NCBI RefSeq assembly: GCF_023913515.1 | Contig: NZ_CP099391.1 | Span: 3,596,001-3,660,000 of the forward strand | Direction: 5' to 3' | Length of the DNA: 64,000 nt | Source: Natronococcus sp. CG52 | Lineage (GTDB): Archaea; Halobacteriota; Halobacteria; Halobacteriales; Natrialbaceae | Shown here: in pieces, positions 1 to 64,000 of the stretch | How the letters are laid out: every line of letters starts with the position of its first letter | Numbering within the stretch: the stretch's first letter is position 1 | Translations under genes and position numbers: made by a program | Notes under the pieces: generated by a model | Told to the model about the DNA's origin: nothing | Databases searched by the model: none | What the model saw: only the letters and a program-made list of their open reading frames with translations

Positions 1-636
1 CTCGGCCGAGTCGGCAAGTGGCCCCTCGAGCCAGTAGGCCTCCTCGGTCATCTGAAGCGACGTCTCCAGTACCTGTTCGTCGGTGTAGGTCCCCGTCTCG
101 TACTCGACGACGACCTCGACGACGGTTCCGATCGTTCCGATGCCGTCGAACTCCTCCTTAAGTTCCGTCTGCCGGTCGCGGGCGGCCTCGACGTCGATCG
201 TCGTCTCGGAACTGGCGACACCGTCCTCGACGGACGCCGACGTCCGTGACCGCTGGTCGGTTTCCTCCCAGAAGACCGACCCGTCGCGTTCCGCCTCGTG
301 ATGGACTCGTACTTCGTGTGTAACCGTCGTCTCGTCGGTCGGGACGGACGTCTCGGGCGTGAGCGTCAACTCGGGTGTCGCAGACAGGACGTAGACCGGG
401 CTATCCTCGAGTTCCGTCCCCTCGTCCCAGGGGCTGTCCTCGACGACGACGGCGCTCGTCGTCGTCTCGGTCGCGATCGACTCCCGGTCGACCTCCTGGG
501 TAGTCATCGATGTCGACGGCGTGGCGGCGACCCAGCCGGTCGCGACGAGCGCGAGGATGCCCATCCCCACGAGTAAAATGGTGAGCGCGCGGCCGTGCTC
601 CGCGATCAACAGATCCAGCCGCGGGTTCTCGATCAC
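1..636 (-). CDS. DUF5305-like membrane-anchored protein, C-terminus cut by window edge
   Basis: This reading frame is open from a GTG at 636 to the window edge (212 codons), so the C-terminus is missing. I chose the GTG because a purine-rich GGGGGAG stretch lies just upstream and the residues that follow make a sensible N-terminus: a short charged segment, then one hydrophobic helix (about residues 17-35). The rest is acidic and rich in Thr, Ser and Glu with beta-like patterning, as expected for an extracellular domain. In haloarchaea, DUF5305-family proteins commonly sit beside a signal peptidase I gene, as here (166 bases downstream of it, same strand). The family name is from memory of that context. 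Function is unknown; a role in assembling or anchoring the exported proteins of this cluster is inference. Confidence 0.6.
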   Translation of the reverse strand, partial: MIENPRLDLLIAEHGRALTILLVGMGILALVATGWVAATPSTSMTTQEVDRESIATETTTSAVVVEDSPWDEGTELEDSPVYVLSATPELTLTPETSVPTDETTVTHEVRVHHEAERDGSVFWEETDQRSRTSASVEDGVASSETTIDVEAARDRQTELKEEFDGIGTIGTVVEVVVEYETGTYTDEQVLETSLQMTEEAYWLEGPLADSAE

Positions 637-801
637 GCCTCTCCCCCCGGAGTGTGATGCCGTTTGCTCGCATACCCCCTCCCTCGAGCCGTCTCCGAAC
701 GGAAAGTTCGGATGACGGAACAGTTCATACGAACATTCAGTATATCAAATACTATAACAGTAGTGGTTCCACCCCGTCTGTGTCGCCGTTACACGCCCCT
801 C

Positions 802-1971
802 TCAGCGCCACCGTCGAAGTCGCCGCCGAATTCGTGTCGAGAAGGGGACGTGATCACCGGCGGTGCGGATCCGGAAGTCGCTCCGTCCGAACAGGAGGAG
901 CGTCGTCCCGACGACGAGACCGACGACGACCAGGTCGACGGCGGCGATCGCGAAGAGGGGGTGGACGCCGTGCAACCAGACGAGCACCGACGGCGGGAGC
1001 ACGGCGAGATACCGATACTCTCCGAGGTGACGACTGTACTCGCCGGTCGACTCCGGCGCGGACAGCGACAGCGTCGTCTCGCTACTGTCACGAGGACCGA
1101 CCGTCTGCCAGTGCAGGTCGCTCTCGACGCCACTACTCTCGGCCTCGTGGACGACGACGACCGGAACGTAGCCCGCGTTGTCGACGGTTCGAGTCAGTTC
1201 GGCGGTCTCACCCGGGGCGAGGACCTGCGGATCGTCGGTCGGTGACTCCGTGCTCACGACCGCGTACTCGTACGTACCCGCGGGAACCACCATCGCCGCC
1301 GTCGCGAGTCCCACGACCACGAACAGCACCAGCGCGATCGTCCCCCAGAAGGCGTAGACGTTCTCTCGAGACGTCGACCGCGTCGTGTCGCGTCTGTGCG
1401 GTCCCGCGTGATCGAGGAGGAACCCGACCCCGAACAGCGAGATCCCCAGCGCGACCAGCATCGCTCCGAGGTTGTCGCCCTCGAGCGCCGTCGTGATGCC
1501 GAGGGCCGAGGCGACCAGTCCGTACCCCGACTCCATCGCGCCGTGGACGGCCATGATTGCGGTTCCGAGGTGGGGAATCGTCACGACATCGCCGTTCACC
1601 TGCCAGGCGGCGGCGACGATCTGGCCCTCCGTCACCGGCGGCTCGCCGCCGTCCTGGTCGGTGAACGGATTCGCGTCCCCTTTCGTGACGTACCCCGCGT
1701 CCGTCTCGCCGACGATCCGGTGGGTCGTGAGCCCGCCGTCGTGGAGCTCTCGAGCGTCGAACACCGCGACGTCGCCCTCGCTCGGCGAGCCGGTCACCGC
1801 GCTCGGAATCGCGACGAAGCCGTCGCCGGCGTCCATCGCCGGCTCCATGCTCCCCGTCGCGACGTAGCCGAGCAGGATCGGCTGGCCGAGTAGCTGGCCG
1901 AGAACGAGCAGGAGGACGGCGAGCGCGACGGCGACGGCTAGCCCCCGTTTGACGAGCCCCGTCGTTGTCAT
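802..1971 (-). CDS. Archaeal/SipW-type signal peptidase I with long C-terminal extension
   Basis: Membrane serine protease (S26B) that cleaves signal peptides outside the membrane. An N-terminal helix (about residues 8-32) is followed by the catalytic motif TGSMEPAM with Ser41, then TTHRIVGE with His84 and KGDANPF with Asp99. This Ser/His/Asp layout replaces the bacterial Lys and is typical of archaeal, ER and SipW enzymes. At 389 aa it is about twice the usual size. After residue 130 there are further membrane segments (around 150-185 and 205-235), an extracytoplasmic beta-rich domain (about 240-320), another helix pair (about 325-360) and a very basic tail. It sits between genes for exported proteins, so I infer it is dedicated to them. 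The protease assignment is firm; the function of the extension is unknown. Confidence 0.9.
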   Translation of the reverse strand: MTTTGLVKRGLAVAVALAVLLLVLGQLLGQPILLGYVATGSMEPAMDAGDGFVAIPSAVTGSPSEGDVAVFDARELHDGGLTTHRIVGETDAGYVTKGDANPFTDQDGGEPPVTEGQIVAAAWQVNGDVVTIPHLGTAIMAVHGAMESGYGLVASALGITTALEGDNLGAMLVALGISLFGVGFLLDHAGPHRRDTTRSTSRENVYAFWGTIALVLFVVVGLATAAMVVPAGTYEYAVVSTESPTDDPQVLAPGETAELTRTVDNAGYVPVVVVHEAESSGVESDLHWQTVGPRDSSETTLSLSAPESTGEYSRHLGEYRYLAVLPPSVLVWLHGVHPLFAIAAVDLVVVGLVVGTTLLLFGRSDFRIRTAGDHVPFSTRIRRRLRRWR

Positions 1972-2034
1972 GTGTCGCCTCGAGAGAGTATCATGGTCGA
2001 ATACCGGTACGAGTCTCGAAATGAATTCGAACCA

Positions 2035-3204
2035 TTATAAATTCCGCCGCCGCCTGACGGTTCCCGCGGCGAACAGGAGCCCGACCAGTGCGGGTGGCCC
2101 GACGACAGCGGCCACGGCGGGGTCGAGCTCCCGGTTCAGCACCTCGTACCCGGCGGATTCGTCGACGCTGACGGTGCCCGCCTCGAGTCCGCTAACGGCA
2201 ACCGCGTACGTTCCGGGCTCGTCGAACTGCCGCTCGAAGCGTACCGTCCTCGATTCGTTCGGCTCGAGTTCGACGTACCGATCCTCGACGACGATTCCGC
2301 CGACGGCGAGTTCGGCGAGGAACTCGCCGGACGCGTTGCCGGCGTTCTCGACCGTGGCGATGACGCGCGTCGATTCGCCCTGGGCGATGGTGTCGTCCTC
2401 GAGATGGGCTTCGGTCACGTCGAAGTCCGGCGCGGGTTCGTCGAGTGGCTGGACGGTGATCGTCGTCGGGTTGCGGTCGTCGACGCCGACTCCGAACGTG
2501 CCAGCCCGCTGCATCGTCCGTTCGAAGGTGACCGTTTCGGTCTCGCCGACCCCGACGTAGACGACCTTCTCGTCGACGACGACGCCGTCGACGGTCAGTC
2601 GAGCGACTGTCGTTCCGCCCGTGTCGCCGTGATTCTCGTAGGTCGCCCGCACCGTCAGCGTCTCGCCGGCGGTGACGGTCCGATCGACGGTCGTCATTTC
2701 GACGAGTTCGATGTCGGCGTTCCCTTCATCGTCGTCATCTTCGTACTCGACGTGAACTGAGAAGGTCTCGCTCGAGGGCGTCTCGGCGTGGGTGTCGATT
2801 TCGACGCCGACGGTTGTTGTTTCACCTGCGGTTGGCTCGAGCGGCGTCGTCTCGTCGATTACGACATCGGGATCGCTATTCTGGTAGAACTGCACGCCGG
2901 TGGGGCCGTCGGTCAGCCATACCTGTTCGACCGAATCGTCGGTAACAGTAATCGCGAAGACGTCCTTGAAGGTTGACTTCGCACGGTCGTTGAGGCCGTC
3001 GAAGTCGAGGACGAGTTCGCCGTTTTCGACGCTTGCATACTGGCCGTTCCCAAAGGATGTGGGGGCGAGTTCAACGTGGTCCGTTCGGTCAGGTTCGGAA
3101 CCTGTGTCAGTGATGCTGACAGCCCCTGTAGGGATGACAAGAAAGGCGGTTAGGGCGATTGCCGTGATCGCAGGAATTGCGGCGGCGATAAGGGGATGTC
3201 GCAT
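2035..3204 (-). CDS. Exported, C-terminally anchored protein with DUF1102-like and CARDB-like domains
   Basis: The 389-aa product starts with a signal peptide or N-terminal helix (about residues 5-28). A DUF1102-like segment follows (about 45-170; it includes the pattern VLDFDGLNDRAKSTFKDVF). Two beta-sandwich repeats come next (about 170-260 and 265-350), each with a CARDB-like pattern of VTAGET/IAQGES, V..TYEN/V..TVENAG and a FERT/FERQF..PGTY strand pair. A single helix (about 362-382) and the basic tail RRRRNL end the protein, which suggests an anchor with most of the chain outside the cell. It lies 89 bases downstream of the short SipW-type protein and 63 bases upstream of the peptidase gene on the same strand. 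I infer a surface-anchored subunit or adaptor. Confidence 0.75.
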   Translation of the reverse strand: MRHPLIAAAIPAITAIALTAFLVIPTGAVSITDTGSEPDRTDHVELAPTSFGNGQYASVENGELVLDFDGLNDRAKSTFKDVFAITVTDDSVEQVWLTDGPTGVQFYQNSDPDVVIDETTPLEPTAGETTTVGVEIDTHAETPSSETFSVHVEYEDDDDEGNADIELVEMTTVDRTVTAGETLTVRATYENHGDTGGTTVARLTVDGVVVDEKVVYVGVGETETVTFERTMQRAGTFGVGVDDRNPTTITVQPLDEPAPDFDVTEAHLEDDTIAQGESTRVIATVENAGNASGEFLAELAVGGIVVEDRYVELEPNESRTVRFERQFDEPGTYAVAVSGLEAGTVSVDESAGYEVLNRELDPAVAAVVGPPALVGLLFAAGTVRRRRNL

Positions 3205-3292
3205 TTGCGGTTACTTGTCTTATCTCTTCTTCCCTGTTATCCAACGATTGAAATCGATTGTCGATGATTCGGTGTCAACTGTTCTACTGAAG

Positions 3293-3889
3293 TTACACCC
3301 CATCAGTTCCGTTCGCTGTAATAGTGATACTTGCATTTACTTCACCAGCGGTATCGAGAGTGTGATTCTGTAGATCTATCGCGATACCGAACGCAACAGT
3401 TTCACCTGGGGCGAGAAGTTCTGAATTGGTAGCACCATCGCTTATCGTATTATTCTCTGTCGGAAATGGGTCTTGATTGCTACTGGATCCAAATCCATTC
3501 TCAGGGATGGCTGTAATCGCATCTTTGTCGTCCCCAGAATAATTGAATTCGATGTTTCTAATGTCAACACCATTAGTGCTATCGGTGTTGTTGGTAATGT
3601 TAATCAATTCAACAAACCTCGTCTCCGCATTCGCATTGATACCATCCTCACCATCCGTCCCGATATCAATGTCAACTGTTGCTACTTCCTGTTCAGTAGT
3701 TGTTGTCACGAATTGGTTGTCGTCCCCCGCCTGTGAAAGGCCCAAGTAAGCCGAACTATCGCCCTCTATATTGACGTCTATAGACCGATTAGCATCCACC
3801 TGACTAAACGCCCCCGTTCCGAGCGCGGCGCCGCTGCCCACGACGATCGTTCCCAGTCCGACTAACACGTTGCGTCGATTCAATTTCAT
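3293..3889 (-). CDS. SipW-type signal-peptide protein, DUF1102-like (possible fibre subunit)
   Basis: I start at the ATG at 3889 rather than an in-frame ATG 27 bases upstream (3916), because AAAGAA precedes it and the protein then begins MKLNRRNVLVGLG, a basic twin-Arg stretch followed by a Gly/Ala-rich hydrophobic core ending GTGAFSQVDA. That layout matches the signal peptides of SipW-processed camelysin/TasA-like proteins. The mature part (about 170 aa) starts with RSIDVNIEGDSSAYLGL and is beta-rich, Asn/Asp/Thr-rich and without cysteine. The same opening pattern recurs in the product of 4762-5628. Local GC is lower than in flanking housekeeping genes, which may indicate transfer or relaxed constraint. 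A role as an exported filament or matrix subunit is inference. Confidence 0.75.
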   Translation of the reverse strand: MKLNRRNVLVGLGTIVVGSGAALGTGAFSQVDANRSIDVNIEGDSSAYLGLSQAGDDNQFVTTTTEQEVATVDIDIGTDGEDGINANAETRFVELINITNNTDSTNGVDIRNIEFNYSGDDKDAITAIPENGFGSSSNQDPFPTENNTISDGATNSELLAPGETVAFGIAIDLQNHTLDTAGEVNASITITANGTDGV

Positions 3890-4116
3890 TGGTTCTTTCT
3901 CCGTTGTGACCCGCACCGCGATCGTAGGCGTCGATTACGATCTGCGGCCGGTTCTTACTCACACCCTGTTATGCCACCCCCTTTGTATTAGGCCACCAGA
4001 ACGACTACACGCCGACCGATACCTACGTTCAAGCTCGGTGTGAAAGACTCGAATCGTGGATAGTGGAGCCAGGAACCGAATCATGAACGCTTCTCTCGGT
4101 CATTCGCGGCAACAAA

Positions 4117-4150
4117 GACTATATATCAGAGATTATTACATTCATGAATA
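4117..4150 (+). promoter_or_regulatory. Candidate promoter of the DUF7344 regulator gene
   Basis: The 272-base gap between divergent starts at 3889 and 4162 contains a TATA-like box, ATATATC, at 4121-4127. It lies about 35-40 bases before the ATG at 4162, which predicts a very short leader. The gap must also hold the promoter of the minus-strand export operon, for which I see no clear box. Assignment rests on position and composition only. Confidence 0.4.
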
Positions 4151-4161
4151 AGGACATCTGA

Positions 4162-4755
4162 ATGGCGACAGAACAACACAGTAGCAGTGCTCCTACCAAG
4201 ACTCTTGAAGATGACGTGGACAGTGGCGACAGCGGTAGTCGAACTGATCGAGGTGAAATTTTCGACCTCCTCAGTAATCACCGCCGCCGTTACACCATCC
4301 ACTACTGCAAGCGCGAGAACGGTCCCGTCGAACTTGGAGACCTCGCGGAACATGTCGCCGCTTGGGAACTCGACAAGGAGATCGAGGGGTTGACCTCGGC
4401 CGAACGAAAGCGAGTCTATACGTCCTTACAGCAGACCCATCTGCCCACGCTCGAGAAAGCAAATATGGTCGAGTTCGACAACCGGACGATCGAACTCACC
4501 GATCAGGCGTCTGACCTCGAAGTGTATCTCGATATTGTCCCTGGCGATTCGATCCCGTGGGGGGTGTACTACCTCGGGCTTTCCGCTATCGGGTTCGCTG
4601 TGATGGGCGGACTCTGGATGGAATGGATTCCAACCGAGACGCTCCCTGTACTCGGCTGGGCGACGCTCTCGATTGCTCTGTTCGCCGCGTCTGCAGTCAT
4701 TCACGTTTTCCAGAACCGGAAGCTTCGGCTTGGGGAGACGGAACAGCCGCCGTAA
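4162..4755 (+). CDS. DUF7344-type winged-helix regulator with C-terminal membrane helices
   Basis: The 197-aa product has an N-terminal disordered segment (residues 1-30), then EIFDLLSNHRRRYTIHYC and a winged-helix domain (about 31-120), the pattern of the haloarchaeal DUF7344 family. Two hydrophobic helices follow (about 133-152 and 160-182), so the DNA-binding part is probably tethered to the inner face of the membrane. The gene is divergent from the signal-peptidase operon and ends 6 bases before the next gene, which suggests co-transcription with that secreted protein. I infer local regulation of the export cluster, perhaps in response to a membrane or surface signal. The family is a confident call; targets and signal are unknown. 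Confidence 0.75.
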   Translation: MATEQHSSSAPTKTLEDDVDSGDSGSRTDRGEIFDLLSNHRRRYTIHYCKRENGPVELGDLAEHVAAWELDKEIEGLTSAERKRVYTSLQQTHLPTLEKANMVEFDNRTIELTDQASDLEVYLDIVPGDSIPWGVYYLGLSAIGFAVMGGLWMEWIPTETLPVLGWATLSIALFAASAVIHVFQNRKLRLGETEQPP

Positions 4756-4761
4756 GTTGTC

Positions 4762-5628
4762 ATGACACGAAACCCGATTCGAACCCTCGCGATCATCTGC
4801 CTCGCTCTTGGAGCGGTGCTACTCGCAGGACCAGCGTTCGGGTTCGACACGATCACAGCCGATCGTAGTGTCAGTGTCAACGTCGTCGACGACCCGAATG
4901 CGTACCTCGGAATCGATGCGCAGGACAACATCGGTGAACTCGCTGGAAACGACGATCCGACCGAGATCGCCACGCTGACGAATAACATAGACGAGCAAGC
5001 TGAAATCGACATTACGGTAGAAGAGATCCCCGACGGAAATGAGAGCGTTCTGTACGCGGACACAGATAACCTCAACCTCAATTCTGGCGAGTCGACGACT
5101 GCCAAGGTCGAATGTGCCCAGCCAGAGAGTCTTGGTGAACAGGATGTCGTCTTCCGGACCGAAGCGACCGGCTCCTCGGTTTCGATCACTGACGCCACGT
5201 TCACCGTGACAATCGACATACAGTGTGGAAAAGGCGGTGGCAACGTCGAACCGACCGATTCGGGGCTTAGTGGTGTGTCCGTTACCGATATGGATCTCGA
5301 TGAAACCAATGAGAGTCAGATAATCGAGTTTGCAGTTACGGAAGATCTCCCTACAAATGAAACTGTGACAGTCACACTGGCTCAGGTTAATCAGATAGAT
5401 TATAGCGGCGCTACGCTGAGCAACAATGCCACCGGAAGTATTCAAGGCGACAGTTACGAAGTTGAATTTAATCGCGAAGAGACGATCTCGGCCCGCGAAA
5501 CGGTGACGATTGCGATCGACCGAATCGATACGACACACAACAACGCCGACGGAGATTACGACGCAGAATTCGAGCGAAGCGACAAAGACGATCCCGAGCT
5601 ACTGGAGCCAGCTTTCACAGTCGAGTAA
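4762..5628 (+). CDS. Secreted DUF1102-like beta-rich protein (second possible fibre component)
   Basis: A 288-aa protein with a signal peptide (residues 1-28, core LAIICLALGAVLLAGPAFGF). The mature N-terminus carries RSVSVNVVDDPNAYLGI, closely matching the opening of the product of 3293-3889, so the two are likely related subunits. A second half starts after a Gly-rich linker with one Cys (around residue 155) and is acidic and beta-rich. Another Cys lies near residue 115, so one disulfide is possible. It follows the DUF7344 gene after 6 bases. No C-terminal anchor is visible. I infer an exported surface or matrix protein processed by the nearby peptidase. No enzymatic motif is seen. Confidence 0.65.
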   Translation: MTRNPIRTLAIICLALGAVLLAGPAFGFDTITADRSVSVNVVDDPNAYLGIDAQDNIGELAGNDDPTEIATLTNNIDEQAEIDITVEEIPDGNESVLYADTDNLNLNSGESTTAKVECAQPESLGEQDVVFRTEATGSSVSITDATFTVTIDIQCGKGGGNVEPTDSGLSGVSVTDMDLDETNESQIIEFAVTEDLPTNETVTVTLAQVNQIDYSGATLSNNATGSIQGDSYEVEFNREETISARETVTIAIDRIDTTHNNADGDYDAEFERSDKDDPELLEPAFTVE

Positions 5629-5726
5629 TCGCCTAAAACGGAATCGGTAGGACGATTTTACGATATCAGATTACGTCCCTCGAGCAATGCGAACCCCTTT
5701 TCACCGCCGAAAACAGAACTCAACCT

Positions 5727-6053
5727 ATGTCGACCGAATCGATTAGTGACCGGCGCGAGCACGTCCGCTCGATCAGCGTGACGGCGCTGTCCGCGCTGCT
5801 CGGCGTCGGCGCGGCGTTCGCCTCCGCGGTGATCACCGGCGACGCTGCGACGGCCGCCGAGGCGGCGACCGACACCCGAGCGCTGTTGGTCGTAGTGGGT
5901 GCGATCCTCGCCCAATTCGTCCTCTTCGACTTTACGAGCATCTACGGCGAGGACGAGTTCGGCGTGAAACACTACCTGTTCATCACGTTCATGACCTTCT
6001 CGTTCTGGTTCGTGGTGTGGGGCATCCTCCTCACGACGGAGGCAATGACGTAA
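5727..6053 (+). CDS. EMC6-like small membrane protein
   Basis: 108 aa with three predicted membrane helices (about residues 18-40, 50-68 and 82-102) and a short charged N-terminus. Size, helix pattern and position directly before the RLI gene match the haloarchaeal proteins annotated as EMC6-like. The eukaryotic relative is part of the ER membrane insertase complex. Its TAA stop at 6051-6053 lies one base before the ATG of RLI at 6055, so the two genes are almost certainly co-transcribed. A role in membrane-protein insertion is inferred from the family name; there is no catalytic motif. The start at 5727 is the first Met and leaves a short leader. Confidence 0.7.
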   Translation: MSTESISDRREHVRSISVTALSALLGVGAAFASAVITGDAATAAEAATDTRALLVVVGAILAQFVLFDFTSIYGEDEFGVKHYLFITFMTFSFWFVVWGILLTTEAMT

Positions 6054-6054
6054 G

Positions 6055-7869
6055 ATGGCGGACGACAGCATCGCCGTCGTAGACTTAGATCGGTGCCAGC
6101 CGGACCGGTGTAGCTACGAGTGCAAGAACTACTGCCCGCCGAACCGCACCGGAAAGGAGTGTATCACCCTGCGAGGCGACGAGACGCCCCAGGGGCAGCC
6201 GGATCAGGTGCACATCTCCGAGGAGATCTGTCTCGGCGAAACCTGTGGGATCTGCGTCGAGAAGTGCCCCTTCGACGCGATCGAGATCATCAACCTCCCG
6301 CAGGAACTGCAGGACGATCCCGTCCACCGCTACGGCGAGAACGCGTTCTCCCTCTACGGACTCCCCGCGCCCCAGGAGGGGAAAGTCACGGGTATCCTCG
6401 GACCGAACGGGATCGGGAAGACGACGGCCGTCCGCATCCTCGCGGGCGACCTCGAGCCCAACCTCGGCCGCCACGACGAGGACGTCGGCTGGGACGACGT
6501 GCTCGAGGCCTACCGCGGAACCGAACTCCAGGATTACATCGCCGACGTCCGGGACAGCGAGGTGACCGTCGCCCAGAAGCCCCAGTACGTCGACCAGATT
6601 CCCGAGACGTTCGACGGCAACACGCGCGAACTGCTCGAGCGCACGGACGAGCGCGGCGCGCTCGACTCGCTGGTCGAACGGCTCTCGATCGGTCCCGTCA
6701 TGGAGCAGTCGATCGACGACCTCTCCGGCGGAGAGCTCCAGCGCGTTGCGATCGCCGCAACCCTGGCCAGGGATACGGACTTCTACTTCCTCGACGAGGT
6801 AACGCCGTATCTCGACATCGGGCAGCGAGTGACGGCCGCGCGGCTGATCCAGGAACTCGCCGAGGAGGAGGACAAGTCGATGCTCGTCGTCGAGCACGAC
6901 CTCGCGATCCTGGACCTGCTCGCGGACACGCTGCACGTCGCCTACGGTGAGCCCGGCGCCTACGGCGTGATCACCTCGCCGAAGTCCGTCCGCAACGGGA
7001 TCAACGAGTACCTCTCGGGCTACCTCGACAACGAGAACATGCGGATCCGACCGGATCCCATCGAGTTCGAGGAACACGCCCCGCGGTCCGCGACGCGCGG
7101 CGACGTGCTCGTCGACTACCCCGACCTCACGAAGAGCTACGGCGAGGGCGAGTTCAGCCTCGAGGTCGAGGGCGGCCAGATCCGCGAGAACGAGGTGCTC
7201 GGCATCGTCGGTCCCAACGGGATCGGGAAGTCGACGTTCGCGAAGCTGCTGACGGGCGACCTCGAGCTGGACGAGGGAGACGCGGATCTCGATCTGGACA
7301 TCTCGTACAAGCCCCAGTACGTCACCATCGACCAGCACATGCGGGTCGACGCCTTCCTCTCGTCGATCACGGACCAGTTCGGCTCCTCGTACTGGAACAC
7401 CGAGATCGCCCAGCCGCTCCAGTTAGAGCGCATCATGGAGCAGAACCTCTCGGACCTCTCCGGCGGTGAGCGCCAGCGGGTCGCCATCGCGGCCTGCCTG
7501 TCGGATTCCGCCGACCTCTACCTGCTCGACGAGCCGTCCGCACACCTCGACGTCGAACAGCGGGTGCAGGCGACGAGCGCGATCCGGCGCTACGCCGAAC
7601 AGCAGGACGCTACCGTGATGGTCATCGACCACGACATCTACATGATCGACCTGCTCGCCGACCGACTGATGGTCTTCGACGGCGAGCCCGCAGTTCGCGG
7701 CCGAGCCGGCCAGCCACAGCCGATGCGCGACGGGATGAACGAGTTCCTCGCGAACCTCGAGGTCACGTTCCGCCGGGACAAGCGGACGTCGCGTCCGCGG
7801 ATCAACAAGCCGGACTCACAGCTGGATCGCGAGCAAAAACGAGAGGGCGAGTACTACTACGCGCCCTGA
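6055..7869 (+). CDS. Ribosome recycling ATPase RLI/ABCE1
   Basis: Soluble twin-ABC ATPase that splits ribosomes after termination. The 604-aa chain begins with a ferredoxin-like region holding eight Fe-S cysteines (residues about 12-75; the second cluster includes CLGETCGICVEKCPFDA). ABC domain 1 has Walker A GPNGIGKTT (about residue 117) and signature LSGGELQR (about 223). ABC domain 2 has GPNGIGKST (about 389) and LSGGERQR (about 467). A hinge and C-terminal basic tail complete the family architecture. Length and all motifs are normal, so the call is secure. It lies directly after the EMC6-like gene, with one base between stop and start. Confidence 0.98.
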   Translation: MADDSIAVVDLDRCQPDRCSYECKNYCPPNRTGKECITLRGDETPQGQPDQVHISEEICLGETCGICVEKCPFDAIEIINLPQELQDDPVHRYGENAFSLYGLPAPQEGKVTGILGPNGIGKTTAVRILAGDLEPNLGRHDEDVGWDDVLEAYRGTELQDYIADVRDSEVTVAQKPQYVDQIPETFDGNTRELLERTDERGALDSLVERLSIGPVMEQSIDDLSGGELQRVAIAATLARDTDFYFLDEVTPYLDIGQRVTAARLIQELAEEEDKSMLVVEHDLAILDLLADTLHVAYGEPGAYGVITSPKSVRNGINEYLSGYLDNENMRIRPDPIEFEEHAPRSATRGDVLVDYPDLTKSYGEGEFSLEVEGGQIRENEVLGIVGPNGIGKSTFAKLLTGDLELDEGDADLDLDISYKPQYVTIDQHMRVDAFLSSITDQFGSSYWNTEIAQPLQLERIMEQNLSDLSGGERQRVAIAACLSDSADLYLLDEPSAHLDVEQRVQATSAIRRYAEQQDATVMVIDHDIYMIDLLADRLMVFDGEPAVRGRAGQPQPMRDGMNEFLANLEVTFRRDKRTSRPRINKPDSQLDREQKREGEYYYAP

Positions 7870-7903
7870 CCGGCGATTAAAAAAACGGTACTCAGCGAAA
7901 CCG

Positions 7904-8131
7904 TTACTCCTGTCTCGAGAGGAGGTCACCCCGCTGTTCTCGCAGTTCGTCGATTCGTGACTGGGCGGTCAGCCGGCCCTCACCGATCGCCGAGCCGACG
8001 AGCGCACCGACGGCCGCACCGGAACTCGCAGCGCTCCTGCTGAACAGTCCGCCGATTCCACCGCCGATCGCGGCGCCGATAGCTGCGTACCGTGCTCGAC
8101 TGAGCACCAGTTCGAGTTGCTGTTTTACCAT
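7904..8131 (-). CDS. Small glycine-zipper protein
   Basis: I start at the ATG at 8131, which gives 75 aa beginning MVKQQLELVLSRARY. Residues 14-50 are Gly/Ala-rich with GAAIGGGIGGLF and GAAVGALVGSAIGEG, the spacing of a glycine zipper that packs in a membrane. A charged coiled segment ends the protein (ARIDELREQRGDLLSR-like). Longer in-frame starts upstream encode low-quality Arg/Cys-rich sequence and were rejected. It converges on the RLI gene with 34 bases between stops. Function is unknown; similar proteins are usually called glycine-zipper or hypothetical membrane proteins. Confidence 0.65.
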   Translation of the reverse strand: MVKQQLELVLSRARYAAIGAAIGGGIGGLFSRSAASSGAAVGALVGSAIGEGRLTAQSRIDELREQRGDLLSRQE

Positions 8132-8271
8132 GTGCGATACTCTATTCGGAAGCGAAATAAACGTGTTCCCGGAGAGTCGCAACCACGAACACGAACGGGC
8201 GCGATATCGACGTTCGCAGCCGGTGCGATGGCGACACACGAACCCGCAGTTCGGTATGCTGGCGACGCACT

Positions 8272-8813
8272 GGTGACGACGAACAGGCCGTCTCGGGCAG
8301 GGCCCCCTTCGAACGACTCGCGGTCGAGTTCCACGAGTCCTCGAAGACGGTCCGGACGCGCTGCTCGGCGGAAAGTTCGGCCGCTTCGACGGCGATACAC
8401 GGTTCTTTCCCCGTCAGAAAGTTCGCGTGCGCAGAGACGGTTCTCGTCCTTACACCCCTGGTAGCCCCGCTCGAGCGGACTCGAGCGATCGAGCGCGGCG
8501 ACGGTGGAACTCTCGTCGTCGAGCGCACGACGACCCTCCACGAACGCCGCCGTGAAATCGTCGAGGAAACAGACTGTGACGAACGGGGCGCAATCAAGCG
8601 CATCGTCGGCGACGGGCAGCGATTCGGCGACGCCGCGGACGGGTCGACACCACGGTCGCGGGCGCGCTCGAGCGGGTTCAGTGTGAGATCGATACCGACG
8701 GAGATACCGAGCGGAGCGACGAAGCGGACGGTTCCGACGCCGATCTCGAGGCGCGCTCGCGGGCCGATCCGTCGGGAAGAACGCGATCGATCGCGGCCTG
8801 GTCCGTCAGGTGA
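8272..8813 (+). pseudogene. Decayed coding remnant, family not established
   Basis: Between 8132 and 8951 no intact gene is convincing. On the plus strand, the frame through 8458-8640 has strong GC3 bias and protein-like sequence (ERTTTLHERRREIVEE, then GAIKRIVGDGQRF). A second frame takes over near 8643 (VDTTVAGALERVQCEID...) and ends at TGA 8811-8813. No start codon with a ribosome site is seen upstream. A frameshifted relic fits best. The segment LERVQCEID...TERSD resembles the DUF2267 remnant near 51.45 kb, including 19 identical bases. The rest of this gap (8814-8951) shows nothing recognisable. Confidence 0.35.
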
Positions 8814-8951
8814 GCGGTCTCGTTCGCGTCGAATCAGTCGTCGTACGCTCCGGGATGCGTTTCGAACGGGTGAGCCGTCGTCATCGGCCGCCGAGAGACG
8901 CGCCGAGCAGGAGAGTTCGGAGAATGGTCCGGATAACTCTGATCGATGTAT

Positions 8952-9473
8952 TCAGTGGAATAAACGCTGACAGCTGCCACAGAGGTTCTCTTCTTTGATG
9001 TCGACCTCTCGAACCGTCGGAGAGAAGTTCATCACGCAGCGGTTGTTGTCGCAGTGTTCGAGCCCGTAGGTGTGGCCGATCTCGTGGACGATCTCCTTTC
9101 GAACGCGGTTCTCGAAGATCTCGCTCGAGCTCTTGTTCGAGAAGCCGCCGTCGCTCGAAGTCTGGAGGCGGTAGGTGGAGACGACGCTGCCGCTGCCGTC
9201 GAGGTACGCGAGCCCGAAGACGTAGTTTCGACGCCGGTAGAAGAGGTCGTGTGGCGTGATCGCGATGTTCTTCTCTCCGCGGCCGACGCGTTCGGCGAGC
9301 TGGATGAACGTCTCGGCGCAGTACTGGTTCCGTCCGGAGTCGTACGCACCGGTCGGGACCGACTGCGAGTCGTTGACCGTAACGTCGCAGTCGTAGACCG
9401 ATCGCAGCGCGGTGGAGGCAGCCCGCTTGACCTCTGCGGGCACGCTGCCGACCGGCACGATATCGACGAGCAT
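8952..9473 (-). CDS. Archaemetzincin family zinc metalloprotease
   Basis: The zinc-binding signature HEIGHTYGLEHC (about residues 128-139) is followed by DNNRCVMNF, then a Cys pair near the C-terminus (CGSC). This is the archaemetzincin pattern, which adds a four-Cys zinc site to the metzincin motif. I start at the ATG at 9473 (MLVDIVPVGSVP), the usual start in haloarchaeal relatives, giving 173 aa. An ATG at 9500 would add nine residues. The gene is divergent from the UPF0146 gene (start 9513), so promoters must share about 40 bases or overlap. Members are probably aminopeptidase-like; natural substrates are poorly known. Confidence 0.9.
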   Translation of the reverse strand: MLVDIVPVGSVPAEVKRAASTALRSVYDCDVTVNDSQSVPTGAYDSGRNQYCAETFIQLAERVGRGEKNIAITPHDLFYRRRNYVFGLAYLDGSGSVVSTYRLQTSSDGGFSNKSSSEIFENRVRKEIVHEIGHTYGLEHCDNNRCVMNFSPTVREVDIKEENLCGSCQRLFH

Positions 9474-9512
9474 AGCAACTGCTATGATGGCGGGTGGCAT
9501 AAACGTCCCGCC

Positions 9513-9917
9513 ATGGCGACTCCCTGCCGTGATCCCGCGACGATCGAAGCACATCTTGCGACGTACGACCGGGCGGTCGAGGTCGGCATCGGACGCCGAA
9601 CCGATCTGGCAGCGGCGCTCGTCGACGCGGGAGTGGCCGTAACGGCGACGGACGTCTACCAGCGCGACGTCCCCGAAGGCGTCCGGTTCGTTCGCGACGA
9701 TATCGTCGATCCCGATCCGCAGGTCTACGCGGACGCCGACGCGATGTACGCCCGAAACCTGCCGCCGGAGCTCCACCGACCGGCGCTCGAAGTCGCCGAA
9801 CGCGCGGACGCCGAGTTCCTGTTCACGACGCTGGGTAGCGATCAGCCGGCGATTCCGGTCGAGCGACGAACGGTCCGGAAGGGGACGCTGTACGTCGCTC
9901 GCACGGCGCCGCGGTAA
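9513..9917 (+). CDS. UPF0146 family protein
   Basis: 134 aa from the ATG at 9513 ([19 protein letters not shown]). The sequence has a short Rossmann-like core: [19 protein letters not shown] near residues 18-37, [14 protein letters not shown] and VRDDIVDPD. This matches the archaeal UPF0146 family, which looks like a trimmed methyltransferase fold with the SAM-loop GxGxxxD partly conserved. The longer open frame upstream (from 9054) overlaps the archaemetzincin gene in antisense and was rejected as a shadow. Activity has not been assigned for the family as far as I know. Confidence 0.8.
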
Positions 9918-9959
9918 GACGCGAAGGTATTAGTGGGGTGCGCGAGAGTTGCTCGAGCA

Positions 9960-10589
9960 ATGAACAGCGAGTACGTGATCTACGCCGTCGCTGCGGTGGT
10001 TCTCGTTGCAGTGCTCGCACTCGCGGTGATGGGAATCGAGTACCTCCTCAGATACGCGTACCATCTCTTTACGTTCCCCGGCGTCGTCGCCCACGAGTTC
10101 GCTCACGCGACCGCCTGCAGGGCCGTCGGCGTGCCGGTGCTCGAGGTCGTCTACTTCCGGTTCGACGATCCGCCCGGATACGTCCGTCACGTCAATCCCG
10201 CACGCTATCGCCAGTCCGTCATCATCAGCGTCGCTCCGTTTCTCGTCAACACGATCGTGGCGTTCGGCTCGTTCCTCGGTCTGGGCGTCCTCGTATCGAT
10301 GACCGAGAGTCTCGGCACGGCCCAGATCGAGACGATCGTCGCGGGAATCGTGCTCACCTGGATCGGGCTCTCCGTCGGGATGCACGCGTTTCCGAGCACC
10401 ACCGACGCGAAGACGCTGTGGGACCGGTCCCGACAGGAGTGGCGGCGCTCGCCGATCGTCCTGCTCGGGATTCCGGTCGTCGCCCTGATCTACGTCGTCA
10501 ACCTGCTCTCCTGGCTGTGGGCGCACTTCTTCTACGCGCTCGGCCTGCTCGTCACGGCGCTCTATCTCGTCTGGACGCTGCTATTTTGA
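9960..10589 (+). CDS. Integral membrane zinc metalloprotease-like protein (HEFAH)
   Basis: The 209-aa product has an N-terminal helix (residues 5-30), then [17 protein letters not shown] near residues 43-59. The HEFAH motif is an HExxH zinc-binding site of the kind seen in membrane-embedded M50/DUF3267-like peptidases. Four or five further helices follow (about 80-105, 118-137, 160-180, 183-208). I start at the ATG at 9960, since the upstream extension adds sequence with no coding character. The gene is 42 bases after UPF0146 on the same strand. Whether it is an active protease is uncertain because I cannot place the third zinc ligand. Confidence 0.7.
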
Positions 10590-10651
10590 ATCCCGGGCGC
10601 TCCTGCCCCGAATCCGACCGCCTTTATCCCCGGGAGCACCTTCGAGTCGGT

Positions 10652-11524
10652 ATGAACGCAGATGCCGTCGTCCTCGACATCGACGGAGTGCTCGTCGACG
10701 TCGCCGACTCCTACCGTCGAGCGATCGTCGACTCCGTCGAACGCGTCTACGATCGAACGATCCGCAAGGAAGACATACAGCAGTTCAAGAACGCGGGCGG
10801 GTTCAACAACGACTGGGAGCTGACATACGCCGCCGCGCTCTACGTGCTGGCGACCGAAGAGGGGTACCGCGGGTCGATCGACGAGTTCACCGACGCGATC
10901 GCCGCCGAGGGTGGCGGCCTCGAGGCCGCCGAAACCGTCGTCCGCGAGGCGATCGGCGCCCGGGCGACCCAGCGGGTGACGGAGCGCTGGGACCGCGACG
11001 GGCTCCGAGACGTTTTCCAGCAACTGTACCTCGGCGCCGACCTCTACCGCGGCCTCGAGGGCGGCGAACCCGAGATCGAGAGTCGCGGCTTCATCCACGA
11101 CGAGCCGGTGATCCTCGAGGCCGACGTCCGGGACGCCCTCCTGGAGCGCTACGACGTCGGCGTCCTGACCGGCCGCCCCGAAGCCGAGGCCGAGATCGCC
11201 CTCGAGCGCGTCGGTCTCGAGGGCGAGATCCCCCACGAGCACCGATTCACGATGGACGACTGGGAGGAGGGCAAGCCCCACCCGCGGGCGCTGACCGCGC
11301 TCGCCGACCGGTTCGGCTCCGAGCGCGTCGTCTTCGTCGGCGACACGCTGGACGACGTGCGGACGGCGAACAATGCCCGCGAGGCGGATCCCCGGCGTGA
11401 GTACGACGGGATCGGCGTCCTGACCGGCGGGCTCACCGGCGAGGAGGGGCGCCGAGCCTACGAGGCGGAAGACGCCGCGGCGGTCCTCGAGTCGGTCAAC
11501 GAACTCCCCGCGCTGCTCGAGTAA
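10652..11524 (+). CDS. HAD-superfamily hydrolase, TIGR01548-like haloarchaeal type
   Basis: The start at 10652 gives 290 aa beginning [21 protein letters not shown]. Motif I is DIDGV with the nucleophile Asp at residue 9 and general acid at 11. Motif II is the VLTGRPEAE region near residue 172, motif III includes the EGKPHP Lys, and motif IV is [10 protein letters not shown] near residue 228. A large alpha-helical cap sits between motifs I and II. The family is the halobacterial IA-like HAD hydrolase often found near histidine-biosynthesis genes, but no such neighbour is adjacent here. The substrate is unknown; a small phosphomonoester is likely. Confidence 0.85.
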
Positions 11525-11624
11525 CGAGCGGTCGAGCGCGGTTGGAGGACCGGGAACGTCTCGGGGCCTGCATCTTCCCCCCACTCGTTTTTTGCCCGCC
11601 TTCGGTGTAGTACGGCTCCGTTCT

Positions 11625-13166
11625 ATGGCCGAACCCACCCGCGGCGGCGATCTTCCCGGCGAACCGACGTCCGTCTGGCTCGCGAGTACGCGCGACGACG
11701 ATCCCGAACCGGAGTCGCTCGAGACCGACCACACCGTCGACGTCGCCGTCGTCGGGGCGGGGATCGCCGGCCTCTCGACGGCGATCAACCTGCGCGAGCG
11801 AGGGCGGACGGTCACGGTCCTCGAGCGCGACCGCGTCGCGACGGGCGTGACGGGGAAGACGACGGCGAAGCTGACCAGCCAGCACGGAGCGATCTACGAC
11901 CACCTGCGCCGGGAGTTCGGCCGCCGGAAGGCGAGCCAGTACGCCTCGGTCCAGGAGGCGTCGATCGACGAGGTCGAACGCCGGATCAGTGAGAGAGGAA
12001 TCGACTGCGGATTCGAGCGCCAGCCGTCGTACCTCTACAGCAACGAATCGGACCAGATCGAGCGCGAGACCGACGCCGCCCGCGCCGCGGGGCTCGAGGC
12101 GAGCTACGTTACCTCGGTGCCGCCGTTCGAGCGCGCCGCTGCCGCCGTCCGCTTCGACGATCAGGCGTGGTTCCACCCGCGGAAGTACCTGCTCGCGATC
12201 GCGGACGAGCTTCGGGCCGACGACGGGGCCAATCTCTACGAGGAGACCCGCGTCACCGATCTCGAGTCCGGAACGCCCTGCCGCGTCCGGACCGAGACGG
12301 CGACGGTGACGGCGCGCCAGGTCGTGCTCGCGACCGGGTTCCCGATCCTCGACCGGGCGGGCTACTTCGCCCGGATGCACCCGAAGCGCTCCTACGTCCT
12401 CGGGATTCGCCTCGACGGCGCGCCCCCGGAGGGAATGTACTACCGCACCGGCGACAACTACCGATCGGTCCGCACTTACCGCGATGACGACGAAGAACTC
12501 CTGCTCGTCGGCGGCGAGAATCACAAGACCGGGCAGGGAGGCTCGACGGCCGACCGATACCGGCGGCTCGAGCGGTGGGCTCGCGAGCGGTTCCCCGTCG
12601 ACGAAATCGCGTACCGGTGGTCGACCCAGGACTACAAACCGGTCGACAAGGTACCCTTTATCGGCCGCGCCGGTGCCGGCACCGAGAACGTCTCCGTCGC
12701 CACCGGCTTTCGCGGCTGGGGGATGACCAACGGCACCGCCGCGGGTCGGCTCCTCGCCGCCGCGATCGACGGCGATCGGCCCGCCGAACTCGACCTCTTC
12801 GATCCGCTCCGGCTGACGCCGAAGGCGTCGTTCGGCAAGACGGTCACCGAGAACGCCGATGCCGCGAGCGAGTTCACCACCGACTGGGTCCGGGCGTTGC
12901 TCACACCCGACCGCTCGAGCCTCGAGCCCGGCGAGGGAAAGATCGTCCGCGAGGGCGGGAAGCCGATCGCCTGCGCCCGCGACGAGGACGGCGACGTCCA
13001 CGCCGTCTCGGCCGTCTGCACCCACATGTACTGTCTCGTCGAGTGGAACGACGCCGAGGAGAGCTGGGACTGTCCCTGCCACGGCTCGCGGTTCGACCCG
13101 GACGGGGAGGTGCTCGAGGGGCCGGCGAACGAAGGACTGCCGGCTCGAAAGTCCCGGGAGCGATGA
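11625..13166 (+). CDS. FAD-dependent oxidoreductase with C-terminal Rieske [2Fe-2S] domain
   Basis: The 513-aa protein starts at 11625 (MAEPTRGG). A DAO-type FAD domain opens with VDVAVVGAGIAGLSTAINL (about residues 39-57) and includes TGVTGKTTAKLTSQHG and a C-terminal FAD motif in the region FRGWGMTNGTAAGR (about 363). The last 90 residues form a Rieske domain with CTHMYC (about 465) and CPCHGSRFDPDG (about 484), giving the Cys-x-His and Cys-x-x-His ligands. This fusion is known in bacteria and haloarchaea as a gamma-glutamylputrescine-oxidase-like or Rieske-containing DAO protein. The amine or amino-acid substrate is unknown. It is convergent with the next gene with one base between them. 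Confidence 0.9.
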   Translation: MAEPTRGGDLPGEPTSVWLASTRDDDPEPESLETDHTVDVAVVGAGIAGLSTAINLRERGRTVTVLERDRVATGVTGKTTAKLTSQHGAIYDHLRREFGRRKASQYASVQEASIDEVERRISERGIDCGFERQPSYLYSNESDQIERETDAARAAGLEASYVTSVPPFERAAAAVRFDDQAWFHPRKYLLAIADELRADDGANLYEETRVTDLESGTPCRVRTETATVTARQVVLATGFPILDRAGYFARMHPKRSYVLGIRLDGAPPEGMYYRTGDNYRSVRTYRDDDEELLLVGGENHKTGQGGSTADRYRRLERWARERFPVDEIAYRWSTQDYKPVDKVPFIGRAGAGTENVSVATGFRGWGMTNGTAAGRLLAAAIDGDRPAELDLFDPLRLTPKASFGKTVTENADAASEFTTDWVRALLTPDRSSLEPGEGKIVREGGKPIACARDEDGDVHAVSAVCTHMYCLVEWNDAEESWDCPCHGSRFDPDGEVLEGPANEGLPARKSRER

Positions 13167-13167
13167 T

Positions 13168-14001
13168 TCAGCGGACGGGTGCGTTCGTCGCGACTCCCGG
13201 ATAGTCGGCGACGATCCCGTCGACGCCCGCCGCGGCGAGCTGGTCGAACTGGCACCAGGTGTCGATCGTCCAGACGTTGACGGCTCGGCCCTCGTCGCGG
13301 GCGATCTCGACGATGTCGAGAGCCGGCTCGTCGGTCGGGAGTCCGTAGTACGGCTCGCCCGCGAGTGGCGTGCCGGCGATCGCGTTTCGGGGCGGGTGGA
13401 TCGCCTCGCAGTCGTACCGGCGCGCGATCTCGAGGCCCGCCTCGAGGTCGTCCCAGACGAGCGCGCCCGCGGCGTAGTCGGGTGCGACGTCTCGGACGGC
13501 GGCGAGGGCGCCCTCGCAGAACGAGGAGAAGAGGATCTCACCGTCGAACTCGTCACAGACGTCGACGACGCGCTCGACGAACGGGCACCACACCTCGCGC
13601 CGTTTCTCGCGTGCGCCCTGCGGCAGCGACTCGGCGAACCGCAGGTCCGTCGTTCCCGGATTCTTCAGTTCGACGTTGACGCCGACCGTCTCGGGAACCG
13701 CCTCGAGCAGCGACTCGAGCGTCGGAATCGACTCGTCTGTGCCGAGGACGGCCGTCGACTCGAGATCCGCGAGTGGCGTTTCCCAGACCAGGCCGGACGC
13801 GGGGGTGATGGGACGACCGTCGCGAGTTCCCTCGAGTCGCTCGTCGTGGAAGACGACCGGCGCACCGCAGGCCGCGGGCTGGACGTCGATCTCGAGCATC
13901 GCGGTTCCGTCGCGGTCGGCCGCGGAGACGGCCGCGGCGACGGTGTTCTCGGGGGCGATGCCGGCGTAGCCTCGGTGTGCGATGACTGCGGGGCGCGGCA
14001 T
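13168..14001 (-). CDS. Glycerophosphodiester phosphodiesterase
   Basis: 277 aa starting MPRPAVIAHRGYAGIAPENT. The HRG...PENT motif (His9, Arg10, Glu17) is the signature of the GDPD TIM barrel, and a second metal Glu/Asp pair appears in MLEIDVQ (about residue 36). His in VFHDERLEGTRDG (about residue 53) is the second catalytic His. The C-terminal GVDGIVADYPG motif is also typical. The enzyme hydrolyses glycerophosphodiesters to glycerol phosphate and an alcohol; in archaea the substrate would derive from ether-lipid or glycerophospho compounds. No signal peptide, so it is probably cytoplasmic. Confidence 0.92.
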   Translation of the reverse strand: MPRPAVIAHRGYAGIAPENTVAAAVSAADRDGTAMLEIDVQPAACGAPVVFHDERLEGTRDGRPITPASGLVWETPLADLESTAVLGTDESIPTLESLLEAVPETVGVNVELKNPGTTDLRFAESLPQGAREKRREVWCPFVERVVDVCDEFDGEILFSSFCEGALAAVRDVAPDYAAGALVWDDLEAGLEIARRYDCEAIHPPRNAIAGTPLAGEPYYGLPTDEPALDIVEIARDEGRAVNVWTIDTWCQFDQLAAAGVDGIVADYPGVATNAPVR

Positions 14002-14099
14002 ATCGGCACCACGAGCGCGAGGCTATTGGCAGCACCGTTCGCTCGAGTGCTCGTCTGCCGGGCCGGCTTTCAATACCCTACTGACCGAAGCGTCGACGT

Positions 14100-14357
14100 A
14101 TGACCGATACGACCCTCGACGACATCGAACGGAACCTCGACCGCGCGACCGACCTCGAGGCCGACGAGGCGGTTTCGGTACTGCAGACGGCCAGGCAGGA
14201 TCTCGAGGCGCTCGGCACCGACGCCGACGTCGACGAGGCGCGCCGACGGGCCCTCGAGGAGCGACTCGACCAGCGTATCCGGGAGGTACAGGAACGCGAC
14301 GCGTACAGCAGCGGCCTGGGGGCGGCGATGAATCCGGAGGAAGACGACGCTCCCTGA
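14100..14357 (+). CDS. Small helical haloarchaeal protein
   Basis: 85 aa, strongly acidic and almost entirely alpha-helical by composition, with two heptad-like stretches (about residues 4-38 and 44-68) that could form a hairpin coiled coil. It ends in a flexible acidic tail. No catalytic motif and no membrane segment. The layout resembles small haloarchaeal DUF families, but I do not recognise a name with certainty. The ATG at 14100 follows the divergent GDPD start by about 98 bases. Coding status is supported by clean GC3 bias and the lack of a better frame. Confidence 0.6.
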   Translation: MTDTTLDDIERNLDRATDLEADEAVSVLQTARQDLEALGTDADVDEARRRALEERLDQRIREVQERDAYSSGLGAAMNPEEDDAP

Positions 14358-14467
14358 GAGTCGGTCGGGACGACAGCTGCCGGGCCGCGGGAGTGCCGCA
14401 ACCGAGAACCCGGCGAGATCGGCCGACCCCCCACCATTTTATTCGGGTACCGTCCCGAGAGACGGGT

Positions 14468-15136
14468 ATGCGAATCGCACTACTCGGCGGAACCGGCGAT
14501 ATCGGACAGGGACTCGCGCTTCGCTTCGCGCGCGATACGGATCACGAGGTCCTCATCGGCTCTCGCGACCCCGAGAAGGCTCGCGACGCGGTCGAGCGGT
14601 ACGAGGCGGAACTCGAGGAACGCGGCGCCGAGTCAAACGTCAAGGGGTTCGTCAACGAGATGGCGGCCGACCGCGCCGACGTCGTGGTCCTCTCGGTCCC
14701 ACCGTACTACGCCGGCGACACGGTCGAGGCGGTCGAAGACGTCCTCGACGAGGAGACGATCCTCGTTACGCCGGCCGTCGGCATGCAGGGCGACGAGGAC
14801 GGACTGCACTACCATCCGCCGAGCGCCGGCAGCGTCACCCAGCTGGTCGCCCAGCGCGCGCCCGACGAGGTCCCGGTCGTCGGCGCCTTCCACAACCTCG
14901 CGGCGGACGCGCTGTCGGATCTGGACGACGAACTCGAGTTGGACACGCTCGTCGTCGGCGACGACGCGGATGCCAAGCGGACGGTGGTGGCCCTCGCGAA
15001 CGAAATCGAGGGGCTTCGCGCCCTCGACGTCGGTCCGCTCGCCAACGCCGCCGAGGTCGAGAGCGTGACGCCGCTGGTCATCAACATCGCTCGATACAAC
15101 GAGGACCTCCACGACGTCGGCGTGCAGTTCCACTGA
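14468..15136 (+). CDS. npdG: NADPH-dependent F420 reductase (F420H2:NADP oxidoreductase)
   Basis: The 222-aa product begins MRIALLGGTGDIGQGLALRFA, a dinucleotide-binding GxxGxxG loop characteristic of the F420:NADP reductase family. The next strand has IGSRDPEKAR, where Ser/Arg residues can hold the NADP 2'-phosphate. VVVLSVPPYYAGDTVEAV and VVGAFHNLAADAL are typical of the family core. It transfers hydride between F420H2 and NADP in the cytoplasm. I start at the ATG at 14468; the longer frame from 13982 overlaps two other genes and was rejected. Two other F420-linked genes (cofE and mer-like) are in this window at 37-39 kb. Confidence 0.93.
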   Translation: MRIALLGGTGDIGQGLALRFARDTDHEVLIGSRDPEKARDAVERYEAELEERGAESNVKGFVNEMAADRADVVVLSVPPYYAGDTVEAVEDVLDEETILVTPAVGMQGDEDGLHYHPPSAGSVTQLVAQRAPDEVPVVGAFHNLAADALSDLDDELELDTLVVGDDADAKRTVVALANEIEGLRALDVGPLANAAEVESVTPLVINIARYNEDLHDVGVQFH

Positions 15137-15151
15137 GAACGCGAGGGGCGC

Positions 15152-15574
15152 TCAGACCCGTTCGAGCGAGCGAACCGTCTCGAGAAACTCCTCGGAGTCG
15201 ACCGGCTTCGTGAGCGCGGCGTCGACCGGAAGGTCGTCGGTCCCGATGACTTCGTCCCGCGCGGGGTGGCCGGTCAGTACGATGAGCGGGATCTGGTCGA
15301 GGTCTCCCGTGTCGTCGATCTTGGCCGCGACTTCGTCCCCGTTCAGCCGCGGCAGTTTGAAATCGAGGAGGATGATGTCCGGTCTGGGCGCGTCGGCGTG
15401 CTCCCCCCGCCGGTGGAGGAAGTCGAGCGCTTCGGCGCCGTCGGTGACGACGTGAAAATCGTGGTCGATCGACGTCGCTCGCAGCGCTTCCTTCGTCAAC
15501 CGCACGTCTCCCGGGTTATCTTCGACGAGTAAGATCTCTAACGCTGCGGGAGACTCACCAACACCATCCGACAT
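15152..15574 (-). CDS. Single-domain response regulator (Rcp1-like)
   Basis: The 140 aa form one receiver domain. Acidic pocket LLVEDNPGDVRL (about residues 15-26), phospho-acceptor Asp in IILLDFKLPRLNGDEV (about residue 70), conserved Thr in VLTGH (about 99) and Lys in ALTKPVDS (about 121). There is no output domain, so the protein acts by protein-protein contact. The extended form with NPGDVRLTKEA is common in haloarchaeal receivers next to histidine kinases, but no kinase is visible here. It lies 61 bases after the HTH regulator gene on the same strand. Confidence 0.92.
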   Translation of the reverse strand: MSDGVGESPAALEILLVEDNPGDVRLTKEALRATSIDHDFHVVTDGAEALDFLHRRGEHADAPRPDIILLDFKLPRLNGDEVAAKIDDTGDLDQIPLIVLTGHPARDEVIGTDDLPVDAALTKPVDSEEFLETVRSLERV

Positions 15575-15635
15575 GGTCCCACTTCGGTGTCACGAACGGA
15601 TCCAATCGCTGCCTGAATCTGAAGGCATTAAAATA

Positions 15636-16280
15636 CTATTCGTCGATCAGCGTCGTCTCGACGAGCGTCTTCGTTCCCCGTCGAAGCCGTTCTGAGAGCG
15701 ACTGGGACGCGATATCGAGTTGCGCGGCGACGTCGGGTTGTGAGGCACCCCGCGGAACGTCGAAGTAGCCCGACTCGTAGGCGGTGATCAGCGCCTCGTG
15801 CTGGTTCGACGTGAGCGACGCGGTAGTTCCGTTCTCGCGTCCCCGCTGCCGGTACAGCGACCGGAGGTGAAACTCGAGTTCGCGATCCCGCAACGCGGCC
15901 CGGTACTTCGCGAGCATCCCGCGGTTGGGAAATCCGAGTCGGCTCGTCCACCCCTCGCTCGTTACCGCGATGTCAGCCGAGATCACGTCGAGGCCGGACC
16001 GCACCCGATACGCCGTGCCCGTCTCCCCCGCCTCGGAGATCGTCACCCGGTACATGGTACGCGACGGTGTCTCCGCGAGTTTCGTCGGGTCGGTGACCGT
16101 CGGATCCCCCTCGAGCGCCGACGCGAACTCGTCGTGGCCCTCGTCCCCTCTCGCCCAGAACAACACGCGGATCCCCTCGGACGTGGCGTACTGCTCCTCG
16201 ACGGAGAGCGTCACTCCGGGCGATCGCTCGAGGGCAGTCCGAAAGAGCGGCGAGTCGACTCGGAACTCCGCGATCAGCAT
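15636..16280 (-). CDS. Bacterio-opsin-activator-type HTH-10 regulator
   Basis: From the ATG at 16280 the protein is 214 aa (MLIAEFRVDSPLFRTALE). The N-terminal 150 residues are the variable alpha/beta sensor part seen in haloarchaeal Bat-like regulators. The C-terminal 55 residues hold the HTH-10 domain: LTSNQHEALITAYESGYFDVPRG (about residues 155-177), then AAQLDIASQSLSERLRRG, the recognition helix. Cytoplasmic, no membrane segment. The longer frame from 16640 adds Arg-rich sequence overlapping the thioredoxin gene and was rejected. The target genes are unknown; co-direction with the response regulator suggests a shared signalling unit. Confidence 0.88.
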   Translation of the reverse strand: MLIAEFRVDSPLFRTALERSPGVTLSVEEQYATSEGIRVLFWARGDEGHDEFASALEGDPTVTDPTKLAETPSRTMYRVTISEAGETGTAYRVRSGLDVISADIAVTSEGWTSRLGFPNRGMLAKYRAALRDRELEFHLRSLYRQRGRENGTTASLTSNQHEALITAYESGYFDVPRGASQPDVAAQLDIASQSLSERLRRGTKTLVETTLIDE

Positions 16281-16405
16281 TATCCGATCGCATACGTGCT
16301 GGGAGCAAAAAGCTGCCCGGTCTTCGGGTGGCGCTGCGGCATCTCCGAACGCGGCGATCGCTTTGGCGGGCCGAGAAAACGTCGATAACGAGAGTCGGTG
16401 GCCGA

Positions 16406-16675
16406 TCAGGCGCCTGCGTCCTCGAGGGCGTCCTCGAGGTCCTCGCGCTGGGTGACGCCGACGAATCGCTCGGCGACGCCGTCGTCGTTCTCGATAATGA
16501 GCGTCGGCAGCGAGCGGACTTGGTACTCGTTGGCGACGTCTTGCTGTTCGTCGACGTTTACCTTCTCGACTTCGAAGCGCCCCTCCCAGTCCTCCTCGAG
16601 ATCCTCGAGGATCGGGTCCTGGGTCTTGCAGGGGCCACACCAGTCTGCGTAGAAATCCTTCAGTGTGACAGTCAT
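16406..16675 (-). CDS. Thioredoxin-family protein
   Basis: From the ATG at 16675 the chain is 89 aa (MTVTLKDFYADWCGPCKTQD). The redox motif WCGPC lies at residues 12-16, and the cis-proline motif SLPT at about 57-60. Length is slightly short for thioredoxin (about 105) because the first beta strand and helix are trimmed; this is typical of the compact haloarchaeal forms. It is a cytoplasmic dithiol/disulfide carrier. An in-frame upstream ATG (16720) adds 15 residues with no family support. It precedes the HTH gene by 125 bases. Confidence 0.92.
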   Translation of the reverse strand: MTVTLKDFYADWCGPCKTQDPILEDLEEDWEGRFEVEKVNVDEQQDVANEYQVRSLPTLIIENDDGVAERFVGVTQREDLEDALEDAGA

Positions 16676-16938
16676 CGGTTCACCGCTAGTTCCAACGCGT
16701 CGCGCATAAGGGTTTCCCACCGGCCTTCAATTGCCGCAAGTGGTGACGGAAACCGGTTCGAGCGCGCTGTCCGGTTCGAACCTGAGCCGGACGGTCGGTG
16801 AACTCCCGGTGCTTCCGTCGGACAGTACTCTCCGTCGAACGCGGCGATGATGTGTGAGATTTGGCGAATGTAATACGGCGCGAACACTACTCCAGAACGG
16901 GACGAAAGATTTAGTTCTGCTCGGCCGTTAGGGCCGAT

Positions 16939-17100
16939 ATGGATAAAGGGCAGAACACTGGTGGGCTGATGTCCAGTGCCGGACTCGTCCGGTACTTCGA
17001 CTCGGAGGACTCGAACGCGATCCGTATCGACCCGAAGACGGTCATCGCAACTGGCGTCATGCTGGGCGTCCTCGTTCAGCTACTGACGTTCGTCTCGTAA
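16939..17100 (+). CDS. Preprotein translocase subunit Sec61-beta (SecG-like)
   Basis: A 53-aa gene, easily missed because of its length. It starts [20 protein letters not shown] and ends with one membrane helix (about residues 34-51, [17 protein letters not shown]). The Gly/Ser-rich N-terminus, the [11 protein letters not shown](D/E) pattern and a single tail helix are diagnostic of archaeal Sec61-beta. It associates with SecY/SecE in the protein channel. It is followed by pdxT on the same strand after 185 bases, an arrangement common in haloarchaea. The 263-base gap before it holds no other gene that I can support. Confidence 0.93.
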
Positions 17101-17285
17101 CGCGTCGCATCACCCCTCTCACAGACTCCGTCCGCGAGCGGTTGCGCCGTCGGATGCGGACGGACGTACTCGATCGACTTCCAGCGGCGCATCCGTCGCG
17201 GCCGCTCTCTTCCTCGTCGCTGTCGATCTATCCGGCACTCGGACCGTGACGTGGCACTTTTGCCGACCCTCTCCGTAGGGCGGGT

Positions 17286-17906
17286 ATGACACTGGTTGCC
17301 GGCGTCGTCGCCGTCCAGGGCGACGTCGAAGAGCACGCCAAGGCCATCGAACGAGCAGCACGGGCACACGGGCGAGAGGTTACAGTCCGCGAAGTTCGCG
17401 AGTCGGAGATCGTCCCCGAGTGCGATCTGCTGGCGATGCCGGGCGGCGAGTCGACGACCATCTCGCGGCTCGTCCGCGACCAGGGAATCGACGACGAGAT
17501 CCGAGACCACGTCGACGCCGGGAAACCCCTGCTCGCCACCTGTGCCGGCCTGATCGTCTCCTCGAGCGACGCGAACGACGACCGGGTCGACGAACTCGGT
17601 CTCGTCGACGCGAGCATCGAGCGCAACGCCTTCGGCCGCCAGAAGGACAGTTTCGAGGCACCGCTCGAGATTTCGGGACTCGAGGAGCCGTATCCGGCGG
17701 TGTTCATCCGCGCGCCGGCCATCGACGACGTCGGCGAGGCCGACGTCCTCGCGCGCTGGGACGGCCGTCCCGTTGCGGTTCGGGACGGGTCGGTCGTCGC
17801 CACCGCTTTCCACCCCGAACTGACCCCCGACAGCCGTATTCACGGGTTAGCTTTCTTCGAAAACGACGAGTCGACCGGTCCGGCCCTCGAGGAGACGACG
17901 GAGTGA
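17286..17906 (+). CDS. pdxT: Pyridoxal 5'-phosphate synthase glutaminase subunit PdxT
   Basis: 206 aa starting MTLVAGVVAVQGDVEEHAKA. The triad-type class I glutaminase shows MPGGESTTISRL (about residues 49-60), nucleophile Cys in LLATCAGLIV (about 83), and the His-Glu pair in ATAFHPELTPD (about 179-181). AVQGDVEEH is a PdxT-family hallmark. It releases ammonia from glutamine for the PdxS synthase in PLP synthesis; pdxS is not in this window. Full length; start supported by the conserved first strand. Confidence 0.96.
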   Translation: MTLVAGVVAVQGDVEEHAKAIERAARAHGREVTVREVRESEIVPECDLLAMPGGESTTISRLVRDQGIDDEIRDHVDAGKPLLATCAGLIVSSSDANDDRVDELGLVDASIERNAFGRQKDSFEAPLEISGLEEPYPAVFIRAPAIDDVGEADVLARWDGRPVAVRDGSVVATAFHPELTPDSRIHGLAFFENDESTGPALEETTE

Positions 17907-18003
17907 TCGATCGAGTTCCGCGGAAACGAGCGGCGAAATTCCCGAACCGTGCCGGCATTTGCGGCCGAACACGTTTTTCTCCCTCGCCCGCATCGGTTGG
18001 GAT

Positions 18004-18471
18004 ATGAACGCATCTATCGACGCGGTTCGCGTCGCGGGGACCCCGCAGGGACCGGTGCCCGTGGTCATCCTCGCCGTCGATGGGGAGAACGACATCGTCC
18101 CCATCTTCATCGGGTTCAACGAGGCGACCAGCATCGCGCGGGGACTCGAGGCCGAGGACATCGGCCGACCGCTGACCCACGACCTGCTGCTCGACGTGAT
18201 GGAGGAACTCGGCAGCCGGATCGACCGCATCGTCGTCAACGGGATCGAACAACAGGCGGACGGGCGCGGTGGCACCTACATCGCCGACCTTCACCTCCAG
18301 ACACCTCGCGGCGAGACGGTCGTCGACGCGCGGCCGAGCGACTCGCTCGCGCTCGCCGCCCGCACGAACGCCCCGATCGAGGTCACCGAAGACGTCTTCG
18401 AGGACGGACGAGACGACAGCGAAAAGTTCGAGCACCTCGAATCCATCCGCAACGTCTCCGGTGAGTTCTAG
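18004..18471 (+). CDS. Bifunctional nuclease (BFN/DUF151) family protein
   Basis: The 155-aa product starts at 18004 (MNASIDAVRVAGTPQGPVPVVIL). The conserved core DIVPIFIGFNEATSIARGLE (about residues 31-50) and RPLTHDLLLDVMEELG (about 56-71), followed by TPRGETVVDARPSDSLALAART (about 100-121), match the DUF151 family. Relatives are reported as DNase/RNase in plants, but in archaea the role is unclear. Its stop is immediately followed by the HisE ATG (18472), so the two are likely co-transcribed. A longer upstream start overlaps the promoter region and was rejected. Confidence 0.9.
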   Translation: MNASIDAVRVAGTPQGPVPVVILAVDGENDIVPIFIGFNEATSIARGLEAEDIGRPLTHDLLLDVMEELGSRIDRIVVNGIEQQADGRGGTYIADLHLQTPRGETVVDARPSDSLALAARTNAPIEVTEDVFEDGRDDSEKFEHLESIRNVSGEF

Positions 18472-18756
18472 ATGGAAGATACACTCGACGACCTGTTCGC
18501 CGTTATCGAAGACCGCAAGGAAACGCTGCCCGAGGACTCCTACACCGCGTCGCTGTTCACCCACGAGAAGGGGGAGAACGCGGTGCTCGAGAAACTCGGC
18601 GAGGAGACCACCGAACTCGTGCTCGCGGCGAAAGACGACGACCGCGACGAGATCGCCTACGAGGCGGCCGACATCGTCTACCACCTCCTCGTCCTGCTCT
18701 CGATGAAGGATATGGACCTCGAGGAACTCGAAGCGGAACTCGAGGCGCGACGCTGA
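18472..18756 (+). CDS. hisE: Phosphoribosyl-ATP pyrophosphohydrolase HisE
   Basis: 94 aa beginning MEDTLDDLFAVIEDRK. The all-alpha MazG-like fold shows EKLGEETTELVLAAKD (about residues 40-55) and EAADIVYHLLVLL (about 65-77), giving the E..EE..E and ExxD metal sites that bind Mg and phosphoribosyl-ATP. It catalyses the second step of histidine synthesis. It directly abuts the upstream nuclease-family gene with no gap. No other his genes are nearby; haloarchaeal his genes are scattered. Confidence 0.95.
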   Translation: MEDTLDDLFAVIEDRKETLPEDSYTASLFTHEKGENAVLEKLGEETTELVLAAKDDDRDEIAYEAADIVYHLLVLLSMKDMDLEELEAELEARR

Positions 18757-18850
18757 GCGAAACGGCCGAGACCCGCTCTCGGCGCCTGCACTCGTCGCCT
18801 TGCAGTCGCTCAGCCCACCTTGATAGGAGCGATCGGCGATAGTCGACTAC

Positions 18851-19198
18851 ATGGCACTCGAACGACTCGAACACGCCGACGAGCACATGCAGGAGTGTAT
18901 CGACAACTGCCTCGAGGCCGCACAGGTCTGCGAGTGGTGCGCCGACGCCTGTGCAGGTGAGGGCGAGGGGATGGCCCGCTGTATCCGGCTCTGTCGGGAC
19001 GTGGCGGACGTGACGACGCTGCACGCGCGGTTCATGGCCCGCAACTCGGGCTACCACCGCGAACTCGCTTCGATCTGTGCGGATCTCTGCGAGGAGTGCG
19101 CCGAGGAGTGCGAACAGCACGATCACGACCACTGTCAGGCCTGCGCGGAGATCCTGCCGGAGTGTGCCGAGAGCTGTCGCGAGATGGCGTCAGCCTGA
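18851..19198 (+). CDS. Cys-rich four-helix-bundle copper-binding protein
   Basis: 115 aa with 15 cysteines arranged along predicted helices: ECIDNC, VCEWCADAC, RCIRLC, ICADLCEECAEEC, HCQAC and ECAESC. Such regular CxxxC spacing inside a four-helix bundle is the pattern of Csp-like copper storage proteins and the DUF326 family. A His-rich loop (QHDHDHC) lies before the last helix. There is no signal peptide, so copper would be stored or buffered in the cytosol. It is followed after 10 bases by a 52-codon gene on the same strand. Metal identity is inferred from the family. Confidence 0.88.
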   Translation: MALERLEHADEHMQECIDNCLEAAQVCEWCADACAGEGEGMARCIRLCRDVADVTTLHARFMARNSGYHRELASICADLCEECAEECEQHDHDHCQACAEILPECAESCREMASA

Positions 19199-19208
19199 GT
19201 GGTCACCG

Positions 19209-19367
19209 ATGGAGACGTCACTTCCGGGCACGGCGGAACGAGTGCCCGCGAGCACCCGGGAAACGATCAACGAGGCAATCAGACACCGGACCGGCGACCG
19301 GCAGCAGTACTACGCGGAACACCCCGAAGGGATCGACGACCGGCTCGCCGAACTCGAACGCGAGTGA
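19209..19367 (+). CDS. Small hypothetical protein next to the copper-binding protein
   Basis: 52 aa from the ATG at 19209 (METSLPGTAERVPASTRETI). It is polar with a predicted helix (about residues 17-30) and a charged C-terminal helix (DDRLAELERE). It has no cysteine, so it is not a second copper store. The 10-base gap to the Cys-rich gene suggests one transcript. The GC3 bias supports coding, but I do not recognise a family. Too short to judge function. Confidence 0.45.
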   Translation: METSLPGTAERVPASTRETINEAIRHRTGDRQQYYAEHPEGIDDRLAELERE

Positions 19368-19420
19368 GACGTCGAACGGACGCTCGAGGCGTTACAGGAC
19401 GCGCAGTAACGATCCGAGGG

Positions 19421-19831
19421 TTAGTACCGGTCGGCGGGACGACCCGTTCGGTCGGGTCGACCGGGATTGAGGACGCCGCCGATGGCTCCCGCAACGGCGC
19501 TCTCGAGGGCCATGATGAACGAGACGATCACGGCGATCGCGAAGATCCCGAGACCGGCGATGCCGGTGATCGCACCGCCGATCGGACCCCCCGCCCAGCC
19601 GGCGACGCCGACGACGAGCGCGAGGAGTAGCCCTCCCACGATACCGCCGAGCGCCCCGGCGAGCAGGCCGTGCCAGAACCCGCTCCCGAGACCGCCGCCG
19701 GCGATGTAGCCGGCGACGAAGCCGCCGATCAGTCCCGCGGCGAGCTGGCCGATTCCCGGCAGGGCGAGCCCGACGATTCCGAGGACGGTCGCGACGAGGA
19801 AGCCGATGATGACGGCGCGCCAGTTTGTCAT
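19421..19831 (-). CDS. DUF5518-type Gly-rich integral membrane protein
   Basis: I start at the ATG at 19831 (MTNWRAVIIGFLVATVLGIVG), giving 136 aa. Four hydrophobic segments (about residues 7-25, 28-50, 55-80, 88-115) are packed with GxxxG and Gly-Ala repeats (GGLGSGFWHGLLAGALGG), as in small haloarchaeal DUF5518 membrane proteins. The short C-terminal tail is Pro/Arg-rich. It converges with the small gene ending at 19367. The function is unknown. Confidence 0.72.
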   Translation of the reverse strand: MTNWRAVIIGFLVATVLGIVGLALPGIGQLAAGLIGGFVAGYIAGGGLGSGFWHGLLAGALGGIVGGLLLALVVGVAGWAGGPIGGAITGIAGLGIFAIAVIVSFIMALESAVAGAIGGVLNPGRPDRTGRPADRY

Positions 19832-19992
19832 ACGTGAAACCAGGTCTCGAGCGGACATAAGCGCTCGGCGTGTATACTGCGGCTGTCAATCAGTGAGTGA
19901 GATTCATCGACGGTGTCGGGCGAATTCCACAGCCAGTTACGGCCCGCGGTATAACGAACGACCTTTTACCATCGCGCGTTCTATCTGTGAAC

Positions 19993-20976
19993 ATGATTTT
20001 CGAAGACCTTCCGACGACGCCCACGTCGGAAGAGCTGATCGATAAGGCGTTTTCGCGGGCGGCCCGGGCCGGGAGGTCCAAACACAGCCTCGAGGCCCAG
20101 CAGTCGATGCTCCAGACCGCGGCGAACATCATCTCGGACAATCTCGAGAACGTGGTCACCGCGTGGCCGGACTTCGCGTACGAGGACGACGTACACCCGT
20201 TCTACTACGAACTCGCCGACGCGATCGTCGACGTGGATCGGCTCCGCCAGAGTCTCTCCGAAGTGATGTGGGCCAGCCGCAAGGCTCGAGAGATCCACGA
20301 GGAGTACCAGCCGAAGCTTCGCAAGACGGACGTCGACACCGCGCGCAAGCACCGCAAGCAGGCGTTCGCGCGACTCGCGGACATCGTCGAACAGGTCGAC
20401 GACGAACTCATCTACATCAACAAGTCCCGCAACGACCTGCGGGACCTGCCCGAGATCAACCCCGACGAGCCGACGATCGTCGTCGCGGGCTACCCGAACG
20501 TCGGCAAGTCCTCGTTCGTCAACGACGTCACGAACGCCCGCGGCGAGACCGCCTCCTACCCGTTCACGACGAGGGGAATCGGTCTCGGCCACTTCGAACG
20601 GGATCACATCCGCTACCAGATCGTCGACACGCCGGGTCTGCTCGACCGGCCGCCGGCGGAACGCAACGAGATCGAGACCCAGGCGGTCAGCGCCATCGAA
20701 CACCTGGCCGACTGTATGCTCGTCGTGCTCGACCCCAGCGCCGAGTGTGGCTACCCGATCGAGTCCCAGCTCGAGCTGCGGGACGCGATCGCCGCCCGGT
20801 TCGAGGACGTCCCGGTGCTCACGATCGCGAACAAGGTCGACCGCGCCGAGCACTGGAACGCCGACGTCGATGCGGACTACGAGATGAGCGTCGAGACCGG
20901 TACGAACGTCGAGACGGTGCTCAAGGCGGCGGTCGAGGCGATCGGCTACGAGCCCGAGCTACCGTTCGAGGAGTGA
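19993..20976 (+). CDS. NOG1-family GTP-binding protein
   Basis: The start at 19993 gives 327 aa (MIFEDLPTTPTSEELIDKAF). The N-terminal helical NOG1 region (about residues 1-155) precedes an Obg-like G domain: G1 VVAGYPNVGKSSFVN (about 163), G2 TTRGIGLG, G3 DTPGLLDR (about 214) and G4 NKVD (about 286). Eukaryotic Nog1 acts in 60S ribosome assembly, so a role in large-subunit maturation is expected. The longer frame from 19897 was rejected because the conserved family start is MIFEDLP. The following small membrane gene starts 22 bases later. Confidence 0.93.
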   Translation: MIFEDLPTTPTSEELIDKAFSRAARAGRSKHSLEAQQSMLQTAANIISDNLENVVTAWPDFAYEDDVHPFYYELADAIVDVDRLRQSLSEVMWASRKAREIHEEYQPKLRKTDVDTARKHRKQAFARLADIVEQVDDELIYINKSRNDLRDLPEINPDEPTIVVAGYPNVGKSSFVNDVTNARGETASYPFTTRGIGLGHFERDHIRYQIVDTPGLLDRPPAERNEIETQAVSAIEHLADCMLVVLDPSAECGYPIESQLELRDAIAARFEDVPVLTIANKVDRAEHWNADVDADYEMSVETGTNVETVLKAAVEAIGYEPELPFEE

Positions 20977-20998
20977 AACAGCGTACGAGAGGGATACG

Positions 20999-21325
20999 AT
21001 GAAGGGACCGGGAATCTTCTGGATGATTCAGACCGCGGCGGGCCTCTCGATGGCCGGCCCGATGTTCGTCGTTGGAGTCGAGTTCGCGCGCACCGGCAGC
21101 CCCATCGCCGGCGTCGGGTTCTTCACGCTCGGCGCGCTCGCGCTGTACTTTCCGACCTACCTCATCAATCGGATCGGGGGCCCCCGGACGTGGATCCGGC
21201 GGCGACTCGGACGCAGCGACGACGGCAACGACGAAGAATCGACTCGTGCGCGTCCGAGCGCCGACGCCGGCGAGGAACACGGCGGACTGCGAGGGTCCGT
21301 CCTCGAGCGGCTTCGAAACCGGTGA
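20999..21325 (+). CDS. Small two-helix membrane protein
   Basis: 108 aa with two membrane helices (about residues 6-28 and 36-58) and a charged cytoplasmic tail of about 45 residues that is Asp/Glu/Arg-rich. The sequence MKGPGIFWMIQTAAGLSMAG and the IGGPRTWIRRRLG motif after the second helix look conserved among haloarchaeal proteins downstream of NOG1, but I cannot name the family surely. It probably shares a transcript with the NOG1 gene (22 bases apart). No enzymatic motif. Confidence 0.6.
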   Translation: MKGPGIFWMIQTAAGLSMAGPMFVVGVEFARTGSPIAGVGFFTLGALALYFPTYLINRIGGPRTWIRRRLGRSDDGNDEESTRARPSADAGEEHGGLRGSVLERLRNR

Positions 21326-21358
21326 GGAACACGTTCGGGCGAGACCGCGCCGCAGCCG

Positions 21359-22651
21359 CTACTCCTCGTAGACCGCGATATACCTGATCTCGACTTCGAC
21401 GGGGTCGTCCGCGTGTTGTTCGATCCGATCGCGGAGTTCGGAGCCGAGCCCCGGCGCAATTTCACCCGGAGGACCGCCGATCGTGACGACCACCCGCTCG
21501 GGACTCTGGAACGGGTAGTCCTGGTCCATCACCACCTCGAATTCGAGCAGCTGGTACTGGGCGAACTCGTCTTCCTCGAGGGCGAGCACGACCTCCTCGC
21601 GGGCGTTCTCCTCGAAGCTTCCGGTCTGGTAGGAGGTGTAGGTGATCGCGCCGAGAAACGCGGAGAAGATCAGGACGATCACGACGAGACCGACGACCCG
21701 CTTTCGGACGCGTCGCTCCGTCTCCCCGAGCGCGAACAGGTTCTCGGGTCGGTAGCCGAGGTACCAGAGGGTCAGGAGGCCGGCGAGGTTCACCGAGAGA
21801 ACGTTCACGAACACGAGCACCGTCGAGCCGATGGCCGCATCGGGTTGACCCCACGCCATCGCGATTCCCGCGGCCGCAGCGGGCGGAATCAGCGCCGCCG
21901 CGATCATGACGCCGACGAGCGCGACGGAGATCCCCGTCGCGATGCTGACGATGCCCGCGACGCCGGCGCCGAGCGCGACCGCGAGCGAGAGCAGGTCGGG
22001 CGCGAGCCGTTCGGAGATCTCGTCGACCTCCGCGAGGACGAGCCCCGGCGGGACGATGTTGGTCGTCCGTACCATCAAGGCGAAGGCGGCCGCAGCGCCA
22101 ATCGCAAGGACGACTCCGATGATCTGGTAGGTCATGCTCTCGATGAACAGTTCCTCCTCGTCGATCACCGAGCCGACGCTGGCGCCGAGGGCCGGACCGA
22201 TCAGCGGCGCGATCACCATCGATCCGACGACGACCGCGGGTGAGTCGAGCAATAGCCCCGCCGTCGCGACGACCGAACTGATGATCGTCATGATCGAGTA
22301 GACGCCGAACGTCGGCGTCAACGACTCCGCTTCCGTCCGGAGCTCCTGTCGGGAGATCCGGTCGGATTCGACGTCTCCCTCCTCGTACTCCTCGCGAAGC
22401 GCCTCGAACCGCCGAGAGACAACCGTCTCCGCGTCGACGACGACCGTGTACGCGTCCTCGTCGACGCCCGCCTCCTGGAGTTCGTCGAGCACCGGTTCGA
22501 CCGCCGGTGACGGCAGCGGGAAGTACACGACCGCCGTGTAGTCCCGACTGCTCGCCTCGTCGGTGACGACGTAATCGATCTCGCGATCGTCGAGCGTCTC
22601 GAGGATCGTCTGTCGCTTGCCCGTCGGAACCGTCAGCTGTACCAGCCGCAC
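21359..22651 (-). CDS. DUF389 (TIGR00341) family membrane protein
   Basis: I use a GTG start at 22651, giving 430 aa that begin VRLVQLTVPTGKRQTILETL. Longer ATG starts add Arg-rich, non-conserved residues. An N-terminal ACT-like soluble half (about residues 1-130) is followed by six to seven membrane helices (about 145-345). The motif SMVIAPLIGPALGASVGSVI (about 172-191) is the DUF389 hallmark. A C-terminal periplasmic-like segment (about 350-430) is acidic. The family is of unknown transport or sensory function. It is divergent from the RHH gene with 155 bases between starts. Confidence 0.88.
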   Translation of the reverse strand: MRLVQLTVPTGKRQTILETLDDREIDYVVTDEASSRDYTAVVYFPLPSPAVEPVLDELQEAGVDEDAYTVVVDAETVVSRRFEALREEYEEGDVESDRISRQELRTEAESLTPTFGVYSIMTIISSVVATAGLLLDSPAVVVGSMVIAPLIGPALGASVGSVIDEEELFIESMTYQIIGVVLAIGAAAAFALMVRTTNIVPPGLVLAEVDEISERLAPDLLSLAVALGAGVAGIVSIATGISVALVGVMIAAALIPPAAAAGIAMAWGQPDAAIGSTVLVFVNVLSVNLAGLLTLWYLGYRPENLFALGETERRVRKRVVGLVVIVLIFSAFLGAITYTSYQTGSFEENAREEVVLALEEDEFAQYQLLEFEVVMDQDYPFQSPERVVVTIGGPPGEIAPGLGSELRDRIEQHADDPVEVEIRYIAVYEE

Positions 22652-22806
22652 GTCCGGTGGATAACGGCCCCGGGGGTCATAACTTCGGGCGCTTTCACTG
22701 TGCAGGAGGCCGGTTTCGCTCGTTCGAACTCGGTCGTCACCACGGCGGCGACCGCCGGCCGGTCGCGTGCGTGAACTATACCCCTCTCGCGTTCGTTGCA
22801 GGCGCC

Positions 22807-23352
22807 ATGACACATCGGGTCACGGTCTCGCTGGACGACGACGCGCACGCGGCCCTCGAGACGCTCGGCGCCGAGACGGGGATGGGACAGAGCGAACTCG
22901 TTCGCCGCGCACTCTCGTTTTACGCCGCGAACTTCGAGGCCGCGCGCGAACGGCCGAGCGATAACTTAGAGCAGTACTACCAGATGCTCTCCTCGGGCGA
23001 GCACGTGCTGCTGGACGTGGACTTCCTGCACGCCTTCCTCGAGCACCTCTACGCCGGCGGCGACCCCGACCCGGCGTTCGTCGAGGCGGCCGACCGCGTC
23101 TCGGACTACCACGCCCGCGAGTACGAACACCGGTTCACCGAGGTCAGCGAACTCCTCGAGTGGCTCGCGTTCTGCGGGTTTCTCGAGGTACGCCACGAGG
23201 CCGGCGAGGTCTACCACGTCGTCTTCCCCTCGGAAGCGATTCAGTGGTTCATGACCCGCTTCATCGAGCGCAGTACCGCCTCGATGCCGACGGAGATCGA
23301 GATCGAACGGGGCGTCTCGAAGACGATCGTCGCCGAGCAGGGGAACGACTGA
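22807..23352 (+). CDS. Ribbon-helix-helix regulator with C-terminal sensor-like domain
   Basis: 181 aa from the ATG at 22807. Residues 1-45 form a CopG/Arc-type ribbon-helix-helix: MTHRVTVSLDDDAHAALETL, then GMGQSELVRRALSFY. The remaining 130 residues are mixed alpha/beta with a helical region (FLHAFLEHLYAGG) and a later beta segment (FLEVRHEAGEVYHVVFP), which resembles a MEDS/heme-nitric-oxide-like or dimerisation domain without a clear name. It likely binds DNA as a dimer. It sits divergent from the DUF389 gene and upstream of the transporter-hydantoinase operon (126 bases), so control of either is possible. Confidence 0.8.
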   Translation: MTHRVTVSLDDDAHAALETLGAETGMGQSELVRRALSFYAANFEAARERPSDNLEQYYQMLSSGEHVLLDVDFLHAFLEHLYAGGDPDPAFVEAADRVSDYHAREYEHRFTEVSELLEWLAFCGFLEVRHEAGEVYHVVFPSEAIQWFMTRFIERSTASMPTEIEIERGVSKTIVAEQGND

Positions 23353-23478
23353 TCGCCGGGAGCGCAGGCGGTCACAAGAGTTCATACGAATTCACACGCA
23401 GGCCGATCGGATCTGGTCGCTGACGCGACCGTATGATCGATTCTCAACAACCCTTATGCCGCTCTCGGAGAGCGAAGT

Positions 23479-24699
23479 ATGTGGACAGTCAACATGGGCA
23501 TCACCGACAGGCTGAAAGCGGTCGGACCGGGGGCGCTCGTCGCCGCGGCGTTCGTCGGTCCGGGAACCGTCACGACTGCGAGCGTCATCGGCGCGGAGTA
23601 CGCGTACCTGCTCGTGTGGACGATCGCGTTCTCGATTCTCGCGACGATCGTCCTCCAGGAGATGAGTGCGCGGCTCGGCCTGATCACGAAGGAGGGGCTC
23701 GGCGAGGCGTTTCGAGACGAGTTCTCGAACCCGCTCGCGAAGGGGGCGACCGTCGTGCTCGTCGTGAGCGCGATCGGAATCGGGACGGCGGCGTTCCAGA
23801 CCGGCAACATCGTCGGCGGTGCTGCCGGCCTGTCGACGATCACCGGCGTCAGCGAGAACGTCTGGGGGCCGCTCATCGGACTCGTCGCCGGCGCGCTGCT
23901 GTGGACGGGAAACTACAAACTGATCGAACGGGTGTTCGTCGGCCTCGTGGTCGTCATGGGGCTGGCGTTCATCATCAACGCCGCCGTCGTCCGTCCGGAT
24001 CTCGGCGCGCTCGGCGGCGGGCTCGTCCCGACGGTCCCCGAGGGCTCGGCGTACCTGATCGCCGGCCTCGTCGGGACCACCGTCGTCGGCTACAACCTGT
24101 TCCTGCACGCGAGCACCGTCCAGGAGCGCTGGGACGGAGCGAGCGATCTGGCGGAGTGTCGCACCGACACGATCGCGATGATCGTCGTCGGCGGTATCAT
24201 CACGACCTCGATCGTCGTCACGGCCGCCGCGGTGTTCCCCGAAGGAACCGGGATCACCGACGTCGGCGAGATGGCCGACCAGCTCGAGCCGGTCTTCGGC
24301 GGCTACGCGCTCACGTTCTTCGCGATCGGCCTCTTCGCGGCCGGCTTCACGAGCGCGATGAGCGCGCCGCTGGCCGGCGCCTACGCGACCGCCGGCGCGC
24401 TCGGCTGGGAGCGCGACCTGAAATCGACCCGGTTCCGGGCGATCTGGGGGACGATCCTCGGCGTCGGCATCGTCTTCTCGGCGCTCGACTACGACCCGGT
24501 CGAAGTGATCGTCTTCGCCCAGGTGGCCAACGGCCTCCTGTTACCGATCCTCGCCGTGTTCCTCGTCTACGCGATGAACAACGACGACTTGCTCGGCGAG
24601 TACACCAACAGCACCCTCCAGAACGTTCTCGGCGGGCTCGTCACGCTCGTCGTGATCGGCATCGGCGTTCAGACGCTCTACGACGTTATCTTCCTCTGA
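23479..24699 (+). CDS. Nramp-fold transporter with altered metal site
   Basis: The 406-aa product has about 11 membrane helices with the Nramp layout. The TM1 motif that is DPGN in true metal transporters reads GPGT here (FVGPGTVTTAS, about residues 29-38). The TM6 region that is normally A-M-P-H reads V-V-G-Y (TTVVGYNLFLHAST, about 200-212). Thus the Asp, Asn and Met/His metal contacts are missing. TM2-3 sequence (QEMSARLGLITKEGLGEAF) remains typical. An internal start at 23494 (MGITDRLKAVG) is equally plausible. The gene is 6 bases before hyuA, so it belongs to the hydantoinase operon and may import its substrate. The fold call is confident; the cargo is not. Confidence 0.85.
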   Translation: MWTVNMGITDRLKAVGPGALVAAAFVGPGTVTTASVIGAEYAYLLVWTIAFSILATIVLQEMSARLGLITKEGLGEAFRDEFSNPLAKGATVVLVVSAIGIGTAAFQTGNIVGGAAGLSTITGVSENVWGPLIGLVAGALLWTGNYKLIERVFVGLVVVMGLAFIINAAVVRPDLGALGGGLVPTVPEGSAYLIAGLVGTTVVGYNLFLHASTVQERWDGASDLAECRTDTIAMIVVGGIITTSIVVTAAAVFPEGTGITDVGEMADQLEPVFGGYALTFFAIGLFAAGFTSAMSAPLAGAYATAGALGWERDLKSTRFRAIWGTILGVGIVFSALDYDPVEVIVFAQVANGLLLPILAVFLVYAMNNDDLLGEYTNSTLQNVLGGLVTLVVIGIGVQTLYDVIFL

Positions 24700-24705
24700 A
24701 TTCGA

Positions 24706-26805
24706 ATGAACGACGCAAACGAGACGACGGACCGACGCACAGCACGAAACCGAACCGAACCGGCACGGACGGACGGCGGAGCGGTCGACGACTCGAGCCG
24801 GACGCGAATCGGCGTCGACGTCGGCGGTACCTTCACGGACGTCGCGCTGTCGGTCGACGACAGCCTCGTCACGGCGAAGGTGCCCACGACCGCCGACCAG
24901 CACGTCGGCGTCCTCGAGGGGATCGCGAAGGCCTGCGATCGGGCCGGGATCGACCCCGGCGAGATCGACGCCTTCGCCCACGCGATGACCGTCTCGGTCA
25001 ACGCCCTGCTCGAGCGCGGCGGCGCGAAGACCGCACTCGTGACGACCGAGGGGTTCGGCGACGTGCTCGAGATCGGCCGCCAGAACCGGCCCGACCTGTA
25101 CGACCTCGAGGCCGAGAAGCCGGACCCGCTCGTCCCGCGACGACGGCGCTTCGAGGTCGACGAGCGGACCACCGCCGAGGGCGTCGAGCGACCGGTCGAC
25201 CCCGAAGAGATCCGAGGGCTCGCGGCGACCCTGCGGGAGCGGGACGTCGAGAGCGTCGCGATCTGCCTGCTGCACGCCTACGCCGACCCGGAGAACGAAC
25301 GGCGGGTCGCCGGGATCCTGCGCGAGGAACTCGAGGTCCCCGTGTCGGCCTCCTACGAGGTGCTCGCGGAGTTCCGCGAGTTCGAGCGCACGTCGACGAC
25401 GGCCGTCGACGCCTACGTCCGACCCGCGATCGACCGCTACGTCGGCCGACTGGTCGAGGAGGCGACCGAGCGGGGGATTCCCGCGCCGCGAATCATGCAG
25501 GCCAACGGCGGGATCGCCGACCCCGAGACCGTCCGCGAGCACGCCGTGACGACGACGCTGTCCGGTCCCGCGGCGGGCGTCGTCGGCGCCGCCGCGACCG
25601 TCGGCGACGAGGACGTCGAGGGGCTCGTCACGTTCGACATGGGCGGCACCTCGAGCGACGTGAGCCTCGTCCGGGACGGCGAGGCCGAGCGGACGACCGA
25701 CGCCGAGATCGACGGCCTGCCGATCCGCACGCCGATGGTCGACGTCAACACCGTCGGCGCGGGCGGGGGCTCGATCGCCTGGGTCGACGCCGGCGGCGCC
25801 CTTCGAGTGGGACCCCGATCCTCGGGTGCCGACCCAGGCCCCGCTTGCTACGGCCGCGGCGGCACGGAGCCGACCGTGACCGACGCCAACGTCGTGCTGG
25901 GCTACATCGGCCCCGAGACGGCGCTGGGCGGCGAGATGACCCTCGACGTCGAGGCGGCCCGCGACGCCCTCGAGCGGCTGGCGGACGAGGCCGGCCTCGA
26001 GAGCGCTCTCGAGGCCGCGCGGGGCGTCTACCGCGTCGCGAACGCGACGATGACCCGGACCGTTCGATCGGTAACGGTCGAGCGCGGCCACGACCCGCGC
26101 GAGTTCGCCCTCGTCGCGTTCGGCGGCGCGGGTCCGATGCACGCCGGGGCGCTGGCCGAGTCGCTCGAGGTCGACCGCGTCGTCGTCCCGCGGCCCGGCG
26201 GCGTCCTCTCCGCGTTCGGGCTGCTGGCGGCCGACGAGAGCTACGACGCCGCTCGCACCGTTCAGGTCGACCTCGCGAACGCGGAGACGGGACGCCTCGA
26301 GGACGTCTACGACGAACTCGTCGCGAACGTGCTCTCCGACGTCTCCGACTCTCGAACCGCGCAGGTCGAGCGCGGGGCCGACTGCCGGTACGCCGGCCAG
26401 AGCTTCGAACTGACCGTTCCGGTCGACGAATCGTTCGATTCCGATGCAGTCCGCGAGCGGTTCCACGCCGCCCACAAGCGGGCCTACGGCTACCGGATGG
26501 ACGAGGGTATCGAGGTCGTCACCCTCCGCACGTCGGCGACCGTCGAGGGTGCGTCGCCGACCGTCCGCCACGCCGGTTCCGGTGACGCGCGGATCGGAAC
26601 CCGGGAGGCGCAGTTCCCCGGACACGGCGCGCGCGAGACGGCGGTCTACGATCGCGACCGGCTCGATCCCGGAACGCCCGTCACGGGGCCCGCGGTTCTC
26701 GAACAGGCGGAGAGCACGACCGTCGTTCCGCCGTCGTGGGCGGGCGAGGTGCTCGAAGACGGAACGCTCGTGATGACGGAAGCGGAGGCGGATCAGGACC
26801 GATGA
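24706..26805 (+). CDS. hyuA: Hydantoinase/5-oxoprolinase family subunit A (ATP-dependent)
   Basis: 699 aa with an actin-like ATPase fold. N-terminal RIGVDVGGTFTDVAL (about residues 34-48) is the first phosphate loop. TTTLSGPAAGVVGAAA (about 284-299) and VTFDMGGTSSDVSLV (about 308-322) are the second. NTVGAGGGSIAWVD and RVGPRSSGADPGPACYG (about 366-382) are family signatures. It carries out ATP-dependent opening of a cyclic amide such as a hydantoin or 5-oxoproline with subunit B. The first 30 residues are a disordered extension, and a later start is possible. The end overlaps the hyuB start by 4 bases (ATGA), indicating translational coupling. Confidence 0.93.
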   Translation: MNDANETTDRRTARNRTEPARTDGGAVDDSSRTRIGVDVGGTFTDVALSVDDSLVTAKVPTTADQHVGVLEGIAKACDRAGIDPGEIDAFAHAMTVSVNALLERGGAKTALVTTEGFGDVLEIGRQNRPDLYDLEAEKPDPLVPRRRRFEVDERTTAEGVERPVDPEEIRGLAATLRERDVESVAICLLHAYADPENERRVAGILREELEVPVSASYEVLAEFREFERTSTTAVDAYVRPAIDRYVGRLVEEATERGIPAPRIMQANGGIADPETVREHAVTTTLSGPAAGVVGAAATVGDEDVEGLVTFDMGGTSSDVSLVRDGEAERTTDAEIDGLPIRTPMVDVNTVGAGGGSIAWVDAGGALRVGPRSSGADPGPACYGRGGTEPTVTDANVVLGYIGPETALGGEMTLDVEAARDALERLADEAGLESALEAARGVYRVANATMTRTVRSVTVERGHDPREFALVAFGGAGPMHAGALAESLEVDRVVVPRPGGVLSAFGLLAADESYDAARTVQVDLANAETGRLEDVYDELVANVLSDVSDSRTAQVERGADCRYAGQSFELTVPVDESFDSDAVRERFHAAHKRAYGYRMDEGIEVVTLRTSATVEGASPTVRHAGSGDARIGTREAQFPGHGARETAVYDRDRLDPGTPVTGPAVLEQAESTTVVPPSWAGEVLEDGTLVMTEAEADQDR

Positions 26806-28466
26806 ACGCGAATCAGCCCGCTACAGACGGCGGAATCGATCCAGTGACTCTGGAGGTGCTGCGAAATCAGCTCGAGAGCGTCGCCGAGGAGATGGGCCAA
26901 ACCCTGATCCGCGGGGCGTACTCGCCGAACATCAAGGAACGACGGGACTGCTCGACGGCGCTGTTCGACGCCGACGGGCGGATGATCGCCCAGGCCGAGC
27001 ACATCCCCGTCCACCTCGGCGCGATGCCGGAGGCGGTCGACGCCGTCCGCGAGTTCGATCCCGAACCCGGCGACGTGTTCGTGCTCAACGACCCGTTCGC
27101 CGGCGGCACCCACCTGCCGGACGTGACGATGGTGTCGCCGATCGCTCCCGAAGACGAAGCGGGGAACGACGAGGACCGATCCGACCGCGAGATCGTCGGC
27201 TACGCCGTTTCGCGCGCCCACCACGCCGACGTCGGCGGGATGACTCCCGGCAGCATGCCGGCCGGCGCGCGCGAAATCTACCAGGAGGGACTCCGATTGC
27301 CTCCCACTCGGCTCGTCGAAGGCGGCGAGATCCGAGAGGACGTCCGGGCGCTGGTGCTCGCGAACGTCCGCAACCCGCGCGAGCGCCGCGCCGACCTCCG
27401 AGCCCAGCTCGCAGCGAACGACCGCGCGGCCGATCGACTCGCCGCGCTGTTCGACGAGCACGGCCGGGCAACCGTCCTCGAGGGGTTCGACGCCGTGATC
27501 GACTACTCCGCCGAGCGGATGCGCGATCAGATCCGAGAGCTGCCGGACGGCACCTACGAGGCGACCGACGTCCTCGAAGGCGACGGCATCACGGACGAGG
27601 ATATCGAGATCACCGTCGCTGTGACCGTCGACGGCGACGCCATCGAGGTCGACTTCGCGGGGACAGAGGGCCAGCTTACGGGCAATCTCAACGCGCCCCT
27701 CGCGGTCGCGAAGAGCGCCGTCTACTTCGTCGTCCGTTGCGTCACGGACCCCGAGATCCCGCCGAATCACGGCTGCTACGATCCCGTCGGGGTACGCGCC
27801 CCCGACGGGTCGCTCCTGAATCCGAACCCGCCCGCCGCCGTCGTCGGCGGGAACGTCGAGACCAGCCAGCGCGTCACGGACGTCGTCTTCACCGCGCTGG
27901 CGGCCGCCGCCCCCGACCGCGTCCCCGCCCAGAGCCAGGGGACGATGAACAACCTGACGGTGGGCGCCCGCGACGGCTCCTTTACCTACTACGAGACCAT
28001 CGCCGGCGGCTTCGGCGCGCGCGCCGACAAGGACGGGATGGACGGCGTCCAGGTCGGCATGACGAACACGCTCAACACGCCCGTCGAGTCGATCGAGACG
28101 GAGTACCCCCTCCGGATCGAGCGCTACGCGCTGCGGCCCGACAGCGGCGGACGGGGCGCGTTCCGGGGCGGTCTGGGCCTCGAGCGCACCGTCACCGTCG
28201 AGACGGACGCGACCGTCTCGCTGCTGACCGAGCGCCGACGGCACGCGCCGAGCGGCGTCGCCGGCGGCGAGTCCGGCGCCCGCGGAGAGAACCTGATCGA
28301 CGGCGAGTCGGTCCCCGCGAAGACGACGGTCGACGTCGACGCGGGAACGACGGTTACGGTGCGAACGCCGGGCGGCGGCGGCCACGGCAACCCCGACGAC
28401 CGCGATCCGGACGCGCTCGAGGAGGACCGCGCCGACGAAAAGGTCGCTCGAGGGGACGATGAATGA
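26802..28466 (+). CDS. hyuB: Hydantoinase/5-oxoprolinase family subunit B
   Basis: 554 aa beginning MNANQPATDGGIDPVTLEVL. Family motifs include FSPNIKERRDCS-like (AYSPNIKERRDCSTALFD, about residues 44-61), HIPVHLGAMPEAV (about 72-84), VFVLNDPFAGGTHLPD (about 96-111) and the C-terminal RPDSGGRGAFRGGLGLER (about 447-464). It is the partner of HyuA and provides the amide-opening site. Start chosen at 26802 since the ATGA overlap with hyuA is typical and the frame further up is a hyuA shadow. Its end overlaps the next gene by 8 bases. Confidence 0.93.
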   Translation: MNANQPATDGGIDPVTLEVLRNQLESVAEEMGQTLIRGAYSPNIKERRDCSTALFDADGRMIAQAEHIPVHLGAMPEAVDAVREFDPEPGDVFVLNDPFAGGTHLPDVTMVSPIAPEDEAGNDEDRSDREIVGYAVSRAHHADVGGMTPGSMPAGAREIYQEGLRLPPTRLVEGGEIREDVRALVLANVRNPRERRADLRAQLAANDRAADRLAALFDEHGRATVLEGFDAVIDYSAERMRDQIRELPDGTYEATDVLEGDGITDEDIEITVAVTVDGDAIEVDFAGTEGQLTGNLNAPLAVAKSAVYFVVRCVTDPEIPPNHGCYDPVGVRAPDGSLLNPNPPAAVVGGNVETSQRVTDVVFTALAAAAPDRVPAQSQGTMNNLTVGARDGSFTYYETIAGGFGARADKDGMDGVQVGMTNTLNTPVESIETEYPLRIERYALRPDSGGRGAFRGGLGLERTVTVETDATVSLLTERRRHAPSGVAGGESGARGENLIDGESVPAKTTVDVDAGTTVTVRTPGGGGHGNPDDRDPDALEEDRADEKVARGDDE

Positions 28467-29196
28467 GCCGACGGCCGACGGGCGGACGCGGCTGGGGCTG
28501 ATCGTTCCCTCCTCGAACACCACCGCAGAACCCGAGTTTCGCCGACACGGTCCCGACGCGGCGACCGTCCACGCGGCGCGGATGCCCCTCGAGTCCGTCA
28601 CCGTCGACGCACTCGACGCGATGAGCCGCGACGCGGTTCGCGCGGCGGAACTGCTCGGCCACGCCGACGTCGACGCGGTCGCCTACGCCTGCACGACCGG
28701 CAGCCTGATCCACGGGCCGGGGTTCGACGCCGAACTCGAGGCCGACCTCGCCGACGCGGCGGGCGTTCCCGCAGTCGCGACCGCCCGTTCGGTGTGCCGG
28801 GCGCTCGAGGCGCTTTCCGCCGAACGGGTCGCCGTCGCCACGCCCTACACCGCCGCGCTCGACGAGAAGGAGCGGGAGTTCCTCGAGGCGGCCGGTCACG
28901 AGGTCGCGGCGATCGACGGCCGCGGAATCGAGGCGAACGCGGAGATCGGCGCGCTCGAGGCCGCCGACGCGCGCCGACAGGTGGTCGACCTCGCCGCCGA
29001 AGCGGCGGCCCTCGACGAGAACGACGTCGACGCCGTCTTCGTCTCCTGTACGAACTACCGGTCGCTCGCGGCGGTGGCGGACCTCGAGGCCGAACTCGGG
29101 ATCCCGGTCGTCACGAGCAACGGCGCGACGCTCTGGGACGTCTGCCGTATCGCTGGGATCTCGGTCGACGCGCCGGGAGCGCTCTTCCAGGGGTAA
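28459..29196 (+). CDS. Asp/Glu racemase-superfamily enzyme (maleate isomerase/arylmalonate decarboxylase type)
   Basis: 245 aa. The two half-site cysteines are visible: VAYACTTGSLIHG (Cys about residue 77) and VFVSCTNYRSLAAV (Cys about 197). LGLIVPSSNTTAEPEF at the N-terminus is the substrate-carboxylate loop typical of maleate cis-trans isomerases and arylmalonate decarboxylases. Chemistry is cofactor-free proton transfer or decarboxylation next to a carboxylate. The 8-base overlap with hyuB places it in the same operon, so it probably racemises or decarboxylates the ring substrate or its opened product (hydantoin racemase-like role is inference). Confidence 0.88.
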   Translation: MNEPTADGRTRLGLIVPSSNTTAEPEFRRHGPDAATVHAARMPLESVTVDALDAMSRDAVRAAELLGHADVDAVAYACTTGSLIHGPGFDAELEADLADAAGVPAVATARSVCRALEALSAERVAVATPYTAALDEKEREFLEAAGHEVAAIDGRGIEANAEIGALEAADARRQVVDLAAEAAALDENDVDAVFVSCTNYRSLAAVADLEAELGIPVVTSNGATLWDVCRIAGISVDAPGALFQG

Positions 29197-29282
29197 CGGG
29201 ATCGCAAATCGTCACCCGTTCGAGTGACTGCTGCGAGCGGCCGTCGCGCCACTTATAAGCCGCGACGCGACTACGGCTACAC

Positions 29283-29900
29283 ATGTTCGATACGCGTCCC
29301 GACCGCGAGGCGGAGGTCGCCCTCGTCGGTCGCTCGAACGTGGGCAAGTCCACGCTCATGCGCGAGCTGACCGGCCACACGTTCGATACCGGCGGCAAGC
29401 CCGGCGTCACCCGAGAGCCGAATCACTACGACTGGGCCCCGGAGGACTTCGTCATCACCGACCTCCCGGGCTTCGGCTTCATGAGCGGCGTCCACGAGGA
29501 TCGCCGCGAGCAGATCAAGACCGACATCGTCCACTACTTAGAGGAGTACGCCGACAACGTCCTCGTCGGAATTCTCGTCGTCGACGGCAAGAGCGTCATC
29601 GACATCATCGACCGTCACTCCGGTCCCGACGAGATCCCCTACGACGTCGAGATGTTCCACTTCCTGCGCGAACTCGAGATCCCGACCGTGGTCGCCGTCA
29701 ACAAGATGGACAAGGTCGACGACAGGGACGAGCGGCTGAACGAACTCTGCGACCGGCTGGGCCTGCTACCGCCGTGGCAGCAGTGGCGGGAGACCATCGC
29801 GCCGATCACCGCCAAGCGCGGGCAGATCGACCCGCTGAACGAGGCCGTTCGCGAACACCTGCACGAGCACGAGCGGGACGATCTGTTCAAATTCTTCTGA
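29283..29900 (+). CDS. engB: EngB/YihA-like GTP-binding protein
   Basis: 205 aa. G1 [15 protein letters not shown] lies near residue 14, the G2 Thr lies in [10 protein letters not shown]3 is [12 protein letters not shown] (about 58-69) and G4 is AVNKMDK (about 138). The family acts in assembly of the large ribosomal subunit. It is compact, with no extra domains, and starts at its conserved N-terminus ([21 protein letters not shown]). It follows the racemase-family gene after 86 bases, but the leader change suggests a separate promoter. Archaeal members are annotated as probable EngB. Confidence 0.93.
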
Positions 29901-29903
29901 ACC

Positions 29904-29978
29904 AACCTTTTGCTCTGCGGTCTGCTGCGCTCGCGACGGGTTTCCCGTCGCGAGCGCATCGTCCCTCGGCAAAAGGTT
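29904..29978. repeat. Nested perfect inverted repeats downstream of engB
   Basis: The inner palindrome has 14-base arms at 29927-29940 and 29944-29957 separated by TTT. The outer 10-base arms at 29904-29913 (AACCTTTTGC) and 29969-29978 (GCAAAAGGTT) are also exactly complementary. It starts three bases after the engB stop. It may act as a strong transcript-end hairpin or be a genomic repeat unit of haloarchaea. No T-run follows the inner hairpin, so a classical terminator is not implied. Confidence 0.7.
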
Positions 29979-30231
29979 GATCAAAAGCACTCCTCCTTCC
30001 GTTCGCTCGTCCATTCGTCCTCGCTCACATCAGTCGTCGGCCCGCTCACTCCCTACGGTCGCTCGCGGCGAGTCCCGGGGCAGCCGCCTGCCCTCCCCCG
30101 AGTTGCACGGCTCTCGTGGTACTCGAGCCGTGCGCTCGGCCGTTCTCACACTCGGTCGTTCGTACGCTCGGCCGTTTCACCGACTGGTAGCCTGCAGTGC
30201 CTTCTTGGGTCCGTCCGTGCTCACTCCAGCC
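29979..30231. other. Non-coding stretch rich in TCGCTCG-like words
   Basis: Between the inverted repeat and the FKBP start lies sequence with frequent TTCGCTCG, CGGCCG and CTCGG(T/C)CG words and no coding bias. It looks like degraded haloarchaeal intergenic repeat sequence. Open frames here continue into the FKBP gene but encode Ser/Arg-rich sequence with no family support, so I call no gene. Confidence 0.5.
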
Positions 30232-30741
30232 ATGGTCGAACCCGGACGAATCGCGATCTGTCACTACACCGGACGCATCGTCGACGGCGACGAGGTGGGG
30301 GAGCCGTTCGACACCACCGACGTCGACCTCGCGAGGGAGAGCGGCATCTACCACGACGATCGAGATTACAAACCCCTCCAGATTCGCGTCGGCGAGGGCG
30401 AGGTCCTGCCCGGCGTCGAGACCGCGCTGCTCGACCTCGAGGCCGACCCCGACGCGTTGCCCGTGGAGACGACGATGCGACTCGAACCCGACGAGGCCTT
30501 CGGCGAGCACGACGGGAGCCAGGTCGTCGAGATTCCGGTCGACGAAATCGACGACTCCGGTGCCGAGGGCTCGCTCGAGCCCGAGACGCCGGTCCACACC
30601 GACGACGGGAAGACCGGCTGGGTGACCGACGTCGGCAACGAGACCGCCATCGTCGACTTCAACCACGAGCTCGCCGGCGTCCCCGTCGAGATCGAACTCG
30701 AGGTGCTCGAGGTGCGCGACGAACGGACGAAAAGCGAGTAA
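30232..30741 (+). CDS. FKBP-type peptidyl-prolyl isomerase (SlyD-like)
   Basis: From the ATG at 30232 the protein is 169 aa (MVEPGRIAICHYTGRIVDGD). The FKBP core shows CHYTGRIVDG (about residues 9-18), PFDTT, PLQIRVGEGEVLPGVETALLD (about 45-65) and the C-terminal VDFNHELAGVPVEIELEVLEV (about 142-162). An insert-in-flap domain (about 75-138) marks the archaeal/SlyD subtype, which combines isomerase and chaperone activity. There is no His-rich metal-binding tail. Cytoplasmic. The longer in-frame start (29977) is rejected as intergenic. Confidence 0.92.
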   Translation: MVEPGRIAICHYTGRIVDGDEVGEPFDTTDVDLARESGIYHDDRDYKPLQIRVGEGEVLPGVETALLDLEADPDALPVETTMRLEPDEAFGEHDGSQVVEIPVDEIDDSGAEGSLEPETPVHTDDGKTGWVTDVGNETAIVDFNHELAGVPVEIELEVLEVRDERTKSE

Positions 30742-30856
30742 CGTACCGGAATGGAAGCCGCAATATTTTCGGTCGCGGTTTGATCAAGCAGCCGTTACGT
30801 AGAGAGTGCGAATGGAACACCGGAAGTATTATCGGCTGAGTTGATACGGGTAGCGT

Positions 30857-31204
30857 ATGACAGACGAGATTTCACTGGATGGACGGACACTTGCTGGCGT
30901 CGCAAATGATGAAGGCGGAGAAGTGGATGCAGATACCGTCTTTCACTTCGAGCAGAACGGCGAACGAATATACGCGAACTATTCTGGTGGCAGTGTTGTG
31001 GACGGACATTTGGTTGGAACCTTCGATGGGAAACAGTGGGATATCCGATACACCCAAATAAACACAGAAAACGAAACCGCCACCGGCCACTCCATCGGTG
31101 ACGTTGAGCTTCTCGACGATGGTCGTATTAGGGTTGAAGATGAGTGGGAATGGGAATCGAAGCCCGGGAAAGGTGAGTCGGTGCACGAAGAAGTTGACCA
31201 GTAG
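30857..31204 (+). CDS. Small beta-rich protein, annotated elsewhere as N-acetylglutamate synthase-like
   Basis: 115 aa. Sequence pattern FHFEQNGERIYANYSGGSVVDGHLVG followed by GKQWDIRYTQIN (about residues 29-66, split here) and RVEDEWEWESKPGKG near the end matches a widespread small family that databases often call N-acetylglutamate synthase, a label I think is misleading because there is no GNAT fold. The composition is clearly richer in A and T than its neighbours and the third codon positions are not GC-biased. Recent horizontal transfer from a bacterium is a reasonable inference. True function unknown. Confidence 0.7.
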   Translation: MTDEISLDGRTLAGVANDEGGEVDADTVFHFEQNGERIYANYSGGSVVDGHLVGTFDGKQWDIRYTQINTENETATGHSIGDVELLDDGRIRVEDEWEWESKPGKGESVHEEVDQ

Positions 31205-31348
31205 ATGGTTCCTGAATAATCAACCTTCGACCGTTCACTATTTGGCCTACACGTAACGCGAGTTTCGCACGCGATTCTGAAAGAAGAAACCCTGCTACTA
31301 TCTACTGTTAACTGCTTGCCCTGAACGGAACACCGACCGGGCGGCTGA

Positions 31349-32776
31349 CTACTCGCAGCCGTCGTCGACGACCGTCACGTCCACGCCGTGGGGGAGGTAA
31401 GCATTGTTCCCGTAACCGTCCTGATTCCACGGGAACCGATCGTCTTCGATCGTGAGTAGCCCCTCCTCGGCGTCTGCGACGGTCCTGGGCTGGTTGCGGC
31501 CGTGTTCGTCCGTCGCTCGAGAGACGATCGTATACTCTCCCGGTTCGGCGTCCCAGCAGTAGCGGAACTGTCGCCAGCCGTAGGGTCCGAGATCCTGGCC
31601 GAAGAAGTCGGCGTCGGCCCACGTCTCGCCGCCGTCGACGGAGATCTCGACTCGCTCGGCCCGGTCGTCGCCCGCCCACGCGACGCCGACGATCTCGATC
31701 CGTCCGTCCTGTTCTCGAGGCTCGAGCGTCGCGTTCTCGCCGGGATATCCGACGAGCGACTTGACGAGTTGATCGTAGAGATACGGCGCGTAATCGATCT
31801 CGCCGGCCGCCTCGGCGTCCATCTGCGCCCGGGTATCGAACTCGTCGATCGACTCGCGTTCGCTGGGCTCCTGGTCCGCGGCGAGCATCCGGTAGGACTC
31901 GTGTTGCCACTCGACGTAGTCGGCCCACGCCTCGCCCGCGTGCATCTTCTCCGTCACCTCGAGTTCGGCGACCCACTTCACGCAGTTGTTGCCGAACCAG
32001 CCGGGGACGACGAGTCGGACGGGGTAGCCGTGGTCCGGCGTCAGCGGCTCGCCGTCCATCTCGTAGGCGAGGATGCAGTCCTCGAGGACCTTCTCCACGG
32101 GCAGCGAGCGGGCGAAGACGTCCTCGTCCTCGGGGTGCTCGCCGCCGGCGACCACGAGCCACGTCCCGTTGTGCGTCTCCGCGCCGGCGCCCTCGAGCAC
32201 CTCCCGGAGTGGCGCGCCCGTCCAGACGGTCGTGCCGACGGCGCCGACCGTCCAGGGGACGCCGTCGACCTCGGGTTCGAAATCGGCGCGGCCGTTGCCG
32301 GAGCACTGCATCGTGTGGGCGACCGACTCCGTCGAGAACTCCTCGCGGAGGGTCCGCGTATCGAGTTCGAGGCAGTCCTCGAGGCCGAGTCCGCGGAGTT
32401 CGATCGTCCACTCGTCGGCGTCGATCGCCGGCGTCGGGTAGTGGTTACGGACGTAATGCTCCGACGTCGGCGTCGTGGCTTTCGTGTACGTCTCGCGGTC
32501 GGCCGCCTCCGCGTTCTCGGGATCGTGGGTCATGACCCGCAGTCCGGGGTAGCGCTCCTCGAACGACTCCGGTTCCTCGCCGGGGCGCAGGTCCGGCGGC
32601 GGATCGGACTCGTCGCTCGAGGCCGTACTCGAGCGGCCCGCGATCGCGACGCCGGCGAGCGTTCCCGATGCCATCAGGAACCGACGGCGGTCGAGGAGGC
32701 GGCGTCGCGCGGTGGTCGACTCTGAACGGGACTCGGACGCCGGTTCGGACTCCGCTGGAGTGTGTTCCGGTGGCAT
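31349..32776 (-). CDS. Tat-exported sulfite oxidase-type molybdopterin oxidoreductase
   Basis: About 475 aa (ATG at 32776; an ATG at 32788 would add four residues). The Tat signal is RRRLLDRRRFLMASGTLAG (about residues 24-42). The SUOX-type domain has RNHYPTPAIDADEWTIEL and the Moco cysteine in HTMQCSGNGR (about 153). A C-terminal Mo-Co dimerisation domain includes GVAWAGDDRAERVEISVDGG (about 365-384). It lacks a cytochrome b5 domain, so it relies on an external electron partner. It likely oxidises sulfite or reduces an S/N-oxide outside the membrane. No membrane subunit gene is adjacent. Confidence 0.9.
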   Translation of the reverse strand: MPPEHTPAESEPASESRSESTTARRRLLDRRRFLMASGTLAGVAIAGRSSTASSDESDPPPDLRPGEEPESFEERYPGLRVMTHDPENAEAADRETYTKATTPTSEHYVRNHYPTPAIDADEWTIELRGLGLEDCLELDTRTLREEFSTESVAHTMQCSGNGRADFEPEVDGVPWTVGAVGTTVWTGAPLREVLEGAGAETHNGTWLVVAGGEHPEDEDVFARSLPVEKVLEDCILAYEMDGEPLTPDHGYPVRLVVPGWFGNNCVKWVAELEVTEKMHAGEAWADYVEWQHESYRMLAADQEPSERESIDEFDTRAQMDAEAAGEIDYAPYLYDQLVKSLVGYPGENATLEPREQDGRIEIVGVAWAGDDRAERVEISVDGGETWADADFFGQDLGPYGWRQFRYCWDAEPGEYTIVSRATDEHGRNQPRTVADAEEGLLTIEDDRFPWNQDGYGNNAYLPHGVDVTVVDDGCE

Positions 32777-32951
32777 AGTGAGACGCATCGCTCGAGTCGG
32801 TTACCTCACAGCCGTCCCGCTCTCGAGCGATGAACGCACCCGGCGCTATTCCGTTCCGCCGTGACAATCAACCGATTGCGGAATATCTCGCCGCTTTACG
32901 CGAACCGGTCGGCTTTCCGTCGCGGGCGAACGCCGCAAAACCGATTTCGAG

Positions 32952-33467
32952 TTACGGGGACGACAGTCGTTTCCGCATTCGGAGCGCCGCGAGCGACACG
33001 TCGTCGGTCATCTCGAGCACGACCGTCTCGTCCCCCTCGTACCCCTGGCGACGGTAGAAGTCGATCGCGTGTTTCGACGCGACGAGGACGATCGATTCGA
33101 GTCCCGCGTCGCGGGCGACTCCCTCGAGACGCTCGAGGATCTCGCGGCCGACCCCCTCGCGAACGGCGTCGGGGCGGACGTAAACGGCCACGATTTCGCC
33201 GACCGACTCGTCGCGGCCGCTCGAGTTACGATCGAGCCAGCCGAAGCCGACGAGTCGATCGTCGCGTTCGGCGACGAGCACGTGGATGCCGGCGTCGGTC
33301 TCCTCGATCGGATAGCGCTCCGGATGGACGTTCGCGAGCCACGCCCGTCGCTGCCGGTCGTCGTAGTCGCCGCTCCCGAGTTCCCGGATCGCCGCAGCGT
33401 GGACGGCGGCGATCGCGTCGGCGTCCGTCGGTGTCGCCTCCCGAACCCGCACGTCCGTCACGCTCAC
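32952..33467 (-). CDS. GNAT-family N-acetyltransferase
   Basis: The GTG at 33467 overlaps the stop of the upstream dehydrogenase gene (GTGA), a strong sign of coupling, so I take it as the start; 171 aa. VTDVRVREATPTDADAIAAVH opens the GNAT fold. EIVAVYVRPDAVREGVGREIL (about residues 87-107) holds the acetyl-CoA loop R-x-x-G-x-G/A in the form REGVGR. The C-terminal part FYRRQGYEGD is the usual beta-6 region. Substrate unknown. The tail ends with a basic RMRKRLSSP. Confidence 0.88.
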   Translation of the reverse strand: MSVTDVRVREATPTDADAIAAVHAAAIRELGSGDYDDRQRRAWLANVHPERYPIEETDAGIHVLVAERDDRLVGFGWLDRNSSGRDESVGEIVAVYVRPDAVREGVGREILERLEGVARDAGLESIVLVASKHAIDFYRRQGYEGDETVVLEMTDDVSLAALRMRKRLSSP

Positions 33468-34432
33468 ACGACCCGATTGTGGAACTGCTCGTCGCCCGCG
33501 AGTCGGTCGGCGTTCTCGCGGACGATCTCGCCGACGTCCCGGAAGTAGTCCCGCGTGTAGGCCGCGCAGTGGGGCGTGACGATCACCTCGTCCATCTCCC
33601 ACAGCGGCGACCCCTCGGGGAGCGGTTCGGCCTCGAAGACGTCGAGCGCCGCACCCTCGATCGTCCCGGCCTCGAGGGCGTCGGTCAGCGCAGACTCGTC
33701 GACGACGGAGCCGCGGCCGACGTTGACGAAGTAGGCGTCCTCGGCCAGCGCGTCGAACGCGTCGGCGTCGAAGAGATGGTGGGTCTCGTCGGTCAGCGGC
33801 AGCGTGACGATCACGAAGTCAGCCTCGGAGATCGCTTCGTGGAGGTCGTCGTTCGCGTAGATCTCTTCGAAGCCGGGGACCGACTCGCCGCTCCGGCGAA
33901 CGCCGGTCACCCGAACGCCGAGCGCGCCGACCACGTCGGCAACGCCCCTGCCGAGCGTTCCCGTCCCGACGACGCAGGCCGTCGTTCCGGGCAGCGTGAA
34001 CGCCTCGTCCCACTCGGGGCGGTCCCACCGGCGCTCCTGCTGGTCGGCGACGTGGACGTGGAGCCGACGGGCGAACGCGAGCAGGTAGCCGGCGACCGTT
34101 TCTCCCACCGTGCGGTCGTGGATCCCGGTGCTGTTCGTGAGGATCACGTCGCGTGCCTCGAGTTCGTCGAACGGGAAGCGGTCGACGCCCGCCTGGATCG
34201 AGTGGATCCACTCGCACTCGAGGAAGGCGTCGCGGTGCTCGAGGGTGACGACCGCGTCGCAGTCGGTGATTTCGTCGTCGCCAACGACGGCGACGTCGAC
34301 GGGCAGATCTGAGAGGAAGTCCGCGAGTTCCGACGGCGGGAACACCGCCTCGACGGAGTCGTGGACGCCGAGTCGCTCGAGTTCGAACTGCATGGCTGGC
34401 GCTACGAACGACTCGAGGTTCAACGTTTGCAT
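33464..34432 (-). CDS. D-isomer-specific 2-hydroxyacid dehydrogenase
   Basis: 322 aa. The NAD-binding motif is VVGTGTLGRGVADVVGALG (about residues 146-164). Catalytic residues are Arg in VNVGRGSVVDE (about 236), Glu in DVFEAEPLPEGS (about 265) and His in VIVTPHCAAYT (about 283). The substrate domain is split between both ends, as in the family. It interconverts a 2-oxo acid and a D-2-hydroxy acid with NAD(P)H. The first strand is less conserved, so the exact substrate (glyoxylate, hydroxypyruvate, other) cannot be told. It precedes the GNAT gene with a 4-base overlap. Confidence 0.93.
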   Translation of the reverse strand: MQTLNLESFVAPAMQFELERLGVHDSVEAVFPPSELADFLSDLPVDVAVVGDDEITDCDAVVTLEHRDAFLECEWIHSIQAGVDRFPFDELEARDVILTNSTGIHDRTVGETVAGYLLAFARRLHVHVADQQERRWDRPEWDEAFTLPGTTACVVGTGTLGRGVADVVGALGVRVTGVRRSGESVPGFEEIYANDDLHEAISEADFVIVTLPLTDETHHLFDADAFDALAEDAYFVNVGRGSVVDESALTDALEAGTIEGAALDVFEAEPLPEGSPLWEMDEVIVTPHCAAYTRDYFRDVGEIVRENADRLAGDEQFHNRVV

Positions 34433-34585
34433 GAAAGGCGGCTCGGAGAAAATCCCTCGTCACAAGGGGCTCGGAGGGGGTAACACTTCGTCACGGCCGC
34501 CACGTTCGGGCTACGCTCGTCACACGCAAAAACCCCACGAACCGCTCGAGTTCACCGAAACTCGCCGCAAACGAGCCTCGATGAG

Positions 34586-35146
34586 CTACCGATCGCGTTC
34601 GACTCGCCACTTCTCGCGCAGTAGCCCGTACCGGATCGTATCGCGGTAGTTCCCGTCGACGAACCGATCCTTGCGGATCCGGCCCTCCTCCGTGAAGCCG
34701 AGCGACTCGAGCAACCCTCGAGACGCGTCGTTGAAGTCGTACGCCACCGCGCCGACCCCGGGCACGTCGTACGTCCGGAAGACGTAGTCGATCAGCTGAG
34801 AGACTGCTTCCCGACCGTACCCCTCGCCGTGAACGTCGGGGAGGAGCCAGTACGTGAGATCGGGCCGTCGCCAGGCGGCGTCTTCGACGGTAACCGCGCC
34901 GATCCGGCGAGTCGATCCCTCGTCGAGAGTGCCGTCGTCCGCGTCGTCTTCGTCGAGACAGACGAGGAACCGATCCGCGTCGTCGTCCTCGAGCCACGCC
35001 TCGAGTTGGTCCCGGTTCTGCAGCGGCGCCCCGAGCGGGTAGCGAAGTTCGGGATTCGCGTAGGCCCGCTGGAGAAACGGCAGATCCTCGTCCTCGAGCG
35101 TCCGCAGCGTCACCCGCTCGCCGCGCTGAATGCGTGCTCCCGGCAT
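34586..35146 (-). CDS. RimJ/RimL-type GNAT acetyltransferase
   Basis: 186 aa beginning MPGARIQRGERVTLRTLEDEDLPFL, the usual opening of RimJ/L-like acetyltransferases. The acetyl-CoA site is in YWLLPDVHGEGYGREAV (about residues 98-114; loop H-G-E-G-Y-G). YDFNDASRGLLESLGFTEEGRIRK (about 137-160, split) is the C-terminal signature. It probably acetylates a protein N-terminus or small amine. It is a single gene with its own promoter region; neighbours on both sides point the same way but are separated by 50-150 bases. Confidence 0.88.
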   Translation of the reverse strand: MPGARIQRGERVTLRTLEDEDLPFLQRAYANPELRYPLGAPLQNRDQLEAWLEDDDADRFLVCLDEDDADDGTLDEGSTRRIGAVTVEDAAWRRPDLTYWLLPDVHGEGYGREAVSQLIDYVFRTYDVPGVGAVAYDFNDASRGLLESLGFTEEGRIRKDRFVDGNYRDTIRYGLLREKWRVERDR

Positions 35147-35200
35147 ACGGTATCGTTTCTATCAGTCAGCAAAAACGTTATGTGTCGGCCGGTGGCGCCG

Positions 35201-36571
35201 CTACGCGTCTCGCCACGCTTCGAGTTCGCGCAACTCCTCGGCCACGTCGGCGACGTCCCCGGACTCGAGCCGCCCGCGCTCGGTGGCGACTTCGTCCACG
35301 CAGTCGGCGGGCGTCACGTCGAACGTCGGATTGACCACGTCGATTGCGGCGTCGCCGTCGTACACCGCCGATCGGTTGCCGGACTCGAGGTTCACCTCCT
35401 CGCGGGTCGAGATCTTGTCCGTGGCCGCGACGACCGTCACCGGCACGCCTTCCCGGGCGGCGGCGATCGCGAGCGCTCGCGTGCCGGTCTTGTTCACGAC
35501 GGCGCCGTCCGGACGGATCGCGTCCGCGCCGACGACGACTCGGTCGACGTCCTCGCTCGCGAGAACGTGTGCGGCGGCCGCGTCGGTGTGCACGGTTACG
35601 GCAAGGTCGTCGGCCAATTCCTCGGCGACGGCGACACCCTCTCGAGCCGGTCGGGACTCGCTGACGAACGCTCGAGTCGGGTCGCCGCCGCGAAGCGCCT
35701 CGAGGACGGTTCCCGACCGCGAAAGTGTCGCGACCGGGCCGTCGATCAGGTCAGCTGCGGTCGCCGCGGCCTCGGCGTCGGCCTCGAGCGCGCGGTCGAT
35801 CCCCGCGAGCGTCGACTCGAGGATCGCAGACGCGTCGACCGCGTCGTCCGTGCTGTACTCGTCCGCCTCGGCCATCGCCCGGTTCACCCGGTTTCGGAGA
35901 ACGGCCATCGAGGGCCGAGCCTCGAGCAGACGGCCCGCGAGTTCGGCGAGTTCGTCGCGCTCACCCTCCGGGTCGTCACCCTGCTCACGGATCCCCCGTT
36001 CGCCGTTCCGAGGCGACGGCGTCGCCTCGCTCTCGGCTCGTTCCGCGACCAGCAATCCCGCACGGTCGCGCAACACCTCGAGCGCGCGGATCGACAGGGA
36101 CGCGGCGCCGTGTTCGTCGTCGGCGGCGATCGAGCGCACCGTCGGCGCGACCCGCTCGTAGGCGGTCCACAGCTTCGGCACCGTCTCGCGATCCGATTCG
36201 GGATCGATAATTTCGGTCGGCGGAACCCATTCGAACGCGTCGTGTTCCTCGCTCAGTTCGACGTCGGGGTCCCCGCAGTCGAAGAGGGAGGGGTGGACGA
36301 CCCACTCGCGCTCGAGGTCCGGATCCGTAAACTCGACGGGACGGCCCGACCGGACGGGCGAAACGTCGTCCTCGAGGCCGGTTTCCTCACGGATTTCGGT
36401 CCAGACCTGTTCCTCGGGTTCAGCCTCCGCGAAGCCGGAGACGCCGCCCCACTGCCCCGTGTAGGTGCCGACAGCGTCGCTGCGGCGCAACAGGAGGATT
36501 TTGCCCCCGTTGCGGAGAAACGCAGTGACGACGTGGGTTCCAGTGCCCTCGCCGTTCGATGACTCGCTCAT
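35201..36571 (-). CDS. Nudix hydrolase fused to eIF2B-alpha/beta/delta-like domain
   Basis: 456 aa from the ATG at 36571. Residues 10-135 form a Nudix domain (HVVTAFLRNGGKILLLRRS, WGGVSGFAEAEPEEQVWTE, then IREETGLEDD). The Nudix box is about two residues shorter than the common form, though the EE of REUxEE remains. Residues about 200-455 are an IF2B-type domain with SETRPLREG-like ESRPAREGVAVAEEL, VVVGADAIRPDGAVVNKTGT (about 365-384) and DKISTREEVNLESG. That domain is shared by eIF2B and ribose-1,5-bisphosphate isomerases. The combination suggests nucleotide-sugar-phosphate metabolism rather than translation, but this is inference. Confidence 0.85.
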   Translation of the reverse strand: MSESSNGEGTGTHVVTAFLRNGGKILLLRRSDAVGTYTGQWGGVSGFAEAEPEEQVWTEIREETGLEDDVSPVRSGRPVEFTDPDLEREWVVHPSLFDCGDPDVELSEEHDAFEWVPPTEIIDPESDRETVPKLWTAYERVAPTVRSIAADDEHGAASLSIRALEVLRDRAGLLVAERAESEATPSPRNGERGIREQGDDPEGERDELAELAGRLLEARPSMAVLRNRVNRAMAEADEYSTDDAVDASAILESTLAGIDRALEADAEAAATAADLIDGPVATLSRSGTVLEALRGGDPTRAFVSESRPAREGVAVAEELADDLAVTVHTDAAAAHVLASEDVDRVVVGADAIRPDGAVVNKTGTRALAIAAAREGVPVTVVAATDKISTREEVNLESGNRSAVYDGDAAIDVVNPTFDVTPADCVDEVATERGRLESGDVADVAEELRELEAWRDA

Positions 36572-36632
36572 ACGAACGCGAACGACCGGGGGGAGGGAAT
36601 CGCTTTCGGGACTGCACGAAGTACGTCCGTCC

Positions 36633-37132
36633 ATGCCGCGTATCGCCATCGTCGCAGACACACACACGTCCCGTCTCGAGCGACCGGCGTCCCCGACTGG
36701 GTCGAGGACAGAATCGGACGGGCCGACCACACGATTCACGCAGGTGATTTCGACTCGAAACGGGCCTACGATCGGATCGTCGATCTCGCCGAGGGAGAAC
36801 TGACGAGCGTGAGCGGAAACGCGGATCCCGCGAGCCTCGAGGTGCCATCAGTGGCGACCCTCGAGGCGGGAAAAACGACGTTCGTCGCCACCCACGGAAC
36901 TGGCTCACCTGTAGGGTGGTACCAGCGAGTGGTAGAGACTGCCCGCGAGCAAGCAGGATCGGATGCGATCGCCGTCGCGGGCCACACCCACGAGGTGGTC
37001 GACACGACGGTGGACGGAGTTCGGGTGCTCGACCCGGGTAGTGCGACCGGCGCGAACCCTGCCGACCGCGAGACGATGCTCGTCGCGACCGTCGACAACG
37101 GCGATGTCGCCGTCGAGACGCTGACCGAGTGA
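36633..37132 (+). pseudogene. YfcE/MJ0936-type phosphoesterase frameshifted at an AC repeat
   Basis: The start frame (ATG 36633) reads MPRIAIVADTH and then leaves the family pattern. Removing one AC unit from the five-unit repeat at 36658-36667 restores ADTHVPSRATGVPDWVEDRI, then HTIHAGDFDSKRAYDRI, SVSGNADPASLEVPSVATLE, THGTGSPVGWYQRVV, VAGHTHEVVD and LDPGSATGANP through the stop at 37132, which is a complete 165-residue calcineurin-like metallophosphoesterase. All metal motifs (DxH, GD, GN, H, GHTH) are present downstream of the break. Either a slipped-strand mutation, a phase switch or a sequencing error. The gene is divergent from the Nudix-eIF2B fusion. Confidence 0.85.
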
Positions 37133-37202
37133 GCACGGTAGAGGGGGCGGCCGAATGCTCCGGTGACGGTGCGCTTTTGGCGCCGCTTGCCCACCCTCCG
37201 GT

Positions 37203-37973
37203 ATGGAACTGCACGCAGTGCCGGACCTGCCCGAGATCCGGCCCGGCGACGACATCGCCGCGCTCGTCACGGATCGGGCCGATCTCGAGGCCGGCGACGT
37301 GCTCACGGTCGCGAGTACGATCGTCTCGAAGGCCGAGGGGCGGACGGCGAACCTCGAGGACTACCCCGTCAGCGGCCGCGCCAAGGAGATCGCCGAGCGG
37401 ATCGGCGAGGTCGCCGGCGAGGAGAAAGATCCCAGATTCGCACAGGCGGTGCTCGAGGAGAGCACCGAGTTGCTGATCGACTGCCCGTTCATGCTCACCG
37501 AGACGCGCTTCGGTCACATCTGCGTCAACGCGGGGATCGACCGCTCGAACGTGCCGGATCACGACGTTCTGTTGCTCCCGCGAAAGCCGGCCGAGAGCGC
37601 CGAGCGGATCCGCGACGGACTCGCTGCGCGCGGCCACGAGGACGTCGCGGTGATCGTCACGGACACCTGCGGGCGGCCGTTCCGCCACGGTCAGCGCGGC
37701 GTCGCGCTCGGGTGGGCCGGGATGCCCGCGAGCCGGGACTGGCGCGGCGAACTCGACCGCGACGGACACGAACTCGGCGTCACCGTCCAGTCGGTCGTCG
37801 ACGAACTCGCCGCCGCCGCGAACCTCGTGACCGGCGAGGCCGCCGGCGGGACGCCCGCCGTCGTCGTCCGCGACTGGGAGTTCGGCAACCTCGAGGGCAG
37901 CGACGAACTGTTCAGGGACGTCGAGGACGACCTGATTCGCCAGGCCCTGCGAGAGTGGGGGTTCGAACGGTGA
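37203..37973 (+). CDS. cofE: Coenzyme F420-0:L-glutamate ligase CofE
   Basis: 256 aa. GTP-dependent enzyme that adds gamma-linked glutamates to F420-0. Family motifs: VASTIVSKAEGR (about residues 39-50), FGHICVNAGIDRSNV (about 102-116), DTCGRPFRHGQRGVALGWAG (about 156-175) and ELAAAANLVTGEAAGGTPAVVVR (about 200-222, split here). Full family length. The stop overlaps the GTG of the following luciferase-like gene (GTGA), so the ligase and an F420-dependent enzyme are translated together. Confidence 0.96.
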   Translation: MELHAVPDLPEIRPGDDIAALVTDRADLEAGDVLTVASTIVSKAEGRTANLEDYPVSGRAKEIAERIGEVAGEEKDPRFAQAVLEESTELLIDCPFMLTETRFGHICVNAGIDRSNVPDHDVLLLPRKPAESAERIRDGLAARGHEDVAVIVTDTCGRPFRHGQRGVALGWAGMPASRDWRGELDRDGHELGVTVQSVVDELAAAANLVTGEAAGGTPAVVVRDWEFGNLEGSDELFRDVEDDLIRQALREWGFER

Positions 37974-38998
37974 GCGACGCGACGCCGCCGCTCGGCGACG
38001 GAACGACCTGGGGGATCGAACTCACGCCCGAACACCCGCCGGATCGGATGGGTGAACTCGCGGCATTGGCCGAGACGGAGGGGTTCGACGTCGCGTTCGC
38101 GAGCAGCCACTACTTCAACCGGGATCCGTTCGTCGCGCTCTCGCGGATGGCCGACGCGACCGACTCGATCCGGCTCGGGCCGGGGGTCGTCAACCCGTAC
38201 GACAGCCATCCGGTGAAGCTCGCGAGCCGGACGGCGACGATCGACGAGGTCAGCGACGGCCGCGGGGTCTTCGGCGTCGGCGCGGGCGATCGCTCCTCGC
38301 TCGCGAACCTCGGATACGAGCACGAGCGTCCGCTCCGACGAGTTCTCGAGACGTTCGACGTCGCTCGCGATCTGTGGGCCGGCGAGACGGTGACTCACGA
38401 GGGAACGTTCACCGCGCGGGACGCCTCGCTCAACTTCGACGACCGAGAAATTCCCGTCTACGTCGGCGCGCAGGGCCCGCACATGCTCCGCATGAGCGCG
38501 AAACACGCCGACGGCGTGCTGATCAACGCGGCCCATCCGGACGACCTCGAATGGGCCGCCGGGCAACTCGAGAGGGGACTCGAGGAGCGCAGCGACCCGC
38601 GAGACGGCGCGTTCGAGGCGCTTGCCTTCGCCAGCGTTAGCGTCGCTGCGGACGAGGACGCGGCCCGCGAGGCGGCCCGTCCTCCCGTCGCGTTCATCGT
38701 CGGCGGCGCGGCCGAACCGGTGCTCGAGCGTCACGATATCGACCGCGACGCGGCGAGTGCGGTCAGCGAGGCCGTCGAGCAGGGTGACCTGCAGGCGGCG
38801 TTCGACGAGGTCACGCCTGCGATGATCGACGCCTTCTGTATCGCCGGGACGACCGAAACGGTCGCAGAACGGTTCGACGCGGCGCTCGAGCACGTCGACG
38901 GACTTGTCGTCGGCTCGCCGCTGGGGCCGGATCTCGAGGACGCGATCGAGCGAGCGAGCGACGCGATCGAGCGCGTCGAGCAATCACCGAGCGGTTAG
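37970..38998 (+). CDS. F420-dependent luciferase-like reductase (Mer-type)
   Basis: From the GTG at 37970 the chain is 342 aa. The bacterial-luciferase-like TIM barrel is seen in WGIELTPEHPPDRMGELAALAE, FASSHYFNRDPFVALSRMA (about residues 43-61), IRLGPGVVNPYDSHPVKLAS (about 66-85) and RGVFGVGAGDRSSLANLG (about 97-114). GPGVVNPY-SHP and GAGD are typical of 5,10-methylene-tetrahydromethanopterin reductases. In haloarchaea such proteins are annotated as Mer, presumably working on folate-type C1 carriers. The overlap with cofE strengthens the F420 link. Exact substrate unproven. Confidence 0.85.
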   Translation: MSDATPPLGDGTTWGIELTPEHPPDRMGELAALAETEGFDVAFASSHYFNRDPFVALSRMADATDSIRLGPGVVNPYDSHPVKLASRTATIDEVSDGRGVFGVGAGDRSSLANLGYEHERPLRRVLETFDVARDLWAGETVTHEGTFTARDASLNFDDREIPVYVGAQGPHMLRMSAKHADGVLINAAHPDDLEWAAGQLERGLEERSDPRDGAFEALAFASVSVAADEDAAREAARPPVAFIVGGAAEPVLERHDIDRDAASAVSEAVEQGDLQAAFDEVTPAMIDAFCIAGTTETVAERFDAALEHVDGLVVGSPLGPDLEDAIERASDAIERVEQSPSG

Positions 38999-39189
38999 TC
39001 CGACGTAAAGAGGCTGCCGACGGCACCGAGGGTCAACGCGCCGAAGACGCCGAGCGAGAAGACGATGAGCAGCGTGCCGACGAGGACGAGCAGGGGCGCG
39101 AGTCCCTCTCCCACCGCGACGTCGGTGAAGAGTTCGTTCATCTCCCGAATGTTGTCCGCGATGACGTTCAGCACTACGGCGGATTCCAT
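38995..39189 (-). CDS. Small single-helix membrane protein
   Basis: 64 aa, starting MESAVVLNVIADNIREMNEL. One or two tight hydrophobic segments (about residues 29-60, LAPLLVLVGTLLIVFSLGVF, then GALTLGAVGSLF). The N-terminal 25 residues are amphipathic. The stop overlaps the mer-like stop convergently (TAA on the minus strand at 38995-38997, TAG on plus at 38996-38998). The GC3 bias supports coding. No family recognised; small haloarchaeal membrane proteins of this size are common. Confidence 0.5.
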   Translation of the reverse strand: MESAVVLNVIADNIREMNELFTDVAVGEGLAPLLVLVGTLLIVFSLGVFGALTLGAVGSLFTSD

Positions 39190-39310
39190 GCGTGGGAATT
39201 GTCACCGGTGGTACTTGGGGGTGCCGGTCCGACCGGAGGACGGACGGATTGGCGATCGCGGAAGTGGCTACAGCAGAGCGATTAAGCCGTTCGCATTCGT
39301 ACGACAGCAC

Positions 39311-39586
39311 GTGACCGACGACGCGACGCTCTCCGATTTCGAATCTGCGGCGGACGGAGCGGACGACGAGCGAGCGACGGGCGAGACGACTCCCGGTGAG
39401 GTAGACATCGACGAGTCGGATGCCGACGGGGATCCGACCGGCTCGAGCGCGGCTGAATCGGACGACGGGACGGCACTATCGACCTACGCCTGGGGAACGT
39501 ACACCTGTGCTCGCTGCGGGACGACGACCGAGCGCGCCTGGCGCGACGAGGGTTCGTTCGTCTGTACCGGCTGTAAGTCCTGGTAA
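39311..39586 (+). CDS. Small acidic protein with C-terminal zinc ribbon
   Basis: 91 aa from a GTG at 39311; no ATG fits without adding non-conserved residues. The first 55 residues are disordered and acidic. The last 30 form a zinc ribbon: YTCARCGTTTERAW and FVCTGCKSW, giving two CxxC knuckles. I recall this as a DUF7573-like haloarchaeal family. It sits 75 bases upstream of the cold-shock gene. A nucleic-acid or protein-binding role is likely, but not shown. Confidence 0.7.
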   Translation: MTDDATLSDFESAADGADDERATGETTPGEVDIDESDADGDPTGSSAAESDDGTALSTYAWGTYTCARCGTTTERAWRDEGSFVCTGCKSW

Positions 39587-39661
39587 TAGCCGGCGTTCCG
39601 AGCGCCGAACGATCCTTCCTCCCAAACATTTATATCTCAGTCGCGGCTCTATAAACTTGCA

Positions 39662-39856
39662 ATGGCGAAAGGAACGGTTGACTTCTTCAACGACACTGGC
39701 GGCTACGGATTCATCGAAACTGAGGACGCGGACGAGGACGTGTTCTTCCACATGGAAGATGTCGGCGGCCCTGACCTCGAGGAGGGTCAGGAGGTCGAGT
39801 TCGACATCGTCGAAGCCGATAAGGGCCCGCGCGCGGACAACGTCGAACGGCTCTGA
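39662..39856 (+). CDS. cspA: CspA-type cold-shock domain protein
   Basis: 64 aa, nearly the minimal cold-shock OB-fold. KGTVDFFNDTGGYGFIETED (residues 3-22) contains RNP1 (GYGFIE), and DVFFHMEDVGG (about 26-36) contains RNP2 (VFFH). It binds single-stranded RNA or DNA and melts structures. An AT-rich stretch, CATTTATATCTC, lies about 35 bases before the ATG and is a good TATA box, so the mRNA has a short leader. Full length. Confidence 0.97.
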   Translation: MAKGTVDFFNDTGGYGFIETEDADEDVFFHMEDVGGPDLEEGQEVEFDIVEADKGPRADNVERL

Positions 39857-39989
39857 GGCGATCCGGCGGAGGTATCGTTTTCTGATCGTTACTCGCCCAG
39901 TGGCGACACTCGTTCTCGACGGAGTCCAGAGGAAACGGCCGATCAGCGACTCGAGTCGCGGCCGACATAGTAGCCGCTGAAAGCCGGTG

Positions 39990-40027
39990 CACACCCGATC
40001 GTACGACGGCTGTGCGATCGGTGTGTG
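39990..40027. repeat. Hairpin in the gap before the MoxR operon
   Basis: The 325-base gap from 39857 to 40181 holds an imperfect inverted repeat, CACACCCGATCG (39990-40001) with CGATCGGTGTGTG (40015-40027), one bulged base. It could end the cspA transcript or act as a regulator site. Otherwise this gap contains only the promoter elements listed next. Confidence 0.4.
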
Positions 40028-40106
40028 AACCGTTTGAGCTGGTACTACAACCCGTCTGTTCAGCGCACGACCACCTGAAACCGACCGTCAACCTGACCGA
40101 CACAAA

Positions 40107-40189
40107 ACATATAGTTCTAACTCATAGAACACGTACTGATGAGCAATTCGGCTGGGTCCCCCGTGAAGATCGTTTTGAGCCATGACTGA
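40107..40189 (+). promoter_or_regulatory. Candidate promoter with TATA-like box, inverted repeat and a short upstream frame before moxR
   Basis: ACATATAG at 40107-40114 is TATA-like. GTTCTA (40114-40119) and TAGAAC (40125-40130) form a six-base inverted repeat next to it, in a place where a regulator could block or aid transcription. A 16-codon frame runs from ATG 40139 to TGA 40187 and overlaps the moxR start (ATG 40182) out of frame, so it could couple or dampen translation. All of this is positional inference. Confidence 0.35.
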
Positions 40190-41159
40190 CGCCAACCCGA
40201 CATCCGCGACTGGCCGCGAACCGCACACCCCGAACACCCTTCCGGTATCCGCTATCGAATCTCTCTGCTCCGACGTCGAAGCGAACGTTTCGCGCGTGAT
40301 CGTCGGTCACGACGACGCCATCGAGCACGTGATCACGGCGATTCTGGGACGCGGTCACGTACTGCTCGACGACGTCCCCGGCGTCGGCAAGACGATGCTC
40401 GCTCGTTCGCTCGCGAGGTCCGTCGACTGCAGGTTTCGCCGGGTCCAGTTTACGCCCGATCTCCTCCCCGCGGACGTAACCGGCGTCAACGTCTTCAACC
40501 AGAAGACGCGAGAGTTCGAGTTCAACGAGGGACCCGTCTTCGCCAACGTCGTCCTCGGCGACGAGATCAACCGCGCGCCGCCGAAGACCCAGTCGGCGCT
40601 GCTCGAGGCGATGGCCGAACAACAGGTGACCGTCGACGGAACGACGCGAGAGCTTCCGGACCCGTTTACGGTCATCGCGACCCAGAACGCCGTCGAGCCG
40701 AACCAGACCTACGAGCTGCCGTTCGCCGAGGTCGACCGTTTCATGAAGAAGCTCACCCTCGGCTACCCCGAGGCCGACGAGGAGACCGAACTGCTCGGGC
40801 GAGCGGTCGGCCACCACCCGATCGACTCGCTCGAGCCGGTGACCGACCTCGAGACGCTCGTTCGCGCCCGCGAGACGGTCGCCGGCGTTCGCGTCGAAGA
40901 GCCGATTCGGGAGTACGCGACGCGACTGGCGGGGTACACCCGCGAACACGCAGACATCGGCGTGAGCCCCCGGGCGGCGATCTCGCTGCTGCGAGCCGCC
41001 CAGGCCCGCGCGGTCACCGACGGCCGAGAGTACGTCATTCCGGACGACGTTCAGACGGAGGCACCCGTCGTGTTGAGTCACCGCATCAAGACCGACGGCC
41101 GCGACCGGGACGGCGCGTCGATCGTCGAGGACGCACTCGAGTACGTCCGCGTCACATGA
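40182..41159 (+). CDS. MoxR-type AAA+ ATPase
   Basis: 325 aa. Walker A GVGKTM (about residues 68-73), Walker B VVLGDEINRAPPKTQSALLEAM (about 123-144, split) and sensor region TVIATQNAVEPNQTYELPFAEVDRF are all the MoxR signature. C-terminal lid: SPRAAISLLRAAQARA (about 264-279). MoxR proteins act as chaperones for metal-cofactor or VWA/DUF58 partner proteins. Overlap of its stop with the DUF58 ATG (ATGA at 41156) shows a coupled operon with DUF58 and transglutaminase genes. Confidence 0.95.
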   Translation: MTDANPTSATGREPHTPNTLPVSAIESLCSDVEANVSRVIVGHDDAIEHVITAILGRGHVLLDDVPGVGKTMLARSLARSVDCRFRRVQFTPDLLPADVTGVNVFNQKTREFEFNEGPVFANVVLGDEINRAPPKTQSALLEAMAEQQVTVDGTTRELPDPFTVIATQNAVEPNQTYELPFAEVDRFMKKLTLGYPEADEETELLGRAVGHHPIDSLEPVTDLETLVRARETVAGVRVEEPIREYATRLAGYTREHADIGVSPRAAISLLRAAQARAVTDGREYVIPDDVQTEAPVVLSHRIKTDGRDRDGASIVEDALEYVRVT

Positions 41160-42202
41160 GACTCACGAGCCGGGGATGGGCCGTCGTCGCCGTCGTCGCG
41201 TTCGGTATCACGATGAGCTGGCAGTACGGCCCTCGAGCGCTGGACGCCGTCGTCACGCCGCTGCTCGTCGTCCTGTTCGCCGGCGTGCTCACGACGGTCC
41301 GCGCCGAGCGTCCGCGAACGAGACGGCTCCCCGTCTCCGAGGGGTTCATCGGCGAGCGCCGGACGGTAGCCGTCGGGATCGAAACCGACTCGAGCGTCGC
41401 GGCGACCGTCCGCGACGACGTCGGCGACGGGCTCTCGGCGTCGGGCGCCGCTGCAGAGACGACCCTCGAGGGTGAAACCGAGTTCGAGTACGACCTCACC
41501 CTCGAGGGGCGAGGCGAACGCCGGATCGGCCCGCTGTCGGTCACCGTCGGCGACGTCTTCGGTCTCTGTGAGCGACGGTTCGAGTACGAGGAGACGACGA
41601 ACGTCCTCGTCTACCCGCGCGTCTACGACCTGCGCGAGGGGACGAACCGCGACCTCGAGTTGCTCGCCGACGTCGCGAGGCGTGAGGATCGCGAGGAGTT
41701 CGACCACCTCCGGGAGTACCAGCGCGGCGACCCGCTCCGGGACGTCCACTGGAAGTCCGCCGCCAAGCGGCCGGGCGACGAACTGGTCGTCAAGGAGTTC
41801 GCCGCCGACGAGACGAGCGGGTCGGCGACGATCGCCGCCGAGTGTATCCCCGGTCGCGAGGACGAACTAGCGGGCGCCGCCGCCAGCGTCGCGACCTACC
41901 TGCTCGAACTCGAGGTCGACGTCGGTCTCACCCTCGCGGACGACCGTCGTCCGTCGAGCACCGGCCGCGAGCACCACCGGTCGCTCCTTCGACTGCTCGC
42001 CGTTCTCGAGGGCCGCGAACTCGACGACCGGGACCGGACGGAAGCGGACGTGCTGATCCAGTCCGACGCGAACGGGACGGTAGTCGTCGTCGACGGATAC
42101 GAGATCCCGTTCGATCGGCTTCGCGGTGCCGCCGGAGATGAGACTCGCACCGATCGCGAGACCACCCCCGACGGCGGCTCCTCGCGAGGGGTTGCCGCAT
42201 GA
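41156..42202 (+). CDS. DUF58 family protein, MoxR partner
   Basis: 348 aa with two N-terminal membrane helices (about residues 8-25 and 30-48), a beta-rich domain and the DUF58 core EFDHLREYQRGDPLRDVHWK (about residues 181-200) followed by SAAKRPGDELVVKEF. A VWA-like fold follows. Typical of the MoxR-DUF58-transglutaminase operons found across bacteria and haloarchaea. It overlaps both neighbouring genes by 4 bases. Probable function is as an envelope- or membrane-linked partner of the ATPase. Confidence 0.93.
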   Translation: MRLTSRGWAVVAVVAFGITMSWQYGPRALDAVVTPLLVVLFAGVLTTVRAERPRTRRLPVSEGFIGERRTVAVGIETDSSVAATVRDDVGDGLSASGAAAETTLEGETEFEYDLTLEGRGERRIGPLSVTVGDVFGLCERRFEYEETTNVLVYPRVYDLREGTNRDLELLADVARREDREEFDHLREYQRGDPLRDVHWKSAAKRPGDELVVKEFAADETSGSATIAAECIPGREDELAGAAASVATYLLELEVDVGLTLADDRRPSSTGREHHRSLLRLLAVLEGRELDDRDRTEADVLIQSDANGTVVVVDGYEIPFDRLRGAAGDETRTDRETTPDGGSSRGVAA

Positions 42203-44463
42203 GCACGGAGTCGCGCGGGCGAACCGTCGGGGTCGACCTCGACTCGCCGATCGATCCCGACCCGTTCCGTCTGCTCGCACTCGGCTGCGTCGCGGTGCTG
42301 ATCGCCTCGTACGTTTACGTTCTGCGGGAGGTGACTCGAGTCGTCGGCGGAACCGAGTCCTTGCTGTTGCTCGTCGGCGCGATGATCGTCGCGGCGACGG
42401 TGCTCGCGCGGACGATCCGGCCCCGGACCGCGACGATAGCGACCGTCGTGGCCGTCACCGTCGGCTTCACCTACTACTTCGAAGCGACCGGCGCCGGCGT
42501 CGGTGTCGCGCTCGCGGCGAGCGGAGCGCTCGTTTCCGACACCGCCGCGCTCGCGACCGGCCTCCCGCTCCTTCGAATGGTCGAAGTCGGTCTCTGGACG
42601 CTCGGATTCGCACCCGGCCCCGCTTTCCTCTCGTGGTATCTCGCGCTGCGCGGGCGGTACGCGCTGAGCGTCCTCCCCGCGAGCGGCGCGCTGCTGTTTC
42701 TCGTCCTCACGGGCGACGCGGGAACGACGATCACCCTGCTCGGGACGGTCGGCGCGATCGGCGCCGTCGGCTTCGGCGAACTCGAGCGCCGCGGCGGCTC
42801 GATCGCACAGGCTGACCTGCTCGCCGTGCTGTTCGCGGCGATCATCGTGCTCTCGCTGTCGGTGACGTTCCTCCCCGGCGACGATAGCGGTCCGGCGTTC
42901 GCGGACGGAGGCAGCGGGACCCTCGAGGGGACGATCGACACCTCGGACGAACAGTCGGGGATCGGCGGCCGGGTCGACCTCTCGCCGGAGGTCCGGTTCA
43001 CGGTCGAGGCTGAGGAGCACTCCTACTGGCGAACCGGCGTCTACGACCGGTTCGCAGGCGACGAGTGGATCCGATCGGGCCAGACCGAGGAGTACGACGG
43101 CCGGATCGGCGCGCCGCCGGGCGAACACGAGACGACGACGCAGCGGATTACCGCCGAAACGGAACTCGGCGTCCTCCCCGGCGCGCCCCAGCAGGTCGGA
43201 CTCGAGGGACCGCCGGTGAGATACGCCGACGTCTCGAGTCACGGCCAGCCCCAGCCGGCCGATACGCTCGTCGAGGGCGACGAGTACATCGTCGAGAGCG
43301 CGGTGATCGATCCCGATCCCGACGAACTTCGAGCGGCGGGGACGGACGATCCCGAGTACGTGACCGACGAGCACGATTACCTGCAGATGCCGGAGGACAC
43401 CTCGAGCGAGTTCGAAGAGCACACCGCCGAGGTAACCGAGGGCGCGGAGACCCGCTACGACGCGGCCGTCGCGATCGAGCAGTACCTCCGCACGTCGAAG
43501 GGGTACTCGCTCGAGGTCGACCAGCCCTCGGGCAACGTCGCCGAGGAGTTCCTGTTCGAGATGGACGAGGGCTACTGCGTCTACTTCGCGACGACGATGG
43601 TCCAGATGCTGCGGAGCGAGGAGATTCCGGCCCGGTACGTCACCGGCTACACCACCGGTCAGCAGGTCGACGACGACACGTACGTCGTCCGCGGGCTGGA
43701 CGCCCACGCCTGGGTCGAGGTCTACTTCCCCGGCCACGGCTGGGTCGCGTTCGAACCGACTCCCGGTGACGCCCGTGAGAACGTCCACAACGACCGCCTC
43801 GAGGAGGCTCGCGAGGACGGCCGCGACGACGTCGACACGGAGGAGAGCGAGGACGTTCCGATCTCCGACGACGAGGACGAGAACGAAAACGAGTCCGAGA
43901 GCGAACGCGACGACGAGCCGAACGAGTCGACGAACGACACCGATCCCAACGACGACTCGCCCGATACCGACGACGATCCGAGCGACGACACAGATGACGG
44001 ATCCGGCGTCGACGACGGCGGCGGCGACGGTGATGGCAACCGAGATCTGAGCGAACTCGTCGCGGTCACGCGCGAGCAACTCGCCGTCGGATTCGTCGCA
44101 CTCGTCGGACTGGTAGCCGGCGTCCGCCGAACCGACGCGACGACCCAGGTCCGTCGGGAGTTCCGGCTGTACCGACACGGCCGCCGGGGCGACCCCGACG
44201 CGGACGCCCGCCACGCGTATCGTCGACTCGAGCGACTGCTCGCACGCGAGTATCGGCCCCGACGCCGCGCGGAGTCGAGCCGACAGTACCTGGCGGCGCT
44301 GTCGGCCGAGGAGGCAGTCGATCCGCGCGCAAAACGGGTCGCGGAAGCCTACGAGCGGGCGACCTACGGCGGCGGCGTCGATCGAGAGGCGGCGGACGAG
44401 GCGATCACGACCGTCGACGAACTCGCTCGAGAGCGGCTGCCGATCCTCCGTCGGTTCCGCTAA
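42199..44463 (+). CDS. TgpA-like membrane transglutaminase with DUF4129-like C-terminus
   Basis: 754 aa. Six to eight N-terminal helices (about residues 25-225) precede an outside transglutaminase-like domain. The catalytic Cys lies in GYCVYFATTMVQML (about residue 459), His in DAHAWVEVYFPGHGW (about 502) and the acid in FEPTPGD (about 522). ARYVTGYTTGQQ is a family motif. A highly acidic disordered linker (about 545-620) leads to a further helix (about 630-650) and a DUF4129-like cytoplasmic region. Likely a protein-crosslinking or peptidase-like envelope enzyme, third gene of the MoxR operon. Confidence 0.93.
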   Translation: MSTESRGRTVGVDLDSPIDPDPFRLLALGCVAVLIASYVYVLREVTRVVGGTESLLLLVGAMIVAATVLARTIRPRTATIATVVAVTVGFTYYFEATGAGVGVALAASGALVSDTAALATGLPLLRMVEVGLWTLGFAPGPAFLSWYLALRGRYALSVLPASGALLFLVLTGDAGTTITLLGTVGAIGAVGFGELERRGGSIAQADLLAVLFAAIIVLSLSVTFLPGDDSGPAFADGGSGTLEGTIDTSDEQSGIGGRVDLSPEVRFTVEAEEHSYWRTGVYDRFAGDEWIRSGQTEEYDGRIGAPPGEHETTTQRITAETELGVLPGAPQQVGLEGPPVRYADVSSHGQPQPADTLVEGDEYIVESAVIDPDPDELRAAGTDDPEYVTDEHDYLQMPEDTSSEFEEHTAEVTEGAETRYDAAVAIEQYLRTSKGYSLEVDQPSGNVAEEFLFEMDEGYCVYFATTMVQMLRSEEIPARYVTGYTTGQQVDDDTYVVRGLDAHAWVEVYFPGHGWVAFEPTPGDARENVHNDRLEEAREDGRDDVDTEESEDVPISDDEDENENESESERDDEPNESTNDTDPNDDSPDTDDDPSDDTDDGSGVDDGGGDGDGNRDLSELVAVTREQLAVGFVALVGLVAGVRRTDATTQVRREFRLYRHGRRGDPDADARHAYRRLERLLAREYRPRRRAESSRQYLAALSAEEAVDPRAKRVAEAYERATYGGGVDREAADEAITTVDELARERLPILRRFR

Positions 44464-44546
44464 CCTCCTTTCCCTCAAAAAGAATCGCACGACGCGATGT
44501 AGGTCCCGATAGTGTTTAATATGCCCATTTCGTACCATCGGATGTA

Positions 44547-44840
44547 ATGTCGGAAGTCTGCTCGACGTGCGGGCTGCCTGAAGAGCTTTGCGTCTGTGAG
44601 GACGTGGCCAAGGGACAACAGCAACTCAACATCCGCATTGACGAGCGCAGATACGGTAAAGAGGTAACGATCGTCGAAGGATTCGATCCGAAGGACGTCG
44701 ATCTGGACAGTCTCTCGTCGGATCTCAAGTCCAAGTTCGCCTGTGGCGGAACCGTCGAGGACGGCCAGATCGAACTCCAGGGCAACCACACCGGCCGCAT
44801 CGAGGATTTCCTTCGGGATCGCGGCTTCAACGTCGCCTGA
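44547..44840 (+). CDS. Translation initiation factor aIF1 (SUI1)
   Basis: 97 aa. An N-terminal zinc knuckle ([16 protein letters not shown], residues 4-19) precedes the SUI1 fold with [13 protein letters not shown] (about 34-46), [20 protein letters not shown] (about 60-79) and [12 protein letters not shown] (end). The factor tests start-codon pairing on the small subunit. The length and motifs fit archaeal aIF1. A promoter-like ATAGTGTTTAATATG lies about 40 bases before the ATG. Confidence 0.96.
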
Positions 44841-44997
44841 GCCCGCGATGATCTGAGACGACTTCCGAACCCGCGACCGCAGCACGTACCGCCCGGCATC
44901 GATTTTCCGTCGCGCTGACGAATTTCCCGATAACTGACAAGGCAGTGGCTGCTGAAAAACGCCTCGAAGACGGAATACGGGTCCGAACGGAGACCGA

Positions 44998-45366
44998 TCA
45001 GAACGGAGACTCGGCGTTCGCGGACTCGTCGGCGTCGCTCTCTTCCTCTCGAGCGAGTCCGTACTTCATACCGTACTCCTCCAGACCGCCGGCCATGCTC
45101 TCGACCGTCGCGTCGGCCGTCCCCTCGTAGGAGCCGATGAGCCTGGCGGCCTGAACGCTCGCCTCGCCGTGCGGGCAGACGGTGACGATGCGCTCGGCAC
45201 CCTCGAGATCCTCGATACGGCCCGAGAGTTCGTGGAACGGCAGGTTCTCGCTGTCGGGGATGTGGCTGTGTTCGAAGCTGTGCTCGTCGCGGATGTCGAC
45301 GACGCGAACGTCGGCGCCGTCCTCGAGGAGTTCCTTGACCTCCTCGGTCGAAATTTCGCCGTCCAT
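44998..45366 (-). CDS. Rhodanese-like sulfurtransferase domain protein
   Basis: 122 aa from the ATG at 45366 (MDGEISTEEVKELLEDGAD). The active-site loop is VCPHGEASVQAARL (about residues 61-74), with Cys at about 62 as the persulfide carrier. VVDIRDEHSFEHSHIPDSENLP (about 22-43, split) is the CH2A/CH2B region. The last 20 residues are acidic and disordered. It is a cytosolic single-domain protein that probably moves sulfur between thiol carriers. The long upstream frame (to 46425) is a shadow of the Nudix gene. Confidence 0.92.
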   Translation of the reverse strand: MDGEISTEEVKELLEDGADVRVVDIRDEHSFEHSHIPDSENLPFHELSGRIEDLEGAERIVTVCPHGEASVQAARLIGSYEGTADATVESMAGGLEEYGMKYGLAREEESDADESANAESPF

Positions 45367-45431
45367 GATTTGCGAGTTAGAACGCCGCGTGAATAAGCCC
45401 CACGGGTCGACATCGGTTCGAGCGTCCCTCG

Positions 45432-46007
45432 TTAGAGCAGGCCGTCCTCCTTCGCGAGCAACAGCGCGGTCATCGTCGAGTCGTTCGCCGGCTGCTCGCG
45501 GGCGCGCTCGAGGGCGCCGTCGACCGGCACCGTCGTCACCTCGAGGAACTCGTTGCTGTCGAGTTCGCGTTCGCCGGGTTCGAGCCCCTCGGCGTAGACG
45601 ATACCGCGGTCGTGGCGGAGCACGCCGGTCGCGACGGCGTACTCCTGCAGCAGCGACGTACTCGCGGGACGAAAACCGGTCTCCTCCTCGAGTTCGCGAG
45701 CGGCGGCCCGCGTGTAGGACTCGCCGTCCTCGACGATTCCCGCGGGAAGTTCGAGGTGAGTCTCGCGGATCGTCGGACGGTACTGCTCGACGAACAGCAG
45801 GCGGTCGCCGTCCTCGTCGACCTCCGCGCTCTCGAGCACGTCGGCGTCGATCCGGGCGACCACGACGACCGCGGGCGGCAGGTCCGCCCAATAGTACTGT
45901 TTCTCGCTCCCGTCGGGCTGGACGAGCCGATCGTACCCCCCGTCGTACCAGGGCGTCTCGTACTCGGTCACTTCCTCGAGTAGCTCCCACTCGTCGGGCT
46001 CGGTCAT
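45432..46007 (-). CDS. Nudix hydrolase, ADP-ribose pyrophosphatase type
   Basis: 191 aa from the ATG at 46007 (MTEPDEWELLEEVTEYETPW). The Nudix box GIVEDGESYTRAAARELEEE followed by TGF (about residues 99-121) matches G-x5-E-x7-REUxEExGU well. Beta strands before it (VVVVARIDAD, LLFVEQYRPTIRETHLELP) are the ADP-ribose pyrophosphatase pattern with EQYR. It hydrolyses nucleoside diphosphate derivatives, probably ADP-ribose or related compounds. Soluble. It precedes the rhodanese gene on the same strand (65 bases). Confidence 0.9.
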   Translation of the reverse strand: MTEPDEWELLEEVTEYETPWYDGGYDRLVQPDGSEKQYYWADLPPAVVVVARIDADVLESAEVDEDGDRLLFVEQYRPTIRETHLELPAGIVEDGESYTRAAARELEEETGFRPASTSLLQEYAVATGVLRHDRGIVYAEGLEPGERELDSNEFLEVTTVPVDGALERAREQPANDSTMTALLLAKEDGLL

Positions 46008-46232
46008 GGTGAGAGGCTGCGTTCTCGAGGGTGTAATAGGTGCCGTCTCGTTCGATGCTCCGTTCGGCGCCGACGATCCGGCAGCCCGTTGCTCGCGTTC
46101 CGAACGTGGGCGACGGTATGGTCTCCGACGCGCCGCGCTCGAGCGGACGCCCGTCTCGACCGTCCCGACGAACTCCACGACGGCGACCCGCTTCGACGTC
46201 CCCGCGGTCGCGCGCCGACGCGACCGCTCCGT

Positions 46233-46655
46233 TCAGTCCGTCTCTTCCGCGAGTTCCCGGTAGATCCGGCCGAACGCCTGCCGTCGCAGCGTGGCGACCG
46301 CAGCGTCCTCTTCGTCCTGAAAGGTCGCCGCGACGGCGTCGCCGGTCGGCCCGGCGTGCCAGACGACGCGGTCGACGCGCTCGTGGCCGACTTCGGTCAC
46401 CTCGCCGTCGAAGGACCCGCGCCACTGCTCGTACTCCTCGCGAGAGCCGACGGCGACCTCGAGTAGACTCGCGAAGAGCGCGTCGCGGGCGGTTTCGACG
46501 ACGTCGCCGCTAACGCGCTCGTCGTACTCCTCGCGGTCGAACTCCATCGACTTCGCGACCTCGCGGACGACCGTCTGTGCCGCGGGGCCGACCGACTGGT
46601 ACTGCGTGCGTGCCTCCTCGATCGACTCGAACGTGAACGTCCCCACCGTGTGCAT
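46233..46655 (-). CDS. DUF5809-like haloarchaeal protein
   Basis: 140 aa, acidic, alpha/beta, with MHTVGTFTFESIEEARTQYQ at the start and VVWHAGPTGDAVAATFQDEEDAAVATLRRQAFG near the end (split across about residues 98-130). No cysteines and no catalytic motif seen. It is 25 bases after a DUF5810-like zinc-finger gene, which is the pairing I recall for DUF5809/DUF5810 in haloarchaea. Function unknown; the constant partner suggests they work together. Confidence 0.78.
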   Translation of the reverse strand: MHTVGTFTFESIEEARTQYQSVGPAAQTVVREVAKSMEFDREEYDERVSGDVVETARDALFASLLEVAVGSREEYEQWRGSFDGEVTEVGHERVDRVVWHAGPTGDAVAATFQDEEDAAVATLRRQAFGRIYRELAEETD

Positions 46656-46680
46656 ATACGATCGGTCGACGGACGGGCAG

Positions 46681-47091
46681 TTACGCGTTTTCGTTTTCGT
46701 CGCCGGACTCGTCCGCGTTCGCTTCGTCCGCAGAATCAGCGGCCTCCATCTGACGGGTCATCTCGCGCGCCTCCTCTAGCACGCTCTCGGCTTCGGCCGT
46801 CATCGCGCCGCGACCCGGCTGGTTCGCCTGGCGGGAGAGTTCGTCCTCGAGCGCCGGCGGGCGGCCGGGGTCGTGTGCGCGGTCGTCGAACTCGGGCGTC
46901 TCGATCTCGGTCGCGCGCTCGGCGAGGATTTCGCCGAGTTCCTCGGGCCCGCAGTCGGCCCAATCGGGGGCGTGTTCCTCGAGCCAGGCGCGGTGGTCCT
47001 GGCGGCCGAGCGAGGCGGTGACGGCGAGGTGGTTCGCGAGGTGGACCGCGTCGGCCTCTTCGACGTCACAGACCGGGCAGACGTATCCCAT
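46681..47091 (-). CDS. DUF5810-like zinc-finger protein
   Basis: 136 aa. The N-terminus MGYVCPVCDVEEADAVHLANHLAV shows a C2H2-type site (Cys5, Cys8, His17 and His21, approximate). HRAWLEEHAPDWADCGPEELGEIL follows, then an acidic, disordered C-terminal half. Together with the next gene it forms the DUF5810-DUF5809 pair. Nucleic-acid or protein binding is plausible, but nothing here shows a target. Confidence 0.78.
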   Translation of the reverse strand: MGYVCPVCDVEEADAVHLANHLAVTASLGRQDHRAWLEEHAPDWADCGPEELGEILAERATEIETPEFDDRAHDPGRPPALEDELSRQANQPGRGAMTAEAESVLEEAREMTRQMEAADSADEANADESGDENENA

Positions 47092-47139
47092 AGCCGCCCG
47101 TACGAACGCCGGCGGTAAAACGTCCTCGCACCCCGAGGC

Positions 47140-47628
47140 TCACTCGAGTTTCCGGAGCATCACGATCGCATCCTCGTCGTTGTAGTATCCCGGAACCCGT
47201 CGAAGCCCCTCGAAACCGAACTTTCGGTAGAGGCGTTTCGCGCCGTCGTTCGACTCTCGTACCTCGAGTTTGACCGAGTCGGCGCCGTGCGCCGCGAGGA
47301 CGGGGAGTACCTGCGACAGCAGCGCGGAACCGACGCCAGCGCCGCGTCGGTCGGGGTGGACGGCGATATCCTTGATGTGGCCGAGATCCCAACCGTAGTT
47401 TCGCGTCACGTCGGCGACGACGTACCCCGTGATCCCACCGTGTCCGCCGACCGCGACGAGAAATCCCGGTTCCTCGACGAACCGTTCGAACGCGTCGTAG
47501 GGCCAGGGTTGAGCGAACGACGCGTTCTCGATGCGAGTGACCGCGAGCAGGTCGGCGCGTTCTACGGGCCGGATCGAAAACCCGCTGTCGTTGTGGCTCG
47601 TCGGAACCGGGGTTGTCACACCCGTCAC
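47140..47628 (-). CDS. rimI: Ribosomal-protein-alanine N-acetyltransferase RimI-like
   Basis: 162 aa. SIRPVERADLLAVTRIENASF and PWPYDAFERFVEEPGFLVA are RimI/Ard1 family openings; DIAVHPDRRGAGVGSALLSQVL (about residues 89-110) contains the acetyl-CoA loop R-R-G-A-G-V-G. LEVRESNDGAKRLYRKFGFE (about 121-140) ends the fold. The enzyme acetylates protein N-termini. The first 15 residues are a disordered extension, so a later start is possible. Soluble. Confidence 0.92.
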   Translation of the reverse strand: MTGVTTPVPTSHNDSGFSIRPVERADLLAVTRIENASFAQPWPYDAFERFVEEPGFLVAVGGHGGITGYVVADVTRNYGWDLGHIKDIAVHPDRRGAGVGSALLSQVLPVLAAHGADSVKLEVRESNDGAKRLYRKFGFEGLRRVPGYYNDEDAIVMLRKLE

Positions 47629-47668
47629 TACCGTGTCGAGACGTAAAAGAGGTGACGGCGGGTCCGGC

Positions 47669-47986
47669 TCAGACGCGGTCGAGGCGGTCGATCTCTTCGC
47701 TCGACCAGTCGTAGAAGTGCCTGTCGGTCTGCACCAGTGCGTCGACGCACTCGTTGTGTTGTTGCCGGGCCTCGTCGACCAGCGGGTCGTTCGGATTGTT
47801 CTCGATCCACTCGCGCAGTTCCGCGAGCGCCGCCGGCGAGTAGGTATCCATCCGCTTCTGGCGTTTGAGGATCTCGACCTTTCGGTCCTCCTGACGCAGG
47901 GTGCGGGCGAGCGCCCAGCCGGCGACGCCGTAGAACGCCAGCAGGGTGAACGCGAGCATCCCGAGGACTTCGGCGGTCAGCGCCAT
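47669..47986 (-). CDS. Small membrane protein partnered with the SNF transporter
   Basis: 105 aa with one N-terminal helix (about residues 5-28, VLGMLAFTLLAFYGVAGWAL) and a charged cytoplasmic part that is helical (SPAALAELREWIENNPNDPL). Its ATG shares a base with the transporter stop region (47986), so it is translationally coupled to it. In Corynebacterium a small subunit (MetS) is needed by the SNF-type methionine carrier MetP; this gene could be an analogous accessory, but sequence relation is not shown. Confidence 0.6.
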   Translation of the reverse strand: MALTAEVLGMLAFTLLAFYGVAGWALARTLRQEDRKVEILKRQKRMDTYSPAALAELREWIENNPNDPLVDEARQQHNECVDALVQTDRHFYDWSSEEIDRLDRV

Positions 47987-49446
47987 CAGTCGTCACCCCT
48001 CGTGACGCCAGCGGTATCCGGTTCGCCGCCACGACCCTCGAGAACGGACATGAGCGCGTAGCCGATGATCGGGAACAGCACGAGCACGAGCATGCCGCCG
48101 ATCATCTCCGTGGTGCCGAAGTTCTCCCAGGCGAAGTAGGCCATGATGAACAGCATTACGGCCGGAATAACGTACTTGATGACCGGGTTCCACCAGCGGC
48201 CGATGTGGATGCCGGCGTTCTGGTTGACCGCGAGCAGGCGCAGGCGCTCGGGCCCCATCACCCAGCCGATGATTCCGATGATCATGAGCGTCGCCAGCGG
48301 CAGCCCCCAGTTGCCGAAGACGAAGTCCAGGTAGTCGAGAACGTCCACGGAGTACGCGCTCGGTAGGCCGAGCAGCCAGATACCGCCGCAGACGCCGAGG
48401 ACGGTCTGGGTTCGATCGAAGCGCGTCTCCTCGGCCAGCGTCGTGACGCTCACTTCGGTGATCAACAGCCCGGAAGTGAACGTCGCGAGGAAGAAGCCGA
48501 TGAAAAAGAGGACGGCAACGAACCCGCCCAGCGGGATCTCGGGGAAGACCTCCACCAGCGAGATGAACGCCAGTCCAGCGCCGACGTCGGGTTCGATGCC
48601 GACGGCGAAGACGATCGGGAAGATAGCGAGTGCCGCGAGGATACCGATACTCGACTCGCCGATCGCAGTGAATACGCCACCGCCCAACGGGACGTCGTCG
48701 TACTCCCGCAGGTAGCTGCCGACCGTCAGGGCGATCCCCCAGCCGAGGCCGGTCGAAAACAGCGCCTGTCCGAGCGCGGCGATCCAGGTGTCGCTGAACG
48801 TCAGGTACTCCCACTGGATCGTGAACGCGAAGGCGATCCCTTCACTCGCGCCGTCGAGCGTGAGTCCGCGGATAGCCATCACGACGAGTGCGAGCACCAG
48901 CGCAGGCACGGCGTACACGACGATTCGCTCGACCCCCCGCCGGATACCGAGCGCGAGTATCGCGGCAATCGAGCCCATCACGACCGTGTGGAGCCCGATC
49001 ATCAGCGCCGCGTTGTCGAAGAGCCCCATCATGAACGGTTCGGCCTCGAATCCGGGTGCCGTGAACGTAAAGAGCAACGAGTGGACCGCGTAGTACAGCG
49101 TCCAGGCGATCACCGGCGAGTAGTACGACATCAGTGCGATGTTCACCAAGAGGACGACGACCCCGAAACCGACCATCCCGCCGCGGCCGACGACGTCACG
49201 GAACGCACCGATAACCCCCTTGTTCGTGTACCGGCCGAGCGCGACTTCGGCCATCAGTCCGGGAACCGCGAGGACGAACAGGAGGACGAGGAACGCGAGG
49301 ACGAACGCACCACCACCGTTGTTCCCCATCACGTACGGGAATCGCCAGATGTTTCCAGCGCCGACCATGGCGCCGATCATCGCCATCAGGAACCCGAAAC
49401 GCGTTCCCCACTCCGCTCGAGCCGTTTTTGTCGGAACATCTGCCAT
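47986..49446 (-). CDS. Sodium-dependent neurotransmitter-symporter family (SNF) transporter
   Basis: 486 aa with 11 to 12 membrane helices. The TM1 signature WGTRFGFLMAMIGAMVGAGNIWRFPYVMG (split; about residues 13-41) includes the Na-binding backbone and the GNIWRFPY motif. The LeuT-type unwound TM6 lies around SLREYDDVPL-like SYLREYDDVPLGGGVFTAIGES. It couples amino-acid uptake to Na+. The following gene encodes a small membrane protein. The protein is not paired with any biosynthetic gene here, so the substrate is unknown. Confidence 0.94.
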   Translation of the reverse strand: MADVPTKTARAEWGTRFGFLMAMIGAMVGAGNIWRFPYVMGNNGGGAFVLAFLVLLFVLAVPGLMAEVALGRYTNKGVIGAFRDVVGRGGMVGFGVVVLLVNIALMSYYSPVIAWTLYYAVHSLLFTFTAPGFEAEPFMMGLFDNAALMIGLHTVVMGSIAAILALGIRRGVERIVVYAVPALVLALVVMAIRGLTLDGASEGIAFAFTIQWEYLTFSDTWIAALGQALFSTGLGWGIALTVGSYLREYDDVPLGGGVFTAIGESSIGILAALAIFPIVFAVGIEPDVGAGLAFISLVEVFPEIPLGGFVAVLFFIGFFLATFTSGLLITEVSVTTLAEETRFDRTQTVLGVCGGIWLLGLPSAYSVDVLDYLDFVFGNWGLPLATLMIIGIIGWVMGPERLRLLAVNQNAGIHIGRWWNPVIKYVIPAVMLFIMAYFAWENFGTTEMIGGMLVLVLFPIIGYALMSVLEGRGGEPDTAGVTRGDD

Positions 49447-49526
49447 CGTAGACTCACACGAGCTGCATCATCGTATAGATAGGTCATATGTTACCGTGAA
49501 ACACAATAGTAATGATCGATTTCCTA

Positions 49527-49754
49527 TCAGACTGGAAAACAGCGCTTGTAGGCGTAATACCCCTCGGCCGGAAGCGCGTCCGAACCACGCTGGCTCGCTC
49601 CCGGAGCGGCGGCGTCGAACTGATGTTCGAGGTTCGGGACCTCGATAAACGTGTAGTCGACGTCTCGAGCGAAGAGCGGTAACCGATCCGGGGAGAACGC
49701 GCGATTCAGCGATCCGACGAGACGATACTCGAGTCCTTCTCCGTCAGCGGTACT
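49527..49754 (-). pseudogene. 3' remnant of a minus-strand gene
   Basis: An open frame without a start codon reads, in part, GLEYRLVGSLNRAFSPDRL, PLFARDVDYTFIEVPNLEHQ and GYYAYKRCFPV before TGA at 49527-49529. The codon choice is clearly GC3-biased and protein-like; a stop at 49755-49757 closes it upstream. This looks like the C-terminal 75 residues of a lost gene. I do not recognise the family. The plus-strand open frame from 49512 is its shadow. Confidence 0.55.
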
Positions 49755-49881
49755 TCACCTGCGGACGCGGTCGAAGCGGTTCAGTCCACTCATCGGCCCG
49801 TATCGCCTGCATCGTTCACGAGGGCGACGACGAAACGTTGATCGAGATTCACCTCGACGGCGTCCGTCTCTTTTCGGTGAA

Positions 49882-50155
49882 ATGACGGATCAGCCACACG
49901 CCGACGGAGCGTCGGTGACGATCTCTCAGGAGGGGTCAGCGGTGCCGTCTCGACGCTTCTCATCGAACGGGCGCCGACTTCGACGGTCTCCCGCCGCTGT
50001 ACGAGCGGGTCGATCCGGATGCGCTCGCACAACCCCTCGAACACAGCACCGATCACCTCTCCGTCTCCTTCGAATACGCGGGATACCGGATCACCGTCGC
50101 CGATGTCGACCAAATCGAGTTCGATCCGCAATCGAACGCCACGACATCGGACTGA
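49882..50155 (+). pseudogene. HalOD1 output-domain gene broken by frameshifts
   Basis: Start ATG 49882 reads MTDQPHADGASVTISQ, then the frame is lost. From 49973 to TGA 50153-50155 a different frame carries ADFDGLPPLYERVDPDAL, a linker, then VSFEYAGYRITVADVDQIEF. The motif PPLY(E/D)xVDPDAL followed by VSFxYAGYxVTV is the HalOD1 output domain, a small haloarchaeal signalling module. A middle piece (AVSTLLIERAP) reads in the third frame, so at least two indels are needed. The remnant IEIHLDGVRLFSVK ends just before, in the preceding frame. Confidence 0.75.
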
Positions 50156-50209
50156 CGGTTCTTCCCGACCGGTTGATTCGTCACGACGAAAAGTTCGGAC
50201 CGAAACGAG

Positions 50210-50330
50210 CTACGTCTCGTCTTCCTCGTCGTCGTCCTTGTCCTCGTCGGAAGAGGTGGTCGGCTGCTTGTCCTCAGTTCCGCCGGGTCTGTTTCTCCTC
50301 GGTTTCGTTCTCGTCCGTGTCGTCAGTCAT
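50210..50330 (-). pseudogene. Small acidic protein gene with a one-base frameshift
   Basis: ATG at 50330 reads MTDDTDENETEEKQ, then TRRN and a stop. With one base removed after codon 14 the reading continues as PGGTEDKQPTTSSDEDKDDDEEDET to TAG at 50210-50212, about 39 residues in total. The start lies four bases after the DUF892 stop (50335) on the same strand, so it would be co-transcribed. The consistent acidic character on both sides of the break supports a real but damaged or mis-sequenced mini-gene. Confidence 0.5.
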
Positions 50331-50334
50331 GGGG

Positions 50335-50829
50335 TTACTCGGCCGGAATCGCGTCAATCTCGAAGGACTCGGTCAGTTCCTTCAACTCGTCGAGTGCGTC
50401 CTGTTCCTCACGGAGGTTCTCCTCCAGGAGGTCGGCTGCGTCGTCCAATCCGAGCTGATCCGCGAGCGGAATCAGGTTTCCGTAAGCGGCGATTTCGTAG
50501 TGCTCGGTCTTCTCCGCCGCGGCCATGCTGTGGTAGTCGAGCACTTCCTGGGACGGGTCCTCCTCGGTGAACTCCTCGTACTCCTGGATCAGCCCCTGGA
50601 TCCCTTCGCACTCCTCTTTTTCGGGCGGCTCGCCGAACATCTCGAAGACCTTTTCGAGTCGATCGATCTGGCCCTCCGTCTCCTCGCGGTGCTCGGCGAA
50701 CGCCTCGGAGATCTCCTCGCGTTCGGTGTGCTGCTCGAGATCCTCGAGCGCATCGAGCAGTTCGTGTTCGGCGTGGTAGATGTCCTCGAGGCCGTGCTCG
50801 AACAGATCGTGAATTGTATCGACGCTCAT
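50335..50829 (-). CDS. DUF892 (YciE/YciF) ferritin-like protein
   Basis: 164 aa from the ATG at 50829 (MSVDTIHDLFEHGLEDIYHA). The ferritin-like four-helix bundle has EDIYHAEHELLDALEDLEQH, AFAEHREETEGQIDRLEKVF, AAAEKTEHYEIAAYGNLIPL and AADLLEENLREEQDALDEL, with Glu/His residues placed for a di-metal site. Members are induced by stress in bacteria. It is full length and intact, unlike the surrounding region. A small acidic gene follows immediately. Confidence 0.9.
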   Translation of the reverse strand: MSVDTIHDLFEHGLEDIYHAEHELLDALEDLEQHTEREEISEAFAEHREETEGQIDRLEKVFEMFGEPPEKEECEGIQGLIQEYEEFTEEDPSQEVLDYHSMAAAEKTEHYEIAAYGNLIPLADQLGLDDAADLLEENLREEQDALDELKELTESFEIDAIPAE

Positions 50830-51229
50830 GGTTCGACCAACAGTGGTTCCGCTATCCGGGAGAAAAAGTCGCGTCCCTGCGAGGGCAGGCGATACTGGGA
50901 TCGTCGCATTCGGAGCGTCTGTGCCGGTAGAACGCCGTCCGAGAGGATCGTTGCCGTACCAGACGATACGACGCCGAAGCCGGTATCGACTCGAGTGACG
51001 CCCTACGAGCCACCCTGTAGGTGCACGCAGCGCACTCACTCTCGATCACCCGACAGCGTCCACCGGGCAACCGTGGTGGTGATTCGAAAGGCTGCAGACG
51101 GAACCGACCTCCTCGAGCAGATCGCATCAACCGAGCCCGTCGACTCGACCGTGACGAATCGGTTGAGATCGCACACGAGACAGCCCCCTGGAGCGTTCGA
51201 CGTCGTCTTCGAGCCCGTCCAGTTGCTGG
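50830..51229. other. Unresolved degraded stretch
   Basis: No intact gene is supported here. A plus-strand frame around 51073-51200 carries protein-like segments (ATVVVIRKAADGTDLLEQI, then GAFDVVFEPVQLLDD), but no start or family is evident. It continues into the DUF2267 remnant below. The first 200 bases show no coding bias. Confidence 0.4.
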
Positions 51230-51586
51230 ACGATCAGGAGAGCTACAGTATCGTCACGGGGGAGCCTTCCCGAAGTGTCGACGCGGAACTCCCGGAAGCG
51301 ACGCTGCGATACTCCACACCCTCGCGGAGCGCATTACCGGTGGACAGGTGACCTCGCGCTGTACTGCCACGAGAGGTTCGACGGCCCCTCACCGACAGCG
51401 ACAAGGAGAGCCGCGAGTTCGACTGCGACGAGTTTCTCGAGCGGATTGCAGTGCGGACCGATACCGAGCGGAGCGACGCCCCGGCCTCGCGCGGGCAGTG
51501 TCCGACCGTGAGTCGACGGCCCGTGAAGAACTCGAGAACGTCGTCCGCAACTTCTCGAGGAGCACGACGGCTTCTTCGGCCGGTGA
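51230..51586 (+). pseudogene. DUF2267 family gene decayed by multiple frameshifts
   Basis: Pieces of the DUF2267 fold are found in order but in different frames: AILHTLAERITGG (near 51306), DLALYCHERFDG (near 51350), PLTDSDKESREFDCDEFLERI followed by AVRTDTERSDA (near 51390-51480), ARAVSDRESTAREELENVV and finally QLLEEHDGFFGR with TGA at 51584-51586. The family repeats a D-E-F-L-x-x-V domain and ends QLPxEYxxLF, which this order matches. At least three indels are needed. Identification is by pattern only. Confidence 0.6.
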
Positions 51587-52113
51587 TCCCCGACTCGGGA
51601 TGCTACCGGGCCATCCGCCCATCCGCGTCGGAGGACTCGGACAAGCTGACAGCTGGAAGATATTACCGCATCCCCAGCACCCCATCTACCGGTGATTTTT
51701 ACCACACTTCAAAAATTCGATCCGCGACAGTCCGCGTGAAGACGATTTCATCTACCAGAACGATTATTTTTCCTCCTCCGACCGGCCGGAAGGGTCGAAG
51801 GGTCAAACTCGATGAACACGCCCGTTCGCGGACGCCGGTAACGACTGCCCCAGCAGTCCGAACGTGCCGTCTTCCAGTACCGGCACCCGAATCGATTCAG
51901 TCCGAAAAAACGGAGCCATCGAATTCGTTCGCACACGATCCGACCGAGAGGATCTGCTCTCGGGAACGGCACATCAGCGGAATCACCTCGTCACGATGTT
52001 ATTTCGTTGCCATCGACGTCCGAGATAACGGCAGAAGTCACCTCTAGGACAGAGCACGGGTATCGCTTGCAGCCGAAGCGCCACTTATCCCTACGGACTC
52101 CGAAGGGGGTTCC
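51587..52113. other. Non-coding or degraded stretch
   Basis: Around 530 bases with mixed composition, including an AT-rich segment near 51695-51780. Open frames are short and lack GC3 bias. I see no RNA gene or repeat. It probably holds the promoter of the small gene at 52114. Confidence 0.4.
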
Positions 52114-52251
52114 ATGACTGACGCGGTCGAGCACACGGCAGAGACATCCGAGGAAGACGACGAGCGTGACGACTCTCACCTCGACGACATCGAGGAAGGC
52201 GCCGGTTGCACGGAAATCTGGGAGCACCTCGCAGAGAAACGCGGAAACTGA
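52114..52251 (+). CDS. 45-residue acidic protein with CTEIWEHL motif
   Basis: A 45-aa frame from ATG 52114: MTDAVEHTAETSEEDDERDD followed by SHLDDIEEGAGCTEIWEHLA and a short basic end. The segment LDDIEEGAGCTEIWEHL looks conserved in haloarchaeal small proteins from memory. It has one Cys and a probable amphipathic helix. It lies 56 bases upstream of the DUF7119-type gene on the same strand and might share its promoter. Function unknown. Confidence 0.6.
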   Translation: MTDAVEHTAETSEEDDERDDSHLDDIEEGAGCTEIWEHLAEKRGN

Positions 52252-52307
52252 TCGAGATACTTACCGTAGCATCGCCCTTTTTGACTGCGCCACCCCTACC
52301 AGGAGTC

Positions 52308-53003
52308 ATGACCGACAACCGGCCCCGCGAGAACGCTGACGACCGCGACAAACGCGGTCGATTCGTTCCCACAGACCGTGAGTCGCCCGTTGGCACGCCA
52401 GTCATCCGGGGTGACGAATCGGTTGCCGGAACGCACGCCCGCGAGGCCGTCCAGTTCGATCCCGACGATCCAGACAGCCTCGCCAACGCCGCCGAAACCG
52501 TCCACCAGTTCGCCAGCGGCGAAATCGCGGACGATCACCTCTACATGCTTCGCGGCGCCGCCGCCTGTGCCGCACTCGTCCGCGGAGAGGGGTCGTACAA
52601 GGCCGCAGCCGAGCGCGCGGGAGGAGACGCGACCATCTCGTTCATTCGAAAGTGGGCCCGCGTTCACGACCTGCCGCGGTCGGTCCGCAAACAGGTCGCA
52701 CTCGGCCAGATCGCGCCGACAGCCGCCAAACACATCGCTCGCGTCGCCGGCGAGGCCCGTCTCCTGCTCGCCTGGGCAACCCTCGACGGCAGCCTCACCG
52801 TCCGCGAGGTCCGGAGCGTTGCCAGTGCTATCAACGATGGTACCCCTATCGAGCAGGCGCTCGGAGAGTACGACGTCGAACTCGGCCGAATCGACGTGAC
52901 GCTCTCACCAGAGACGTATCGGGACCTCCGGCGTCGTGCTTCCATCGACGATGTCGAACCCGGCGAACTCGTGACGACTGCACTCGAGGTGTACTTCGAG
53001 TAA
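52308..53003 (+). CDS. DUF7119-like protein with ParB-like HTH region
   Basis: 231 aa from ATG 52308 (MTDNRPRENADDRDKRGRFV), with an AGGAG ribosome site seven bases upstream. The middle (about residues 95-165) contains GSYKAAAERAGGDATISFI and RKWARVHDLPRSVRKQVALGQIAPTAAKHIARVAG, whose helical spacing resembles the KorB/ParB helix-turn-helix. The C-terminus (RIDVTLSPETYRDLRRRASI) looks like a ribbon-helix-helix or coiled end. No ParB nuclease domain. The DUF7119 name is from memory; DNA binding is inferred. Confidence 0.72.
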   Translation: MTDNRPRENADDRDKRGRFVPTDRESPVGTPVIRGDESVAGTHAREAVQFDPDDPDSLANAAETVHQFASGEIADDHLYMLRGAAACAALVRGEGSYKAAAERAGGDATISFIRKWARVHDLPRSVRKQVALGQIAPTAAKHIARVAGEARLLLAWATLDGSLTVREVRSVASAINDGTPIEQALGEYDVELGRIDVTLSPETYRDLRRRASIDDVEPGELVTTALEVYFE

Positions 53004-53067
53004 TCGCCGTCGTATCCACACCGAGAAAGAAACGTTTAACCACTACTCACCGATAGTAGGAAACGAA

Positions 53068-53141
<74 letters not shown>

Positions 53142-53923
53142 CTTTTGCCACGAGCAAACTTGCGAGCGGCAGAACCGTCACGAGCGATTTGAAATAGACA
53201 AGTCGCAACCCGGGAAGCGAACAATCTGGAACGTCTTGGCGTAGTTCAAATCGCGTCCAGTTCGGTTTCTGTCAGCGAACGATACCGTGAACCGACAGCA
53301 CCGAAATTGGCGACATTTGAATACAGGAACACACGACACGAACAACGGGAAGAGGATACACAGTCCGGCGGGTATACTCGTATAATCCGTGTGAACCATC
53401 GTACGTCATACCCGATCCGACATTGATCCGTCGCAATGAGTGGTTGCGAACGATCGCCCCCAGGTCGCGGAATTAGGAGTTGAACTCGAACGGGTGACGT
53501 TACTAAAAGTCTCTATGCCAGGTACACCATCACGGACACCAACATGATTAGGGATCAGAATTATTCCCCGTTGGGTGATACGGTAAAACGCAGTTAACTC
53601 CATTGACAGTCACAGTGATCTCACCGGTGTGATTCAACGCCGGAGGTCACATTTCCGAAGCACGACCTGTAGTTAACAGTCCGTTACCTCGGAGAATCAA
53701 AAGCGAAGTGAACGGACTGGAAGGTTTCGACTGTGACGTCTCACGTTCTACGTTCGTCCGAGAACACGCTCCAAACAAAGAATCGAAACGGAGCTGTCGC
53801 TCACAAACGAGTTACGATATCAAGCTAAGGACCGAATTCGAACCGGAGGGACTTCGCTTCGCTCCTCCAGGGTTCGAGTCCGTTGTCTGGTTCTGCCGCT
53901 CGTGAATTTGCTCGCGGCAAAGA
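53142..53923. other. Gene-free interval between convergent tRNAs
   Basis: About 780 bases with lower GC than the surroundings and no supported gene. It holds the inverted repeat entered separately, a 12-base copy (GTTCAAATCGCG, 53244-53255) of the tRNA-Lys T-arm region, and its 10-base reverse complement (GCGATTTGAA) near 53191-53200. A tRNA T-arm-like piece, GGTTCGAGTCC, lies near 53871. It looks like leftovers of an integrated element. Confidence 0.5.
53144..53922. repeat. Imperfect 34-base inverted repeat bordering the inter-tRNA interval
   Basis: The left arm spans about 53144-53177 (TTTTGCCACGAGCAAACTTG then CGAGCGGCAGAACC). The right arm at about 53889-53922 reads GGTTCTGCCGCTCGTGAATT then TGCTCGCGGCAAAG, which is its reverse complement with about five mismatches. 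Each arm starts right after the 3' end of a tRNA (Lys on plus, Cys on minus), so both tRNAs have the same kind of downstream sequence. Confidence 0.7.
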
Positions 53924-53999
53924 AGCCAAGGGCCGGATTTGAACCGGCGGTGGGCGGCTCTGCAGGCCGCTGCGTTCGGCCGGACTCTGCCACCTTGGC
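53924..53999 (-). tRNA. tRNA-Cys (anticodon GCA)
   Basis: On the minus strand, GCCAAGG at the 5' end pairs with CCTTGGC. The anticodon loop reads CTGCAGA in the stem GCGGC/GCCGC, giving anticodon GCA. The T-arm is CCGGTTCAAATCCGG. Length 76 bases including a U discriminator. It lies about 200 bases after the 5S gene and is the usual distal tRNA-Cys of haloarchaeal rRNA operons. A TTTAAACG element near 54026 could also give it its own promoter. Confidence 0.95.
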
Positions 54000-54092
54000 G
54001 CAGTTTAGTGTTGTTACTGCGTTCGTTTAAACATAGCGGTACGGCCCAGCGAGACGAAACTGCGTACGCTGAGTGATATTGAAATACAGGAA

Positions 54093-54120
54093 CCCGCACG
54101 AAGCTGGTGCTCCGTGCGGG
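54093..54120 (-). terminator. Hairpin between 5S and tRNA-Cys
   Basis: CCCGCACG at 54093-54100 pairs with CGTGCGGG at 54113-54120 around a 12-base loop. It lies about 80 bases past the 5S 3' end on the minus strand. It may be a processing or termination hairpin. There is no long T-run after it. Confidence 0.4.
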
Positions 54121-54200
54121 CGTTGAAACGTGGAAGTGGCAAAACCACCCCACGGAGGGCGCGACCGCTGATCGGGCGCGGAATGAACGAAAGTATGAGT

Positions 54201-54322
54201 GGAGGCGGCGAATCGGATTTCCCAGAGGCTCGCGCACTCCAGTACTGACCGAAACGCAGGCAGGCTTATCTTCCGTGTTCGGGATGGGTACGGGAGGAAC
54301 CCCGCCGCTGTGGCCGCCGTAA
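54201..54322 (-). rRNA. rrf: 5S ribosomal RNA
   Basis: About 122 bases on the minus strand, starting TTACGGCGGCCACAGCGGCG and containing CCTCCCGTACCCATCCCGAA, the conserved 5S core, and GTCAGTACTGGAGTGCGCGA. It ends near CGCCGCCTCC, which pairs with the 5' end. It follows 23S after about 120 bases. Ends are accurate to a few bases. Confidence 0.96.
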
Positions 54323-54372
54323 CGCCGATTCACGGAATCGAACCGTGATCATGCCAATATCGGTGGCTTGTG

Positions 54373-54418
54373 ACCGTGTGTATGTGTAGTCCAGTTTGCG
54401 TCCGGACCCGTTCGCGGG
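54373..54418 (-). other. 23S processing stem, 3' arm
   Basis: Read on the minus strand, this arm matches the complement of the 5' arm at 57405-57450: the GGACTACAC/GTGTAGTCC and GAACGGGTCC/GGACCCGTTC blocks pair, with an internal bulge. This is the archaeal bulge-helix-bulge stem from which the splicing endonuclease frees pre-23S rRNA. Confidence 0.75.
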
Positions 54419-54440
54419 TACTGTTGATCCGAATGCGGTT

Positions 54441-57359
<2,919 letters not shown>

Positions 57360-57404
57360 TTCGTCGGATCGGGGTTGCAACGCGGCGTTGCAACCGTAGA
57401 GTGA

Positions 57405-57450
57405 CCCGGGAACGGGTCCAGTGGACGCCTGGACTACACGTACACACGGT
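57405..57450 (-). other. 23S processing stem, 5' arm
   Basis: Partner of the arm at 54373-54418. It lies about 45 bases before the 23S 5' end and contains CCCGGGAACGGGTCC and TGGACTACACGTACACACGG on the plus strand. Together they enclose the 23S gene. Confidence 0.75.
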
Positions 57451-57595
57451 CTCATTTGCACGCTTGTAGACGGCAAGCCTGCATTAACCCTTCCCAGCCA
57501 CACTTGCGCGGGCTGGTGCATCGGTTCGTTCGGATTGATTCGTAGCGCCCTCTCCCACTTAAGGGGAGTGGTTTGCTTCGAATCGCACCGAGACA

Positions 57596-57667
57596 TGGAC
57601 CCACAGGGATTCGAACCCTGGGCATCCTCCTTGCAAAGGAGGCACTCTACCGCTGAGCTATGGGCCC
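57596..57667 (-). tRNA. tRNA-Ala (anticodon TGC) in the 16S-23S spacer
   Basis: 72 bases on the minus strand: GGGCCCATAGCTCAGCGGTA at the 5' end, anticodon stem CTCCT-TTGCAAG-GAGG-like with anticodon TGC, T-arm CAGGGTTCGAATCCCTG, acceptor end TGGGTCC, discriminator A. Standard spacer tRNA of euryarchaeal rRNA operons. Confidence 0.96.
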
Positions 57668-57670
57668 ACC

Positions 57671-57696
57671 CCGTCCGCCTCGATCGAGGCGGACGG
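57671..57696 (-). repeat. Perfect 26-base palindrome in the rRNA spacer
   Basis: CCGTCCGCCTCGA (57671-57683) is followed directly by its reverse complement, ending at 57696. It sits three bases upstream of the spacer tRNA-Ala in transcript order. It likely forms a hairpin that helps processing between 16S and the tRNA. Confidence 0.65.
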
Positions 57697-57703
57697 GAGC
57701 GTA

Positions 57704-57767
57704 ATGTTAGCCTTGGTAGTTCAAAGGTGCCCAGTCGGCCCGTAATGGGTCGACCGAACGTGGAACC
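57704..57767 (-). other. 16S processing stem, 3' arm
   Basis: ATGTTAGCCTTGGTAGTTC (57704-57722) and GGTCGACCGAACGTGGAACC (57748-57767) are the reverse complements, nearly exact, of the leader blocks at 59392-59410 and 59345-59364. They bring the ends of pre-16S together as the bulge-helix-bulge stem. Confidence 0.75.
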
Positions 57768-57807
57768 GCTGTTAGGTGGGCTGGGGCAACGCCCCAGTCC
57801 CGATCTG

Positions 57808-59280
<1,473 letters not shown>

Positions 59281-59344
59281 GCTCTTCCCCGGCAGAGCCG
59301 GGGGGTTTGGCGGAGTATGTAATGAATACACACTCACTTGCTAT

Positions 59345-59410
59345 GGTCCACGTTCGGATCGACCACGATCGCGGACCGATCGGGCGTCACCGAACTACCA
59401 AGGCTAACAT
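59345..59410 (-). other. 16S processing stem, 5' arm
   Basis: GGTCCACGTTCGGATCGACC (59345-59364) and GAACTACCAAGGCTAACAT (59392-59410) pair with the spacer blocks at 57748-57767 and 57704-57722. The arm lies 65 bases before the 16S 5' end in the primary transcript. Confidence 0.75.
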
Positions 59411-59461
59411 CAGATCCCATCTGTACGGCGGACCGCAGGGGTAGGATCCTCATTTCCTTCG

Positions 59462-59502
59462 GACGTATTCGTAAGCGCCGAGGAGTACTTAACCCCTTCG
59501 AA
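59462..59502 (-). promoter_or_regulatory. rRNA promoter copy closest to 16S
   Basis: On the minus strand CTTCGAAGGGGTTAAGTACT is followed by GCGCTTACGAATACG. The TTCGA-G-TTAAGTA-start layout is that of haloarchaeal rRNA promoters. TATA-like core near 59488-59495. Confidence 0.6.
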
Positions 59503-59561
59503 GCTACGTCAGCCCGAGATGACGGAGCGAGTTGAACGCTCCGTCGATCACGTCTTACATT

Positions 59562-59600
59562 GCATCCGAACCCCCGTATACACTTAAGGGCAACGGATCG
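59562..59600 (-). promoter_or_regulatory. rRNA promoter copy 2
   Basis: Minus-strand sequence CGATCCGTTGCCCTTAAGTG followed by TATACGGGGGTTCGGATGC. It shares the CGATCCG-CCCTTA-TCGGATG layout with the next two copies. Confidence 0.6.
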
Positions 59601-59642
59601 CTCCCGCGCCGAAAACCGCATCCGGCGTGGACGTTTGCAATC

Positions 59643-59682
59643 CAATCTGAGTGCCCAGTTACGTATAAGGGCATCGGATCGT
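59643..59682 (-). promoter_or_regulatory. rRNA promoter copy 3
   Basis: Minus-strand CGATCCGATGCCCTTATACG then TAACTGGGCACTCAGATTGG. The core CCCTTATACGTA aligns with copy 2 and copy 4, and the downstream CACTC(A/G)A start region is repeated in copy 4. Confidence 0.6.
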
Positions 59683-59714
59683 CGTGACCGGCAAAGCCGG
59701 CCACGAACACATCC

Positions 59715-59755
59715 AAATTCGAGTGCCCTCGTACGGATAAGGTCGTCGGATCGGA
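59715..59755 (-). promoter_or_regulatory. rRNA promoter copy 4
   Basis: Minus-strand CGATCCGACGACCTTATCCG then TACGAGGGCACTCGAATTTGG-like start region. Third member of the CGATCCG-CTTA-GGGCACTC series. A weaker candidate core (CATATATCCGTACCC) lies further up near 59768-59783. Confidence 0.6.
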
Positions 59756-59844
59756 CCGACGACCGAAGGGTACGGATATATGACCTGCCTCCGTGCCGGG
59801 AAACGGCCGGAGGGGACGTGGCGGCTTGCGCCACGTCGTTCGCA

Positions 59845-59890
59845 TTAGTATCGAATGCCGGGTACACATATAATACCGTCGAACTGGATA
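59845..59890 (-). promoter_or_regulatory. rRNA promoter copy farthest upstream
   Basis: Minus-strand AGTTCGACGGTATTATATGT then GTACCCGGCATTCGATACTA. This is the closest match to the described haloarchaeal rRNA promoter form TTCGACGGTGTTTTATGTACCC. TATA-like core at about 59866-59874. Confidence 0.7.
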
Positions 59891-60226
59891 GAGGTCGAAA
59901 CCCGATACCATGGCACGGTTTTCCACTGGACAGTCACCAGTGTGACACGTATAAATCCCCAGCCGTTGCTCGAGCGGTCGCTCGTCGATCAGAATATCGC
60001 GCGGGCGGAGGTCGGCCGCTCATTCCTCCCTCGCAGGTACGGTCGGACCGAATGATACCCGCGCGTTTCGCACTACGAGCGCGCACGCGCAAGAAGGCTT
60101 CGAGTCGCAAGACGCGTCCGTCGGTTCTCGAGACCCACTGGGCGAGGTCGGTGAGAGTACCACACGTGCCGGCTTTCACGTCTGCATCGATGCCGATAAA
60201 CCACCCGCGTTACAACAGCAAGACGA
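59891..60226. other. Gene-free stretch upstream of the rRNA promoters
   Basis: About 335 bases between the rRNA promoters and the HTH gene. No convincing gene on either strand. The last 60 bases may contain the HTH promoter. Frames crossing it are interrupted and lack a family match. Confidence 0.4.
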
Positions 60227-60604
60227 ATGGTCCGGGACCCGATCACTTCGGAATCATCGCCGTCTCCGGAAGTGATCTGTTCTGCGCTGGACGACCCTGA
60301 CTGCCGAGAGATCATTCGGAACCTCGAGGAGCCGATGACGGCGTCGGAGCTCAACGCGCGGTGTGAGATCCCCCAATCGACGCTGTATCGGAAGCTCGAG
60401 GTACTGACCGAGTCGACGTTACTCGAGGAATCGACCGAGATCCGTCGGGACGGCCACCACGCGAGCAAGTACTCGATCGCGTTCGACGAAATCACGCTCG
60501 CGCTCGATGACGACCGAACGCTGTCAGTTCAGATCGACCGCCCGGCGCGGACAGCGGACGAACGACTCGCCGAACTGTGGTCCGAGGTGCGAAAGGAGAC
60601 ATGA
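60227..60604 (+). CDS. Small winged-helix (ArsR-like) transcription regulator
   Basis: 125 aa. Helix-turn-helix: DDPDCREIIRNLEEPMTASELNARCEIPQSTLYRKLEVL (about residues 21-60, split), a pattern of the ArsR-like haloarchaeal regulators with REIIRxL..P.TA.EL....IP.STLYRKL. A wing follows (HHASKYSIAFDEITLAL). The C-terminal 25 residues are a helical tail. The stop overlaps the next gene's ATG (ATGA), so it is coupled with a small membrane protein. Confidence 0.88.
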   Translation: MVRDPITSESSPSPEVICSALDDPDCREIIRNLEEPMTASELNARCEIPQSTLYRKLEVLTESTLLEESTEIRRDGHHASKYSIAFDEITLALDDDRTLSVQIDRPARTADERLAELWSEVRKET

Positions 60605-60894
60605 CTCTACCACTGACTGAAATGGAAATCGCGCTCGCACTGGCAATCGTCAAGACGCTCGTTCTCGTCGTCGGAAGCGTAATCACGTACTTCTCGTTCA
60701 AGGCCTACCGCCGAACGCGTCAGCCGGCACTCGGCTACCTGACGGCAGGCTTCGGCATCGTTACGCTTGGGTTCGTCCTGGCCGGCGTTCTCCACGAAAT
60801 TCTCGGCGTCTCGCTCGCGACGGGCGTCCTCCTCGAGAGTCTGCTGGTACTCGCGGGCTTTCTCGTGATCGCCTACTCGCTGTACGTTCAGTAA
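60601..60894 (+). CDS. DUF7521-like three-helix membrane protein
   Basis: 97 aa starting MTLPLTEMEIALALAIVKTL. Three helices (about residues 8-30, 41-65, 72-95) with the motif FKAYRRTRQPALGYLTAGFG between the first and second. I recall this layout in the DUF7521 family, usually coupled to an ArsR-like regulator, as here by a 4-base overlap. It could hold or inhibit the regulator at the membrane (inference). It converges with the multicopper oxidase gene. Confidence 0.75.
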   Translation: MTLPLTEMEIALALAIVKTLVLVVGSVITYFSFKAYRRTRQPALGYLTAGFGIVTLGFVLAGVLHEILGVSLATGVLLESLLVLAGFLVIAYSLYVQ

Positions 60895-60912
60895 GACGAC
60901 AACCAAAACCGG

Positions 60913-62076
60913 TTAGCCGTCGTATCCTGCATCGTCCATGATTTCGCCGAACTCCTCGGTCTCCATCGCTTCCTCGTAGACGATCGCAGTTGCCATGCCA
61001 CCCGGGTAGGCGTCTTCGGTCGTAACGTGGTGTACCTTGTGGCAGTGGGCCGGATAGATACCCGGATCAGCATTGGCCTCGAACTCGAGGGTGTACCGTT
61101 CGGCGGGGGCAATGTTGATCACGTCTTCCTCGTGCTGGGCCGACTCCGGAATCGGCGACCCGTCCTTCTCGATGACCGTAAACCGGTGGCCGTGCGTGTG
61201 GAAGGGGTGGCTCTCGTAGCCGTGGTTCGCGATGTTCAGGTGGACCGTCTCGCCCTCGGAGACGATCAGCGGCGAGCCCAGTTCGGGGTGGAACGTCGTC
61301 GGTGCGCTCCGGCCGTTGATCGTGTAGGCGTTCGAGGACCGCTCGGACGGGCTGTAATCGGAGTCGCCGCCGGCCTCGCGGTCGTGGAGACGGGTGTCCC
61401 AGTCCCGTAGCGTAAAGAAGTACTCCCGGTCCGGCGGGTTGTAGTCCTCGGGATCCACCCGAATAATTCCGTACATCCCCATGTCGAGGTGGTTCTGCGT
61501 CTGGTAGTGGCAGTGGTAGACGTGCGTCCCCGGGACGTCGCCGTGAAGTGTGTAGGTGTGGCTCTCGCCGGCGTTCACCTGGGTCCGGTTGGTGACAGGG
61601 GCACCGTCGTCCGCCCACGTCTTGCCGACCGCGTGGACGTGAACGGTGTGGGGTCGGTTGTGCTCGCTATTGTCGTAGGTGAGTTCGAACGTATCGCCTT
61701 CCTGCATACGGTAGACGGGACCGGGAACCGATGGCTCGAGGTCGTCCGCCTGCCAGGCCCACACCTCGGGGAGTTCGACGGGACCACCGGACGCCGCCTC
61801 GGTGACGAGTTCGTGACGAGCTGCGACGGTTCGCAGCGTCGACTCGTACCCCTGCTCCGCGACGTCGACGATCTGGGGCGGTGCGGTGTAGGGGTAATCG
61901 GTTAGCGGTCCGTTATCGGCCTCTTCTTCATCGTCGCTGTCGTCGCTCTCGACACCGCCATCGTTGCCCGATAGCGCGGACGTACAGCCGGCCAGTGCGC
62001 CGAGCGCGCCCGTGCCAGCGATCGAGAGGACGGTTCGGCGTCGAATACCGGAGGGCGTGTTGGAGGTCCTGGTCAC
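60913..62076 (-). CDS. Tat-exported two-domain multicopper oxidase
   Basis: 387 aa. Tat signal with RRRTVLSIAGTGALGALAGC (about residues 12-31); the Cys is a lipobox, so the protein is probably lipid-anchored. Domain 1 has PHTVHVHAVGKTW (about 137-149) and HVYHCHYQTQNHLDMGMYG (about 184-202). Domain 2 has HPFHTHGHRFTVI (about 291-303) and PAHCHKVHHV followed by GGM (about 345-361). Both domains contain HCH copper clusters. It probably oxidises metal ions or phenols, or reduces nitrite or oxygen; a two-domain laccase is most likely. Confidence 0.88.
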   Translation of the reverse strand: MTRTSNTPSGIRRRTVLSIAGTGALGALAGCTSALSGNDGGVESDDSDDEEEADNGPLTDYPYTAPPQIVDVAEQGYESTLRTVAARHELVTEAASGGPVELPEVWAWQADDLEPSVPGPVYRMQEGDTFELTYDNSEHNRPHTVHVHAVGKTWADDGAPVTNRTQVNAGESHTYTLHGDVPGTHVYHCHYQTQNHLDMGMYGIIRVDPEDYNPPDREYFFTLRDWDTRLHDREAGGDSDYSPSERSSNAYTINGRSAPTTFHPELGSPLIVSEGETVHLNIANHGYESHPFHTHGHRFTVIEKDGSPIPESAQHEEDVINIAPAERYTLEFEANADPGIYPAHCHKVHHVTTEDAYPGGMATAIVYEEAMETEEFGEIMDDAGYDG

Positions 62077-62210
62077 ATGCGTCCGTTGGAGCCGACTAAT
62101 AAAGGGTTGTTAAGTCAGTTCCCACCTGTCGGGAAACGCGCGATCAGTTTCTGGCCGTTTCGAACCAGTTTGGTCAAAAAGAGGGTGGCGACTCGGCCGT
62201 CGGTACCGAG

Positions 62211-63710
62211 TCAGCGGTTCAGCGTGTGAATCGCGTGGCCGAGCGCGTTCTCGGCGGCTTCCATCACGGCCTCCGAGAGCGTCGGATGCGTGTGGACCGT
62301 CGACGCGACGTCCTCGAGGGTCGCGCCGAGTTCGATCGCGAGGCCGAGTTCGGCGATGAGTTCGGACGCTTCCGGGCCGACGATCTGTGCGCCGAGTACG
62401 TAGCCCTGCTCGTCGTCGGCGACGATTTTGACGAACCCGTCCGACTCGCCGGTCGTCAGCGCCCGGCCGCTGGCCCGGAACGGGAACTTGCCGACGACGG
62501 TTTCGAAGCCGGCCTCCTCGGCCTCGGCTTCGGACATCCCCACCGTACCGATCTCGGGTTCGGTAAAGACCGCGGCCGGCATCGCCTGGTAGTCGACCGC
62601 CGACGGCTCACCGGCGATTACCTCGGCCGCGACCTGACCCTCCGTGCTCCCCTTGTGGGCGAGCATCGGTTCGCCGGCCACGTCCCCGACGGCGAGGATG
62701 TGCTCGACGTTCGATCGCGTGCGCGAATCCGTCTGGATGAAGCCGCGGTCGTCGGTCTCGACGCCGGCCTCCTCGAGGTTCAGCGTGTCCGAGACCGGTT
62801 CGCGGCCGACGGCGACGAGCACCTTCTCGGCGTCGAGTTCGAGCGTCTCGTCCTCTCCGCTCGCGGCTTCGCCGTTCGCTTGTTCCGAGGCGCCACGCGC
62901 CTCGCTCCCACCGTCGGCCGCAGCCTGTTCGGCTGCCTCGGCGACGACCTGGATGCCGTCGCCCGTCTCGGTCCACTCCGAGGCCGCGTAGCCGAAGTGA
63001 AAGTCGATCCCGAGATCGTTCGCGCGTTGCTTGACCGGCCGTTTGAGATCGTCGTCGTAGCCAGGCAGGATGCCGTCGAGCATCTCGATGACCGTCACGT
63101 CGGTGCCGAGTTTGGCGTAGACGCCGGCCAGTTCCATCCCGATGTAGCCGGCACCGACGATAACCATCGAGTCGGGCACGGAGTCGAGCGCCAGCGCCTG
63201 CGTCGAGTCGAGCACGGGCTCGTCGCCGTAGTCGAATCCGGGAATCTGGATCGGTCGAGAGCCCGTCGCGACGATGGCGTGTTCGAACTCGAGGGTTTCC
63301 GAGCCCTGCCCCTCGCCGCTGTGAGAGACCCGGACGGTGTTCTCGTCGGCGAAGGTCGCGGTTCCCTCGAGCAGGTTGACGCCGTTGGCCTTACAGAGCT
63401 TCTCGACGCCGCCCGTAAGCTGGCCGACGACCTCGTCCTTCCACTCCATCATCTTGGCGAGATCGATCGCGGGGTCGGCGTGAATCCCCATCTCCTCGGC
63501 GGTCTCCGCCTCGTGGGCGACGTCGGTCGCGGTGATCAGCGCCTTCGAGGGGATGCAGCCGTCGTTCAGGCAGGTCCCGCCGTAGGCGTCCTTTTCGACG
63601 AGCGTTACGTCCAGATCGAGCTGACCGGCCCGGATCGCGGCTACGTAGCCCGCGGGTCCGGCACCGACGACCAGCACGTCCGTTCCGGTTGTGACATCTC
63701 CGACGACCAT
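62211..63710 (-). CDS. lpdA: Dihydrolipoyl dehydrogenase (E3)
   Basis: 499 aa. FAD motif VLVVGAGPAGYVAAIRAGQL (about residues 13-32), redox pair in GGTCLNDGCIPSKAL (Cys about 47 and 52), NAD motif VIVGAGYIGMELAGVYAKLG (about 189-208) and the C-terminal His-Glu pair in HTHPTLSEAVMEAA (about 474-487). An acidic, low-complexity insert (about 262-290) interrupts the NAD domain; it is probably a surface loop. Oxidises lipoyl groups of the 2-oxoacid dehydrogenase complex. It is preceded by the E2 gene on the same strand, 37 bases away. Confidence 0.96.
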   Translation of the reverse strand: MVVGDVTTGTDVLVVGAGPAGYVAAIRAGQLDLDVTLVEKDAYGGTCLNDGCIPSKALITATDVAHEAETAEEMGIHADPAIDLAKMMEWKDEVVGQLTGGVEKLCKANGVNLLEGTATFADENTVRVSHSGEGQGSETLEFEHAIVATGSRPIQIPGFDYGDEPVLDSTQALALDSVPDSMVIVGAGYIGMELAGVYAKLGTDVTVIEMLDGILPGYDDDLKRPVKQRANDLGIDFHFGYAASEWTETGDGIQVVAEAAEQAAADGGSEARGASEQANGEAASGEDETLELDAEKVLVAVGREPVSDTLNLEEAGVETDDRGFIQTDSRTRSNVEHILAVGDVAGEPMLAHKGSTEGQVAAEVIAGEPSAVDYQAMPAAVFTEPEIGTVGMSEAEAEEAGFETVVGKFPFRASGRALTTGESDGFVKIVADDEQGYVLGAQIVGPEASELIAELGLAIELGATLEDVASTVHTHPTLSEAVMEAAENALGHAIHTLNR

Positions 63711-63747
63711 CAGTTCGTTCCCTCGCGCGGTAGTGTACTAAGTTTCA

Positions 63748-64000
63748 TCATTCGAGCAGTAGTAGTTCGGGGTTCTCGAGGTATTCCATCACGGTGTTGG
63801 TAAACTCTGCGCCGATCGCGCCGTCGATCAGCCGGTGGTCGAACGACAGCGACAGCGTCATCACCGAGCGCGGTTCGATCGACTCGGTGCCGTCTTCGTC
63901 GGTAACGACGCGGGGCTTGCGTTTGATCTCGCCGATCGCGAGGATCCCCGCCTCGGGGTAGTTGATGATCGGCGTGGCGTACTCGCCGCCGATTCCGCCG
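63748..64000 (-). CDS. Dihydrolipoamide acyltransferase (E2), 5' end outside the window
   Basis: The last 83 residues of the E2 catalytic domain are visible: GEYATPIINYPEAGILAIGE, then RSVMTLSLSFDHRLIDGAIG with the catalytic DHRLIDGA motif (His and Asp), and a short end ELLLLE. The gene continues past 64000, so lipoyl and peripheral-subunit domains are not seen. It lies upstream of lpdA in the same direction, as in archaeal 2-oxoacid dehydrogenase operons. Start not in window. Confidence 0.95.
   Translation of the reverse strand, partial: GGIGGEYATPIINYPEAGILAIGEIKRKPRVVTDEDGTESIEPRSVMTLSLSFDHRLIDGAIGAEFTNTVMEYLENPELLLLE

Follow-up and report, generated by a model that had tools for sequence, protein, structure and literature searches.

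What does a cluster of six genes from the salt-loving archaeon Natronococcus sp. CG52, in which an enlarged signal peptidase stands beside two secreted proteins, place on the cell surface? The cluster lies at the start of the window, by which we mean the whole stretch of 64,000 nucleotides that was analyzed (NZ_CP099391.1, positions 3,596,001 to 3,660,000), and comprises genes for a DUF5305 protein, an S26 signal peptidase, a CARDB protein, and a secreted protein with a Tat signal on the (-) strand, and a DUF7344 gene followed by the second secreted protein on the (+) strand; every open reading frame that a sequence-only reading had listed for it was found in place. That reading had proposed a surface-fiber system of the Bacillus SipW/TasA type, with a main subunit, a second subunit, an anchor, and a dedicated peptidase. 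The fiber proposal is well supported, since Taf protein models match both secreted genes, dozens of genomes keep the gene order, and a solved pilin (PDB: 9P0A) occupies the slot of the main subunit in a syntenic locus; the kinship with Bacillus was not supported, and the closest system is instead that of the Tat-fimbriae (tafi). Very probably the cluster produces fine protein hairs at the cell surface, and it represents a pared-down form of the Tat-fimbriae, a system described recently. Our favored reading, held with good confidence, is that of a tafi-type (Tat-fimbriae-like) pilus cluster that lacks TafA and follows the assembly scheme proposed below. Counted against this, every Taf match lies below its equivalog cut-off and TafA is absent from the genome, so that fiber formation in this strain stays short of proven.

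The main secreted protein (3293..3889, (-) strand, 198 aa) is matched by the TafE model NF052522 at 86 bits, below the NCBIfam equivalog cut-off of 155, and NCBIfam labels TafE as an adapter rather than a shaft subunit, which we count against a shaft role. Instead of the SipW-type Sec signal attributed to it earlier, the protein carries a twin-arginine signal: the predicted signal peptide MKLNRRNVLVGLGTIVVGSGAALGTGAF (3806..3889, (-) strand), opening with MKLNRRNVLVG, is conserved among relatives, the RR pair being present in all 82 of those scoring at least 120 bits, and a genome search finds TatC encoded in the same genome. Several relatives carry two or three TafE-type genes in tandem. The DUF1102 model is touched by 3 of 66 relatives of this short secreted protein (best E 0.001).

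PDB entry 9P0A is a three-chain structure with the title "Pilin". Its sequence matches a gene from another genome of the window's family (G054) at 100% over the 186 residues compared, and that gene occupies the slot of 3293–3889 in a syntenic locus of the same TafA-less layout; 3293–3889 is therefore the likely filament subunit. The pilin family profile also retrieves 9P0A in a search of PDB sequences (E 7.5e-19). The two pilins, compared here by sequence and locus, share the slot, the Tat signal, and the conserved opening (9P0A: FSSVEADRTVSV), whereas their overall sequence identity is low. No relative of the 9P0A pilin was found on any plasmid record searched. The body of the window pilin is predicted to be a beta-sandwich, and the fold neighbors of its model, with weak E-values of 0.005–0.09, are FimA, the AbpA bundling pili (7UEG), and the Sulfolobus threads (7PNB), all of which are donor-strand filaments; the donor-strand idea consequently survives. 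A comparison with the TasA and AbpA folds had been suggested, and here AbpA is among the neighbors, no TasA chain appears among the PDB sequence matches or the top fold matches, and the supposed "TasA-like jelly-roll" found no support.

The second secreted protein (4762..5628, (+) strand, 288 aa) sits in the TafC slot, scores 43 bits against the TafC model NF052521 (cut-off 410), and has a Sec-type signal without the RR pair; its predicted model, with a fold search, gives a tandem Ig-like fold. Matches of this model to chaperones of chaperone-usher systems (TM ~0.3) were not taken as homology. The bodies of TafC-slot proteins vary widely in size and sequence among relatives, and the window protein is a putative initiator or cap, or a second subunit. 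The opening that both mature proteins had been said to share is real, standing above chance by shuffling and by profile comparison: pairwise alignment scores 94, where shuffled sequences average 52 and 2 of 3,000 shuffles reach the observed score, and removal of the first 27 residues leaves a score of 42 (shuffle mean 48), with no similarity between the bodies. Profile comparison limits the homology to residues 1–27 after the signal peptide (E 2.8e-8), and the bodies, a beta-sandwich in the pilin and tandem Ig in its partner, look unrelated. In the pilin this putative donor strand spans 27 residues from FSQVDANRSIDVNIEGDSSAYLGLS (3728..3808, (-) strand), the best-conserved segment of that length in the family, in alignments whose trimming at the F...R motif inflates those two positions only; its counterpart in the second protein begins FGFDTITADRSVSVNVVDDPNAYLGID (4837..4923, (+) strand). 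What is observed for donor-strand assembly is a shared, conserved opening together with weak fold neighbors among donor-strand filaments.

The enlarged signal peptidase with S/H/D catalytic residues was confirmed (802..1971, (-) strand, 389 aa). It is an archaeal-type signal peptidase I that matches TIGR02228 at 48.9 bits (E 6e-13), just below the cut-off of 51.85, and the SipW model at E 1e-6; S41, H84, D99, and D105 are among the residues conserved to at least 95% in 56 relatives, and the C-terminal membrane extension is conserved as well. The peptidases of the Haloarcula tafi loci have the same length, and by position 802–1971 is probably TafD. Homology of its C-terminal half to DUF5305 was rejected by profile comparison (probability 0.3%).

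The protein in the TafF slot (2035..3204, (-) strand) contains CARDB repeats (PF07705, E 5e-13), an N-terminal signal or transmembrane segment, and a C-terminal transmembrane anchor followed by a basic tail; its first ~160 aa align with Haloarcula TafF by profile comparison (99% probability, E 3.9e-18), and the TafF model NF052523 (cut-off 420) gave no match. It had been described as an anchored DUF1102/CARDB-like protein, of which the CARDB domain and the anchor stand and DUF1102, with no match at E ≤ 1, was dropped as at best a trace. The DUF5305 assignment was correct (PF17231, E 1.5e-47; two transmembrane segments): the window start cuts this gene, leaving its 5' part (1..636, (-) strand; 212 of 377 codons) with the remainder upstream of the window, and the full gene of 377 aa lies at L003:13503-14636. 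DUF5305 is found in nearly all syntenic loci, including the Haloarcula tafi loci, and by position the gene is probably TafG, a putative assembly factor. The DUF7344 gene (4162..4755, (+) strand; PF24035, E 4.8e-29) encodes a predicted winged-helix regulator in which LSNxRRRY and further residues are conserved in 55 relatives; as anticipated for a membrane-linked regulator coupled to the second secreted gene, it has a C-terminal transmembrane segment and ends 6 bases from 4762–5628, and by position it is probably TafB. For these last two genes we infer roles in assembly and regulation. A promoter scan of the cluster with a bacterial consensus, which is not informative for archaea, was empty.

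Some 50 related loci, the majority of them in the family of the window (Natrialbaceae), keep the gene order of the cluster beside EMC6 and ABCE1, and all six families occur in 46 of the 59 loci compared; a gene-neighborhood check, also suggested earlier, thus gave conserved synteny in dozens of genomes. A TafE-type gene is present in 110 of 125 genomes of the family and in 189 of 293 sampled genomes of the order. Statements on the window's own genome rest on profile searches of the genome collection: no TafA was found there, the TafE-type gene alone responding to the TafA model (59 bits, below 190), and the search for a second taf locus gave only very weak TafC matches of 22 and 15 bits (L007/L008) with no cluster around them (L105, L106). 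A scan of named genomes returned Haloarcula amylolytica as the sole genome.

These data allow other readings, both of the shared opening and of the whole locus. The opening might be a mere recognition tag for the dedicated peptidase or a sorting step, as it comes directly after the hydrophobic region whether the protein has a Tat or a Sec signal, begins F...A.R, and goes with a peptidase gene that is nearly always linked. We regard a tag as unlikely: an alternating V.V pattern is conserved over ~25 residues, which is more than signal peptidases usually read, and residues 8–15 and 22–26 of the pilin model are predicted to lie in strands. The N-terminus of TapA likewise resembles the donor strand of TasA (PMC9674648).

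As for the locus, the absence of TafA and the NCBIfam view of TafE as an adapter would suit a short surface adhesin or stalk without a long fimbria, in which the TafE-type protein is only an adapter, the stalk is formed by the CARDB protein, and the TafC-type protein provides a display domain, shaft function having been lost with TafA; the TafC-slot bodies, moreover, vary as those of display proteins do. A three-chain "Pilin" from the same slot of a TafA-less locus makes this quite improbable, and the tandem TafE-type genes of several relatives fit subunits better than a single adapter. We attach very little probability to a true SipW/TasA (camelysin) system, although the peptidase matches the SipW model, the operon combines a peptidase, a fiber protein, and a partner, and AbpA, termed TasA-like in PMC9674648, is a fold neighbor: the pilin signal is Tat and not Sec, Pfam, NCBIfam, PDB sequences, and top fold matches yielded no TasA or camelysin match, and the Taf families fit far better.

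For the tafi-type pilus, we infer assembly, cleavage, and regulation as follows, with linkage of the genes pointing to the peptidase-substrate pairing, the anchoring, and the regulation. The pilin would cross the membrane folded via Tat and the TafC-slot protein would be exported via Sec, and the linked membrane peptidase would trim both near the conserved (A/G)F...AxR stretch, freeing an N-terminal beta-strand. Pilins would then polymerize, each donating its freed strand to the next subunit, and the Ig-like TafC-slot protein, whose fold appears complete and which bears the same strand, may act as a nucleator or cap at one end of the fiber, a role modeled on published TapA with TasA. The CARDB/TafF protein would fix the fiber in the membrane, DUF5305 may help assembly, and DUF7344 may govern expression. 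Tentatively, we raise the possibility of a mixed-translocon pilus, in which a Tat-exported folded shaft and a Sec-exported unfolded TapA-like Ig initiator would share one enlarged peptidase and a common donor strand, and which would have replaced the TafA shaft in one haloarchaeal family.

A large number of unannotated loci are thereby connected with tafi and with a pilin of solved structure, and each gene is assigned a role that can be tested. Should the shared-strand model be true, archaea would use the TasA/TapA logic of a subunit and an Ig-type strand donor together with a shaft exported by Tat. This would be relevant to the way in which donor-strand pili start without chaperones, and to the way in which substrates of Tat and of Sec come together outside the cell.

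The TapA-SipW-TasA system of Bacillus subtilis resembles the window in that a special signal peptidase, of archaeal/ER type in the window cluster, is linked to the fiber genes. The main fiber protein TasA and the Ig-fold TapA share only an N-terminal strand (PMC9674648, PMC10151520), and the window's secreted proteins share only their opening in the same manner, which we count in favor of our explanation. The fiber proteins themselves, however, have no sequence relation in Pfam, NCBIfam, and PDB searches, the main subunit of the window is exported by Tat unlike TasA, and tapA-sipW-tasA lacks counterparts of the TafF, DUF5305, and DUF7344 genes. Pyrobaculum AbpA (7UEG) and the Sulfolobus threads (7PNB), donor-strand filaments that are weak fold neighbors of the pilin model (E 0.07–0.09), show no shared gene cluster with the window. 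Closest are the Haloarcula tafi (Galeva et al., iScience 2025, 28:111793, as cited in PMC12687288), from which the window cluster differs in having no TafA, in gene order, in the Sec-type signal of its TafC-slot protein, in the CARDB repeats of its TafF-slot protein, and in TafE and TafC matches below the equivalog cut-offs with no match to the TafF model. Haloarcula loci with TafA, TafC, TafE, and TafF above the NCBIfam cut-offs also carry DUF7344, the enlarged peptidase, and DUF5305, and the window presents the same context, with all three beside TafE-, TafC-, and TafF-type genes and a Tat signal on its main secreted protein.

The six genes at the start of the window very probably make up a TafA-less, tafi-type (Tat-fimbriae) pilus cluster, which is a variant of an already known kind of system. 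They lie where the sequence-only reading had placed them: on the minus strand, a DUF5305 protein (1-636, cut by the window start; full length 377 aa; PF17231, E 1.5e-47), an enlarged archaeal/SipW-like signal peptidase (802-1971), a membrane-anchored CARDB protein (2035-3204), and a short secreted protein (3293-3889); on the plus strand, DUF7344 (4162-4755) and, 6 bases after it, a second secreted protein (4762-5628). Model hits in Pfam and NCBIfam back the DUF5305, peptidase, CARDB, and DUF7344 assignments. The DUF1102 claimed for the CARDB protein was not found there, and the signal of 3293-3889, which had been called SipW-type, is a twin-arginine one (MKLNRRNVLVG).

The short secreted protein matches the NCBIfam models for TafE (E 1.7e-24) and the TafA N terminus, both below equivalog cut-offs, and the second secreted protein matches TafC (E 3.5e-11), also below its cut-off; all three are families of Tat-fimbriae (Galeva et al., iScience 2025, as cited in PMC12687288). 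We tested this link on loci fetched with TafE above cut-off, a gene present in 20 of 293 genomes. In one locus, L088, neighboring genes score above cut-off for TafA, TafC, TafE, and TafF (251, 568, 225, and 582 bits) and lie with DUF7344, an enlarged signal peptidase, and DUF5305. The TafC of L088 shares 92% identity with its counterpart in Haloarcula amylolytica JCM 13557, by which we assign this locus to Haloarcula or a close relative. Judged by the gene order there (A, DUF7344, C, peptidase; E, F; DUF5305), DUF7344 would correspond to TafB, the peptidase to TafD, and DUF5305 to TafG. A search of the window genome found no TafA and a single TafE-type locus.

A profile of 66 relatives of the short secreted protein retrieves PDB entry 9P0A (molecule "Pilin"; E 7.5e-19), whose sequence, as read from the alignment (186 residues), matches a gene of a genome in the window's family (G054) at 100% identity. 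That gene adjoins CARDB, signal peptidase, and DUF5305 genes, opposite DUF7344, TafC, EMC6, and ABCE1. Because it occupies the same slot and the TafE model scores 9P0A much like the window protein (77 and 86 bits), 3293-3889 corresponds by position to a pilin of solved structure. Although NCBIfam names TafE an adapter, the lack of TafA in the window genome makes 3293-3889 the best candidate for the shaft. The predicted model (pLDDT 72, ten beta strands) bears out only part of the fold expected earlier: its top matches, self-complemented FimA, the archaeal bundling pili 7ueg, and the Sulfolobus thread 7pnb, are all donor-strand filaments, matched weakly (E 0.005 to 0.09), and the top 50 do not include TasA.

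The expected conservation of gene neighborhood holds, with all six families present in 46 of 59 loci, each fetched for carrying a TafE-type gene. Of the 125 genomes of the window's family, 110 carry such a gene, and the same gene set is found on Natrialba magadii plasmid pNMAG01. N. magadii also provides the peptidase's best named match (57%; Haloferacaceae matches, 37-39%), which points to Natrialbaceae as the probable family of the window. The number of TafE-type subunit genes per related locus differs widely between species, from one to several (L068, L069, L085-L099), with at most seven TafE-labeled ORFs (L099). Several genomes of the window's genus (G087, G088, G090, and G091; L139-L146) have a second, diverged cluster type with TafE-like, DUF5305, signal peptidase, DUF7344, and weak TafC genes (L140, L141, L142, and L144), a type not recovered from the window genome. 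In most loci of the family, as in the window (5727-7869), the cluster adjoins EMC6-type and ABCE1 (RNase L inhibitor) genes, whose functions are unrelated to it. Together, the tafi-type families, the conserved synteny, and the pilin 9P0A in the matching slot leave the proposed surface fiber well supported.

The common mature opening noticed in the two secreted proteins is genuine, and a profile comparison of their families shows homology over mature residues 1-27 (E 2.8e-8, 27 columns) and nowhere else. The full alignment of the window pair has a score reached by only 2 of 3,000 shuffles, and the bodies without the opening align at chance. No other 27-residue stretch of either family is as conserved as the opening (0.61 vs. 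0.32, and 0.60 vs. 0.24), with two positions conserved by construction, as alignments were trimmed at the F...R motif, and with some TafC-slot relatives possibly recruited through the opening alone. In the TafC-like protein, the first domain is predicted at pLDDT ~90 and matches tandem-Ig proteins, many of them chaperone-usher chaperones; across its family, two cysteine positions reach at least 90% conservation.

RR is present in the signal of all 82 relatives of the pilin, and TatC is present in the window genome. TafC-slot signals vary by lineage: in TafA-bearing loci the readable ones carry RR (KKWTRR in most), and among 74 from window-type loci, 62 are Sec-like, 8 have RR, and 4 are not callable. 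The N. magadii gene in this slot (L153:3880-4698) is annotated "polymer-forming cytoskeletal protein," a name that looks misleading given the gene's Sec-type signal and its place in the cluster. From the linkage and the common sequence after the signal, we infer that the linked peptidase, whose S41, H84, D99, and D105 are kept in 56 relatives, cleaves both secreted proteins. Its C-terminal membrane extension (residues ~200-389), in which no Pfam domain was found, has highly conserved residues of its own (E318, R320, Y321, P326, H334, H337, and P338, at least 95% in the 56 relatives), and the peptidase may have a role beyond signal-peptide cleavage.

The window CARDB protein gives no match to the NCBIfam TafF model; its first ~160 residues align with Haloarcula TafF (profile comparison, 99%, E 3.9e-18). 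In another haloarchaeal family, the protein in this slot (L102:9419-10549) joins a TafF-like N terminus to a PGF-CTERM (ArtA-type) sorting signal, in keeping with the slot serving as a surface anchor.

In Bacillus, TapA is similar at its N terminus to the donor strand of TasA; with an Ig fold that is complete from the outset, it initiates the filament (PMC9674648, PMC10151520). The pilin and the TafC-like protein share this described arrangement, with a common N-terminal opening; by analogy, the TafC-like protein would serve as an initiator or cap that donates its strand. The pilin would assemble by donor strand, and DUF7344 would exert control. Compared with the canonical tafi locus of L088, the window genome lacks TafA; both have DUF7344, the enlarged signal peptidase, and DUF5305.
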